A stretch of 48,859 nucleotides of DNA, from assembly GCA_017431845.1 (NCBI GenBank), contig JAFRKG010000048.1, forward strand, positions 1-48,859, given 5' to 3'. Below, in pieces: positions 1-48,859 of the stretch. A program made the position numbers and the translations under genes. The stretch comes from Methanosphaera sp. (GTDB lineage: Archaea > Methanobacteriota > Methanobacteria > Methanobacteriales > Methanobacteriaceae). The notes under the pieces were generated by a model that worked only from the letters and a program-made list of their open reading frames with translations, was not told the DNA's origin and searched no databases. The stretch's first letter is position 1. The number at the start of each line of letters is the position of its first letter.

Positions 1-51
1 AATTTAATATTGAAAAAAATATACATTGTTTAAGGAGTGAAGATTGATATT

Positions 52-582
52 ATGAAATTAAAAAAACAAAACAATAAAGAATTACTAATAAAATTTAAAC
101 AAACACCCAACCCTAAAGAATTAGATGACATGCTGACACAATTTGAAAACAACATGAACAAAAAACACCACAAATACTTCCTAAAAGAATCAGAAAACCC
201 CTTCATATACTTCCTAGAATACTCCAAACCAGAAGAACTAATGAAAGAATTAGAAATTAAAGAAGAATACAAAATAACACCCGTAACCTGTGTTATGAGC
301 AATATGAATTATATTACAGCAACAATACTAAGAAAAATAAGACACAAAATTTGTTACCAAGACACATTCAAAGTAAACTGTTATATAAATTCATATACAA
401 CACCAGAAACCAAAGAAAAAATAGAAGAAGAATTAACTGCCAGACTAAAAAACTTAATGCACCTAGAAAAAGATTTAATAAAACCAGTATGGACAATAGA
501 AATATACATAGTAGGTGATATAACAGGAATAAATATCATCTCAAAAAAACAGAACAGAACAAACGATAAAATATGGACATAA
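52..582 (+). CDS. THUMP-domain protein (Tan1-like), hypothetical
   Basis: A 176-residue soluble protein if it starts at the ATG at 52. Residues about 100-165 look like a THUMP domain: a basic stretch (RKIRHKICYQ), then DTFKVNCYINSY, an amphipathic helix with KEKIEEELTARL, and a C-terminal strand pair around IEIYIVGDITGINII. THUMP domains bind the acceptor region of tRNA. No catalytic domain follows, so the protein resembles archaeal Tan1-type THUMP-only proteins, which act as adaptors for tRNA acetylation. The role in tRNA modification is inferred. The start is uncertain: a GTG at 37 overlaps the AAGGAG site at 32-37, an ATT at 43 is 5 bases after it, and the ATG at 52 is 14 bases after it. 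The next gene is convergent. Confidence 0.75.
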   Translation: MKLKKQNNKELLIKFKQTPNPKELDDMLTQFENNMNKKHHKYFLKESENPFIYFLEYSKPEELMKELEIKEEYKITPVTCVMSNMNYITATILRKIRHKICYQDTFKVNCYINSYTTPETKEKIEEELTARLKNLMHLEKDLIKPVWTIEIYIVGDITGINIISKKQNRTNDKIWT

Positions 583-604
583 TAAAAATAGGTAAATCCT
601 ATTT

Positions 605-1807
605 TTAATTTTTAGATAATAACAACTCAAGATTTTCCTTCAAAGCCAAAATCTGATCCCTACTAGGTAAACTAGTATCCACATTCAACATGGAAACAAT
701 TCTCTCATCATTAATAGCATTAAATCCCATTTTCTGCACATAACCATTTAATTTAGCTCTTAACGAATCATCCTCAATATCATCCGGATTTAAACCTAAA
801 TAACGAGGCAATTTATTTGAAGAAGGAAACATTGTAATTGCCCTACAAGTTTTTCGCTGATTTTGTCTTCTTTCCAATATAGTTAAATAATCACTACTTA
901 AATCAGGATCAATAAACGGAATTCCAACATCACTCAAAGCAATAACTTTAATATCACTAAATGACAACGGAGTATCTATAGCATCTGCAGACCTAGAAGC
1001 AACTGTACCCCCACTTCTATGAACCCTTGGACCTTCACCTACATGCAATCCTGCCTCTATTAACCCACTTCTTACAGGACTAGCTGCAGTATAAGTTAAT
1101 ATTAGAGCATCAGGTGTTAATAACTCTTTTAATTTTGTGAAAAAATCCACAGAATACAATTCAGGACATTTTGCTGGACTGAACGGATCTAAAAATACAG
1201 CATCATACTCTTTATCATAACAATTCCTTACAAAATCCCTTGCATCACAAACATTAATATTTAATTTAACATTAGAAGGAAGAGTACTTAACACCTTATT
1301 AAAGTGTAAATATTCCTTTTCAATGAGATAAGACTCTATTGCTTTTTTCACATAACTATGAGACTCACAAATATCGGGAATAAATAAAGTTGTAGCTATC
1401 GTTTCTAAAGAAGATTCAACCATGTCCACTTCAATTTGAACATCACAATCTTTCAGATAATCCAATAATGCTGAAACATTATATCCAATACCACTACATA
1501 TATCTAAAACTTTAATCACTGTACTTTTTTCAGCTTTTTCTAATAATTTTGAAGGTATAACAAATTTTTCAAATGCTTCCGTCCTAGCACCAAATTTACT
1601 ATGTAATGTTTCTGATTCTTCATTTCTTTCATCAGAAGTTAAAGTAAAAGAACCATCCTCAGTTCTTATTAAAAATCCCGCTATCTCATCCTTAAATAAT
1701 TCTCTTGCATCTTTATGTCCATTTGCTTCTAATTCAAAAACTTCTTGTATGATTTTTTTATGCTGAGAATTAATTTCAAGTCTTGATGATTCATCTTCAT
1801 TATTCAT
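605..1807 (-). CDS. MnmC-like SAM-dependent methyltransferase
   Basis: A 400-residue class I methyltransferase. SAM motif I is LDICSGIGYN at residues about 101-110, an acidic strand end (VDMVE) lies near 130, and the family signature DPFSPAKCPELYS is at about 207-219. That last motif is typical of the methyltransferase domain of MnmC, which finishes mnm5s2U at tRNA position 34. The FAD oxidase half of bacterial MnmC is absent, so this is an MnmC2-type single-domain protein with a C-terminal extension of about 120 residues. The tRNA substrate is inferred from the family. The ATG at 1807 is preferred over the ATG at 1840 because GGTG lies 5 bases upstream of it. The gene is divergent from the next, over about 177 bases of A+T-rich promoter DNA. 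Confidence 0.82.
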   Translation of the reverse strand: MNNEDESSRLEINSQHKKIIQEVFELEANGHKDARELFKDEIAGFLIRTEDGSFTLTSDERNEESETLHSKFGARTEAFEKFVIPSKLLEKAEKSTVIKVLDICSGIGYNVSALLDYLKDCDVQIEVDMVESSLETIATTLFIPDICESHSYVKKAIESYLIEKEYLHFNKVLSTLPSNVKLNINVCDARDFVRNCYDKEYDAVFLDPFSPAKCPELYSVDFFTKLKELLTPDALILTYTAASPVRSGLIEAGLHVGEGPRVHRSGGTVASRSADAIDTPLSFSDIKVIALSDVGIPFIDPDLSSDYLTILERRQNQRKTCRAITMFPSSNKLPRYLGLNPDDIEDDSLRAKLNGYVQKMGFNAINDERIVSMLNVDTSLPSRDQILALKENLELLLSKN

Positions 1808-1984
1808 ATATACACCATATAGAAACAAAAATAATTTCAATAAAAAAATATTATTCCTTAATTTATATAACTATATATTAATTATTACTTTCAAAGATAA
1901 TAAATATTTATTAAGAAAAGTTTATTATCCCAAAAAAAATTTAGTATAAATTAACAAAGATAATAATAGAATACGGTGGTAAAA

Positions 1985-2611
1985 ATGAATAAAAAAATTA
2001 TAGGAGCAATTATTGCATTAATTATTATAGTTATTGCAGGATACACATTTTTCTATGCACCTTATCAAGATAATGTATTATCCGAAAAATATAATGCAAG
2101 TTTACAAAATGCAAGCAATATTGAAAAAAATATAGTAACAGCAACAGAAAAATTTAACAACCAAAACAGTACTGATGTTGATGTACTGATTAACACAATA
2201 AATAACGAAGTAACACCTAAATATTCTGAGGAAATAGCTGTATTGAATGAAACAGTTAATTATGCAAACAATAATCAAACAAAAATAAATTACATAAATA
2301 ACCAAACAAAACGGTTAGAATTAGAATCTAAAAGTTTAAATGCTACTGTAACTATGTTAAATGCTATTTCACAATACGTTAAAGGTGAAAAAAGTGGAGA
2401 AGATGCTCAAAGTTCAATTAATAGAGCTAACATAGAAATGGAAGATAGTGCCAAAGAATTAGAAAACATTAATGAGAACATTAAACAATTATTAAAAGAT
2501 AATCCTGATTTAAACCAAACATTACATGGTCTTAATTTAGAAAAACCATTTTATGGAGAACAACGTACACTACAAACTCCAAATGTAGCTAATAACACTA
2601 CCTCAGTATAA
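1985..2611 (+). CDS. Membrane-anchored coiled-coil protein, unknown function
   Basis: A 208-residue protein not recognised as a known family. A short basic N-terminus (MNKK) is followed by a hydrophobic helix at about residues 4-22, so it is probably exported and stays anchored by this helix. The rest is hydrophilic, rich in Asn, Glu and Lys, with many N-x-S/T sites and predicted long helices. It has a pattern of helical pairs with little aromatic content. The ATG at 1985 is chosen over the GTG at 1976 because GGTGG at 1975-1979 forms a ribosome binding site exactly 5 bases before it. It stands alone, with oligo-T tracts downstream. Confidence 0.75.
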   Translation: MNKKIIGAIIALIIIVIAGYTFFYAPYQDNVLSEKYNASLQNASNIEKNIVTATEKFNNQNSTDVDVLINTINNEVTPKYSEEIAVLNETVNYANNNQTKINYINNQTKRLELESKSLNATVTMLNAISQYVKGEKSGEDAQSSINRANIEMEDSAKELENINENIKQLLKDNPDLNQTLHGLNLEKPFYGEQRTLQTPNVANNTTSV

Positions 2612-2651
2612 TTTCTCCCCCATTTTACCAATTTTTTTCTAACTTTTTTTC
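2612..2651 (+). terminator. Oligo-T terminator after the coiled-coil gene
   Basis: Directly after the stop codon there is a C5 run followed by two T7 tracts within 40 bases. Archaeal RNA polymerase terminates at such T tracts without needing a hairpin. The next gene is on the same strand but about 140 bases away, with its own A+T-rich promoter region. Confidence 0.45.
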
Positions 2652-2753
2652 TAAAAAATAATAATAATAAGTTTAAATAAAATAAATTATATCTATAGAT
2701 TAGTTAATATAATGTTTAATTAGAATAATTTAATAAAAAAAGGATGTTGGAGA

Positions 2754-3932
2754 ATGAAAACATTTAAGATGTATGTGAAAACAGTCATTTATAATGAACA
2801 GGGAAATATTCTTCTTTTAAATAAAAAAAGAATAAATAAAAAACCTAGTTGGGATTTACCGGGATCTTCATTTACTGAAGAAGAAAGTTTTGATGAAACC
2901 ATAATAAATAACGTTCAAAAAGAAATTGGTTACTACGTATATCCCGGAAAAATAATAGGCATATCCGATTACTCAAATAAAAACGAGAAGGAAGTAAATG
3001 TAATAATGGAAGGAAGTATTCTTAATGGAGATTTATTATTATCCAAAGAATATGAAACACACACTTGGGTACCATTAGAGAGAATGACCGATTATCCATT
3101 AGCACCATGGTTAAAAAATTATTTCAAGGATAATAAAAATCCATTCCATGATGTTGAAATAGAAATAGAAGAAATTAACACTAAAAACCAAAGAAGACGA
3201 GAAGTAATTCAGGAAGATGTGAAAATTAATAATACCTCTGAAAATAATTCTAAAAAAATAAACGAGAGTATTAAAAGTTCATTCGGATTATTAAAAGATA
3301 CAATAATCAGAACATTCCATCCACAAGAGGCAAAAGTTAAACAAACACAGCCTAAACCTAATCAGATACATCAAGAAAACAAAATTGAAGATGAAAAAGA
3401 TAGTTTCACAAATAAAATAAATCTTAACTTTAAACGGGAAAAAGAGGAATATATTGAAAAACCTACCAATGATGAAAATGAGATTATAATAGAACACAAT
3501 GAAAATAACATCATAATAGAACATAACAATGATGATAATAAAATTGATCAAAAATCCAACGAAGATATTATAATTGAAGACAATATCATTAAAGATCCTG
3601 TTCCTCTAACAAAGAATATTCCAACACCGAATACTAGGAACAAGAAAATATTCGATATGAATATAAACAGACAAGAAAATATGAAAAATAGTGTGAAAAA
3701 AATAAAAAAAGTTATTAAAAACACTAAAACAAATGTGGAACCAAAAATTAAAATCATTAATGAAAACGATAAGATACCACGTATCAGAAAAGAAAAAGAA
3801 TCAACAGAAAAAGTAAGTTTTAATTCAGAAAACATTAAGAATGGATGGAAAGAAAGGTTAAACAGAATAAACCGTACTGATGCAAACAATGTTAAGAAAG
3901 AAGCTCCTCGCCCTAAAGGACAAAGAAAATAA
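2754..3932 (+). CDS. Nudix-fold protein with degenerate Nudix box and long charged tail
   Basis: Residues 1-125 match the Nudix fold: a strand with VKTVIYNEQGNILLLNKKR, then SWDLPGSSFTEEESFDETI, and the helix NNVQKEIGYYV. In active Nudix hydrolases the box ends REUXEEXGU. Here it reads NNVQKEIGY, so the leading Arg and two of the metal-binding Glu are missing and only one Glu remains. Hydrolase activity is therefore doubtful. Residues about 130-392 are low-complexity and rich in Lys, Asn and Glu, with repeated short acidic units such as EIIIEHNEN and a basic end (KEAPRPKGQRK). This tail is probably disordered. The start has GGATGTTGGAG upstream. It ends convergently with an ExoD-family gene, separated by 23 bases with a T7 tract. 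Confidence 0.8.
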   Translation: MKTFKMYVKTVIYNEQGNILLLNKKRINKKPSWDLPGSSFTEEESFDETIINNVQKEIGYYVYPGKIIGISDYSNKNEKEVNVIMEGSILNGDLLLSKEYETHTWVPLERMTDYPLAPWLKNYFKDNKNPFHDVEIEIEEINTKNQRRREVIQEDVKINNTSENNSKKINESIKSSFGLLKDTIIRTFHPQEAKVKQTQPKPNQIHQENKIEDEKDSFTNKINLNFKREKEEYIEKPTNDENEIIIEHNENNIIIEHNNDDNKIDQKSNEDIIIEDNIIKDPVPLTKNIPTPNTRNKKIFDMNINRQENMKNSVKKIKKVIKNTKTNVEPKIKIINENDKIPRIRKEKESTEKVSFNSENIKNGWKERLNRINRTDANNVKKEAPRPKGQRK

Positions 3933-3955
3933 CTTTGTTCCCAACATCCCTTTTT

Positions 3956-4594
3956 TTAAATAACCGACAATATGTAATTAATTGTTAATTTAATTATTTC
4001 AATACCAATATACCCTACTGAGATAAAATAGAGCATAGTTAAAAAACCTGCTATAAAACCTAAAATCATCAGATAGGAATCTTTTTCTAAAATACTCAAG
4101 GAAAGCATTAATATTGATAATGCTGGAGTGAAGTCTGTGAAAGGAATAGGTAACGGTAAGAATAATAATAAAGCAAGTATTATGGTCATCACTCCATTCG
4201 CTATTACAGCATATTTCTTCTTATATAAACTTCCCCTAGGTTTTGATATTTTTTCCAGATATCCAAAAACTTTTTCCAATACTTCAAATAATTTTAAAAC
4301 ATTTGTTTTAGATATTTCATATTTTCCTATGAAATTAGGGATGTAAATAGGTTTATTTCTTAGAAATGATATTTCTAATAATATTATTAAAATTCCAAAG
4401 GGCGTACTGCTTCCAGGAATAGATACCGGAATTAAAAATGGAGCAAGCAATATTATTATAAAAAATTGTACTCCTTCAGTAGATAATATCTTTGTTAATT
4501 CATTTAGAGTTAGATTTCCGGAGGGTAATTTTTTTTGGATTTCTTTTAAATTTTTTGATGTTGTAAGAGAATTTTCGTTTAATCTTTCTATCAT
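3956..4594 (-). CDS. ExoD-family integral membrane protein
   Basis: A 212-residue membrane protein matching the ExoD family (exopolysaccharide synthesis protein ExoD, Pfam PF06055). Features seen are the N-terminal soluble helix with LTLNELTKILSTEG at about 28-41, then a hydrophobic pair broken by PVSIPGSSTPFG, the FLRNKPIYIP loop, and two or three more membrane segments with PLPIPFTDFTPAL. In rhizobia ExoD affects exopolysaccharide production; in archaea its function is unknown. No strong ribosome binding site precedes the ATG, so the mRNA may have a very short leader. It is transcribed alone. Confidence 0.8.
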   Translation of the reverse strand: MIERLNENSLTTSKNLKEIQKKLPSGNLTLNELTKILSTEGVQFFIIILLAPFLIPVSIPGSSTPFGILIILLEISFLRNKPIYIPNFIGKYEISKTNVLKLFEVLEKVFGYLEKISKPRGSLYKKKYAVIANGVMTIILALLLFLPLPIPFTDFTPALSILMLSLSILEKDSYLMILGFIAGFLTMLYFISVGYIGIEIIKLTINYILSVI

Positions 4595-4668
4595 AATATC
4601 AGTGAAAAAAATAATAATATGAAAATTTTTAATAATTTTTGGTTTTTCATTTTATGTATCTTAAAACA

Positions 4669-5607
4669 TTAATCTTTAAGGCTTTGTATAATTTCGGATA
4701 TATTAATATCTTTAATATATGGTATTGCTTCGGTAGCTCCGGTCTGTGTTGTAGATTGTGCTGCCATATAACTTCCTATTATCCCAGATTCTTCGAGTGA
4801 ATAATCGTTTATGTATCCATATAAAAATCCTGCATTGTATGCATCACCCGCACCTGTAGTGTCAACTGCGTTAACTTCAAATATTTTAATGTTGTATTCT
4901 TCGTCTTGTTTTTTAATAAATGAACCTTTTGTGGAACGTTTAACAACTAATATTTCTACTTTTGGAGCTACTTGTTCTACGGCTTTTTTGAATTCTGTTT
5001 CGCCTGTTGCTAATAAGAGTTCTGTTTCGTTTATTAATAAAATATCTGTGTAAAATATTAGTTTATCCATGAATTCTTTTCCCTTATTTACATATAACAT
5101 TCCAGGATCAAATGATATTTTAATTTTTGAATCCAATTCATCAAGTAATTCAAATTGTGTGTTTATTGATGGGTCTTCAGGGTTTAAACCTACAAAAGAT
5201 GTTAAATGTAACACTTTGGTGTTTAACAAGTAGTCTCTTTTTATGTCTTTGTTCGATATTTTATCGTTGATTTTTGGAGTCACGTAAAGTTTACGATTTC
5301 CTTCATCATCTACAAAGCCTATTACTTCACCTGTTTCTCCTTCTGATTCTATTAAATGATCAGTGTTTACATTATTTGTTTCTAGATAGTTTTTCATCAT
5401 TTTTCCATTAGAATCAGTACCAATTTTTCCAATATATCCAGTGTTTAATCCTAATTTTGCCATTCCAATTATTGTGTTGGATGCAGATCCTCCACATGAT
5501 TTTGTTTCATTGTATATGAATGTTTCTCCATCAGTTGGTGCAAATTCATTTACTTGGCATAAACGGTCTATGTTTAATGCGCCCCATCCTATTATATCAA
5601 ATGTCAT
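4669..5607 (-). CDS. PfkB/ribokinase-family sugar kinase
   Basis: A 312-residue PfkB-family kinase. The N-terminal signature is CGGSASNTIIGMAKLGLNTG, about residues 38-57. The C-terminal signature DTTGAGDAYNAGF, about residues 246-258, carries the catalytic Asp after GAG and forms the anion hole. The family transfers phosphate from ATP to a sugar or nucleoside hydroxyl; the substrate here cannot be read from sequence. It is the last gene of a tight operon with a HAD protein and an Ftr paralogue, and its ATG lies only 14 bases after the Ftr stop. I recall a ribokinase-like gene close to the eha hydrogenase genes of Methanothermobacter, so the association may be old. Confidence 0.87.
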   Translation of the reverse strand: MTFDIIGWGALNIDRLCQVNEFAPTDGETFIYNETKSCGGSASNTIIGMAKLGLNTGYIGKIGTDSNGKMMKNYLETNNVNTDHLIESEGETGEVIGFVDDEGNRKLYVTPKINDKISNKDIKRDYLLNTKVLHLTSFVGLNPEDPSINTQFELLDELDSKIKISFDPGMLYVNKGKEFMDKLIFYTDILLINETELLLATGETEFKKAVEQVAPKVEILVVKRSTKGSFIKKQDEEYNIKIFEVNAVDTTGAGDAYNAGFLYGYINDYSLEESGIIGSYMAAQSTTQTGATEAIPYIKDINISEIIQSLKD

Positions 5608-5621
5608 TTAAATCCCAGTTT

Positions 5622-6506
5622 TTATTCCAATATTTCTTTAAGGTAGAATTTGTATTTTCCAAGATTTCCACCATAATTTCCTGCAGATACTTTTAATACT
5701 CCTTCAACACCATTTAATGCTTCAATTCCTTTTATTAATGATTCTTTTGCGTTGTCGATGTTTAATGCATTGATTACAATTTCTGGAATATAGTTTACTC
5801 CTTCTTCAACTTTAGATTCTTCACCCAGTTTTTCTTTGAGTGATGGGCAGTATGGATGGTTTGTTGTTGGACCTATTTCAGGATAGTTTGTTTCAACTTT
5901 TGATCCTGCTGAACATATGTCAAATGGTGTGCATATTCCTTCTACTTCCTGTAATGCTTCTAATGATTTGTATCCTGCATCTAATACTGCTTGTTTAGTA
6001 CTGCAGTAGTACCAGAAGTTCACTCCCATTATTCCTTCCATACAACCTAGTTTCTGTTCTATGTAAAAGTCTGGGACGCATATTGGTACTCTTATCATTG
6101 TTCTTCCATCAAAGTCTTCTGTCCATTCGTATCCATCACCGCAATGTCCCACATGTTCGGTAGTATCTATGTAATCAAATGGGTCGATTGATGCGTCAAA
6201 TATTTTCACGAAAGGTTTTACTAGTATATCTTGTCTTATTCTGAATGATAATTCCTTATCAAATTTTTTAAGATCTTTAGTGTTATACCAGAATTGTATT
6301 ATTACTCCTGGCCTATTATCGGGTGTTTCTTCTGGTGATAAGAATTTTTCTACTCCTGATTCTGTTCTTCCTATTACTGTTCCCGGTGTTGCACATGCAT
6401 CATATGATATTTTTTCAATGGTTTTTTCATCTTCTGCTGTTACTATCATTCTTACACATGTTCCTGTGAATGCTTCACAATAAGTATTTTCTATTTCAAA
6501 ATCCAT
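5622..6506 (-). CDS. Formylmethanofuran:H4MPT formyltransferase paralogue (Ftr II type)
   Basis: A 294-residue protein with the length and layout of Ftr, which moves the formyl group between formylmethanofuran and tetrahydromethanopterin. Matching segments are SPEETPDNRPGVIIQFWYNT near residue 60-80, GHCGDGYEW near 119, YIPEIVINALNIDNAKE, and the C-terminal KVSAGNYGGNLGKYKFYL. It differs from typical Ftr where the GGNFF and FPGGIVASGSK segments should be; here they read GVNFWYYCS and FDICSAGSK. It also has about ten cysteines. I therefore call it a paralogue like Ftr II of Methanothermobacter rather than the main catabolic enzyme. It is flanked by a HAD and a PfkB gene, 7 and 14 bases apart, in one operon. 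Confidence 0.85.
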   Translation of the reverse strand: MDFEIENTYCEAFTGTCVRMIVTAEDEKTIEKISYDACATPGTVIGRTESGVEKFLSPEETPDNRPGVIIQFWYNTKDLKKFDKELSFRIRQDILVKPFVKIFDASIDPFDYIDTTEHVGHCGDGYEWTEDFDGRTMIRVPICVPDFYIEQKLGCMEGIMGVNFWYYCSTKQAVLDAGYKSLEALQEVEGICTPFDICSAGSKVETNYPEIGPTTNHPYCPSLKEKLGEESKVEEGVNYIPEIVINALNIDNAKESLIKGIEALNGVEGVLKVSAGNYGGNLGKYKFYLKEILE

Positions 6507-6513
6507 ATTTTCA

Positions 6514-7533
6514 CTATCCTAAGTTTCCTATTTTTTGTCCTCTTACTTTGTTTCTTATGATTTTACTTTTTTCATTTAATTTTTCTGTATTTTCTTCAGT
6601 AACTAGATCTATTGATGCTTTATTTACAAGCAATTCCTTGGTAATTTCATTATTTTCTGAGTATCCTAATATTGTTTCTAATGAATCCTCATTATATGAT
6701 TTTATAAAGTCATATACTCCTTCTGTTCCTTTATTGTTGAAAATTTCTGCTATTAATGCCAGTATTAAATTATTTGTTGATGTTATTGATATGGATGAGG
6801 AGTTAATGGAATGAATATTACCATTAAAGGATATGCTTATTCCATTGTTTTCTTTTGCATATTCTAATGCTTCACAGTCGGTTATGCTGTCTCCAGTATA
6901 CATTAGATTATATGGTTCATATTCGTTTTTTTCTATAATGTCTAGAATAGCATTCCTTTTACCAATACCACCTACTGGTGTCACTGAATTGATTAATTCA
7001 TTTATTTTCATTTTTGAGATTACATCCGTGAAATAGTGGTTAATGTTGTCAAAGCTGTAATCAAATAGAATATTTTCCCGTATAGAAAGTAATGATTCTT
7101 GTTCATCATTATTTAAATCATACTTATCTAATTCTAATTGGGTTGAGTATGTGTTTTCATATTTAAAACCTGTTTTATCACATAAAGCTTTAATGTATTG
7201 ATTATAACTGGTGCTTACAATATAAAATGGCATGATTTTTTGTACATGGCTTATCATGGAATAAGCTCCGTCAACCATGTTTATATTATCTTCCGAAAAT
7301 TGTATTAAATCTTTTTCAGTTAGGTCATATGCTTTAAAAAATGGTAGAATAAGTTTTAAAGTACTTCCGGCAAGATATCCTTCAGTATTTTTTTCTACAA
7401 GCATGTCATCGTAGTTGCTTAATATACTAAAAAATTCTCCGCCTTCAGGAATAAAATAATCTGATATTTCATAGGCATTATCATTTACTGATAAAGGTCC
7501 TTCGCAATCAGTTACATAAAATTTATCTTTCAT
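6514..7533 (-). CDS. ehaR: EhaR-like HAD-superfamily protein
   Basis: A 339-residue HAD-fold protein. Motif I is FYVTDCEGPL, with Asp9 as likely nucleophile and Glu11 where phosphatases usually have Asp. Motif II is probably YIVSTSYNQY (Ser/Thr), and motif III is YTGDSITDCEALEY. The long alpha-helical insert resembles proteins annotated as energy-converting hydrogenase A subunit R in Methanobacteriales. Its biochemical role is not established. GGGAG lies 8 bases before the ATG. It is the first gene of an operon with an Ftr paralogue and a PfkB kinase. No membrane or NiFe subunits of the hydrogenase are in the window. The EhaR name rests on recall of family style and context, so a general HAD call is safer. 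Confidence 0.7.
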   Translation of the reverse strand: MKDKFYVTDCEGPLSVNDNAYEISDYFIPEGGEFFSILSNYDDMLVEKNTEGYLAGSTLKLILPFFKAYDLTEKDLIQFSEDNINMVDGAYSMISHVQKIMPFYIVSTSYNQYIKALCDKTGFKYENTYSTQLELDKYDLNNDEQESLLSIRENILFDYSFDNINHYFTDVISKMKINELINSVTPVGGIGKRNAILDIIEKNEYEPYNLMYTGDSITDCEALEYAKENNGISISFNGNIHSINSSSISITSTNNLILALIAEIFNNKGTEGVYDFIKSYNEDSLETILGYSENNEITKELLVNKASIDLVTEENTEKLNEKSKIIRNKVRGQKIGNLG

Positions 7534-7626
7534 AAATCAAACTCCCATTAAAGAAATTTAACAATATAATTATGTATATCAAAAGAAACATATTAAATTA
7601 TAATATAACTTTGAATCTGATGAACT

Positions 7627-8055
7627 ATGACTTTGATGAACAAAATTATTAAGGGCATACTAATTGCTATTTTAATAATTGCTATTATACAAGTAATCCA
7701 CCTAGTTGTATTCCATAACCCTGGACAAGATTACACGGAATTTTATATGGTTGACCATAACAATGATACATTAAATTATCCTATCAATGTTACTCAAAAT
7801 TCTGTTAAAAAATTAGTTATTGGAATAACTAATCAGGAGCATCAGGAAACTAATTATACTATTAAGGTTTTGAAGGATAATCAGATTATTACAAAGTTCA
7901 ATGAAACATTAAAGGATAAGGAAACTATGGAAATTCCTTATTATATGACTAGTACGAATGAGAAAGGAACAAATCAGACATTAAACTTTGAATTATATAA
8001 AAATAATGTTTCATCCCCTTATAGAACATTATATCTTAGGTATAATGTAATATAA
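7627..8055 (+). CDS. Small membrane-anchored DUF1616-like protein
   Basis: A 142-residue protein with a strong N-terminal hydrophobic helix (about 9-30) and an extracellular beta-rich part. The segment VIGITNQEHQETNYTIKV, followed by paired strands and the ending RTLYLRYNV, resembles the C-terminal region of DUF1616 archaeal membrane proteins. The multi-spanning N-terminal half of that family is missing. There are five or so N-x-S/T sites. Two ATGs (7627, 7636) are possible and neither has a clear ribosome binding site. It precedes the glycan locus by about 60 bases and may or may not belong to it. Function unknown. Confidence 0.7.
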   Translation: MTLMNKIIKGILIAILIIAIIQVIHLVVFHNPGQDYTEFYMVDHNNDTLNYPINVTQNSVKKLVIGITNQEHQETNYTIKVLKDNQIITKFNETLKDKETMEIPYYMTSTNEKGTNQTLNFELYKNNVSSPYRTLYLRYNVI

Positions 8056-8113
8056 TAAATTTTTATACAATATGAAATATTTTTGACAAGTAATTAAAAA
8101 AATGAGGCAAAAC

Positions 8114-9058
8114 ATGAAAGATAAAAGATGTATCGTGACAGGAGGGGCCGGATTTATAGGTTCACACATTACAGAATTATTACTTGACCAAGGTGTTTCA
8201 AAAGTAACGATTATAGACAATATGTCAACAGGAAAAGTTGAAAACTTAAAAGACATGGATCATGATAGAATTGAACTTATCTGTGGAGATATCGTTGATT
8301 TAGATTTAAAAACAATGTTTGAAGACTATGATTACATATTTCATGAAGCAGCTCTGGTAAGTGTACCTGAAAGTGTTAAGCACCCAATTAAAACAAATAA
8401 TTCAAATATAAAAGGTAGTTTTAATGTATTTAAGGCAGGATGTGAAAATAAAGTTAACAAGATAGTATGCGCATCATCTGCAGCAGTATACGGAGAGACA
8501 AAAGTTCTTCCAAATGTAGAAACACTACCATTAAAGCCATTATCACCATATGCTGTATCTAAAGCAACAATGGAATTATATGCATATACTTTCACACAGA
8601 CTTATAATTTACCAATAGCATGTTTAAGGTATTTTAACGTATTTGGTCCAAGACAAAGTGTTGATTCAGCTTACAGTGGAGTTATCCCTAAATTCATCAC
8701 CACACTACTTAGAGGAGAACAACCAATCATATATGGTGATGGAACACAGACAAGAGACTTTGTATATGTAAAAAACATTGCTGAGGCCAATATTAAAGTT
8801 GCTTTGAGTGATGTAACTGGTGTTTATAACATTGCTCATGGTAATACAATTAATATTAAGCAATTGCTTGAACGAATTTGTGAAATAATGGGATATGATT
8901 TTAACCCAAAATATGAACCTGTCCGTGAAGGAGACATTAAAAATTCATTTGCTGATATAAGTAAAGCAGAAAATGATTTCGGATACGAAAATGAACATGA
9001 TTTTAACAAGGAACTTAAAGAAACTATAAATTTCTATGAAAAAGAATTTGAAAATTAA
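8114..9058 (+). CDS. NAD-dependent epimerase, GalE-like (UDP-sugar 4-epimerase)
   Basis: A short-chain dehydrogenase/reductase-type sugar nucleotide epimerase of about 314 residues. The NAD-binding GGAGFIG is at residues 10-16, the catalytic SS(A)A strand is CASSAAVYG, and the YxxxK pair is Tyr146/Lys150 (YAVSK). RYFNVFGPRQ and GDGTQTRDFVYV are the usual sugar-nucleotide contacts. It probably makes UDP-galactose or UDP-GalNAc, which would feed the UDP-galactopyranose mutase encoded two genes on. The ATG at 8114 is favoured over that at 8102 because GAGG lies 6 bases before it. It opens the glycan locus. Confidence 0.9.
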   Translation: MKDKRCIVTGGAGFIGSHITELLLDQGVSKVTIIDNMSTGKVENLKDMDHDRIELICGDIVDLDLKTMFEDYDYIFHEAALVSVPESVKHPIKTNNSNIKGSFNVFKAGCENKVNKIVCASSAAVYGETKVLPNVETLPLKPLSPYAVSKATMELYAYTFTQTYNLPIACLRYFNVFGPRQSVDSAYSGVIPKFITTLLRGEQPIIYGDGTQTRDFVYVKNIAEANIKVALSDVTGVYNIAHGNTINIKQLLERICEIMGYDFNPKYEPVREGDIKNSFADISKAENDFGYENEHDFNKELKETINFYEKEFEN

Positions 9059-9097
9059 TTCTTTACAACTAATTTTTCTTAATTTACAGGGATTATA

Positions 9098-10390
9098 ATG
9101 TTTTCAAGGCTAAAAAATTTATTTAAACGAACTGAATATACTAAAGTTTTTGAGAATATACTATCCCTTACTGGTTTACAGTTTGCTAGTTACATATTAC
9201 CTCTTATTACATTACCCTATCTTACATATATTTTAGGACCGGACAAGTTTGGATTAACGCAGTATGCAATGTCCTTAATCTTATATTTCCAAATGTTTAC
9301 TGATTATGGGTTTAACTTATCTGCTACTAGAGAACTTGCAATAATTAGGGAGGACAATACAAAAGTTTCTGAAATTTTCAGTACTGTGATGTTGATTAAG
9401 ATATGTTTAACTGTTTTAAGTTTAGTTATCTTATTAGCAATTTGTTCATTTATCCCCCGTTTTGCAAGTGATTCAGAGGTTTATCTGTTAACTTTTGGGA
9501 TGGTTATAGGTTATGTGTTATTCCCTACTTGGTTATTCCAGGGCTTGGAATATATGAGGTATACCAGTATTCTTAATATAATTGGTAAATTAATATTCAC
9601 TGTGTTTATCTTCGTATTTGTTCATAATACATCTGATTACCTGTTAGTTCCTATTATCAATTCATTTGGTTACCTTGTTGTAGGAATACTTGGAATTTAT
9701 GTTGCTTTAACAAGGTTTGATATTAAACTAATAAAACCTTCATTAGAAAATATTAAGCATCATTTAAGGGCTGGTTGGCATGTTTTCTTATCCACAATTG
9801 CTATGAACATGTATACTACAACAAACACGTTCTTGTTAGGATTATTAACCAATAATACCCTTGTTGGTTATTACAGTATTGCTGAAAAAATTACTGTTGC
9901 CGTTAACGGATTGTTCACCCCTGTTTCACAAGCATTATTCCCATTTATCAGTAGAAATGTGAGTGAAAGGGATGAAAAAACAAATATCCTGTTCATTAGG
10001 AAGTTAACCAAATTAGCTGCCATCCTTGGATTAGTATTTTCCATAGGATTGTTTGTATTTGCAGATGCTATAATTTTAATATTGTTTGGAGCAGAATATC
10101 AAAGTTCAATCATTATTCTGAGGATTTTATCTGTCTTACCATTTATGGTATCTTTAAGCAATATCTTCGGTATACAGACCATGCTCACATTCAATTACAA
10201 CAAAGCATTCAGCAGAATTGTTTTGTTAGGTGGAATATTGGATATTACTTTGGGAATAATATTAATCATATTACTGAAGGATGTTGGAATAGCAATATCA
10301 TTTGCAATAACAGAAACATTCATTACAACTGCAATGTTATTGTTCTTACAGAATAAGGGAATAAAAATATTAGGTAAATTAGAAAATTAA
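9098..10390 (+). CDS. Wzx-type polysaccharide flippase (first copy)
   Basis: A 430-residue integral membrane protein of the MATE/MOP superfamily, polysaccharide transporter type. There are about 12 hydrophobic segments. The N-terminal amphipathic start is followed by YILPLITLPYLTYILGPDKFG, the standard opening of Wzx/RfbX flippases, and FTDYGFNLSATRELA a little later. Such proteins turn lipid-linked oligosaccharides across the membrane. AGGGATTATA precedes the ATG. It sits between an epimerase and glf, and a second, clearly different flippase follows two genes on. Two flippases suggest two glycan substrates or two modules. Confidence 0.9.
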   Translation: MFSRLKNLFKRTEYTKVFENILSLTGLQFASYILPLITLPYLTYILGPDKFGLTQYAMSLILYFQMFTDYGFNLSATRELAIIREDNTKVSEIFSTVMLIKICLTVLSLVILLAICSFIPRFASDSEVYLLTFGMVIGYVLFPTWLFQGLEYMRYTSILNIIGKLIFTVFIFVFVHNTSDYLLVPIINSFGYLVVGILGIYVALTRFDIKLIKPSLENIKHHLRAGWHVFLSTIAMNMYTTTNTFLLGLLTNNTLVGYYSIAEKITVAVNGLFTPVSQALFPFISRNVSERDEKTNILFIRKLTKLAAILGLVFSIGLFVFADAIILILFGAEYQSSIIILRILSVLPFMVSLSNIFGIQTMLTFNYNKAFSRIVLLGGILDITLGIILIILLKDVGIAISFAITETFITTAMLLFLQNKGIKILGKLEN

Positions 10391-10410
10391 GATAAAAGGA
10401 GGGGAGAGAT

Positions 10411-11586
10411 TTGTCATTTGATTATATAATTATTGGAGCAGGTATTGCTGGAATAACCTGTGCAGAGGAGATTGCAAATGTTCTTAACAAGAAAGTTCTG
10501 TTGATTGATAAAAGAGATCATATTGGTGGAAATTGTTATGATTATACCAATGAGGAAGGTACAATAATTCACAAGTATGGTCCACATATCATCCACACTA
10601 ACAGCAATAGGGTTTATAATTATTTATCATTGTTTACCCTATGGAATATTTATAATCATAAAGTTCTATACAAAGTTAATGACAGTCTTATCCCAGTGCC
10701 TTTCAACTTAATCAGTATTGATAAATGTATTCCATTACATTCTGATCATATTAAGGATGCACTTCTTGAAGAATATGAAGTGAATAGTAAAGTTCCGATT
10801 AAAGAGCTTAGAAATTCATCAAATAAGTACCTGAAATTGTTGGGCGATTTTATATATGATAATATATTTTTAAAAGATTATGAAAAGTTATATGGACTAA
10901 AATCTGAAGAACTAGATGAATTTGTTGATAAAATGTTACCTGTGGAAGTTTCATATGATTGCAGGTACTATGATGACATACACCAAGTTATACCATCACA
11001 TGGTTATACAAATATGTTCCAAAATATGCTAAGTAACCATGACATTACTATAATGTTGGAAAAGGATTATCATGAAATCATAGATATTGACTATGAAAAT
11101 AAGAAAATATATTATGAAGGAAAAGAATTCCGTGGACACCTGATATTCACTGGTATGATTGATGAATTTTTTAATTACAGATTTGGACGATTGCCATACA
11201 GATCATTAATCTTACTTAATGAAGACTTAGATGATGTGTTATTTCAAGACAATGCAACTATTTATTACCCTGAGGAGTATCATTTCAGGAGAATAACTGA
11301 ATTCAAGTATTTGACTGGTCAGCAAACTTTCTATACTACAATTCAGTTTGAATTTCCTACAGAATATGATATTAACAATGATGAACAAAACATACCATAT
11401 TATCCAGTAGATTTAGAAAAAAATAGGAAGATTTATGAAAAATATCATGAATTAAGTCAAGAGTATGAAAATATAACTTTTATTGGTCGATTAGCTGAAT
11501 ATAAGTATTTAAGAATGGATGAAGTTGTAGAGAAAGTTCTTGATCTTGTTGGTGAAAAATTCATAGGTATTGACACCGAGAAATAA
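10411..11586 (+). CDS. glf: UDP-galactopyranose mutase
   Basis: A 391-residue flavoenzyme that interconverts UDP-galactopyranose and UDP-galactofuranose. The FAD-binding start is YIIIGAGIAGITCAEEIA, followed by IDKRDHIGGNCYDY and the Glf-specific HKYGPHIIHTNSNRVYNYL. Near the end GRLAEYKYLRMDEVV is the usual C-terminal signature. The start is TTG at 10411, with a strong GGAGGGGA site 5 bases upstream. Its presence says that galactofuranose, or a related furanose, is part of the glycan made here. It lies between two flippase genes and is evenly spaced with them, consistent with one operon. Confidence 0.95.
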   Translation: MSFDYIIIGAGIAGITCAEEIANVLNKKVLLIDKRDHIGGNCYDYTNEEGTIIHKYGPHIIHTNSNRVYNYLSLFTLWNIYNHKVLYKVNDSLIPVPFNLISIDKCIPLHSDHIKDALLEEYEVNSKVPIKELRNSSNKYLKLLGDFIYDNIFLKDYEKLYGLKSEELDEFVDKMLPVEVSYDCRYYDDIHQVIPSHGYTNMFQNMLSNHDITIMLEKDYHEIIDIDYENKKIYYEGKEFRGHLIFTGMIDEFFNYRFGRLPYRSLILLNEDLDDVLFQDNATIYYPEEYHFRRITEFKYLTGQQTFYTTIQFEFPTEYDINNDEQNIPYYPVDLEKNRKIYEKYHELSQEYENITFIGRLAEYKYLRMDEVVEKVLDLVGEKFIGIDTEK

Positions 11587-11605
11587 TTATTAGAAGTGAA
11601 TAAAG

Positions 11606-13051
11606 ATGAGTACTGTCAGAACACTTGTTAAAAACACCAGTGTATTGTTTTTATCACAACTGGTTAGTTATATTCTTGCATTCTTTTACACTTTGTATTC
11701 TGCAAGATATCTTGGAACTACAAACTTTGGTATTATCTCCTTTGCTACTGCAATATCTGGTTTATTTGCAATATTCACTGATTTAGGATTATCTACATTG
11801 ACTATACGTGAAGTTGCTAAGGATAAGAGTAAAACTGGAAAGTATCTTGGTAATCATGGTACTATTAAATTAATATTATCCTTGATAACAATGTCTACAT
11901 TAATAATATTTGTTAATGTTGGAACATTTGATGTTGTTACTAAGAATGTAGTGTATTTGATTGGTTCTTCAGTTATAATAAATGCATTTGGTGGTGTGTT
12001 TACCTCATTGTTCAGGGCATATGAGCAAATGGAGTATCAGTCAATTTCCGAGATTTTAAATGCAAGTGTATTGTTTGTTGGTATTCTAATCTGTGTGTTT
12101 ACAAAACAGTCAGTCATTGCTGTTTCATTAGTATATGTCATAGCATCATTAGCTGTACTGTTATATAATTTTGTTATATGTACACGAAATTATGGTTTAA
12201 TTCATTTTCAGACAGATTTAAAGTTTTGGAAATACTTAATATTAACCGCTTATCCACTGGCAATAACCAGCATTTTTGCTTTAATATCATTTAAAATGAA
12301 TACTATTCTTTTAAATATGTTAACAACTAGTGCAGTTGTAGGGGAATATACTGCTGCTTTTAATTTAATGCAAGCATTAATATTTATACCAACAGTATTT
12401 TCTACTGCTGTTATGCCAATATTTTCTAAGTTATATGTTGATAGCAGGGAAATGTTAGCTTATTCATATAAGAAGTCTTTAAAGTATTTGACTATAATTA
12501 GTATGCCTATTGCTATGGGAACTACAGTACTCTCGGATAAGATTATATTATTTATTTATGGATCTGCTTATGTGAATACTATACCAATACTTGAATTGAT
12601 TATATGGGCATTGCCTGCAATATTTTTAAGTTATATTCTTGGAACCAGTATTGCTTCTATTAATAAGCAGCATGAAACTGTTAAAGCTACATTCATTTGT
12701 TTACTGTTTAGTACCTTTGGTAATTATATCTTAATACAGTTGTTTAATGGTATTGGTGCTGCAATGATTACCGTTCTTAATGAGGTAAGTATGGTTATAT
12801 TTTATATGTATATAATGCATAAATATGGATATTCTGTCCCATTAAGGGAAATACTGATAAAACCTTTTATTGCAAGTCTTTTGATGGGTGTTGTAATATA
12901 TTTCATTAATTTGGAATTATTTATTAGTGTGGTTATAGGTATGATAGTTTATTTCATGTGCATATTAATTATCAGAACATTTGATAAAGATGACATGGAT
13001 ATTATTAAAGAGTTATTGCCTGATAAGATTGTTGATAAATTGAATTTGTGA
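11606..13051 (+). CDS. Wzx-type polysaccharide flippase (second copy)
   Basis: A 481-residue membrane protein of the polysaccharide transporter family with about 14 hydrophobic segments. It opens with VRTLVKNTSVLFLSQLVSYI, then YSARYLGTTNFGIISFATA and FTDLGLSTLTIREVAKD, all typical of O-antigen/teichoic-type flippases. It is not a recent duplicate of the first flippase in this locus: lengths and loop sequences differ. Its stop codon overlaps the GTGATTAAC leader of the following GT2 gene, so translation is probably coupled. Confidence 0.9.
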   Translation: MSTVRTLVKNTSVLFLSQLVSYILAFFYTLYSARYLGTTNFGIISFATAISGLFAIFTDLGLSTLTIREVAKDKSKTGKYLGNHGTIKLILSLITMSTLIIFVNVGTFDVVTKNVVYLIGSSVIINAFGGVFTSLFRAYEQMEYQSISEILNASVLFVGILICVFTKQSVIAVSLVYVIASLAVLLYNFVICTRNYGLIHFQTDLKFWKYLILTAYPLAITSIFALISFKMNTILLNMLTTSAVVGEYTAAFNLMQALIFIPTVFSTAVMPIFSKLYVDSREMLAYSYKKSLKYLTIISMPIAMGTTVLSDKIILFIYGSAYVNTIPILELIIWALPAIFLSYILGTSIASINKQHETVKATFICLLFSTFGNYILIQLFNGIGAAMITVLNEVSMVIFYMYIMHKYGYSVPLREILIKPFIASLLMGVVIYFINLELFISVVIGMIVYFMCILIIRTFDKDDMDIIKELLPDKIVDKLNL

Positions 13052-13056
13052 TTAAC

Positions 13057-13758
13057 ATGATGAGTATAATTTGTGTTTATAATGATGAGGAAATTCTTAA
13101 TGAATATTTGTTAAACAGTTTAAATGCTCAGACTGAGAAGTATGAACTGGTATTAGTTGATAATAGAAGTAATGAATTCAGTAGTGCTTCTTCAGCTTTG
13201 AATTATGGTGCTTCGAAGGCTCATGGAGAGTATTTTGTATTTGTTCATCAGGATATTAATTTTACGGATAACAACTGGATTAAACACACTATAACTCAGT
13301 TGAAGGACTTGAAAAATGTTGGTATTGTCGGAGTAGCAGGAAAGACTACTGATAGTTTAGTGAGAAGTAATATTAAACAGGGATTAACTCCCGTGGATGT
13401 GTCACCGTTTAAAATTGATGCAGTGGAAAAGGCCAGCACACTAGATGAGTGTTTATTCATTATTCCCCGAGATGTTTTTAATAGGTTCCCGTTGAATGAG
13501 GAATGTGATGATTGGCATTTATATGCTGTGGATTATGTTTATAACATTAAAAATAAAGGATTAAATGCTTACATTATACCAACCATGCTAGAACATAGAT
13601 CAAAGGGAGCATCTATGAGTGATGGATATTATAATACATTGCCAAAATTACAAAAAAAATATTTTAAGAGGGGTTTAATACGTACCTGTATGGGAGATTG
13701 GTTTACATTTATTCCAATATCCATACAGAGGATTATTAAAAGATTTAAGAATTATTAG
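13057..13758 (+). CDS. Glycosyltransferase family 2 protein
   Basis: A GT-A fold protein of about 233 residues. The N-terminal MMSIICVYNDEEIL and YELVLVDNRSNE match the first two strands of GT2 enzymes, and ALNYGASKAHGEYFVFVHQD includes the region where a DxD or DxN-like metal motif lies (HQDINF). No transmembrane segment is evident, so it acts at the inner membrane face. The start is chosen at the ATG at 13057, with GTGAT 4 bases upstream; a GTG at 13048 and an ATG at 13060 are alternatives. It overlaps the preceding flippase stop and its last 14 bases overlap the 3' end of the opposing regulator gene. Confidence 0.85.
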   Translation: MMSIICVYNDEEILNEYLLNSLNAQTEKYELVLVDNRSNEFSSASSALNYGASKAHGEYFVFVHQDINFTDNNWIKHTITQLKDLKNVGIVGVAGKTTDSLVRSNIKQGLTPVDVSPFKIDAVEKASTLDECLFIIPRDVFNRFPLNEECDDWHLYAVDYVYNIKNKGLNAYIIPTMLEHRSKGASMSDGYYNTLPKLQKKYFKRGLIRTCMGDWFTFIPISIQRIIKRFKNY

Positions 13759-14497
13759 TTAATAATTCTATTATGAAAGTACAGCAATCATCATATTTTG
13801 ATATGCATTCTACTTCTTCAACAAAAACTTCTTTTTCATAGAATTCTTCAAATATTCCCTTAAGAATTCCTTTGGTTATGTTACATAAAGTTCTATTATA
13901 TTGTAATCCGTTACATTCTTTACAGTTATAATTTTTTAATATTAGTGGATTGTCACTGCTTAATTTTATCTGGCCCAATTCTAAATCTTCGAATTTAGTT
14001 GTTATTGCATCTATTAATTCATCAAAAGTTTCAAATTCTAATGTTGAAAATAAAGCTTTACCCACATTTTTCCCAGTTTCAATTTCTAATGGTTCTAATT
14101 GAAGTCCATGTATTAATAAAATTGATTTATATTGCCTAAACACTTCAGTAAATAATTGTTCCTTATTATTAATTTGAGTGTCAATCTCAGGATATTTGTA
14201 TATTATTTTATCAGGGTATATTTCTCCAATATAATCTGCTAAAATATAGAAAAGTTTACTTCTACGATCCCTTGGATGAGATTTGAAACTAATGATACCT
14301 TCATCTATAAGATTTTTTAAATGTACTGAAATTGTTGATTTTGATTTGCCTGTTTCACTGACTATATCCGCTTCACTAACTTGGCCCTCCAATAAGTTTA
14401 ATATCTGAATTTTAATAGGACTATCTACTACTTTTATTCCTTTACTAGTAGAATATATCTTAGTTGTTGTGTTATTGAAATTGTTTATAGGCATCAT
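13745..14497 (-). CDS. HTH transcriptional regulator with C-terminal V4R domain
   Basis: A 250-residue regulator. Residues about 20-90 form an ArsR-like winged helix: SPIKIQILNLLEGQVSEADI, then TGKSKSTISVHLKNLIDEG, with wing residues HPRDRRSKLFY. The C-terminal part, with LFSTLEFETFDELI, CKECNGLQYNRTLCN, and the end CISKYDDCCTFII, looks like a V4R domain, which binds small hydrocarbon ligands or metal. Five cysteines cluster there. It lies inside the glycan locus on the opposite strand and is divergent from the licD-like gene, so it may control that arm; this is inference. There is no ribosome binding site, and an A+T-rich TATA-like box about 30 bases upstream suggests a leaderless mRNA. Confidence 0.82.
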   Translation of the reverse strand: MMPINNFNNTTTKIYSTSKGIKVVDSPIKIQILNLLEGQVSEADIVSETGKSKSTISVHLKNLIDEGIISFKSHPRDRRSKLFYILADYIGEIYPDKIIYKYPEIDTQINNKEQLFTEVFRQYKSILLIHGLQLEPLEIETGKNVGKALFSTLEFETFDELIDAITTKFEDLELGQIKLSSDNPLILKNYNCKECNGLQYNRTLCNITKGILKGIFEEFYEKEVFVEEVECISKYDDCCTFIIELLTNNS

Positions 14498-14519
14498 GAT
14501 TATTTCTATATAAAAATAA

Positions 14520-14535
14520 TAATATAAATCTTTTT
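14520..14535 (-). promoter_or_regulatory. Possible TATA box of the V4R regulator gene
   Basis: Reading the minus strand, an A-rich stretch followed by GATTTATATTATT lies roughly 25-35 bases before the regulator ATG at 14497. That is the archaeal spacing from TATA box to start of transcription, so the mRNA would begin at or just before the ATG. This fits the lack of a ribosome binding site. It is judged by eye in A+T-rich DNA where such boxes arise easily. Confidence 0.3.
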
Positions 14536-14725
14536 CTTAAAAATAAATAATAATCGAATACCATACCAAAAAAGTGGAATAAATATAAACTATAATTTAA
14601 AAAGATGACTATAAACATGAATAATATGAAAAAAAATCATAATAACAAGAAATAAAATAAGATATCAAAATTATAAGCAATTAAATATAAACATAATTAA
14701 TAGTAAATCATGGGAAGTATAGGAC

Positions 14726-15742
14726 ATGGTATTTATTTTATCAAGATTATATCAGATGTTACCAAATAGCATTAAAAATCATAGAAAAGTAATAGAGTTA
14801 GTTCAAAAATTCAACAACAACAATAAATTTAATGAACTGGAGTCACACTATAAAATGCTGGATTTAATATTTAATAGCTGCGATATTAAAGCCACTGGTG
14901 TTATGAGACAAATACAATTATTATCTTTAGAATTACTTAAACTATTTGATAAAATATGCCAAAAACATGATATAAAGTACTGGTTAGACTATGGAACTCT
15001 TCTTGGTGCCGTACGTCATGGTGGATTTATTCCATGGGATGATGATATTGATGTTTCTATGTTAAGAGAGGATTATAATAAGTTTATAGAAGTATTCCCA
15101 GAAGAAATTGAAAAAATTGAAGCACTGAAAGACCATATTATAATTTCAAAGCTTACCCAACCACACAAAAATTATCCATCCGATTGTAATGACTTGGATA
15201 AACTGAATAATGGAACTTTCATATTATTCTTCCAATGTGCCTTCAAAAAGCCATTCGTACATTTTGACGTATTTCCAAAGGAATATATAGAAGACGAAGG
15301 ATTAACAGCAGATAGGAATGAGAAACAAACACAACTGCAGGTAGAACTTAGAGAAAAAATTAGTGATGGTACATGGACATTTGATGAAGGATTGGAAATT
15401 GAACGCTCAAAAATGAAATTCACAAATTTAGAAACATCCCACATATCTGATGCTATTGATGGATTACATAACAACATCCATAACAGAATCTATGATATTA
15501 ACTATGTTTTTCCTCTAAAACAAATCACATTTGAAGATTATGAGTTTAACTGTCCTAATGATTGTGAGGAATACCTCCCTTTAATATATGGTCCTGAGTA
15601 TATGCACATACCACACATAGCCTTAGATCATAATACAACAGGCTTTGTGAACAACCAGTACTCCAATGTTAAAAAAGACGTTAATAACGGATTTGAAGAA
15701 GCCATAAGTTTACTGCAAGAGATTAATAAAAACTTCAAATAA
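14726..15742 (+). CDS. LicD-family phosphotransferase-like protein
   Basis: A 338-residue protein with the LicD core at about residues 88-116: YWLDYGTLLGAVRHGGFIPW followed directly by DDDIDVSM. This is the nucleotidyltransferase-fold motif with the Asp pair that binds metal. LicD enzymes add phosphocholine or other phospho-groups to teichoic acids and surface glycans, and related proteins act as fukutin-type ribitol or mannose phosphate transferases. The donor here is unknown. A 60-residue helical N-terminus precedes the core. The gene begins the second plus-strand segment of the glycan locus, divergent from the regulator across 228 bases of promoter DNA. Confidence 0.88.
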   Translation: MVFILSRLYQMLPNSIKNHRKVIELVQKFNNNNKFNELESHYKMLDLIFNSCDIKATGVMRQIQLLSLELLKLFDKICQKHDIKYWLDYGTLLGAVRHGGFIPWDDDIDVSMLREDYNKFIEVFPEEIEKIEALKDHIIISKLTQPHKNYPSDCNDLDKLNNGTFILFFQCAFKKPFVHFDVFPKEYIEDEGLTADRNEKQTQLQVELREKISDGTWTFDEGLEIERSKMKFTNLETSHISDAIDGLHNNIHNRIYDINYVFPLKQITFEDYEFNCPNDCEEYLPLIYGPEYMHIPHIALDHNTTGFVNNQYSNVKKDVNNGFEEAISLLQEINKNFK

Positions 15743-15944
15743 TCTATCCAACCCTTATTTTTTAATTTAATATTATTATTAACTTTTTTTGAATCAAAAT
15801 AATCAGTTTAATATGACTATTCTACAATATACGATGATTTATAATAGTTAGTAAAACCTAATTGAAAATTTAAATAAAACAAAAAAGATAAATAAACATT
15901 AATAATAGATTGAAATGATTTAATTATACTAAGGAGATTTTAGT

Positions 15945-16946
15945 GTGGATATAGAAAGTGCATATGAAGGAGAAACTATCCTCGTAACAGGTGGAGCAGG
16001 ATGTGTAGGAAGTAATTTAACAAGAAAACTTGCAGAATACAATCCTAAAAAGATAATTATCTTAGATAACTTATCATCAGCATATAAATGGAATATACCA
16101 AAAGCAGATTGTATTGAATTTATAGAAGGAGACATTTGTGATGATCAAGTACTCAAATGGGTGTTCAAGGAATCACCAGATTATGTATTCCATTTAGCAG
16201 CACATTTTGCTAATCAGAACTCTGTAGACCAACCAGAAAAAGATTTAAAAGTTAACGGACTTGGAATTCTGAAGGTACTTGAATATGCTCAGTTAACAGG
16301 TGTAAAACGATTTGTTTATTCAAGTAGTGGTTGTGGAGTTTACGGTTTAGATTCAAAAATGCCCTTCGAAGAACATGATATTAGCATTAGCCTCCATACA
16401 CCATACCAAGTAACTAAATTGTTAGGAGAACTTTACACCAATTATTTCCATAACCTTTATGAATTACCTATTGTTAATGCCAGATTCTTTAATGTGTTCG
16501 GCCCTGGAGAAGTACCTGGAAAATATAGGAATGTTATACCAAACTTTATGTATTGGGCAATGAATGGCCAAGCATTACCTATAACTGGTGATGGAACAGA
16601 AACTCGTGACTGGACTTATGTAGAAGATATTGTTCAGGGATTAACCAGGATGGGAATTGTGGAAGATGCAATAGGAGAAGCTATTAACTTAGGTTCAGGT
16701 AAAGACCATCAAGTTATTGATATGGCAAATAAGGTCAATGAATTATGCGATAATAAGGCAGGAATAGAGTACAAAGAACGTAGAAATTGGGATGCTAAAA
16801 ACAAGTTATTGTCATCAATTGATAAAGCAAAAAAAATATTGAAATACGAACCAAAACATGGATTTGATGAAGGATTAGAAAATACTCATGAATGGTTCGT
16901 TAATAATTGGGATAATATCCAGAAAAGTGCAGAATTTAAATTTTAA
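15945..16946 (+). CDS. NAD-dependent epimerase/dehydratase
   Basis: A 333-residue sugar-nucleotide SDR. The Rossmann motif VTGGAGCVGS is at residues about 14-23, the active site Ser region is FVYSSSGCGVYG, and Tyr154/Lys158 form YxxxK (YQVTK). ARFFNVFGPGE and GDGTETRDWTYVEDI match UDP-glucose/GDP-mannose-type epimerases. It is distant from the GalE-like gene at the start of the locus and probably acts on another sugar. Start is GTG at 15945 with AAGGAG 8 bases upstream. The 202 bases before it include T tracts and a TATA-like segment, so a separate promoter is possible. Confidence 0.88.
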   Translation: MDIESAYEGETILVTGGAGCVGSNLTRKLAEYNPKKIIILDNLSSAYKWNIPKADCIEFIEGDICDDQVLKWVFKESPDYVFHLAAHFANQNSVDQPEKDLKVNGLGILKVLEYAQLTGVKRFVYSSSGCGVYGLDSKMPFEEHDISISLHTPYQVTKLLGELYTNYFHNLYELPIVNARFFNVFGPGEVPGKYRNVIPNFMYWAMNGQALPITGDGTETRDWTYVEDIVQGLTRMGIVEDAIGEAINLGSGKDHQVIDMANKVNELCDNKAGIEYKERRNWDAKNKLLSSIDKAKKILKYEPKHGFDEGLENTHEWFVNNWDNIQKSAEFKF

Positions 16947-16984
16947 TAACAAATAATTGAATTACATCCATAATGGTGATTGAA

Positions 16985-18211
16985 ATGAGAATATTAGTGG
17001 TACAAGAATCTGATTGGATAAAGAGAAATCCTCATCAACAACATCATTTAATGGAATTATTAGGTTTACGTGGTCATAAAATAAGAGTTATTGACTATGA
17101 AGTTGAGTGGAAGGATAATAAGAAAGATGATGAAAAATATAAATCTCCGAGACAAGTGTTTGAAGGTTATAAGAAAGTGTATAACACTGACAATATTACA
17201 GTAATAAGACCACCTCTTATTAAAATTCCTGTACTTAATTATTTTTCAGTCATACATTACCATAAAAATGAGATTAAAAGACAAATAAGGGAATTTAATC
17301 CGGATATTATCGTTGCTTTTGGTATATTGAATGCAAATATTGCTTCCAGGATAGCTAAAAAGGAAAAGATACCTTTCGTTTATTACTTTATAGATGTGTT
17401 ACATCAACTTATTCCTGAAAAGACATTTAGAGGTTTGGGTAAACGGATAACTCAGAAAACTATTAAAAATTCATCTTATGTGCTCACAATTAATCGTAGA
17501 CTTAGTGAAACCGCTGTTGAATTAGGAGCTAATCCACACAAGTTATCAATTATTGATGCCGGAATTAATTTAAAACAATTCAACTATAAAAATCATAGAG
17601 GAAACAAGATTAGAAGATATTATAATATTAGTAACAAGGACATAGTCCTTTTTTTCATGGGATTCTTGTATAATTTTGCAGGACTTAAAGAATTAGCAGT
17701 AGAACTTGGAAAGAACAAGGCTAAATATCCTAATATTAAATTGTTAATTACTGGTGATGGTGATGCTTTTGAAGCCTTGACTCTTATCCAGAAAAGATAT
17801 CATTTAGAAGATCAGTTAATTCTTACTGGAAGACAAAAATATACTATAATGCCTGATTTGATTGGTGCTAGTGATGCTTGTATTCTTCCAGCATACAAGG
17901 ATGAACTTATCATGCAGGATATTGTTCCTATTAAATTGTATGAATATATGGCTATGAAGAAACCGGTTATTGCAACTAGACTTCCAGGTTTGGTTGCTGA
18001 ATTTGGGGAGAAAAATGGTTTGATTTATATTAACACTCCTGAAGAAGTTTTAGATATTGTTCAGGAAAAATTTAAGAACAAAAAGGAAATTGAAAGTATT
18101 GGACTTGCAGGTTATAATTTTGTTCGTGATAATGATTGGAGTGCATTGGCTATTAAATTTGAAAGTATTTTAGAAAATTTGATATTGGATGTTTTATTAA
18201 AAGATGTTTAA
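16985..18211 (+). CDS. Glycosyltransferase family 4 protein
   Basis: A 408-residue GT-B glycosyltransferase. The N-terminal half starts MRILVVQESDWIKRNPHQQH. The C-terminal half has VLFFMGFLYNFAGLKELAVE, LLITGDGDAFE and IVPIKLYEYMAMKKPVIATR, which is the sugar-nucleotide binding region with the usual E-x7-E type spacing. No membrane helix. The ATG at 16985 is chosen because GGTGA sits exactly 5 bases upstream; the ATG at 16973 contains part of that site. It is followed at once by two long T tracts. Confidence 0.88.
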   Translation: MRILVVQESDWIKRNPHQQHHLMELLGLRGHKIRVIDYEVEWKDNKKDDEKYKSPRQVFEGYKKVYNTDNITVIRPPLIKIPVLNYFSVIHYHKNEIKRQIREFNPDIIVAFGILNANIASRIAKKEKIPFVYYFIDVLHQLIPEKTFRGLGKRITQKTIKNSSYVLTINRRLSETAVELGANPHKLSIIDAGINLKQFNYKNHRGNKIRRYYNISNKDIVLFFMGFLYNFAGLKELAVELGKNKAKYPNIKLLITGDGDAFEALTLIQKRYHLEDQLILTGRQKYTIMPDLIGASDACILPAYKDELIMQDIVPIKLYEYMAMKKPVIATRLPGLVAEFGEKNGLIYINTPEEVLDIVQEKFKNKKEIESIGLAGYNFVRDNDWSALAIKFESILENLILDVLLKDV

Positions 18212-18214
18212 AAC

Positions 18215-18234
18215 TTTTTTTTTTAATTTTTTTT
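18215..18234 (+). terminator. T10 and T8 tracts between two GT4 genes
   Basis: A T10 run (18215-18224) and a T8 run (18227-18234) fill the gap between two same-strand glycosyltransferase genes, ending just before the next ribosome binding region. Oligo-T is an intrinsic terminator in archaea. It may reduce read-through and so set the dose of the downstream genes, or leave them to another promoter. Confidence 0.5.
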
Positions 18235-18244
18235 AGTGATGATT

Positions 18245-19393
18245 ATGAAAATATTACAGGTTATACCTTATTTTGCATTTTCTAGGGGAGGAGATGTGAA
18301 TGTTTGTTACAATATTTCTAAACAATTTTGTAAAATGGGTCATGATGTTACTATATTAACTACTACTTTTGATTTTGATAAGGAGGATACTGATAGTATA
18401 CCTAATTTGACTCTTGTTCCTATTGAGCATAAATTCAATTTAGCATTATTCATTTACTCTCCTAAAATAAAAGAATGGCTTGAGGAAAACATAAGAAACT
18501 ATGATATCATCCATTTACATGAACTTAGATCATACCAAAACAATGTGATTATAGGATATGCTAAGAAATATGATATCCCCTATGTATTACAACCACATGC
18601 ATCCACTCCAAAGCATGTAAACAAATCATTCATAAAGAATATATACGACTTCATATACGGTAACAGAATTATGCAAAATGCTACAACAACAATCGCAGTA
18701 TCTAATGAAGAAGCATATTACGATAAACTTATGAAAGCTAGAGACGTTCAAGTAATATATAATGGAATGAACATCGAAGAATACGATAAATTACCCAAAC
18801 AGGGAACTTTCAAGAAAAAAATCAATATATCCTCACCTTACATACTATACCTCGGAAGAATGGATAAACTCAAAGGAATAAACCACCTCATAGAAGCATT
18901 CAGTTTACTTCCACAAGAATTCTCAGAATACAAACTAGTCATTGCAGGTAAGATTACAGAATACAAGAAAGAATTAGATAATCTAATAAAAACATGCAAT
19001 ATTGAAGACAAAGTCATATTCACAGATTTTATTGATGAAAAAGACAAAAAAAGTGTATACATTGATGCAGAATTATTCGTTAATCCAGTGAAATACATGG
19101 GCGGAGTCTCAATAACCGTCTTTGAATCAATATTATCCAATACGCCCGTGATTGTAACACCAGAATCAGGGGAACTAATAGAAAAAATCAATGCAGGTAC
19201 CGTAATAGAATATGGTAATATCGAGTCACTGAAAAATGAAATCATACACAGTTTAACTGATGAAAAAATGGTAAATGAACAATTAAGGAATGGACAAGAA
19301 TACATTCGAAACAATCTAGAATGGACAACTGTGTCAAATAAAATATTAACCATCTACAAAGAAGCATTAAATAAAGGTGAATCTGATGACTAA
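18245..19393 (+). CDS. Glycosyltransferase family 4 protein
   Basis: A 382-residue GT-B enzyme. MKILQVIPYFAFSRGGDVNV is a typical GT4 opening with the glycine loop. YILYLGRMDKLKGINHLIEA begins the C-terminal domain, and GGVSITVFESILSNTPVIVT is the donor-binding segment. The ATG at 18245 is preferred to the GTG at 18236, which lies inside a GTGATGATT ribosome binding region. Codon style changes part-way: about the first 70 codons are T-ending, and those after about 18480 are strongly A- and C-rich. The next gene starts inside its last codons. Confidence 0.88.
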   Translation: MKILQVIPYFAFSRGGDVNVCYNISKQFCKMGHDVTILTTTFDFDKEDTDSIPNLTLVPIEHKFNLALFIYSPKIKEWLEENIRNYDIIHLHELRSYQNNVIIGYAKKYDIPYVLQPHASTPKHVNKSFIKNIYDFIYGNRIMQNATTTIAVSNEEAYYDKLMKARDVQVIYNGMNIEEYDKLPKQGTFKKKINISSPYILYLGRMDKLKGINHLIEAFSLLPQEFSEYKLVIAGKITEYKKELDNLIKTCNIEDKVIFTDFIDEKDKKSVYIDAELFVNPVKYMGGVSITVFESILSNTPVIVTPESGELIEKINAGTVIEYGNIESLKNEIIHSLTDEKMVNEQLRNGQEYIRNNLEWTTVSNKILTIYKEALNKGESDD

Positions 19394-20561
19394 AATATTA
19401 CTGTTATGTCATGACATACCTTCAATGACTGTAGGTGCCACATTACCCTTATATCATCTTATAAAACAACTCGGAAATAAATATGACATCCATTTAATCT
19501 CATTCAACTCTAAAAAATACGATGTTAAACTTCTTGAAAAATATTTATCAGATATAGATACTTTACTCATCCCAGAATATTTGGATATTAAAAACCAACT
19601 AAAATATACTGTTAAAAACATGTTATCATTTGATAATATTAAAACAAGAAGCTTTTTAAACTATTATTATCATCCTAAAATGAAGAAATTAATCCAAGAA
19701 TCATTAGATGATAAGGATCTTATCATAACAGACATGCCCATGGCATTTTATGTGAAAAATATTAAAAAACCAAAAATAGTTTATGCGTTCGATGCAGTGA
19801 GTGACTACAATTATAAAATGTACAATAAAGCAGAAACCCTTGTTTCAAAAACATATTGGTACCTGAACTATCTTAAAATTCATAGATATGAACAAACATA
19901 CAAAAAATTTGATTCATGCATATTAGTAAATAAGAAAGATAAACAAATTCTTGAAAAGGATATTGACACTAATTTGGAAGTTATTCCAAATGGTGTGGAT
20001 ACTGAGTTTTTTAGGAATAATAACGAAAAAACTGACCCCCACATTGTTTTCTTAGGAGATATGAGTACACCGCCTAATAATGATGCTGTAAAATACTTTA
20101 TCGAGGAAATTTATCCAAAGGTGTTGAGTAAAAAACAAATACCATTTTGGATTGTTGGACGTAACCCATCAAGTTATATAGAAAAAGTTGGTAATGACAG
20201 TAATATAACTGTAACTGGTTCTGTTGAAGATGTTAGAACCTATTTATGTCCCGGAACAATATTTGTTACTCCAATGATATCGGGTACTGGAATAAAAAAT
20301 AAGATATTGGAAGCAATGAGTATGAATTTACCAGTAGTTTCTACTAGTATAGGAATAAATGGTATTGATGCAGAAAACTATAAAGAATTCATATTATGTG
20401 ATGATCCTACTAGTTTTGCAGATGCTATCCTAGAATTAAGTTATAATAAAGATTTATCAGAAAAGATTGGTCTCGAGGCTAGAAGATTTGTTGAAAAGAA
20501 TTATTCATGGGAACGTTCCATGCATAAAATGGAAAAAATAATTGAAAAGGTTAGTACCTGA
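19386..20561 (+). CDS. Glycosyltransferase family 4 protein
   Basis: A 391-residue GT-B enzyme. The start TKILLLCHDIPSMTVGATLP and the later LEVIPNGVDTEFF, HIVFLGDMSTPPNNDAV and SGTGIKNKILEAMSMNLPVV match the subgroup of GT4 enzymes with a second-domain form seen in exopolysaccharide loci. The ATG at 19386 overlaps the 3' end of the preceding gene by 8 bases, and GGTGA lies 5 bases upstream of it, so the two genes are likely translated together. About 80 A+T-rich bases follow before the next gene. Confidence 0.88.
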   Translation: MTKILLLCHDIPSMTVGATLPLYHLIKQLGNKYDIHLISFNSKKYDVKLLEKYLSDIDTLLIPEYLDIKNQLKYTVKNMLSFDNIKTRSFLNYYYHPKMKKLIQESLDDKDLIITDMPMAFYVKNIKKPKIVYAFDAVSDYNYKMYNKAETLVSKTYWYLNYLKIHRYEQTYKKFDSCILVNKKDKQILEKDIDTNLEVIPNGVDTEFFRNNNEKTDPHIVFLGDMSTPPNNDAVKYFIEEIYPKVLSKKQIPFWIVGRNPSSYIEKVGNDSNITVTGSVEDVRTYLCPGTIFVTPMISGTGIKNKILEAMSMNLPVVSTSIGINGIDAENYKEFILCDDPTSFADAILELSYNKDLSEKIGLEARRFVEKNYSWERSMHKMEKIIEKVST

Positions 20562-20642
20562 AATATTTATTTCATTATTGACAAAAATAATTATTAGATT
20601 AAAAATTAATTGTATATACATAAAATAGGGATTTGTTAAAAA

Positions 20643-21329
20643 ATGAAAGTTTCATTTGTTATTCCAGCATTAAATGAAGAAGGGATAGTAGGAAAAACTA
20701 TTAAAAGTATTCCTGTTGAAGATATTGAAGAAGCAGGATATGAAGTGGAGATTATAGTAATAAATAATAATTCCACAGACAATACTGAACAAGAAGCTAG
20801 AGAAGCTGGTGCTACTGTTTTTTTAGAAATGAATAGAGGATATGGAAATGCTTATAAACGTGGCTTTAAAGAGGCTACTGGTGATATTTTAGTTATGGGT
20901 GATGCTGATGGAACATATCCATTAGAACAGTCAATGAGTTTTATTAATATGATAATAGAGGATGGTTGTGACTTCGTTATAGGTTCACGTTTTGATGGAA
21001 CTATTGAGGAAGGTGCTATGCCTGCACTGCACCAGTATATAGGTAATCCTATGTTAACTAAGATGTTAAACATATTGTTCCATTCACATTATTCTGATAC
21101 TCACTGTGGTATGAGAGCATTTACGCGTGAAGCATATGACAAAATGGAATTAACTGCTCCTGGAATGGAATATGCTATTGAAATGGTTATTGAAGCATCA
21201 GAGAAAAATTTACGTATAAAAGAAGTGCCTATTTCATATAGAAAACGTGGTGGTGGAGAAGCTAAGCTCAGTTCCTTTGATGATGGTTGGAGACATATTA
21301 AATATATGTTAACTCGTAAATTTAACTAA
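20643..21329 (+). CDS. GT2 polyprenyl-phosphate sugar transferase, DPM1-like
   Basis: A 228-residue GT2 enzyme. [20 protein letters not shown] and [12 protein letters not shown] form the nucleotide-binding strands, [12 protein letters not shown] carries the DxD metal motif at Asp87/Asp89, and VIGSRFDG with the basic tail [16 protein letters not shown] are hallmarks of dolichol-phosphate mannosyltransferase/DPG synthase. There is no C-terminal membrane domain, as in DPM1. It would move a sugar from a nucleotide to polyprenyl phosphate on the inner face. Such lipid-linked sugars are the donors of GT-C enzymes, and the DUF2206 protein in this locus is a candidate user. Confidence 0.88.
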
Positions 21330-21366
21330 ATATCCCAATTTTTTGTTTTTTTAGGAGAATGTTATT

Positions 21367-22509
21367 ATGAAAATTGCGTTTATTTATGATACTGCATTTC
21401 CTTGGATTACTGGAGGAGCCGAAAGAAGAATATACGAGATTGCAACCAGATTAGTTAATAGGGGTCATGATGTTCATATTTTTTCTTTAGGTTACTGGAT
21501 GGAAGCAGAACACTATTCTTCTAAAGAAATAATACAATATAATGGCATTACCTATCATAGTGTGGGTAAACCAATGGATTTATATACAGAAAATAATACT
21601 CGTTCTATTAGAGAAGCATTATACTTTGCCAGATGTATTTTGACTAATGCTGAATTAAATGATTTTGACATTGTTGATTGTCAAGGTTTCCCTTATTTTT
21701 CATGTTATACCAGTAAATTAAAAAACCGGAAAAATCTGGTTATTACTGTACATGAGGTATGGAATGATTATTGGTATGAATATCTTGGAAAATTAGGCTT
21801 ATTCGGAAAAATTATAGAAAAAGGAATTTTTCATTTAACAAAAAATATAATATGTGTTTCACAATTAACTTATGAAAATATGCTTAAAAACAAAACTCCT
21901 GATAACGCCACCATTATAGCTAATGGTGTGGATACTAATGAAATAACCTTTATAAACCCACACCCGGAGTATTCTGATGTTATATTTGCTGGACGATTAA
22001 TTCCTGAAAAGCATGTGGATCTAATTATTAATGCTATTTCAAAGGTTGTTTCGGTACATCCACGAGTTAAATGTAAAATTATAGGTAATGGTCCATCAGA
22101 AGCATATCTTAAGCAGCTAACGGCTGATTTAAATATTGAGAATAATGTCATTTTTGAAGATTTTTGTGAAAAACAGGATGAATTGTATAGTAAGATTAAA
22201 AGTTCAAGTGCTTTAATTCTGCCTTCCAAACGTGAAGGTTTTGGTATTATTGTTATTGAAGCAAACGCTTGTGGTGTTCCAGTGATAACTCTTGATTATC
22301 CTATGAATGCTGCTAAGGATCTTATAAGAGAAGATAATGGTTGGTTAGTTGATGATAATCCGGAAGAACTTGCTAATTTAATCTGCAGGATTATTGATGA
22401 TGGTGTTAGTAACCAGCAAAGAAAGTTATGCAGAAACTATGCGAAAGAATATGATTGGAATCATATAGCTTCATTAACCGAAAAATATTATTATTCCATT
22501 AAGAAATAA
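21367..22509 (+). CDS. Glycosyltransferase family 4 protein
   Basis: A 380-residue GT-B enzyme: MKIAFIYDTAFPWITGGAER at the N-terminus, IANGVDTNEITF in the linker, VIFAGRLIPEKHVDLII at the start of domain two and KREGFGIIVIEANACGVPVI as the donor-binding motif with the conserved E-x7-E. Likely retaining transferase at the membrane face. GGAG lies 9 bases before the ATG. A CTCCC-plus-T6 segment follows the stop, then about 100 bases before the next gene. Confidence 0.9.
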   Translation: MKIAFIYDTAFPWITGGAERRIYEIATRLVNRGHDVHIFSLGYWMEAEHYSSKEIIQYNGITYHSVGKPMDLYTENNTRSIREALYFARCILTNAELNDFDIVDCQGFPYFSCYTSKLKNRKNLVITVHEVWNDYWYEYLGKLGLFGKIIEKGIFHLTKNIICVSQLTYENMLKNKTPDNATIIANGVDTNEITFINPHPEYSDVIFAGRLIPEKHVDLIINAISKVVSVHPRVKCKIIGNGPSEAYLKQLTADLNIENNVIFEDFCEKQDELYSKIKSSSALILPSKREGFGIIVIEANACGVPVITLDYPMNAAKDLIREDNGWLVDDNPEELANLICRIIDDGVSNQQRKLCRNYAKEYDWNHIASLTEKYYYSIKK

Positions 22510-22535
22510 CAGTCCTCCCATCTCTTTTTTAGATT
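22510..22535 (+). terminator. C-rich plus T6 terminator-like site
   Basis: Right after the GT4 stop there is a CAGTCCTCCCATCTC segment followed by T6. This pyrimidine tract with terminal Ts is like other gene ends in the window and could end one transcript before the next GT4 gene, which has its own 100-base leader. Confidence 0.35.
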
Positions 22536-22633
22536 TAAAATATTTGTAATAATAAATGTGTTTTTGCTAAAAAATCATAAATCATTAAAGATATATAAAT
22601 AATTATTATTAAGGTTATCTTGAGGTTTTAATA

Positions 22634-23752
22634 TTGAAAGTTATACAAACTCCCGTACGATTTTACCCGTTCATTGGAGGGGTTGAAAAGTATGTGTATT
22701 ATATTTCTAAAGAACTAGTTAAATATGAAAACTGTGATGTTAAAGTCATATGTGCTAATGAACCAGAAAATGTTTCCGAAGAAGTGTATAATGACATAGT
22801 TATTAAACGATTAGGTTACACTGGAAAAATAGCTAATACTAATGTTACTTTATCCCTGCCCAAAGTATTATACAATGAAGATTTTGATATTATCCACACA
22901 CATGTCCCTACCCCATGGAGTAGTGATTGGAGTAATATATTTTCCAGAATAAAAAATAAACCTCTTGTAGTAACTTATCATAATGATATTATTGGGGAAG
23001 GAATTGCAAACACTATTGCTAATATTTATAACAGTACCGCTCTTAAATTACTGTTAAATAGGGCTAACAAGATTATTATTACTCAAGATGATTATATTCA
23101 GTCACCTCATTTACAGAAATATAAGGATAAGATAACTACAATTCCTAATGGTGTGGATACTTCCTTGTTTACTCCAACAACAAGTGCAAAAAAGGATAAT
23201 CAGATATTTTTCCTTAGTGTCTTGGATAAATTTCATAAGTATAAAGGATTAGATTATCTTCTTGATGCATTAGTTGAAGTGAAAAAAGTAATTTCTGATG
23301 TTAAACTGGTTGTTGGTGGTAAGGGATCATTGTTAGAGTTCTATAAAAATAAGGTCAAAGATTTAGGTCTGGAGGATAATGTTGAATTTAAAGGATTTTT
23401 AACTGATGAAGAAGTTATATCAATGTATCAAGAATCAGAATTATTTGTTTTACCTTCTATTTCCTCATTACAGGAGGGTTTTGGTATTGTTGTCCTAGAA
23501 GCATTGTCCTGTGAAACTCCTGTTATTAGCACGACAATAGTAGGTGTGTCTGATGATGTTATCAACACGAGTAGTGGTATTATAGTTCCTCCAAGGGATG
23601 TTGATAAACTTACAGAGGCTATAATAAAAATCTTAAGTGACAAGAAATTAATTGCTCAGATGGGTAAAAAGGGTAGACAACTTGTTCAAGAAAAATATGA
23701 ATGGAAGAGCATTGCAAAGTCAATACATGAATTGTATGAGGAATTATTATGA
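22634..23752 (+). CDS. Glycosyltransferase family 4 protein
   Basis: A 372-residue GT-B enzyme. KVIQTPVRFYPFIGGVEKYV is the N-terminal glycine loop, DIIHTHVPTPWSSDW a typical acceptor-side strand, ITTIPNGVDTSLF the linker, and LQEGFGIVVLEALSCETPVI the donor-binding motif with the E-x7-E pair. The start is TTG at 22634; TGAGGT lies 7 bases upstream and no better start fits. Its stop TGA overlaps the ATG of the next gene (ATGA), so the pair is translationally coupled. Confidence 0.9.
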   Translation: MKVIQTPVRFYPFIGGVEKYVYYISKELVKYENCDVKVICANEPENVSEEVYNDIVIKRLGYTGKIANTNVTLSLPKVLYNEDFDIIHTHVPTPWSSDWSNIFSRIKNKPLVVTYHNDIIGEGIANTIANIYNSTALKLLLNRANKIIITQDDYIQSPHLQKYKDKITTIPNGVDTSLFTPTTSAKKDNQIFFLSVLDKFHKYKGLDYLLDALVEVKKVISDVKLVVGGKGSLLEFYKNKVKDLGLEDNVEFKGFLTDEEVISMYQESELFVLPSISSLQEGFGIVVLEALSCETPVISTTIVGVSDDVINTSSGIIVPPRDVDKLTEAIIKILSDKKLIAQMGKKGRQLVQEKYEWKSIAKSIHELYEELL

Positions 23753-24942
23753 GAATATGCTTTGTAAGTAATCTTTATCCCCCAAATGTTCTTGGAGGGG
23801 CCGAGATTGTTGTTGAAAAAATGGCTAATGCTATGAATAAACGAGGTCATACTGTTATTGTTATAACAACCAGCCCCGACGATTCTATGCATATTCTTAA
23901 AGAGGAGGGTATTACTGTTTACCAGTTGAATACTACTAGATTATATCCTACTTATAATCAGACAGAACCTCAGGGAGTTAAGAAGCCGTTATGGCATGTT
24001 TTTGACTTATGGAATAATAAGACATTGAATGTTATCAAAGAGATTCTGGTAAAGGAAAGTATTGATATAGTGCATATTAACAATTTTAAGGGTTTGTCGT
24101 TGTCTTGTTTTAAGTCTGGAAAAGACTTGGATATTCCTGTTGTTTATGAATCACATGATTTTTCATTGATTTGTCCTAGGGCTAATCTGATTAGGGGAAA
24201 TAATACTCTTTGCCAAAATAGGAATGTAATCTGTAATGAGTATGTTAGGGTTCAGAGAAAATTACTTAGTGATAATGTTGACTTGGTTATTTCACCATCA
24301 CAGTTTATGATTGACACGTTTAGGGATAATAATTTCTTTAATAATACTGACTGTGTGAAAATTCCTTTAGGTGTTGAGTTTGAATCTAACAGGACTGTTA
24401 AAAATTATGATACGATAGATATTACTTATATCGGTACCCTGGGTAAACATAAGGGTGTTCATACATTAATAACAGCTTTTAAACAGATAAATAATGAAAA
24501 TATCCGTTTACATATAATTGGTAAGGGTTATGATGAAGAAGAGTTTAAAAAAATGGGTGACACTGATGATAGGATTATCTTCCATGGATTTGTAGATAAC
24601 CGTGATATATTGAAGTATTATGAGATGACTAATATTCTTGTAATACCTTCAATATGTTATGATAATTCACCATTAGTTATTTATGAAAGTTTCAGTACAG
24701 GAACTCCTGTTATTGGCAGTAGTATTGGTGGAATTCCTGAATTAATCACTGAAGGTTATAATGGTTTTCTGTTTGAATCAGGCAATTCTGATAGTTTGAA
24801 AGAGAAACTTGTAAAAGTAATAAATGACAAAGAATTATTAAAAACATTGGAATGTAATGCATTTGATAGTTTACCTTCCGATTCTATGGAAATTATGATT
24901 AGCCAGATTATCAGAGAATATGATCAATTAGTAGAGCAGTGA
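23749..24942 (+). CDS. Glycosyltransferase family 4 protein
   Basis: A 397-residue GT-B enzyme beginning RICFVSNLYPPNVLGGAEIV, with YESHDFSLICPRANLIRGNN in the first domain. This cysteine-bearing loop is found in GT4 enzymes of exopolysaccharide loci. ITYIGTLGKHKGVHTLITAF starts the second domain, and SPLVIYESFSTGTPVIGSSI is the donor-binding motif. It starts within the stop codon of the previous GT4 and ends 3 bases before the DUF2206 gene. Confidence 0.9.
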   Translation: MRICFVSNLYPPNVLGGAEIVVEKMANAMNKRGHTVIVITTSPDDSMHILKEEGITVYQLNTTRLYPTYNQTEPQGVKKPLWHVFDLWNNKTLNVIKEILVKESIDIVHINNFKGLSLSCFKSGKDLDIPVVYESHDFSLICPRANLIRGNNTLCQNRNVICNEYVRVQRKLLSDNVDLVISPSQFMIDTFRDNNFFNNTDCVKIPLGVEFESNRTVKNYDTIDITYIGTLGKHKGVHTLITAFKQINNENIRLHIIGKGYDEEEFKKMGDTDDRIIFHGFVDNRDILKYYEMTNILVIPSICYDNSPLVIYESFSTGTPVIGSSIGGIPELITEGYNGFLFESGNSDSLKEKLVKVINDKELLKTLECNAFDSLPSDSMEIMISQIIREYDQLVEQ

Positions 24943-24945
24943 ATA

Positions 24946-27348
24946 ATGATGGAATTTAGAAATATTTTTACGATGAACGATTGGAAATTTAAAGAATTTG
25001 CAATAGTTATTCTGCTAATACAAGTTTTAATGTGGGTTGTAGGATATTTTTCATTTAATGAAATGCATATACCTATATTTAATGATATTATCACATTATT
25101 ATACCTTAGCTTAGTTCCAGGAGTTCTTATACTGAGGATAATGAAGATTCATAAACTTGGAAATACTTTCACCACATTACTTAGTGTGGGTTTGAGTATT
25201 CTTTCCGTGCTTGTAATTGGATTGTTTATGAATCAGGTATATCCACTCGTTGGTATTGCACATCCTATTGAAACTATCCCCTTATTGGTAACATTCACAA
25301 TTTATAACATGCTTCTATTGGTGGTTGCTTATAAACAGGATAAGACTTATTTCCATCATAGCAGTTCAAAATTAAATTTTGAGCTATTAACTTCTAACCA
25401 GTTCATTTGTCTATGTATTTTACCTTTAATTGCTATTATTGGTGCTTATACGTTACAGTATGATGGTAGGAATGAGATTCAGATACTGTTATTATTGTTG
25501 ATATGTATACTGGTGTTGGCTATGGCTTGGGGATATTTGAAGAAGAATTATTTCCATATTGCCATTTTCAGTATTGCAATATCATTATTGTATTATAGTG
25601 TTCTGATATCTAATCATATATGGGGTTATGATATATTCTTTGAGTATCAGTTTGCCACATATGTTATTAAGAATGGTATTTGGGATTATACTTGGCCTCA
25701 TGCATATAATGCAATGTTAAGTGTTGTTATGTATGCACCAATATACAATAAATTATCTGGTATGACTTTGACCTGGATTTTAAAGTTTATTTATCCATTC
25801 CTGTTTTCATTAATAAGTATTGGATTATATAAGATCTTTGAAAAACGTACTGGAGGAAAAATAGCATTTCTTGCAGCATTTTTCTTTATTGCTTATAATG
25901 GTTTTTCATATGGATGGATGGTTCAGATGGCAAGACAGCAGATTGCTGAAATATTTCTTGTACTCTTAGTATGGCTGATGATAGATAGACGTATCCCACA
26001 GAATAAGAGAAAAATATTGTATTTATTATTTGGTGTAGGATTAATATTATCCCATTACAGTGTAACATACCTTTTCATGTTCATGCTACTTGCTACTATA
26101 CTGACATTAACAATACTATCCAGTCGTTTTGGTAACATATTAAACACAATTCTCTTAAAGTTTGGTGCTAAACAGAAATACTTCGGAGAATACTTTAAAG
26201 TAAAGGATCAGACCATTAGTCTTCCTTTATCGTTGTTCTTCATAGGATTTATTGTTGTCTATTATTCCTTAACTGCTGACAGTAAACCTATTGCTTCATT
26301 GTTTGATGCTTTGAAGATTGTTTCAAAAAATGTTAACATGATAGTTACCAGTGGCAGCATTAATCCTATGCTAATACTTGCAGGGTTAGGTGTTGTTTTA
26401 ATAGCCATTATTGTAGGTTATAAAATATTTTATAGGATTTCAAATGATATTAATCCTGAGGACGTTAAAGCTCATCCATTCATAAAGGAGCAGATAACAA
26501 AAATAGAGCAGATGAGTTTACGACGTAAAGAGGCAATAATTGTTGGAATCACCATACTTGCGTTCCTGCATATCTGGTGGCCTTTCAAGTTTATGACTAT
26601 TGTCAGTATTAATGCTCATAGAGTTATTCTCTTGTCTGTGTATTTCATATTGGTTGGTTTTGTGATGAATATCCTGCAACCAAAATATTTACACTTTACC
26701 AGAGAATATAATGCGTTTGCATTCTTTAATATGATAATATTAGCATGTGGATTGTTTATACCTGCATTTAGAGGTCAGTTAAGTTTACAGAGAATTTATG
26801 AGGTAACATTTGTTGTTTTAGCTCCATTTTGTATAATTGGATTATATTATATAAGTAATTCCGCATTAGACCTGATTAAAACAACAGCGCTTAGAACCCG
26901 TATTGGAATAACTATGAAGGTAATTGGTATCTTTTTAGTATTTTTCTTTATTCTTAACACGGGCCTTATTGACTATGAGGTTGGACAAAGTTCCACCCTA
27001 CCTATAGATAATACGATTGATGCTCCAATCTTCAGTCAGGGAGAATATGCTGGTGTTGCATGGTTTAACCAGTATTATAGTAATGATGAGAACAACACAT
27101 TATTTAGTGATGCTTTCAGTAATATTTTATTGTATTGGCTGAATGATATGCATACAACTAATCCAAAGAATATGTCGGACATGGAGCCCGGAAGTTATTT
27201 GTTCCTAAGATCAAATAATATAGAGCATACTTCATTTTTATATGGAAATGGAGAATATCTTCCATTAGATGAAGCTATAAGTAAATCAAGTAAAATATAT
27301 GATAATGGAGATTCACAAATTTATAGAAGAATGACTCATTCATGGTGA
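24946..27348 (+). CDS. DUF2206 multi-spanning membrane protein, likely GT-C glycosyltransferase
   Basis: An 800-residue integral membrane protein with about 14-16 hydrophobic segments and a C-terminal soluble tail of roughly 100 residues. The opening FNDIITLLYLSLVPGVLILR and the motif HIWGYDIFFEYQFATYV (Asp and Glu in the first large outer loop) are characteristic of archaeal DUF2206 proteins. The D..xE loop resembles the catalytic loop of GT-C enzymes such as oligosaccharyltransferases and arabinosyltransferases, which use lipid-linked donors. Function is inferred. The tail contains NNTLFSDAFSNILLYWLND and may bind acceptor. The last codons ATGGTGA hold the ribosome binding site of the next gene. 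Confidence 0.85.
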   Translation: MMEFRNIFTMNDWKFKEFAIVILLIQVLMWVVGYFSFNEMHIPIFNDIITLLYLSLVPGVLILRIMKIHKLGNTFTTLLSVGLSILSVLVIGLFMNQVYPLVGIAHPIETIPLLVTFTIYNMLLLVVAYKQDKTYFHHSSSKLNFELLTSNQFICLCILPLIAIIGAYTLQYDGRNEIQILLLLLICILVLAMAWGYLKKNYFHIAIFSIAISLLYYSVLISNHIWGYDIFFEYQFATYVIKNGIWDYTWPHAYNAMLSVVMYAPIYNKLSGMTLTWILKFIYPFLFSLISIGLYKIFEKRTGGKIAFLAAFFFIAYNGFSYGWMVQMARQQIAEIFLVLLVWLMIDRRIPQNKRKILYLLFGVGLILSHYSVTYLFMFMLLATILTLTILSSRFGNILNTILLKFGAKQKYFGEYFKVKDQTISLPLSLFFIGFIVVYYSLTADSKPIASLFDALKIVSKNVNMIVTSGSINPMLILAGLGVVLIAIIVGYKIFYRISNDINPEDVKAHPFIKEQITKIEQMSLRRKEAIIVGITILAFLHIWWPFKFMTIVSINAHRVILLSVYFILVGFVMNILQPKYLHFTREYNAFAFFNMIILACGLFIPAFRGQLSLQRIYEVTFVVLAPFCIIGLYYISNSALDLIKTTALRTRIGITMKVIGIFLVFFFILNTGLIDYEVGQSSTLPIDNTIDAPIFSQGEYAGVAWFNQYYSNDENNTLFSDAFSNILLYWLNDMHTTNPKNMSDMEPGSYLFLRSNNIEHTSFLYGNGEYLPLDEAISKSSKIYDNGDSQIYRRMTHSW

Positions 27349-27353
27349 AAAAA

Positions 27354-28460
27354 ATGAAAACTAAGATATTATTCACTCATAACACTGCTATGTGGTACAG
27401 ACTACCTTTCTTTAAGAAAATATCCGAAAATAATGATTTAAGCTTAGTTTTCACACACATGGATGTGATAAGAGACACTTACGATAAGAATGTTGAAAAT
27501 AATATTAAGGGCCTTGAAGGAGTAAATTACAGCATACTTCAGAATATTCACGGTTTTGCAAGAGGATTAATAAGCAAAGCTCTTCACAGATATGATGTGA
27601 CTATTGGTGGAAGCTGGGATACTCCACAGGAACTCGTTGAAACAATATTCTTATTTATTATTACGAAGATTAAAAAAGAACCATTCATTATTTGGCGTGA
27701 AGACTGGGACTGGGAAAAGGAAAACACTACTAAAGAAAAAATTCTTAATGTGATTATTAAATTTTTATGCAAATATGCAAATGCAATACTAGTACCTGGA
27801 AGTCTTCACAAAGAATACTTTAACAATGCATTAAATGTTCCAGAAGAAAAAATACATATTATGCCAAATGTTAGTAATATTCATGGTAACGCTGATTTAT
27901 CAAAAAAAGAACATTCTACCCTGAAAATATTATATGTGGGTCGTTTAATAGAACGTAAAGGTGTGAATTATTTATTGGATGCTTATAATAATTTGGAACT
28001 GGAAAATATTGAATTAATCATAGTTGGTTCTGGTCCAGAGGAAGAAAACCTGAAAAAACAGGTAGAGGAAGAATCCATAGAAAATGTTACATTTACTGGT
28101 AAAATAAATAATGATAAACTAGAAGAATATTATAATGAAAGTAATTTAGTTGTTATTCCTTCAATAAACAAGGGTATGGGTGACCCATGGGTGTTTGTGT
28201 TAAACGAGGCAATGTATTATTATAATCCAATTATAGCTACTAATATGGTTGGAGCTGCTCCGGATATGGTGAAAGATAATGGAATTATAGTTAATGAAAA
28301 GGACAGTCCAGCATTAACTTATGCTATGAATAAAATTTTAAGTAACGATACCCTTAGAAATAAAATGAGTTTAAAGTCTAAGGAAATTATAGAAAAAGAA
28401 TTTCAGTACTGTAATATGGTTGACTCGTTCAATGATGCCGTGAAAAAAGTTAAAAAATAA
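27354..28460 (+). CDS. Glycosyltransferase family 4 protein
   Basis: A 368-residue GT-B enzyme: KTKILFTHNTAMWYRLPFFK at the start, ILYVGRLIERKGVNYLLDA at the start of domain two, IIVGSGPEEENLKKQ, and DPWVFVLNEAMYYYNPIIAT as the donor-binding segment. The ATG at 27354 is chosen because GGTGA at 27344-27348 lies exactly 5 bases upstream. The TGA of that site is also the stop codon of the DUF2206 gene, so the two genes are coupled. It is the last gene of the plus-strand arm and ends convergently with the adhesin gene, 15 bases apart. Confidence 0.9.
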   Translation: MKTKILFTHNTAMWYRLPFFKKISENNDLSLVFTHMDVIRDTYDKNVENNIKGLEGVNYSILQNIHGFARGLISKALHRYDVTIGGSWDTPQELVETIFLFIITKIKKEPFIIWREDWDWEKENTTKEKILNVIIKFLCKYANAILVPGSLHKEYFNNALNVPEEKIHIMPNVSNIHGNADLSKKEHSTLKILYVGRLIERKGVNYLLDAYNNLELENIELIIVGSGPEEENLKKQVEEESIENVTFTGKINNDKLEEYYNESNLVVIPSINKGMGDPWVFVLNEAMYYYNPIIATNMVGAAPDMVKDNGIIVNEKDSPALTYAMNKILSNDTLRNKMSLKSKEIIEKEFQYCNMVDSFNDAVKKVKK

Positions 28461-28475
28461 TTAAAAAAAATAATT

Positions 28476-30464
28476 TTAGGAAATGTAATTTATAACACTT
28501 TTTGCAATTGTATCCACACTAGTTGTGTATGCATAATCATATCCATGATTTTTTAAATAAATATCCGGATAAGCTAGTCCAGTGAAACTACTTGGTGAAT
28601 AATTATCATCATGTGCTCTTTTTAAGAATTTCATACCTGTTATATCGACACTAGTAGCGGAATAATAAACTAGAAACATTAGTCTGCTTTCTTTTGATTT
28701 CATGAAACTTCTAGTACTTATATCATAAATTACTCCAGCATCTGCTCCACTGAAAATAGATACCTGAACAGCGTTATCAGGTAAGGATCCATACCAAATA
28801 TCTTCAACATGTGAATTAGGACCATAACCTCCTATTTTAACAGTGTACCCGTATGATTCTAGTTTTGATTTGAGCTTATTCATATATGCATAATCCTTAT
28901 TTTTATTATAAACAACATCACTAGTTATGTATATTGTTCTTACTTTAGGATTACTTGGATGAATAGCGTTCCAATTATATACTCTACAGGTATCCACAAG
29001 GTAATCTGATGTAGATGCATCCAATATCCTAGTATAAGTGTACACTAGGTTAAAGAAGCCTATATTTCCAAATACTGATGAAGTATATTTGGGTGGCCTA
29101 TTATTTTTTTGCATGAAATTGTAGGTTCTTTCACCCATGTCTATAATTTCATCAATATAATAAACTCCTTTTTTAACTGAATCTGACTGCGTATTTAGAG
29201 ATTTAAAATGTTCATATGCAACTTTATTTGATGACCCAGTGTAATAAAGATTTTCAGTAGTTTTAATCATTAATGCTAAAAATTCAGACAATGCTATTCT
29301 GGATTTACTAATATAAACCGTGTCAACATTTTTATTTGCTTCAAACTGTGTTCTAACTGTTATTGCAGCAGATTTTATTTGTTTAAATGTGAAATATTCC
29401 TCTGCTTTTATTGTTAACTCATTTTCAGCACTAGATGATGCATAGGTTGATGTTGGTTTTAGTATTGCTGTAATAGTATATGTACCTCTTGCTAAATGAG
29501 TAGTTTCATAAGTAAATGAAGTTTTACCATTGGTTATTGTTGAATTTCCTAATGTTTTCCCATTTATCTTAAACACAACCACTCCTGAAGGAAGATATGT
29601 GGAAGTACTTTTTTCTACCACGGTTGCCTTAAGAACTACTGAGTCAGAGTAACCTGATACCTTATTAACACTCATACGAGTAGGTATTGCTGAAACCTTT
29701 AGGTAACTTGTCTCGGAACGATCCGAATTTAAGAAACTGTTACCTCCATATGATGCTGTTAATTTGTATGTTTTTGCCGAAAGTTTTGTTGCATGGTATG
29801 TTAGAGAAACTATTCCATTTGAAACAGTAGCATAACCTGCTGTTTTTCCATTAATCTTAAATGCTACTTTTCCACTTTTAGCTACACTTCCTGTATCAGC
29901 ATCAATAACTTTTCCAGTTAATTTAACTGTATCTCTTGTAATTACTGATTCATTATTTAATACTATTTTACTATTATGTTTTAGTAATGTTAATGTTGTA
30001 GTAGCTGAACTTCCATAGTATTTTGAATTTTCTCCATATTTTACTGTTAATGTGTATTTTTTTGGAGTCATATCACTTAATTTGAATGTTAAGGTAGCAA
30101 CTCCATTGTTTACATTTGCATTACCAATAGTATTCCCATTTATTTTAAAGACCGCTTTTCCTTCGTCTATATTATTTCCGTAGGAATCTGTTATTTGGGC
30201 CTTGAATTTGGTTGTTGTATCATATTTTACAGATTGTGAATCAACTGATATTTTTGAAGATATTTTACTAGTTGATTCACTGGTCTTTGTAATGTTATTT
30301 GTTTCTTTCTTTTTTACATCTGTCACATGACTGATATCACTTTCTTCAGAGATATCATCATTCATATTAACATTTGAAGTATCTGTGATGTTTTCTGCAG
30401 ATACCGCTGAAAATGTTATGAACATGACAGAAAGTAAGATGAATATTAATATTTTTTTAATAAT
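28476..30464 (-). CDS. Secreted adhesin-like protein: Ig-like repeats, pseudomurein-binding repeats, conserved C-terminal domain
   Basis: About 662 residues if translation begins at the ATT at 30464 or 30461. From there the N-terminus reads IIKKILIFILLSVMFITF then SAVSA/ENIT, a full signal peptide with its cleavage site. The only ATG (30425) would remove the charged region and half the hydrophobic core. Three Ig-like repeats follow, each with a KINGKT-x-G-x-x-x-x-x-NG core. Two segments then resemble pseudomurein-binding repeats: RIALSEFLALMIKTTENL and RTYNFMQKNNRPPKY with FFNLVYTYTRIL. The last 160 residues hold IYITSD, GGYGPNSHVEDIW, SGADAGVIYD and KFLKRAHDD, a domain I recall from other Methanobacteriales surface proteins, function unknown. 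It is likely wall-bound outside the cell. Confidence 0.88.
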   Translation of the reverse strand: MIKKILIFILLSVMFITFSAVSAENITDTSNVNMNDDISEESDISHVTDVKKKETNNITKTSESTSKISSKISVDSQSVKYDTTTKFKAQITDSYGNNIDEGKAVFKINGNTIGNANVNNGVATLTFKLSDMTPKKYTLTVKYGENSKYYGSSATTTLTLLKHNSKIVLNNESVITRDTVKLTGKVIDADTGSVAKSGKVAFKINGKTAGYATVSNGIVSLTYHATKLSAKTYKLTASYGGNSFLNSDRSETSYLKVSAIPTRMSVNKVSGYSDSVVLKATVVEKSTSTYLPSGVVVFKINGKTLGNSTITNGKTSFTYETTHLARGTYTITAILKPTSTYASSSAENELTIKAEEYFTFKQIKSAAITVRTQFEANKNVDTVYISKSRIALSEFLALMIKTTENLYYTGSSNKVAYEHFKSLNTQSDSVKKGVYYIDEIIDMGERTYNFMQKNNRPPKYTSSVFGNIGFFNLVYTYTRILDASTSDYLVDTCRVYNWNAIHPSNPKVRTIYITSDVVYNKNKDYAYMNKLKSKLESYGYTVKIGGYGPNSHVEDIWYGSLPDNAVQVSIFSGADAGVIYDISTRSFMKSKESRLMFLVYYSATSVDITGMKFLKRAHDDNYSPSSFTGLAYPDIYLKNHGYDYAYTTSVDTIAKSVINYIS

Positions 30465-30473
30465 TACAACTCC
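30459..30473 (-). promoter_or_regulatory. Ribosome binding site followed by a putative AUU start (adhesin gene)
   Basis: On the minus strand GGAG (30473-30470) is followed by five bases and then ATT ATT AAA AAA ATA. The five-base spacing equals that of several sure ATG starts in this window. No in-frame ATG, GTG or TTG exists between this site and the ATG at 30425, and the other two upstream frames meet stop codons. An AUU start is thus the simplest reading. Confidence 0.5.
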
Positions 30474-30521
30474 AATAATCTTAATAATTAAAAGATTATT
30501 ATTTAATTTTTGATAAAAAGT

Positions 30522-30536
30522 ATTATTTATAATTTA
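30522..30536 (-). promoter_or_regulatory. Possible TATA box of the adhesin gene
   Basis: On the minus strand an AATTATAAATAATA segment lies about 60-70 bases before the proposed start, preceded by A+T-rich DNA. Transcription would begin about 25 bases further on and leave a leader of roughly 30-40 bases with the GGAG site. Weak evidence in such A+T-rich DNA. Confidence 0.3.
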
Positions 30537-30572
30537 TTACAAAAAAGTGTGAAAAAAAAATATTTTTGAATG

Positions 30573-31532
30573 TTATATTTTTTTGATTATTGCTGTGAGG
30601 TATAGTTTTGTTATTTGTATGAGGTATTTTGGTAGGTGTAGGTAGTAGTTTTTTTTATGTTTTTTTATGAATTTTAGGTTGGTTGATATGTGATTATATT
30701 CTGTTTTTAGTGTTGAACTTTTATGTCTGCTCATTCCTACTTTATGCCATATTATGGAGTCTGTTACTGTTATTACTTTGTATCCTTTTTGTTTTACTTG
30801 AATTGCTAGGTCCACATCTTCACATCCGAAGAAGAATTCTGTTGATAAATAATCTGAGGGCATTGCTTCTGTTTTGATGAGTAGTCCTGCTCCGGATACC
30901 CAGTCACATTCGATTACTTTTTGTGTTAGGTCATAGCTTGGTTCTTCCATTATACTGTGGTGACCTGGGAAATGTTCTAAGTCTACTACACTTCCTATGC
31001 ACCATATTGTTTCATGGTTTCCTTCGAAGTCATAATAATAGAATTTGGGCCCGATTATTCCTATTTTATCATCAGTTAATGCTACATTTATCATTTTGGT
31101 GAGGAAATCTGGGTTTACTATGGTGTCATTGTTTAATAGTAGTATGTATTCTGGGTTGTCATGTTTTATAGTGTATTCTATAGCTATGTTGTTTCCTTTT
31201 GCGAAGCCATAGTTTTTCTTGTTTTTTATTAGTAGTAATTTTTTTTCTTGGGGTGTTGTTGTGTTGTCTATGTTTTCTGGGTATTCTCCTTCGTTGGTTA
31301 TTGTTAGTTGTATTGGTTTGTTGTTTTGGTATTTTGTGTATTTTGTTTCTATTTTGATTTTTCCTTGGGTGTATTGTTTTATTTTTTCTATTGAATCATT
31401 GGTTGAGTTGTTATCTGCAACTATTACGTTATAGTTGGGATAGTTTATGTTGTAGAGTGATTCTAGTGCTTCGAGTGTGTCTTCGTAGCCGTTCCAGTTT
31501 AGCAGTATGATTGATACTAGTGGTTTTTCCAT
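30573..31532 (-). CDS. Glycosyltransferase family 2 protein
   Basis: A 319-residue GT2 enzyme, related to rhamnosyl-type transferases. LVSIILLNWNGYEDTLEALE and NVIVADNNSTNDS form the nucleotide-binding part, YILLLNNDTIVNPDFL carries the DxD-like NNDT motif, and DWVSGAGLLIKTEA and FFFGCEDVDLAIQVKQKGYK are the acceptor-side ED motif. The ATG at 31532 is used rather than the ORF start at 31607, because GTGAT lies close upstream and residues before it are non-homologous. It follows the GT4 gene by 5 bases. The coding strand is very A- and C-rich. Confidence 0.88.
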   Translation of the reverse strand: MEKPLVSIILLNWNGYEDTLEALESLYNINYPNYNVIVADNNSTNDSIEKIKQYTQGKIKIETKYTKYQNNKPIQLTITNEGEYPENIDNTTTPQEKKLLLIKNKKNYGFAKGNNIAIEYTIKHDNPEYILLLNNDTIVNPDFLTKMINVALTDDKIGIIGPKFYYYDFEGNHETIWCIGSVVDLEHFPGHHSIMEEPSYDLTQKVIECDWVSGAGLLIKTEAMPSDYLSTEFFFGCEDVDLAIQVKQKGYKVITVTDSIIWHKVGMSRHKSSTLKTEYNHISTNLKFIKKHKKNYYLHLPKYLIQITKLYLTAIIKKI

Positions 31533-31537
31533 AATTA

Positions 31538-32779
31538 TCACTTGTTTTCTTCTATTATTTTGTACATGTTGTTTAATAGTCTTTTTCCGGCTTTTTCTAG
31601 TGTCCATGCTGATTCTATGTATTTTACTCCGTTTGCTGAGAATTTATTCCATAATTCTTGGTCTTCCAGTAGTTTAATTATTGCATTTGCAAAGTCTTTT
31701 TCGTTTCTTTGTGTTAGTAAGCCTGTTTTGTTGTGTAGTATTGATTCTCTTAGTCCTCCTTCTTTTACTCCTACTACTGGTGTTCCACAGGCCATTGCTT
31801 CTAGTGGAACATATCCGAATGGTTCTAGGTATGGTGCATATACTACTAGTTTTGCTTTGTTGTATAGTCTTATTAGGTCATCATCTGATATTTGGGTCAG
31901 TATGTCTAGTTCTACTTTGTTTTCTTTTGCTAGTGTTTTCAGGTATTCTATCCATAGTTGGTCACTACTGTTTCCTACTATTACTAGTTCTGGTCTTATT
32001 TTTTGTGGTATGTTTGCTATTGATCTTATTAGGAAATCGTATCCTTTTGGTGGTATGCATGTTCCTACTGAGAGTACGTAATTGTCTCTTTCTAGATTTA
32101 GTGGTGTGAACATTTGGTTGTCTACTCCTATGTAGGATACTCTTGAGTTTTTTCCGTATTGTCTTAGTATGTTTTCGTGTGTGAAGTAGGAGTTTGTGAG
32201 TATGTTTGTGGAGTATTCTGCGAATTCTATGTCTCTTTCATAGTCTCTTGTTTCTATTTGGTCTATGAACATTTGTGCGAATGGTTTGATGAGTGGGTGG
32301 TTGAATATTCCTGCTTTTGTTTTTTGGTTGTTTACTTTTTTTAGTATTTGTTCGTTTCTGATTGGTTGAGCGCAGTAGTATATTGATGGTTTTTTTAGGT
32401 ATTTGAATATTACTGGTGTCATTGTGTACTGGTCTTGTTCGCAGTATACTATGTCATAGCTTGAGTTGTTTAGGTCTTCTGCTATTTTTTGTTCTGTTTT
32501 CATTACGTTGTTTACTGATACTTGTTTGATTATTGCTGGTACGTAGCTGAATATTTGGTATATTTTTTCTCTTATGAAGCTTGGTTTTACTTCGTATTTT
32601 ATGACGTTGCTTGCTACGTTTTCTAGTGGCAGGTATTCTTCGTTGGCTGTTTCTGGTATGAATACATCAACTATGTGTCCTTGTTGTGTTAAATATTGTA
32701 TGTATGTGTATAGTGAGCGTTTTGCCCCACCTGATGGGAGATTATGGAATACTGCTATTTTTAATTGTTTTTTATTCAA
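31538..32779 (-). CDS. Glycosyltransferase family 4 protein
   Basis: A 413-residue GT-B enzyme. IAVFHNLPSGGAKRSLYTYI is the N-terminal loop, YVLSVGTCIPPKGYDFLIRS starts domain two, and EPFGYVPLEAMACGTPVVGV is the donor-binding motif with E-x7-E. Start is TTG at 32779 with AGAGGT 8 bases upstream. It lies between two GT2 genes in a minus-strand arm. Codons are strongly C- and A-ending, unlike the first part of the upstream GT2 gene. Confidence 0.9.
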   Translation of the reverse strand: MNKKQLKIAVFHNLPSGGAKRSLYTYIQYLTQQGHIVDVFIPETANEEYLPLENVASNVIKYEVKPSFIREKIYQIFSYVPAIIKQVSVNNVMKTEQKIAEDLNNSSYDIVYCEQDQYTMTPVIFKYLKKPSIYYCAQPIRNEQILKKVNNQKTKAGIFNHPLIKPFAQMFIDQIETRDYERDIEFAEYSTNILTNSYFTHENILRQYGKNSRVSYIGVDNQMFTPLNLERDNYVLSVGTCIPPKGYDFLIRSIANIPQKIRPELVIVGNSSDQLWIEYLKTLAKENKVELDILTQISDDDLIRLYNKAKLVVYAPYLEPFGYVPLEAMACGTPVVGVKEGGLRESILHNKTGLLTQRNEKDFANAIIKLLEDQELWNKFSANGVKYIESAWTLEKAGKRLLNNMYKIIEENK

Positions 32780-32822
32780 TTTACTTACCTCTCAACTGTT
32801 ATGTTAATATTTCTTGGTTTTA

Positions 32823-33755
32823 TTATATAATTTTATATAGTGCGTCTTTTAGTCCTTTTAGTAGTGTGAGGGAATATTGTTTGTTGTTGGTGATGTTTGT
32901 TACTGATTCCTTCATCACATACAGTACTATGTAAATCATGAATTTATAGTACATTAAACCGGTAGTATTTCGTTTCATGTATAAAATTCTGTTACGTGTA
33001 TGATAGTATATTCTAGATAGTGATTGAATTGATGCTCCTTCCTTATGATATATGCATCCAGTATCTGAAATTTTTAATTTGTAACCTTTTTTGCGTGCAA
33101 CAGTACACCAATCAACATCCTCCCAATACATGAAATAATCCTCAAAAATAGGTCCAACATCACGTAAAACATCACACGACATGAAAATACAGGAACCAGT
33201 CAAAAAATCATAATCATCACGGACATTCCTATCAAGAACAGCCATACATTCACCATGAACCAGATCTATTATCCCACCACCAAGGGTTTGTAACCTACCA
33301 CGATCATGATAATAATAATGGTTAGCACCAACAAAACCAGTATCATCTGATTCATTGAACTTATCCACCAAAGCAGTGAACAAATCAGCAGTTATGACAG
33401 TATCATTATTCAGTAGCATCACATAACCCGATGAATAATTATCAATAACATAATTTAATGCAACATTATTTCCACCTGCAAATCCTGCATTCTCATCATT
33501 TAAGATAAACACCAGATTAGAACCAGCACTCTTAACAAAACCCTTTAAATCATCCTTTTGAACAAGATCATATGAATAAAAATCATCACCATCAAGATAA
33601 TTCTTAATACAACTAACTGAATCATCATTTGAATAGTTATCCACTAATAAAACCTCAAAACATGGATAATCTACCATTTTTAATGAGTTTAAGCATTCAA
33701 TGCTATCCTCCCAGCCATTCCAATTCAACAATACAACAGATATTTTATCCTGAAT
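32823..33755 (-). CDS. Glycosyltransferase family 2 protein (probable AUU or frameshifted start)
   Basis: A GT2 enzyme close in type to the GT2 two genes downstream. From the ATT at 33755 it would read (M)QDKISVVLLNWNGWEDSIE, the expected full N-terminus with its first strand. The first normal start codon, TTG at 33731, gives LNWNGWED and deletes that strand. YVMLLNNDTVITADLF is the DxD-like motif and YFMYWEDVDWCTVARKKGYK the acceptor-side ED motif. GGGG lies 7 bases before the ATT. An alternative is ATG GGG TTT T at 33768: one T fewer would put it in frame as MGFKIQDKIS. The first part of the gene uses T-ending codons, while its last quarter is A/C-rich. Confidence 0.85.
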   Translation of the reverse strand: MQDKISVVLLNWNGWEDSIECLNSLKMVDYPCFEVLLVDNYSNDDSVSCIKNYLDGDDFYSYDLVQKDDLKGFVKSAGSNLVFILNDENAGFAGGNNVALNYVIDNYSSGYVMLLNNDTVITADLFTALVDKFNESDDTGFVGANHYYYHDRGRLQTLGGGIIDLVHGECMAVLDRNVRDDYDFLTGSCIFMSCDVLRDVGPIFEDYFMYWEDVDWCTVARKKGYKLKISDTGCIYHKEGASIQSLSRIYYHTRNRILYMKRNTTGLMYYKFMIYIVLYVMKESVTNITNNKQYSLTLLKGLKDALYKII

Positions 33756-33771
33756 TTTAAAACCCCATTAT

Positions 33772-34011
33772 TCATTCATCATTATGTTCTTCATCAACCA
33801 ATTCCACCTCAACACTATCATCCCGTATCTTAGGATTAACATAGTCTTCAACCATGCCAACGGCATTATCCCTGACAGCATCAAAATCATAGGAATCTAA
33901 AATTTTCTTAACAGAATAGCCAACCAATACTCCTCCAGCGAATATTGAAACATATTTTACAAGGTCAAACTTTTGTTTAGAATCAAGTTGTGATAAAAAA
34001 TCTTCAATCAT
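33772..34011 (-). CDS. Small membrane protein, YtxH-like, unknown function
   Basis: A 79-residue protein with one likely membrane segment (YVSIFAGGVLVGYSVKKIL, about 20-38) followed by a hydrophilic helix and a very acidic tail (VEVELVDEEHNDE). The Gly-rich membrane segment followed by a helical tail resembles YtxH-type small proteins, but similarity is weak. It begins the minus-strand glycosyltransferase arm; only 16 bases separate it from the proposed start of the GT2 gene, so it is probably part of that transcript. The start region contains GGTGGTAGT before the ATG. Confidence 0.65.
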   Translation of the reverse strand: MIEDFLSQLDSKQKFDLVKYVSIFAGGVLVGYSVKKILDSYDFDAVRDNAVGMVEDYVNPKIRDDSVEVELVDEEHNDE

Positions 34012-34087
34012 ACTACCACCTTAAATAATGTTATTTATATATTATTAAATAATTATTATTAACGAAAAAAATTTTTTAGTGATTACA

Positions 34088-34417
34088 ATGACAACATACG
34101 ATAAATTTCATTATAGATTTGAAGATCTTAAAGAAAATCATGGAATCCATACCGCAGAAATAATCATGCACAACGATGATGATATGACAATAGAATACAG
34201 TGGAAAAAACGGTTACAACACGGAAGGATTTGATTACCCCTTATTCAATAAAAAAAATAAGGATGAAACCACCAGCTGGTTCCTATACCGAGTCGAAGAA
34301 ATAATCGACACTGAATATGAACTACTAGAAGACCTGAAAACACCAATATTATTAGATGAAAAACAATTAACACATAAAATAAAAAATCAAGTCGAAATTT
34401 ATTGCTATAAGGAGTAG
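34088..34417 (+). CDS. Hypothetical small soluble protein
   Basis: A 109-residue acidic protein with no recognised domain. It has many aromatic residues (YDKFHYRFEDL, SWFLYRVEEII) and no signal peptide or membrane segment. The ATG at 34088 is chosen because AGTGA lies 5 bases upstream; a GTG at 34079 is part of that site. It sits 6 bases before a GT4 gene, which suggests a shared transcript. It is divergent from the small membrane protein gene. Confidence 0.6.
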   Translation: MTTYDKFHYRFEDLKENHGIHTAEIIMHNDDDMTIEYSGKNGYNTEGFDYPLFNKKNKDETTSWFLYRVEEIIDTEYELLEDLKTPILLDEKQLTHKIKNQVEIYCYKE

Positions 34418-34423
34418 AATAAA

Positions 34424-35530
34424 TTGAAAAACTTCACCTGCATATTCCCAGGATTATACAATTACATCTTAACAAAAGATGTTGGAATGATACCCTACAC
34501 ATTATCAAAGGAATATGAAAGTAAGATTATAACATATGACAACGAAGAATACAGTTACCTTGACACAATCCTCAAATCAGAAAATTTTAACATAGAATGC
34601 CTTGAAAAAACGGACAACGAGAAAAAGGACATTGTAAAATATATTAAATCAAATGCTAAAAAGATTGACATCCTACAACTGTACCACTTAAGATATAATA
34701 TACTACCATCATACATATTTTACTATAAACTATATAATCCGAGTGGAAAAGTTTACCTAAAATTAGATGCAAACAACGAATTCATTGATTTTCTAATTAA
34801 ACGAAGAGGAATACTTCCTTCCATTAGGCGCTTATACGTGAAAATATTGTTCAAGTTTATTGACATCATCAGCATTGAAACAAAGAGAAACTACGAATTA
34901 TTAATGAACAGTAATCTCTTATCCAAAGATAAACTACTCTACCTTCCAAATGGTATCCAAAAAACAGACAAAAACGTGACAAACAAGGAACCAGTAATAT
35001 TATATGTAGGATACGTTGAAAAAAAGAACAAATCCATAGACATGCTGTTAAATGCTGTTAAAGATATTGATTTAAGGGAATGGAAAGTTGTACTAGTAGG
35101 AGAGATACTGGATGATATGAAGGAATTTATTGACAATTACTTCCTAGAAAATCCACACCTAAAAGACAAGGTAATATTCAAGGGATATATCAGTGACAAA
35201 AATATATTATCTGAAGAATATGCTAAAAGTAGCATATACTGTTGTAGCTCTAGAAAAGAAAGTTTTGGAATATCCACACTAGAAGCAGCATATCATGGAA
35301 ACTATATTATATCGACAAAAGTAGGTGGATCACCAGATATACTAGAACAGACAGGGTATGGTGTACTCATAGAACATGACGTTGAAAAACTAAGAAAAAC
35401 CATAAAAGAAAGTATAAACAATTGGGATTCAATAAAACAAGACCCAGTTATGATACAAAAAATTGTATATGATAAATTCAATTGGGATTACATTTGTAAA
35501 AAAATAATAGAAAAAATAGAATACAAATAA
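34424..35530 (+). CDS. Glycosyltransferase family 4 protein
   Basis: A 368-residue GT-B enzyme. The second domain begins VILYVGYVEKKNKSIDMLLN, then VVLVGEILDDMKEFI and SRKESFGISTLEAAYHGNYI, the donor-binding segment with E-x7-E. The first domain is short of the usual GG loop and reads CIFPGLYNYILTKDVGMIPY. Start is TTG at 34424, with AAGGAG 8 or 9 bases upstream. It ends convergently with cbiL, 12 bases apart, and closes the glycan locus. Confidence 0.85.
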   Translation: MKNFTCIFPGLYNYILTKDVGMIPYTLSKEYESKIITYDNEEYSYLDTILKSENFNIECLEKTDNEKKDIVKYIKSNAKKIDILQLYHLRYNILPSYIFYYKLYNPSGKVYLKLDANNEFIDFLIKRRGILPSIRRLYVKILFKFIDIISIETKRNYELLMNSNLLSKDKLLYLPNGIQKTDKNVTNKEPVILYVGYVEKKNKSIDMLLNAVKDIDLREWKVVLVGEILDDMKEFIDNYFLENPHLKDKVIFKGYISDKNILSEEYAKSSIYCCSSRKESFGISTLEAAYHGNYIISTKVGGSPDILEQTGYGVLIEHDVEKLRKTIKESINNWDSIKQDPVMIQKIVYDKFNWDYICKKIIEKIEYK

Positions 35531-35542
35531 GCATTATACTGC

Positions 35543-36241
35543 TTATTCCTTTTTAAACTTAATTATACTTGTTGAAAAATATTTTTTATTATCAACAAAA
35601 CCATGGACAATATTTTCATCTTCCATTGTACAATTCTGTACAGACACTATTTCTTTTTCTCTTGGATCTGCATTAATACAGTCTTCCAGTACATCCAAAT
35701 GACGTGACGTTTTCATTGCAACAACAGTATCAACATAAGGTAAAATCTTTGGTAAACGTTCATCTATTTGAGGCACAACTACCATAATATCATCTTGTTC
35801 GGTTAGTTGTAATCCTGCAGTGGTTGAACAGGCAGTCATAGCTGCAATTCCCGGTACGAGCACTACTTCAACACCCATTTTCTGTAATCTTTTAGAAACA
35901 TAAGAAAATGTGCTGAAAATTGTTGGATCCCCTAATGTAACAAATACAACATCCAATCCTAAGGACAATTTATCAAACAGTTGTTTTGCTGCTTCATCCC
36001 ATGATTTGTCCAGTGTTTCTGCATCTTCTGTCATAGGGAATAATGGTTGTAGTATTTCTGGTTCTTTTTCTCTTTCATCAATTATTCCTTGAACTATTCT
36101 TAATGCAACACTTGGTCTACCTTTTTTGGATTGTGGTGCAAATATTATATCTGTATTCTTTATGATTCTTGCTGCTTTTATAGTTACTAATTCTGGGTCT
36201 CCAGGACCTACTCCGATTCCATATAATTTACCTATCGCCAT
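35543..36241 (-). CDS. cbiL: Cobalt-precorrin-2 C20-methyltransferase
   Basis: A 232-residue enzyme of the tetrapyrrole methylase family. GKLYGIGVGPGDPELVTIKA is the N-terminal glycine-rich loop, VTLGDPTIFSTFSYV the central CbiL/CobI signature, and VVLVPGIAAMTACSTTAGL the SAM-binding segment. It adds the C20 methyl group in anaerobic cobamide synthesis, using S-adenosylmethionine. Cobamides are needed by methanol- and H4MPT-methyltransferases of methanogens. GAGG lies 8 bases before the ATG. No other cobalamin gene is in the window, as is common in archaea where the pathway is scattered. Confidence 0.93.
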   Translation of the reverse strand: MAIGKLYGIGVGPGDPELVTIKAARIIKNTDIIFAPQSKKGRPSVALRIVQGIIDEREKEPEILQPLFPMTEDAETLDKSWDEAAKQLFDKLSLGLDVVFVTLGDPTIFSTFSYVSKRLQKMGVEVVLVPGIAAMTACSTTAGLQLTEQDDIMVVVPQIDERLPKILPYVDTVVAMKTSRHLDVLEDCINADPREKEIVSVQNCTMEDENIVHGFVDNKKYFSTSIIKFKKE

Positions 36242-36444
36242 GGATTATTCCTCTTGTTTTTATGAGTTATAAATTACTTAATAAATATAAAGTAAACTTA
36301 AATTTCTTAATTCAGTATTTTCTACTATATTCTATGGATAATTAAAGTATATATAATTTTAATTGTAGTTTTCAAATGAAACTAATATAACTTAAATTTA
36401 ATTTTACAAACACTAAAAAGTGATAAGAAACATAAAATAATATT

Positions 36445-38190
36445 ATGAATTCAATATTTTGTCCAGATTGTGGAATGATAAAAAACAAATGTGTATGCTC
36501 AAAGAGTGAAAACGAAAGCCAATCATTAATAGAAAGGCCGACAATAGAAGAAAAAGAAGAACTGCAACGTCAACATCCTGATATTGATGATGAAATCATA
36601 GAAAACTTTCCATTCAAGGAAGCCAGACATAACCAGTTAGAGTTAATCACTGAAATATTAAATGCATTTGAATCAGATAAGCGTTATGTTATACTTGAAG
36701 CAGGAACAGGTACTGGAAAATCAGCTATTGCTTCCACTCTTGGGCAAATACTTCAGCCATCATACATATTAACTATGACCAAACAGTTACAAAGACAGTA
36801 TGCAGACGAATTTGGATATGCTCAAGTAAAGGGTAGAAATAATTTTTCATGTCTGGATAGTGGTGGATTAAATACTTGTGATCAGGGAACTTGTCAGACT
36901 ATAAGGACTAGCGACGAATTTACCTGCCCATTCGGTATTAAAATAGAAAAAAGTAAACAGAAGGATATGAAGGATAATGATGGAGAATCTTATTATAACA
37001 CTCCATTTTCTTTTAAATCTTCAGAGAGATGTCCATACTGGAATCAGAAAGCTGTTGCTATTCAGGAACCTGTAACTTTGTTAAATTATGATTATGCATA
37101 TTTGGAGTTTAATTATGTTCAACATTTCCAGAAACGTAACCTTATGATACTTGATGAAGCACATAATATTGAAGATAAGATAATGCACAAGTTAGAGTTA
37201 AATGTTTACAATAAACAATTACAGAAGGATATTAACGAGGTTATCCCAAAGAATATGATGGGCTATTCTGATGTGAAGGATTGGATTGCATTTTTAGAAG
37301 CTATATTTGATTCTTATAATGCTATTAACACGACCATGCTTACTAAACAGAAAGGTGACAGAATAGAACATACCAAGCGTAAAATTAAGGAGATTACTGA
37401 GAATATTAAGAAAGATCCACAGGATTGGGTTGTGTCAACTGAAGAGGATTTGGTTTCTTTTAAACCATTGAAGGTTGATAAATATGCTGAAAAAACATTG
37501 TTCCAGTATGCTGATAAAGTATTGTTTATGAGTGCTACTATTCTTGATAAGGATTTGTTCTGTAAATGGTTGGGTCTTGACCCTGAAGATGTTTATTATA
37601 TTAATAGTGAAAGTCCTTTTAAGAAGGAGTATCGTCCTATTCATATGAATCTTGTTGGTCCTATGTCTAAACGTGCATTGTGGCATACTGCTCCGAAGAC
37701 TATTCCGGTTCTTAGGGATATTTTAGATAAGCATAAGAATGAGAAGGGTTTAATTCATACTAATAGTTATAAGTGTCAGCAGTATATTACTGATCATATT
37801 AAGGATCAGAGGATTCTTTCGCATACTCCTAAAAATAGGGAGGAGACTCTTGCTGAGTTTGAGAAGTCTAAAAATCCGTATGTTCTTGTTAGTCCTTCCA
37901 TGAGTGAGGGTGTTGATTTGCCTTATGAAAAATGTGAGTTTCAGGTAATTTATAAGGTTCCTTATCCTTATCTTGGTGATAAACAGATTAATGAGCGTAA
38001 GAATATGGATCCTGAGTGGTATGGTTATAAGACTGTTATGACTTTGATGCAGGCTTATGGTCGGGGTATGCGTGCAGAGAATGATCATTGTGATACTTAC
38101 ATTTTGGATAAGAATATTCAGACTTTGCTGCGTAATAAAATGTATAGACGATTAATTCCAAAATTCTTTAGGGAAGCTATTACTTCCTAA
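36445..38190 (+). CDS. XPD/DinG-type superfamily 2 DNA helicase
   Basis: A 581-residue ATP-dependent helicase. An N-terminal zinc-ribbon-like CPDCG/CVC (Cys6, 9, 16, 18) precedes the core. Walker A EAGTGTGKSAIA is at about 85-96, DEAH box LMILDEAHNIED near 234-245, and motif VI QAYGRGMRAENDH near 548. Cysteines between motifs I and II (FSCLDSGGLNTC, GTC, FTCPFG, ERCPYW) could hold the 4Fe-4S cluster of XPD/DinG helicases. The motif VSPSMSEGVDLPYE is typical of the Rad3 family. Role in DNA repair or damage processing is inferred. No ribosome binding site is evident before the ATG. Base composition of the coding strand turns strongly G/T-rich in the last third. Confidence 0.9.
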   Translation: MNSIFCPDCGMIKNKCVCSKSENESQSLIERPTIEEKEELQRQHPDIDDEIIENFPFKEARHNQLELITEILNAFESDKRYVILEAGTGTGKSAIASTLGQILQPSYILTMTKQLQRQYADEFGYAQVKGRNNFSCLDSGGLNTCDQGTCQTIRTSDEFTCPFGIKIEKSKQKDMKDNDGESYYNTPFSFKSSERCPYWNQKAVAIQEPVTLLNYDYAYLEFNYVQHFQKRNLMILDEAHNIEDKIMHKLELNVYNKQLQKDINEVIPKNMMGYSDVKDWIAFLEAIFDSYNAINTTMLTKQKGDRIEHTKRKIKEITENIKKDPQDWVVSTEEDLVSFKPLKVDKYAEKTLFQYADKVLFMSATILDKDLFCKWLGLDPEDVYYINSESPFKKEYRPIHMNLVGPMSKRALWHTAPKTIPVLRDILDKHKNEKGLIHTNSYKCQQYITDHIKDQRILSHTPKNREETLAEFEKSKNPYVLVSPSMSEGVDLPYEKCEFQVIYKVPYPYLGDKQINERKNMDPEWYGYKTVMTLMQAYGRGMRAENDHCDTYILDKNIQTLLRNKMYRRLIPKFFREAITS

Positions 38191-38477
38191 TTATATCTTT
38201 TTTTAGGTTGTTTTTTTGAAAAATAGAATAAAAAATTTAAGAAATAAATATTTTTTGCTCTTAGGATGTTTTTTGAGCATTTTGGAGTTTTTTTATTTCT
38301 TTTTTTTGTACAAGTTATATTATGTTTTTTTTAATAAGGAGTGGTGAGTTATTAGACTTTTTTTTAAAAGTTTTTTTTATAATAGGTGATTTAATTAAAC
38401 TATTGTATTTTTTTTGTAGGAGTAATAGTTTTTTACTTTTAATTGAATGTTTTTATAGTCTTTTTAATTTAACTCGG

Positions 38478-38516
38478 TTGACTAAATTTTTAGGATAACC
38501 TAAATTTCTTAGTCAA
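38478..38516. promoter_or_regulatory. Palindrome with two nested arms
   Basis: Outer arms TTGACTAA and TTAGTCAA (8 bases each) enclose inner arms TTTAGG and CCTAAA around ATAA. A related but smaller palindrome, TTTTGG-TATA-CCTAAAA, lies about 40 bases downstream. The two share the CCTAAA half-site, which suggests a protein binding site or a structured RNA end. Confidence 0.45.
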
Positions 38517-38559
38517 TTAAATGTTGTACTTAAAAGTATATAAAGGTTTTGGTATACCT

Positions 38560-38675
38560 AAAAATTTTCTTGCGTAAAAAATTATTTACCAATACCACAA
38601 GATACAACCACATTTCCCGGGAATTTAATCATAAAACAACATATAAAACATCATATAATTAATTAATCCAATTAA
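38560..38675 (+). ncRNA. Possible small RNA downstream of a TATA-like box
   Basis: AAAAGTATATAAAGG at about 38534-38547 looks like an archaeal TATA box with no gene downstream on its strand. A transcript starting about 25 bases later would contain GTAAA/TTTAC arms and TTCCCGGGAA and would run antisense into the 3' end of the next gene. Nothing proves that it is transcribed. Confidence 0.2.
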
Positions 38676-39293
38676 TTAAAATTTTATACCAAAATAATCC
38701 AATAAATGATTAATTCTTGAGAAAAATCCATCATATTGTTTATTATGTATGTTATCCAAGAAGTCTTCCACCCTATCATCTACTTCTTTTAGGTATGACT
38801 GATTTTGGTAATCTATTTTTGTAAAATATTGGATTTGCACAGCATAATTTTTATCTTCAATATTGAACACATAATTTACTCCCATACAATCCCATGTGGT
38901 GTTCGTGTCTCTTGAAGGATTATAAAAGTATTGTTTTGAAACATTCTTTCCACCTAATTTTATGTTTGATTCATTTACTACCTCATATCCTCCTTTTTCC
39001 ATTTGTCTGAACTTTTCTGTAGATATCCGAGTAATATGATCTTCCGGCCAGTTTTCCCATATGTTCCATATTACATACTTATTTGTTATCGAATCATTGG
39101 TTTTTGCTTTGTCGGTCATATTGAGTTCACTTGTCGTGTTCCATGATTCTGGAACAACTATCTGAGAATTTCCCACATCAAATGTTTTATCAGTAGATAA
39201 AGTTAGGAAACTGTTTAATGCTCCTAGGTTTGCTACAATGTATAAAAAGATTATTAAGAGAATTATGCTGATAATCTTGTCTTTTGTTCTCAT
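38676..39293 (-). CDS. Membrane-anchored exported protein, unknown function
   Basis: A 205-residue protein with a basic N-terminus (MRTKDK) and one hydrophobic helix (about 7-27). The rest is outside: strands around FDVGNSQIVVPESWN, then YVIWNIWENWPED, GYEVVNESNIKLGGKNV and YAVQIQYFTKIDY. The middle resembles the small lipoprotein-like/PsbP-like fold of archaeal exported proteins, weakly. Several N-x-T sites. It starts by ATGA overlap with the synthase gene and is the last gene of the signalling operon, so it may help export or bind the polymer. Confidence 0.75.
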   Translation of the reverse strand: MRTKDKIISIILLIIFLYIVANLGALNSFLTLSTDKTFDVGNSQIVVPESWNTTSELNMTDKAKTNDSITNKYVIWNIWENWPEDHITRISTEKFRQMEKGGYEVVNESNIKLGGKNVSKQYFYNPSRDTNTTWDCMGVNYVFNIEDKNYAVQIQYFTKIDYQNQSYLKEVDDRVEDFLDNIHNKQYDGFFSRINHLLDYFGIKF

Positions 39294-41125
39294 CCTTTTT
39301 CACCATCTTTGTGTGTTCCCAGATGTTCTGTTTTTGTCCATGTTCTTTCACGTCTGGTTATGAGTGTGTACATTGTCATAAAATATAATGGTATTAAATA
39401 GAAGCAATACAACCAGTAGCTTACCAGATCTTTTAGGAAGGTCAAGTATTTTTTATCATCTCTTATAAGAGATATTGCTATACCTGGCAGGAATGCTATT
39501 GCTGATGTTATTCCAATTATTAATGGTGCTTCCATCCTAATTACTGTTGGTATTCCCCATACAAACCATGCTAGAATGTTTATGATGAATATTAAGAATC
39601 CCACGAATATAAATAGATTGAATGCATAGTATGATACATGCGTTAGTATTCCTATTTTTTCTGTGAATGATATTTTGGATGAAATAATTGGAGTACCGTA
39701 TATAAATAGTGTTTCAAAGTTTCCCATTGCCCATCTTACTCGTTGTTTTAGGAATGGTTTCCATTTTATTACGGCTTCTTGATATATTGCTACTTCTGGA
39801 CAGAATCTTATGTCTCCCTGACCTAATGCTACTTTAACACTTAGGTTCAAGTCTTCTGTCACAGCAAATCCGTCCCATTTTCCTGCTTTGAGTATAGCTT
39901 CTTTTTTAACAAACTGTCCATTTCCTCCGAGGAATCCATTGTACCCAATTATGTCTTTTGCTCTCAGTACATTTCCAAAGCCTGCAAATTCTACATCTTG
40001 CATTCTTGCAAGAAAATTTTCATCAGCATTATACATTCTTACTCTTGATTGTACTGCTTGTACTTTTTCATCGTTTAAGTATGGCATTATTGTGGACAAA
40101 TACTCTGGTGCTACTCTTGTATCTGCATCAAATACTCCGATAACTTCTCCTTTTGCAAGTATTAAACCATCATTTAATACGAAACCTTTTCCTTTTCCAG
40201 ATTTTGGGGGCTGTCGTGTGATTATTTTCAGATTATCAAAATCATCTTTAAGATTTACCAGTATTTTTCCTGTATTGTCTTCTGATCCGTCATTTATTAC
40301 TATTACTTCAAAATTTTGTTTTCCTTCCCATTTGTAGTCCATAGATGCTATGCTTCTAACTGTTGCTCCAATAGTATGTTCCTCATTATGTGCTGGTATG
40401 AATATTGATACAAATGGTGGCTTACCCTCATAAGGTATGGCTTTTTTCATTTTTTTAAGACTTACTAGAGCAAGTATTAAATTCAGCACTGCTGGAATGA
40501 AAATAATCCATTGTATGAATGTAACATTCCTAGAGATTATTCCACCAACAATCAATATTATGGACAAAACAAAAACTAGAATAGAATAAAACTTTTCAAT
40601 AACAAGATCAACATTTTTCTCATGAAGATTCGCTTCATATGATTCAATTTTTTCAATCTTTTGTAAATGAGTACGTAACCCCACCTCTATGGCAAACTTA
40701 ATCTGATCAATAGAGTAATTTTCTAAGATAAAACCATAATTATAAATAACAAAATCATCCTTATCCAAATCTTGTTCATTGTTAAGAATATAAATTAATG
40801 GCAAATTAAATGAAACCAATTTATGGCCTAACTTAATACCATCCCATTCACCATCCAAATCCAAACTTATAAAAACCATATCCGGTGACTTAGACTCTAT
40901 ATCCTTTAAAGCTTCTTTTGCATTACCCATTTGTCCAACCAGATTATACTCCAATAAATTAACTGTTTCTTCTATTTTATTTATTACATCCTCATTTTCG
41001 GATACAACATAAATCCTAGCTTTATCATCATGTATGTGTTTTATCTGATTAAATCTGCTTTTATTTAAATTAGAAAACTCTTCTTTAGCAATATCATTTA
41101 ATTCATCATTTCTAATAAAAACCAC
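39290..41125 (-). CDS. Pseudo-receiver fused to processive GT2 (cellulose synthase-like)
   Basis: A 611-residue fusion. Residues about 35-155 align with the neighbouring receivers (PDMVFISLDLDGEWDGIKLG) but Ser87 replaces the phosphorylated Asp and the switch Lys is lost, so it is a pseudo-receiver. Two membrane segments lie at about 180-222. The GT2 core has FVSIFIPAHNEEHTIGATVR, FDADT (Asp333/Asp335), TED (423-425) and QRVRW (461-465), the set of processive beta-glycan or hyaluronan-type synthases. Four or so membrane segments follow. It probably makes and exports a polysaccharide under signal control. The GTG at 41125 is a weak start; GTGG then five Ts and ATT (41116) is an alternative. 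It follows a receiver gene by 12 bases. Confidence 0.88.
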   Translation of the reverse strand: MVFIRNDELNDIAKEEFSNLNKSRFNQIKHIHDDKARIYVVSENEDVINKIEETVNLLEYNLVGQMGNAKEALKDIESKSPDMVFISLDLDGEWDGIKLGHKLVSFNLPLIYILNNEQDLDKDDFVIYNYGFILENYSIDQIKFAIEVGLRTHLQKIEKIESYEANLHEKNVDLVIEKFYSILVFVLSIILIVGGIISRNVTFIQWIIFIPAVLNLILALVSLKKMKKAIPYEGKPPFVSIFIPAHNEEHTIGATVRSIASMDYKWEGKQNFEVIVINDGSEDNTGKILVNLKDDFDNLKIITRQPPKSGKGKGFVLNDGLILAKGEVIGVFDADTRVAPEYLSTIMPYLNDEKVQAVQSRVRMYNADENFLARMQDVEFAGFGNVLRAKDIIGYNGFLGGNGQFVKKEAILKAGKWDGFAVTEDLNLSVKVALGQGDIRFCPEVAIYQEAVIKWKPFLKQRVRWAMGNFETLFIYGTPIISSKISFTEKIGILTHVSYYAFNLFIFVGFLIFIINILAWFVWGIPTVIRMEAPLIIGITSAIAFLPGIAISLIRDDKKYLTFLKDLVSYWLYCFYLIPLYFMTMYTLITRRERTWTKTEHLGTHKDGEKG

Positions 41126-41137
41126 ATCCAGAAAAAT

Positions 41138-41548
41138 CTATTTAACAAAACCATGAGCTAAATTAATCTTCTCATTCTCTATATTAGACCTGTTAATCGC
41201 ACATTCTATGTTATGTTTTAAAATATTTTTCTCAAAAGGTTTCCCAATAAATGCATAACTAGGACTATTCTCTAAAGCTTCATTGAAAGTCACATCATCA
41301 GTGTTAGCAGTTAAATAAATAACAGGCAAATCAAATTGAATAATTAATTCGGAAGCTTCTATACCAGTCATTTCTCCTTTGAGTTTAATGTCCATTATTG
41401 TTATGTCAGGACATTGTTCAGCGGCAATATCAACAGCTTCCGGGCCATTATCCACAACTGCAATAACTTCATACCCTAAATCTTCCAATGTCAGTTTCAA
41501 ATCCAGAGCAGTGATTGCTTCATCCTCAACAATCAGTACCGTGGTCAT
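41138..41548 (-). CDS. Receiver-only response regulator
   Basis: A 136-residue CheY-like protein. Acidic pocket VEDE (residues 7-10), phosphoacceptor Asp53 in TIMDIKLKGEMTG, switch Thr80 in VIYLTAN, and Lys103 in IGKPFEKN are all present. There is no output domain; the C-terminus is a short helix. It should accept phosphate from the histidine kinase in the same operon and act by protein contact, perhaps with the pseudo-receiver of the synthase. The ATG at 41548 is preferred to the GTG at 41563, since GGTGG lies 5 bases upstream. Confidence 0.92.
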   Translation of the reverse strand: MTTVLIVEDEAITALDLKLTLEDLGYEVIAVVDNGPEAVDIAAEQCPDITIMDIKLKGEMTGIEASELIIQFDLPVIYLTANTDDVTFNEALENSPSYAFIGKPFEKNILKHNIECAINRSNIENEKINLAHGFVK

Positions 41549-41569
41549 ATCATCCACCACCACTTTTTT

Positions 41570-41917
41570 TTATAATATAGAGTCCATTATTTCAGTGAAT
41601 TCATTTATATTAACCGGCTTTTTAACATATACTACTTCCTGATTCTTCAAATTTATAGGAACATTATCAGGATTTGCTGACAAGAATATAATTTTAATAT
41701 CATTCTGTGAAAGTTCTTCAGCCATTTGAATCCCATTCATATCTCCTTTAATATTAATGTCAGCAACAACCAAATCAATCTGGTTTTCTTCACAAATCTT
41801 AAACGCATCCTGCGCATTATCTGATATGAAAACCTGAAAACCTTTATCTTCTAATTGAAATTTAATATCTAAAGCAGTTATTGCTTCATCTTCCACTATT
41901 AAAATCGAATTTGACAT
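41570..41917 (-). CDS. Receiver-only response regulator
   Basis: A 115-residue receiver domain only: VEDE at residues 8-11, phosphoacceptor Asp53 in LVVADINIKGDMNG, Ser80 in IIFLSAN, and Lys100 in YVKKPVN. It resembles the adjacent receiver but is clearly diverged. It starts 4 bases after the stop of the histidine kinase, so the two are coupled and form a likely pair. Two receivers behind one kinase suggest a branched or phosphate-sink arrangement; this is inferred. Confidence 0.92.
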   Translation of the reverse strand: MSNSILIVEDEAITALDIKFQLEDKGFQVFISDNAQDAFKICEENQIDLVVADINIKGDMNGIQMAEELSQNDIKIIFLSANPDNVPINLKNQEVVYVKKPVNINEFTEIMDSIL

Positions 41918-41921
41918 ACTA

Positions 41922-43004
41922 TCACTTTCTTATTGGTATACACATGTCCATACAATATCCATCTTCTGAGCTAAGTTCATACTTTCCATCAATCTGATTA
42001 ATAAGAGATTCTATTAGTATAGTTCCAAGACCAGAATGATGTTCATTTATCACGTTTAATCCAACACCCGTATCATAATATTTAACAAACATATTATCAT
42101 CATCAACATTAACTATGATACCAATAAGTTTTTCTTCTATAGTATCATCAAATGCATGTTTTATGGAATTAATAATCAGTTCATTCAATATAAGAAACAG
42201 TGGGTTTGACACGTCAATACTTAGATGAGTATCCCTATTTATTTCAAATTTAAACTTTATATTCAAATTACCATACAAGTTTTTAATATTCAATTCAAAG
42301 TCTTTCATAATCTTTAATAATGATACATAATTTAAATTTTCTGTATATAACTGGTTATGTATTAACGCCATCGAGGAAACTGATAATTTCATATATTCAC
42401 TAATTGTCTGATTATCATATCCGAATCTTTGCTGTAAATTAATTAAACTTAATAATATCTGCAAATTATTTTTCACCCTATGATGCACTTCCTTTACCAG
42501 GATATTATTATGTACAGCAAACTCCTCTAATAATAGTTTATCCTTCACGTAATCTGTTACATCATCTACAAAGATTACAAATGAATTTTCCATCAAACTA
42601 CTAAATGAAATATCAAGGTATAACAATTCAGTAGATCTTTTATATAAAATGTTTCTGACTCGAAACTGATCTATCTGTTTTTTAAAAAACTTCTTTCTGA
42701 AATAATTTAATTCTTCACTTATCTCATCATAATTCAACACATTCTGATAAAAGAATGTTCTAAAATCATCATATGAAAAGTTATCAACATCAAAAGTCAT
42801 TCCTAATAAAGAAGATAAGTTATGTTCTTCCACATACTCAAATGAAAAATCTGAACATAATATGCCATGAGTAGTATGAACACGTGTTGCATTTATCTCA
42901 ACGCCATGTGTTAAAGCTATGTCCTTGTAATTGTCCAGTTTATTAACAATCTTCTGAAAAATTATTTCATCATTTTTAATATTATGTTCATACCTTTTTG
43001 TCAT
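41922..43004 (-). CDS. HisKA_2-type sensor histidine kinase
   Basis: A 360-residue kinase without membrane segments. The N-terminal 160 residues include a PAS-like sensor region (RVHTTHGILCSDFSFEYVEE and NILYKRSTELLYLDISFSS). The dimerisation/phosphoacceptor helix is KEVHHRVKNNLQILLSLINL, with His174/His175. The HATPase part has N box NELIINSIKHAF and G1 box DTGVGL (311-316), so ATP binding looks intact. The ATG at 43004 is preferred over 43046 because GGAG lies 6 bases upstream. It heads the signalling operon. Confidence 0.9.
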   Translation of the reverse strand: MTKRYEHNIKNDEIIFQKIVNKLDNYKDIALTHGVEINATRVHTTHGILCSDFSFEYVEEHNLSSLLGMTFDVDNFSYDDFRTFFYQNVLNYDEISEELNYFRKKFFKKQIDQFRVRNILYKRSTELLYLDISFSSLMENSFVIFVDDVTDYVKDKLLLEEFAVHNNILVKEVHHRVKNNLQILLSLINLQQRFGYDNQTISEYMKLSVSSMALIHNQLYTENLNYVSLLKIMKDFELNIKNLYGNLNIKFKFEINRDTHLSIDVSNPLFLILNELIINSIKHAFDDTIEEKLIGIIVNVDDDNMFVKYYDTGVGLNVINEHHSGLGTILIESLINQIDGKYELSSEDGYCMDMCIPIRK

Positions 43005-43329
43005 TATAATCTCCACATTTTTTATAATAGTTTTAGTATAAGACATGTACTATATAATACTTAGTTTAACCTCACTATTAAAGATAATAGGAAAATAAAA
43101 TATTAATAAATTAAAAAAAAATAGTAATTCTATATAAAAATACTTTAACAATAACCATAAACTAAAACAAAGAAAAACGAATAACCATACCTGTTTTAAG
43201 ATTATTTACATTAATAAAACATGAAATATTTTAATAATGAATACAAAAAGAAGACTAAATTAATAAACAAGTATTAAGGTAATGAAAAACATATACAGTA
43301 TAACATAATAATTATTTTAGAGGTAAAAA

Positions 43330-44364
43330 ATGTCCAAAATTAAAACAGAAATAAAAGAAGTTATAACAGATGACTTAAACATATACGAAAAAATAACATC
43401 AAACAAGAAAGTTACAACAGATAATAATTCAAAACAAGGAGTATTATTAACAAACAGGACATTAACTTATGTTGAAGAATACAATTTTTTGGACACCTTA
43501 GGAATAAACATTGAAGTTAATAGGGATAATTTAAACAAATTAAACCTCAACCTCTTAGCCAACATTCTAAATTACAGTGAATTCATAAAAGACCCTGAAA
43601 TATTCAACAAATTATTCAATAATGAAATCAAAGAAATTCATTTAGAAAATATATTATATAAACGAGATGAAGAACTATTATACCTTGACATTAATTTCAA
43701 CACAATACTAAATGAATATATACTAATCACGGTAAACGATAACAGTAATTCACTAGAAGCACAAGTGGTACTTGAAAAACTAGTGAAAGATAACCAAAAT
43801 CTAATCAAAGAACTTCATCACAGAGTAAAAAACAATCTCCAAGTACTGTTAAGTTTAATTAGTATACAGGAACGTTTTAAAAAGAGTGATTATTTAATTA
43901 AAGAATATTTGAAGCTGTCAATCACATCAATGTCAATAATGCATTCTCAACTATACTCAGAAAATCTGACACATGTATCAACAGAACGAATTTTAACAGA
44001 ACTAAAAGCTAAATGTGAAAATTTATACAATTCATCTAACATAACCTTTGATTTTAAAAGTAAAAATGATTCACAAATCCCAATTGAAAAAGCAAATCCA
44101 ATACTACTGTTGTTAGATGAACTCATAATCAATTCAATTTATTCATTGAAAACAGGTAATAACAAGATTATTAACTGTACCTTCATGACAAAAGAAGATA
44201 ATTTAATCATATTCTACAAAGACAATACATCCAAGGAACAAGGAGATAATGATGGTATTGGAGAGTTATTAATCGAATCATTAATCAGTCAAGCTGATGG
44301 AAGAAAAGGAAACACCAAAGACACAGGATACGAGTATAAAATAATAATACCCATCACCACATAA
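43330..44364 (+). CDS. HisKA_2-type histidine kinase paralogue with degenerate ATP site
   Basis: A 344-residue paralogue of the divergent kinase 283 bases away: shared blocks are VEEYNFLDTLGI, ENILYKRDEELLYLDINF and KELHHRVKNNLQVLLSLISI (His163/His164). The N box is LDELIINSIYSL. The G1 box, DTGVGL in the sister, reads DNTSKE here, while GIGELLIESL (G2 region) remains. ATP binding may be weak or lost, so it could act as a phosphatase, a dimer partner or a regulator of the sister kinase. AGAGGT lies 6 bases before the ATG. Confidence 0.88.
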   Translation: MSKIKTEIKEVITDDLNIYEKITSNKKVTTDNNSKQGVLLTNRTLTYVEEYNFLDTLGINIEVNRDNLNKLNLNLLANILNYSEFIKDPEIFNKLFNNEIKEIHLENILYKRDEELLYLDINFNTILNEYILITVNDNSNSLEAQVVLEKLVKDNQNLIKELHHRVKNNLQVLLSLISIQERFKKSDYLIKEYLKLSITSMSIMHSQLYSENLTHVSTERILTELKAKCENLYNSSNITFDFKSKNDSQIPIEKANPILLLLDELIINSIYSLKTGNNKIINCTFMTKEDNLIIFYKDNTSKEQGDNDGIGELLIESLISQADGRKGNTKDTGYEYKIIIPITT

Positions 44365-44521
44365 TACATTAAACAATAAAAAAAATAACAAATTATATTA
44401 AAAACTTTTTTCAATTTAAATAATACCCCAATATTTTAACAAAATACTCATCATATAAATAAAAATACAGGAAAAGACATAATTCATCCCAAACCGGGTA
44501 AAAAGGGGAGTTTATGATAAA

Positions 44522-46381
44522 ATGAAACTAATCTACATGGATGAAAACAACAAAAAACTTTTCGATATAAGAATAGAAAAACTAGAATACATCGACCAAA
44601 AAGAGATAATAACAGATATTTCTGAACTAGATGATGATTATATAAAAGTATTAAGTAGATTAAAAGAAGAAGTATGGTTATACAAACCAACAAAGAATAG
44701 AGAAGACTTCTACATAGAATACTATAACAACCTGTACTATTTTAATGAAGATGATTACAATTTTAAAGTAGGAACCCTTCTATCAAAGACACTGGGAAGA
44801 TACGATAAAGACGAAAATCTTCTAAAATTAATGAAAAAAATATACCAGACAGGTCAAGAACAAAAAGGATTAATAAAAATACTAAGAAATGATGGAAAAC
44901 TCTACAAATACATAAACTACCATTACTTCAAATTACATGAAAGAATCATAGTAATACACGAAGATAAAACAGAAATAAAAATGTACAGGGACAGTACACT
45001 AAATGATAAAGATTTAGGAGTAGCAATTTACCAGAAAAACAAGTTTGTAGAAGTAAACGAAAACTACGCAAAAATAGTTAATAAAACAAGAGACCAACTA
45101 TTAGGTGCATCCCAAGACTTACAAGGCGTACCAGAAAACATGGTTAAAATAATCAAAAGAGAATTAAAAGCAATAGAAAACCAGGAAAAACTATCCTACA
45201 AAATGCCAATGATCTCTTATGATAAAAATGGGGGTGTAAGATACTATATTAATGCAGAAGGATCCTACATAACCTACAACAACATGCCCGCAGTACTCTT
45301 TAAAATAAAAGATTTGACAGAACAAGAAAGAGCAAAAAGACAAAACGAAACAAACATGGATGAAATCATACGACTAAAAAGTACAATACACGAATTAAAA
45401 AAGTATTCAAAAACATTCCTGTCCTATGCAATATACCCCGACAACTACAGTGTAAGTGAAAACTTCTACGATATAATAGAAGATACTGAAAGAGAATACA
45501 AATTCAAAAAAGACAGCATCAGAGATTTTATTTTAGGAGAAGACCTGAAACTATACGATACAATGATAAATTCTATAAGTCCAAGCAATCCCGAAGTAGA
45601 ATTCACAACAAGTATAATGACCCTAAAATTTAACATAAAATACATACGCCACTACTTTAAAAGAATATATGACACAGAAGGAAAAGCCACATCATACGTA
45701 TCAGCACACCAAGATATAACCAATGAAGCTACATACTCCAATAATCTTAAAAAGCAGATATATGAACAAAATGAAACAATAAAAGACAAGGATATACAGA
45801 TAAAAGATGCACATCACACAATAAAAAATAACCTGAATATATTATTATCATTAATAAGAATGCAGGAACATTATCAACCCGATAAAGAGAAGATATTAGA
45901 AGATACGAAAACACATATTAAATCAATCAGTGTAATGCACGAAAAACTATATCAATCAAAAACATTCGAAGATTTACAAATGAAGGAATACATAGACTCA
46001 ATAGTAACATCACTCTTTGATATATATTCCTCAAAAATAAAATATATCTCTAAAGTAGATGAAATATACCTAAATTCAAGCCAAGCCGGGACACTAGGAC
46101 TGATAATCAATGAACTATTAAACAACACAGTTAAATACGCTTTTCCCGATGAAAATATTGGAGAAGTAGAAATAAAACTATCAAGAATAGATAAGATGAT
46201 AGAAGTAGAATATCATGATAATGGAATAGGTATACCAGACAGTGTAGACTTTGAAAACCCTAAAACATTAGGACTAATTGTAGTACAAAACCTGACAAAA
46301 CAACTAGATGGAAAAATAACATACACTTATGACAATGGAACTCTTATAAAACTAGAATTCAAGGAAAAAGAATCATTCTAA
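44522..46381 (+). CDS. PAS-containing HisKA_2 sensor histidine kinase
   Basis: A 619-residue soluble kinase. A PAS domain at about 165-270 includes LGVAIYQKNKFVEVNENYAK, and a second PAS-like region lies at about 300-410 with a coiled stretch at about 410-430. The phosphoacceptor region is KDAHHTIKNNLNILLSLIRM, His431/His432. The HATPase has NELLNNTVKYAF, then YHDNGIGIPD and TLGLIVVQNL, all intact. GGGGAG lies 11 bases before the ATG, with a minute ATG ATA AAA TGA frame in between. The ligand is unknown; the cytoplasmic location suggests a redox or metabolite cue. No response regulator is next to it. Confidence 0.9.
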   Translation: MKLIYMDENNKKLFDIRIEKLEYIDQKEIITDISELDDDYIKVLSRLKEEVWLYKPTKNREDFYIEYYNNLYYFNEDDYNFKVGTLLSKTLGRYDKDENLLKLMKKIYQTGQEQKGLIKILRNDGKLYKYINYHYFKLHERIIVIHEDKTEIKMYRDSTLNDKDLGVAIYQKNKFVEVNENYAKIVNKTRDQLLGASQDLQGVPENMVKIIKRELKAIENQEKLSYKMPMISYDKNGGVRYYINAEGSYITYNNMPAVLFKIKDLTEQERAKRQNETNMDEIIRLKSTIHELKKYSKTFLSYAIYPDNYSVSENFYDIIEDTEREYKFKKDSIRDFILGEDLKLYDTMINSISPSNPEVEFTTSIMTLKFNIKYIRHYFKRIYDTEGKATSYVSAHQDITNEATYSNNLKKQIYEQNETIKDKDIQIKDAHHTIKNNLNILLSLIRMQEHYQPDKEKILEDTKTHIKSISVMHEKLYQSKTFEDLQMKEYIDSIVTSLFDIYSSKIKYISKVDEIYLNSSQAGTLGLIINELLNNTVKYAFPDENIGEVEIKLSRIDKMIEVEYHDNGIGIPDSVDFENPKTLGLIVVQNLTKQLDGKITYTYDNGTLIKLEFKEKESF

Positions 46382-46402
46382 CATTATTGTAGTATTGTAT
46401 GA

Positions 46403-46422
46403 ATACCCTTTTTTAAAGGTAT
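46403..46422 (+). terminator. Hairpin with T6 after the PAS kinase gene
   Basis: ATACC and GGTAT arms enclose a CTTTTTTAAA loop region, about 20 bases after the kinase stop. The T6 tract in it would end transcription in archaea. The opposing repeat-protein gene ends about 150 bases further. Confidence 0.4.
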
Positions 46423-46573
46423 AATTTAAATGATTAAATAAAAAAATAAGTTAGTACATATTTTTGGTCAAAACTCCTTTATATGTAGATATGCTGAATT
46501 AATTATTTAGAATTATTAAAAGAAAAATAGGGGATTAAACTTAATAAAATAAAATTTAACTCATTAGGATATA

Positions 46574-48385
46574 TTATTCATAGCCCAATTCTTTCAACCG
46601 TGATAATGCAGTATCACGAATAGGATACCATTCTTTACGGGTTACTTCATATTCATATCCATCATGATCACTGTATCCAACCACTTCTCTATTGGTAATC
46701 ACTTCAAAAGTTGAATCATGAGATAACTGTAAGAGTACTTCTTTATCAGTTATTTTTTCTACAGCATATCTTCGAATATCATTATTTTCAGCATTATTTT
46801 TTGCAATATCCACCAAACAGGATTGGTTAGTAAAATGAGAATTTTTAATAGCGTGTGAACGAACAATTTCCTCATTATCATTTTCAAATACATATATCAA
46901 TGTTTCCTCATCTTTGATTTTCATAGTTGCTTCTCTTCTAGCATATTTATTTTGGGCATTTTTTGCTAGGTTAATCAATAACTTTTCATCCCCTATTCTT
47001 TCAACATCTTTTTCAATGTCAAAATAATCTAAGTTTTCCAGTAAAGATGCTAATGCAGTTTCATCCTCTACTTTTTTGACGGCTTCTATTCTAACTACAT
47101 TATAATCATGATTTTTAGCTATGTCTATAATTTTTTCCTGATCTGATAAGTTAGGGTTTTTAACGGCTTCTTCACATATGTCCCCATCATCAAAGTTTTC
47201 TATAATATTAATCAATACCTCTTGACTGTTAATTTTTTTAACGGCTTCTAATTTAACTTTAGAATCTAATGCATAATTAATTACATCCATTAATTCAGAA
47301 TCATCATCAATCTCATTGACTCTTTCTACATCAATTATGTATATGGAGTCAGGATATAATTCTTTTAATCTGTCTTTTGCTATATCACGAACTCTTATGC
47401 TGGAATCATGTTTAGCTGTTTCAAACAATATTTTTTCATCAGTAATTTTCATTGCAGCCACTTCACGAACTATATCCGTGTCGCTTTTAAGAATATCTGC
47501 TAAAAATTCTTGATCTTCCACGTTCCATAGTGCAACTCTGCGAACCCATTTCTCGTTTGCATTTGTAGCAATGTCTTTTAGAATGTTTTCATCAGATATT
47601 TTGTATGCTGCTTCCTCCCTAGTATCCTGATATTCCCCATTTAATGCAATATCTTTCAACAATTCTTCATCATCTAAATCTACAATGGCACTGTGTCTAT
47701 TACTCTTATACTTATTAGTTTTTGCAATGTCAAGATTAAACTGTTTTGTTCTTTCTATTTCCATTCGTTCTTTTTCTTTTATTTTTTCAGATAATAGTTC
47801 TTTATTTTCTATTTTTTCTGTTGCTTTTTCACGTATCTCTGAATTTTTATCATATGCTGCTATGTTTATTAGTGTGTCTTGATTATTTAATCTGCTGATT
47901 GCTTCTATTCTAAGACGTTTATTATTTGCATATTCGGCTATTTTAATAAGTTTATCTTCATCAGCAATCATTTTTAAAGCATCTAAGTAGTCTTTATTCA
48001 TAGTATAAGTTACATCCTCGTATTTAAGAAGTAATTCCATTAACACTTTTTCGTTATTGCTTTTTATTGCTGCTTTAAGTCTAACATCATCATTGAAATG
48101 AGTTTCAGCTATTTCTGATAATACTCCTTTGTCGTTAATTTTTTCAACAATTCTTAAATAATTATTTTTAAAAAGCTGTTTATCATTTTTTATTATATAT
48201 ATTAATGTTTCTTCATCTGTCAAATTAGGATTATCTACTGCTTCTGACCTGACATGATGTGATTCATCATTTTTAGCTATATCCATTAGTATATTTTCAT
48301 CTGTAAGTTCTTTTACTGCATCTCTTCTTACTTTCCAGTTGCTATTTTGATATTTTGGTTTGAACAAATTGTTTAAAAACCCCAT
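46574..48385 (-). CDS. HEAT/LRV-like repeat protein
   Basis: A 603-residue protein built almost wholly of helical repeats of about 22-31 residues. Each unit has a core like L-x-x-I-A-x-N/D followed by V/I-R-x-x-A-V and often I-x-D-E-x-x-L; examples are HHVRSEAVDNPNLTDEETLI and KWVRRVALWNVEDQEFLADI. This is closest to LRV (leucine-rich variant) and HEAT-like repeats, which form curved scaffolds for protein binding. I count roughly 18-20 units. A short unrelated segment near 205-215 breaks the array. No catalytic or membrane part. GGTGA lies 4 bases before the ATG. Partner unknown. Confidence 0.85.
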   Translation of the reverse strand: MGFLNNLFKPKYQNSNWKVRRDAVKELTDENILMDIAKNDESHHVRSEAVDNPNLTDEETLIYIIKNDKQLFKNNYLRIVEKINDKGVLSEIAETHFNDDVRLKAAIKSNNEKVLMELLLKYEDVTYTMNKDYLDALKMIADEDKLIKIAEYANNKRLRIEAISRLNNQDTLINIAAYDKNSEIREKATEKIENKELLSEKIKEKERMEIERTKQFNLDIAKTNKYKSNRHSAIVDLDDEELLKDIALNGEYQDTREEAAYKISDENILKDIATNANEKWVRRVALWNVEDQEFLADILKSDTDIVREVAAMKITDEKILFETAKHDSSIRVRDIAKDRLKELYPDSIYIIDVERVNEIDDDSELMDVINYALDSKVKLEAVKKINSQEVLINIIENFDDGDICEEAVKNPNLSDQEKIIDIAKNHDYNVVRIEAVKKVEDETALASLLENLDYFDIEKDVERIGDEKLLINLAKNAQNKYARREATMKIKDEETLIYVFENDNEEIVRSHAIKNSHFTNQSCLVDIAKNNAENNDIRRYAVEKITDKEVLLQLSHDSTFEVITNREVVGYSDHDGYEYEVTRKEWYPIRDTALSRLKELGYE

Positions 48386-48796
48386 TTTATCACCAACACG
48401 AGTTTTGGCCTAAATTATTTAAGGTCGTAGATTCTAATTTAACTTTTTTTAATTATGAATATCATTTAATTGTTGTTTATAAATCTATTTTTTAAGTATT
48501 TGTTTAAAATAAGTTCTTTTTTTGAAGGTTAGAGGTATTTTGTAGTATGATTTCTAAAATGATGGAATTTTGTGGAAAACCATCATTTTAGTTCATTAAT
48601 TTTTCGCGTAATAATATTTTATTGTTATTGTTATTTATACTTTTGTAGTGTTTTTTTGGGTGCGTGGGGGATGGTGTGTTGTTTGGGGTTTTTCCATTAT
48701 TATGGGGGGAGGTTAGTATTTTTTTTAGGTTGTTTTATATTTGTTTATTGTATTTTGGATGAATGTTATGTATCTTTTATCTTCTGTAAGTGTTGT
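48386..48796. other. Intergenic region of about 410 bases with an inverted repeat and a G/T-rich stretch
   Basis: After the A+T-rich promoter region of the repeat-protein gene there is a 12-base perfect inverted repeat (48554-48591). Beyond it, about 48650-48780 is rich in G and T on this strand, with GTGGGGGATGG and GGGGGGAGG runs that are unusual for the window. No convincing gene is seen. The stretch lies 3' of the putative transposase fragment and may belong to a mobile element or its remains. Confidence 0.5.
48554..48591. repeat. 12-base perfect inverted repeat
   Basis: CTAAAATGATGG (48554-48565) and CCATCATTTTAG (48580-48591) are exact reverse complements, with a 14-base spacer. It could be a hairpin terminator for the leftward transposase-like frame, or the end of a small mobile element. 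Confidence 0.6.
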
Positions 48797-48859
48797 TTAT
48801 AGTGTTTCGAAGATTTTCTTTAGGTTGTAGGCGGTTGCATAGAATTGTAGTATGTTTTC
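48797..48859 (-). CDS. C-terminal fragment of a putative DDE transposase (cut by window edge)
   Basis: The minus-strand frame is open from the window edge to a TAA at 48797-48799 and reads ENILQFYATAYNLKKIFETL. The A-x-A-YNLKK-I/L-F motif is typical of the last helix of IS-type DDE transposases such as the IS1182/IS5-like group. Only 20 residues can be seen, so the family is uncertain and the gene could be intact or decayed beyond the edge. Confidence 0.45.
   Translation of the reverse strand, partial: ENILQFYATAYNLKKIFETL

Follow-up and report, generated by a model that had tools for sequence, protein, structure and literature searches.

PleD of Caulobacter consists of a receiver (REC), a pseudo-receiver and a GGDEF domain on one chain. 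According to a 2025 review, phosphorylation of its receiver alters the contacts between receiver and pseudo-receiver, and phosphorylation-dependent heterodimers of receivers and pseudo-receivers are raised there as a hypothesis; the switching of bacterial pseudo-receivers is still called a mystery, and the authors were aware of no published functional study of an archaeal pseudo-receiver (PMC12632262). Two-component signaling in archaea is, according to the available part of an earlier survey, thought to act mainly via protein-protein contacts, and the same part describes the fusions REC-BcsA and REC-REC-BcsA (MTH_548 type) from Methanobacteriaceae (Galperin, 2018; PMC5847659).

A preliminary description of a Methanosphaera sp. 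contig (JAFRKG010000048.1; the stretch analyzed, hereafter the window, comprises 48,859 nucleotides) had proposed that phosphorylated receivers dock on a receiver-like domain of a polysaccharide synthase and stated that no described archaeal system of such a design was known. As a whole, this interpretation is partly supported. The view of the REC-GT2 fusion as undescribed had to be rejected, since REC-BcsA and REC-REC-BcsA already appear in the available part of the survey (PMC5847659). Similar to the MTH_548 type, the Methanosphaera synthase combines an N-terminal receiver with a cellulose-synthase-like GT2 domain (PF13641) in a host of the order Methanobacteriales. In contrast, that part of the survey reports domain architecture only, with no kinase-receiver operon, fission, pseudo-receiver or mechanism, and its main text, as far as available, does not name Methanosphaera; relative to it, the fission history, the split type, the operon and the pseudo-receiver presented here appear to be new.

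PleD likewise couples an intact receiver and a pseudo-receiver to the control of an enzymatic output, but does so on one chain and with a diguanylate cyclase, whereas here REC2 is a separate protein and the enzyme is a membrane polysaccharide synthase. The single-chain arrangement of PleD is absent from the Methanosphaera operon and present in a relative, L050 (REC-pseudo-receiver-enzyme). The CmrRST operon of Clostridioides difficile similarly contains a kinase, a normal receiver protein and a pseudo-receiver protein whose link is unresolved; however, its pseudo-receiver protein is an OmpR-family regulator rather than an enzyme, and no former single chain is cited for it (PMC12632262).

The operon and the signaling repertoire of the genome

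Five open reading frames (ORFs) lie head to tail on the minus strand between 38676 and 43046, encoding a kinase, REC1, REC2, the synthase and an exported protein, with intergenic gaps of 4, 6, 12 and -4 nt in this order. All five of the tightly spaced minus-strand genes named in the preliminary description are hence present; the span given there, 39290-43004, captures the operon but omits most of the fifth gene. A chance neighborhood was rejected, as the same gene order was found again in more than 30 genomes.

The first gene (41922-43046, likely start ATG at 43004, as assumed before) encodes a HisKA_2 histidine kinase (Pfam, 51.5 bits at a cut-off of 22.3) with H-box, N-box, G1 and G2 boxes all present; catalytic boxes are intact in the operon kinases generally. 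REC1 (41570-41917) and REC2 (41138-41563) are stand-alone receivers whose active sites are intact in the alignment and which reach 61.7 and 69.1 bits, respectively, with the Pfam Response_reg model (cut-off 30.2); a DNA-binding or other output domain was found by Pfam in neither. The NCBIfam models most similar to the operon kinase and receivers are of the PhyK/PhyR type, although below their cut-offs, and in contrast to that system the Methanosphaera receivers lack a sigma-like output domain, the synthase being the proposed output. The fifth gene (38676-39293) encodes an exported protein of 205 aa with a single N-terminal transmembrane helix, for which a Pfam search matched no family; its gene is a conserved downstream neighbor of the synthase gene.

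The synthase (611 aa, 39290-41125) was assigned by its ORF, Pfam and an AlphaFold2 model. Its GT2 catalytic domain (residues 235-470, 39716-40423; PF13641, 94.9 bits at a cut-off of 27) contains FDAD, TED and QxxRW motifs that are kept across 24 homologs. Foldseek retrieved BcsA as the top match, with hyaluronan synthases also among the top hits. In NCBIfam, PgaC_IcaA ranked first, yet TIGR03937 scored 137.8 bits against a cut-off of 422.3, and the BcsA model TIGR03030 scored 65.6 bits against 699.1. BcsA and PgaC/IcaA are likewise processive membrane GT2 enzymes with QxxRW; the Methanosphaera synthase differs in lacking PilZ and in having a receiver-type domain in place of the c-di-GMP parts. 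PgaC, BcsA and PleD were rejected as names for this synthase on the basis of cut-offs and architecture.

Two further HisKA_2 proteins are encoded on the plus strand next to the operon, namely a divergent paralog with a broken G1 box, which is likely a pseudokinase (43330-44364; Pfam, motif reading), and a PAS-HisKA_2 histidine kinase of 619 aa (44522-46381; Pfam); together with the operon kinase, this makes three HisKA_2 proteins found in the genome in all. The three HisKA_2 domains, the only kinase family tallied, and the three receivers of the genome all fall within 40784-46027. Of the 20 Methanosphaera genomes compared, five carry the operon, and receivers were found in these alone (three apiece, 15 in total, all inside the operon); the remaining 15, among them a same-species genome that is 99% complete, yielded none. 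GGDEF and PilZ domains were not detected in the source genome or in 20 relatives, with positive controls matched, which agrees with the earlier suggestion that c-di-GMP is not the signal. Since receivers are confined to operon carriers and GGDEF and PilZ were not found, the circuit looks closed, with no receivers detected outside the operon: it would comprise one kinase, one or two receivers and one enzyme, with no other receiver detected in the cell.

Tandem and split relatives of the synthase

Homologs of the synthase (E <= 1e-40) were found in 56 genomes of a phylum sample of 152, with every one of the matches listed belonging to Methanobacteriales, and gene neighborhoods were examined for about 57 loci. 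About 20 of these are of a tandem kind, REC-REC-GT2 in a single chain, and 35 of a split kind, with a single fused receiver and a separate receiver gene directly upstream; one further synthase (L060) has a single intact receiver, and two loci (L068 and L071) are without receivers. Among the 35 split loci, 32 have a same-strand kinase upstream, whereas this holds for only one of the roughly 16 tandem loci whose flanks could be read; a Fisher test of this contrast took in 20 tandem loci and treated related loci as independent. Two split loci (L053 and L054) have no kinase nearby. It had been stated beforehand that synthases mostly without the receiver part, or without neighboring kinase genes, would speak against the proposed design, and the opposite was observed: almost all homologs have receivers, and the split type usually has its kinase. 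The genes flanking the tandem loci, inspected for a clue to the pathway, gave none.

All 35 free receivers of the split loci keep Asp, Thr and Lys. In the tandem proteins the full active site is present in 14 of 16 first receivers (RECa), one exception being a truncated read, and in 15 of 17 second receivers (RECb). The two exceptions among the latter, L050 and L051, show Asp replaced by Ser and Thr by Val; because these receivers decayed without fission, decay of the second receiver happened at least two times. REC1, by comparison, was seen solely in Methanosphaera-type loci and in L046. Comparison of the loci thus points to REC2 as the conserved partner of the synthase, with REC1 outside the conserved core, which corrects the earlier view of two receivers as partners.

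When a tree was built from the GT domain alone, the 13 split synthases included in it all fell into one clade (support 99/97; 98% of bootstrap trees), which is nested among the tandem REC-REC-GT2 forms. The receiver tree (inner group) separates free REC2 and fused RECa from pseudo-receivers and fused RECb with none misplaced, at a support of 94/90 that is slightly under conventional thresholds, the alignment being short (about 115 columns). In addition, the C-terminal tail of REC2 (NRSNIENEKINLAHG) and the N terminus of the synthase (LNDIAKEEF) each match portions of the tandem linker, so that the NRSNIENEKINLAHGFVK region of REC2 (41141-41194) corresponds to the first half of the linker that once joined the two receivers and the LNDIAKEEF region of the synthase (41018-41125) to its second half. 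These observations indicate that the first receiver of a tandem protein became the free gene REC2, while the second stayed on the synthase and decayed. Two genomes (G085 and G185) encode synthases of both kinds, tandem and split, which suggests that the fission may have occurred in a paralog. As a counterpoint to docking in trans, a lost covalent linkage could also mean a lost interaction.

A structural model of a tandem protein retrieves PleD in Foldseek over about 340 columns, albeit with TM-scores too low to establish how the receivers are oriented relative to each other; a sequence search of the PDB with the tandem receivers returned generic receivers only.

Decay and constraint of the fused receiver

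The fused receiver of the Methanosphaera synthase (residues 37-150, 40676-41017) remains under the Pfam Response_reg cut-off (24.4 versus 30.2 bits) and was found at 4.5e-30 by a family-specific profile, which was built from the receivers of these loci and may include the query. It has a predicted receiver fold (AlphaFold2) and groups with fused RECb in the receiver tree. In the alignment, the position of the phosphorylated Asp is taken by Ser87 (codon 40865-40867) and the switch Lys by Glu, as had been noted in the preliminary description; beyond this, Thr is lost and Ser-Glu is what is left of the acidic pair. A receiver fold devoid of phosphotransfer residues corresponds to the definition of a pseudo-receiver, and these losses support the earlier statement that the domain cannot be phosphorylated by the usual chemistry.

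The same trend is seen across the split type, in which none of 34 retained receivers has a full active site and all 34 have lost the first acidic residue and Thr. Asp is replaced by Ser in six, including the Methanosphaera protein, and about ten lack Lys. Judging from the alignment, every retained receiver of the split type has lost the acidic pair and Thr, whereas the Asp-to-Ser and Lys losses are lineage-specific. The Methanosphaera protein hence represents the far end of a trend and not an isolated oddity.

It might be argued that the domain is a decaying relic and that synthases of the split clade are constitutive, two-component control having been lost. The long branches and a rate of change above that of intact receivers fit this explanation. 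On the other hand, pseudo-receiver dN/dS ranged from 0.10 to 0.36 in the five pairs measured, with dS saturated in the more distant of these, indicating purifying selection in every case, even if the constraint is stronger on the GT domain (0.05-0.11). Moreover, the fused receiver is kept in 35 of 35 split loci, mostly with an adjoining kinase and REC2. We therefore regard a relic as very improbable; the retained receiver appears to have decayed and yet to stay under purifying selection.

Constraint is unevenly distributed over the domain. When compared with intact second receivers, a single helix, alpha5, turns out to be more conserved (entropy ratio 0.72), whereas alpha1, alpha2, alpha3, beta4 and the beta3-alpha3 loop drift. 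In the AlphaFold2 model of the synthase (mean pLDDT 83, pTM 0.74), alpha5 is predicted as a single helix running into the first transmembrane helix TM1 (residues 139-198, 40532-40711), and an equally long helix (residues 310-369) is modeled for a tandem protein (L052). This distribution, with conservation centered on the helix that enters TM1 and drift in the active-site loops and all remaining helices, would also be expected of a structural or dimerization module that serves folding and positioning of TM1. Control would then come from operon expression, a recognized option for a constitutively active pseudo-receiver protein (PMC12632262), or the free receivers would act elsewhere, for example on the transcription machinery, the exported protein or the kinase itself. 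We consider this rather unlikely, given that members of the genus without the synthase operon have no receivers, that a fully intact REC2 always adjoins the pseudo-receiver synthase, and that neither of the free receivers has an output domain, for DNA binding or otherwise.

Where the active site once lay, the acidic pair and Thr have consistently given way to Ser or small residues and to hydrophobic residues. The domain could in principle sense a small ligand, with the kinase-receiver pair as a separate input, and the available part of a study on ShkA, whose pseudo-receiver binds c-di-GMP, provides a precedent (PMC7010744). However, the lack of GGDEF and PilZ hits in the source genome and 20 relatives, together with the variability of the beta3-alpha3 and beta4 regions compared with intact receivers, makes ligand sensing improbable.

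Proposed mechanism and distribution of the cassette

Overall, the observations are best explained, in our view probably correctly, by a two-component circuit in which the pseudo-receiver serves as a docking site in trans for phosphorylated REC2, and the synthase is switched by this contact. Since the free receivers are without output domain and no other receiver-bearing target was found in the genus, the synthase is the natural output. That REC2 binds to it in trans is the simplest assumption, given that in related synthases the counterparts of receiver and pseudo-receiver share one chain. The cytosolic HisKA_2 kinase would phosphorylate REC2, with REC1 possibly serving as sink, shuttle or second input. 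Phosphorylated REC2 would bind to the N-terminal pseudo-receiver of the membrane enzyme and alter the pairing or orientation of this domain, and alpha5, predicted to run straight into TM1, would relay this change, so that polymer synthesis is switched; the exported protein may act on or with the polymer outside the cell. Phosphotransfer, docking, the path from alpha5 and TM1 to catalysis, the on/off sense and the identity of the polymer are what we infer from these comparisons.

A circuit of this kind would give archaeal two-component signaling a concrete output and would offer gut methanogens a c-di-GMP-independent means of controlling a GT2 polymer synthase. The partner of the pseudo-receiver can be named from evolution, as the receiver whose counterpart lies on the same chain in related proteins, and as fused, half-decayed fused and split forms all exist, control by a pseudo-receiver becomes directly testable. 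In a wider sense, the chances are about even that a PleD-like switch was cut by gene fission, leaving a diffusible phosphorylated receiver that docks on its former neighbor, and that in Methanosphaera this switch is the whole receiver-based repertoire, gained or lost as one cassette.

The operon is accessory in the species, as a same-species genome lacks it: that genome matches the window at 98-99% up to 38568-38666, beyond which it carries different genes. The far boundary of the operon island falls in an assembly gap. The end of the match between 38568 and 38666 might also be expected of a chimeric contig. This is less likely, since argD, the next conserved gene of the same-species genome, is located at the edge of another contig in the source assembly, and since Methanosphaera sp. 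rholeuAM6 possesses the same operon.

Kinase-related and neighbouring proteins

Divergently transcribed from the kinase gene of the operon is a gene for a paralogue of this enzyme (window 43330-44364), in which the H-box is intact and the G1 box is absent. This paralogue, which adjoins the active operon kinase, is likely a pseudokinase. A 603-aa protein encoded next to the kinases at the end of the contig (46574-48385) yielded neither a Pfam match above the cut-off nor an NCBIfam match.

In loci with both receivers and the synthase in one chain (tandem REC-REC-GT2), the exported-protein gene is immediately followed by a gene for a HisKA_2-like protein of about 200 aa (L052:11081-11683, L086:3396-4001, L089:3154-3774, and L094:7717-8337). 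Its H-box reads NHRLNND and the Asn of the N-box is missing; it may be a phosphotransfer protein or a phosphatase. Convergent with the tandem locus of L089 lies a kinase-kinase-receiver module (L089:2-2649) that has no pseudo-receiver synthase of its own on that contig.

Divergence point between strains

An AT-rich intergenic stretch (38211-38581) sits where operon-bearing and operon-less strains part. Further copies of it are present in the window's own genome (77% and 71%) and also in the operon-less genome of the same species.

Other unusual loci

The split-type synthase of L046 (L046:5007-9197) carries about 700 additional residues at its N terminus, which consist of coiled-coil-like repeats and precede a very degenerate receiver. 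At L039, the methanogen operon is found on a contig from a MAG titled Bacillales; its free receiver is 98% identical to that of L042, and the contig is probably archaeal and misbinned.
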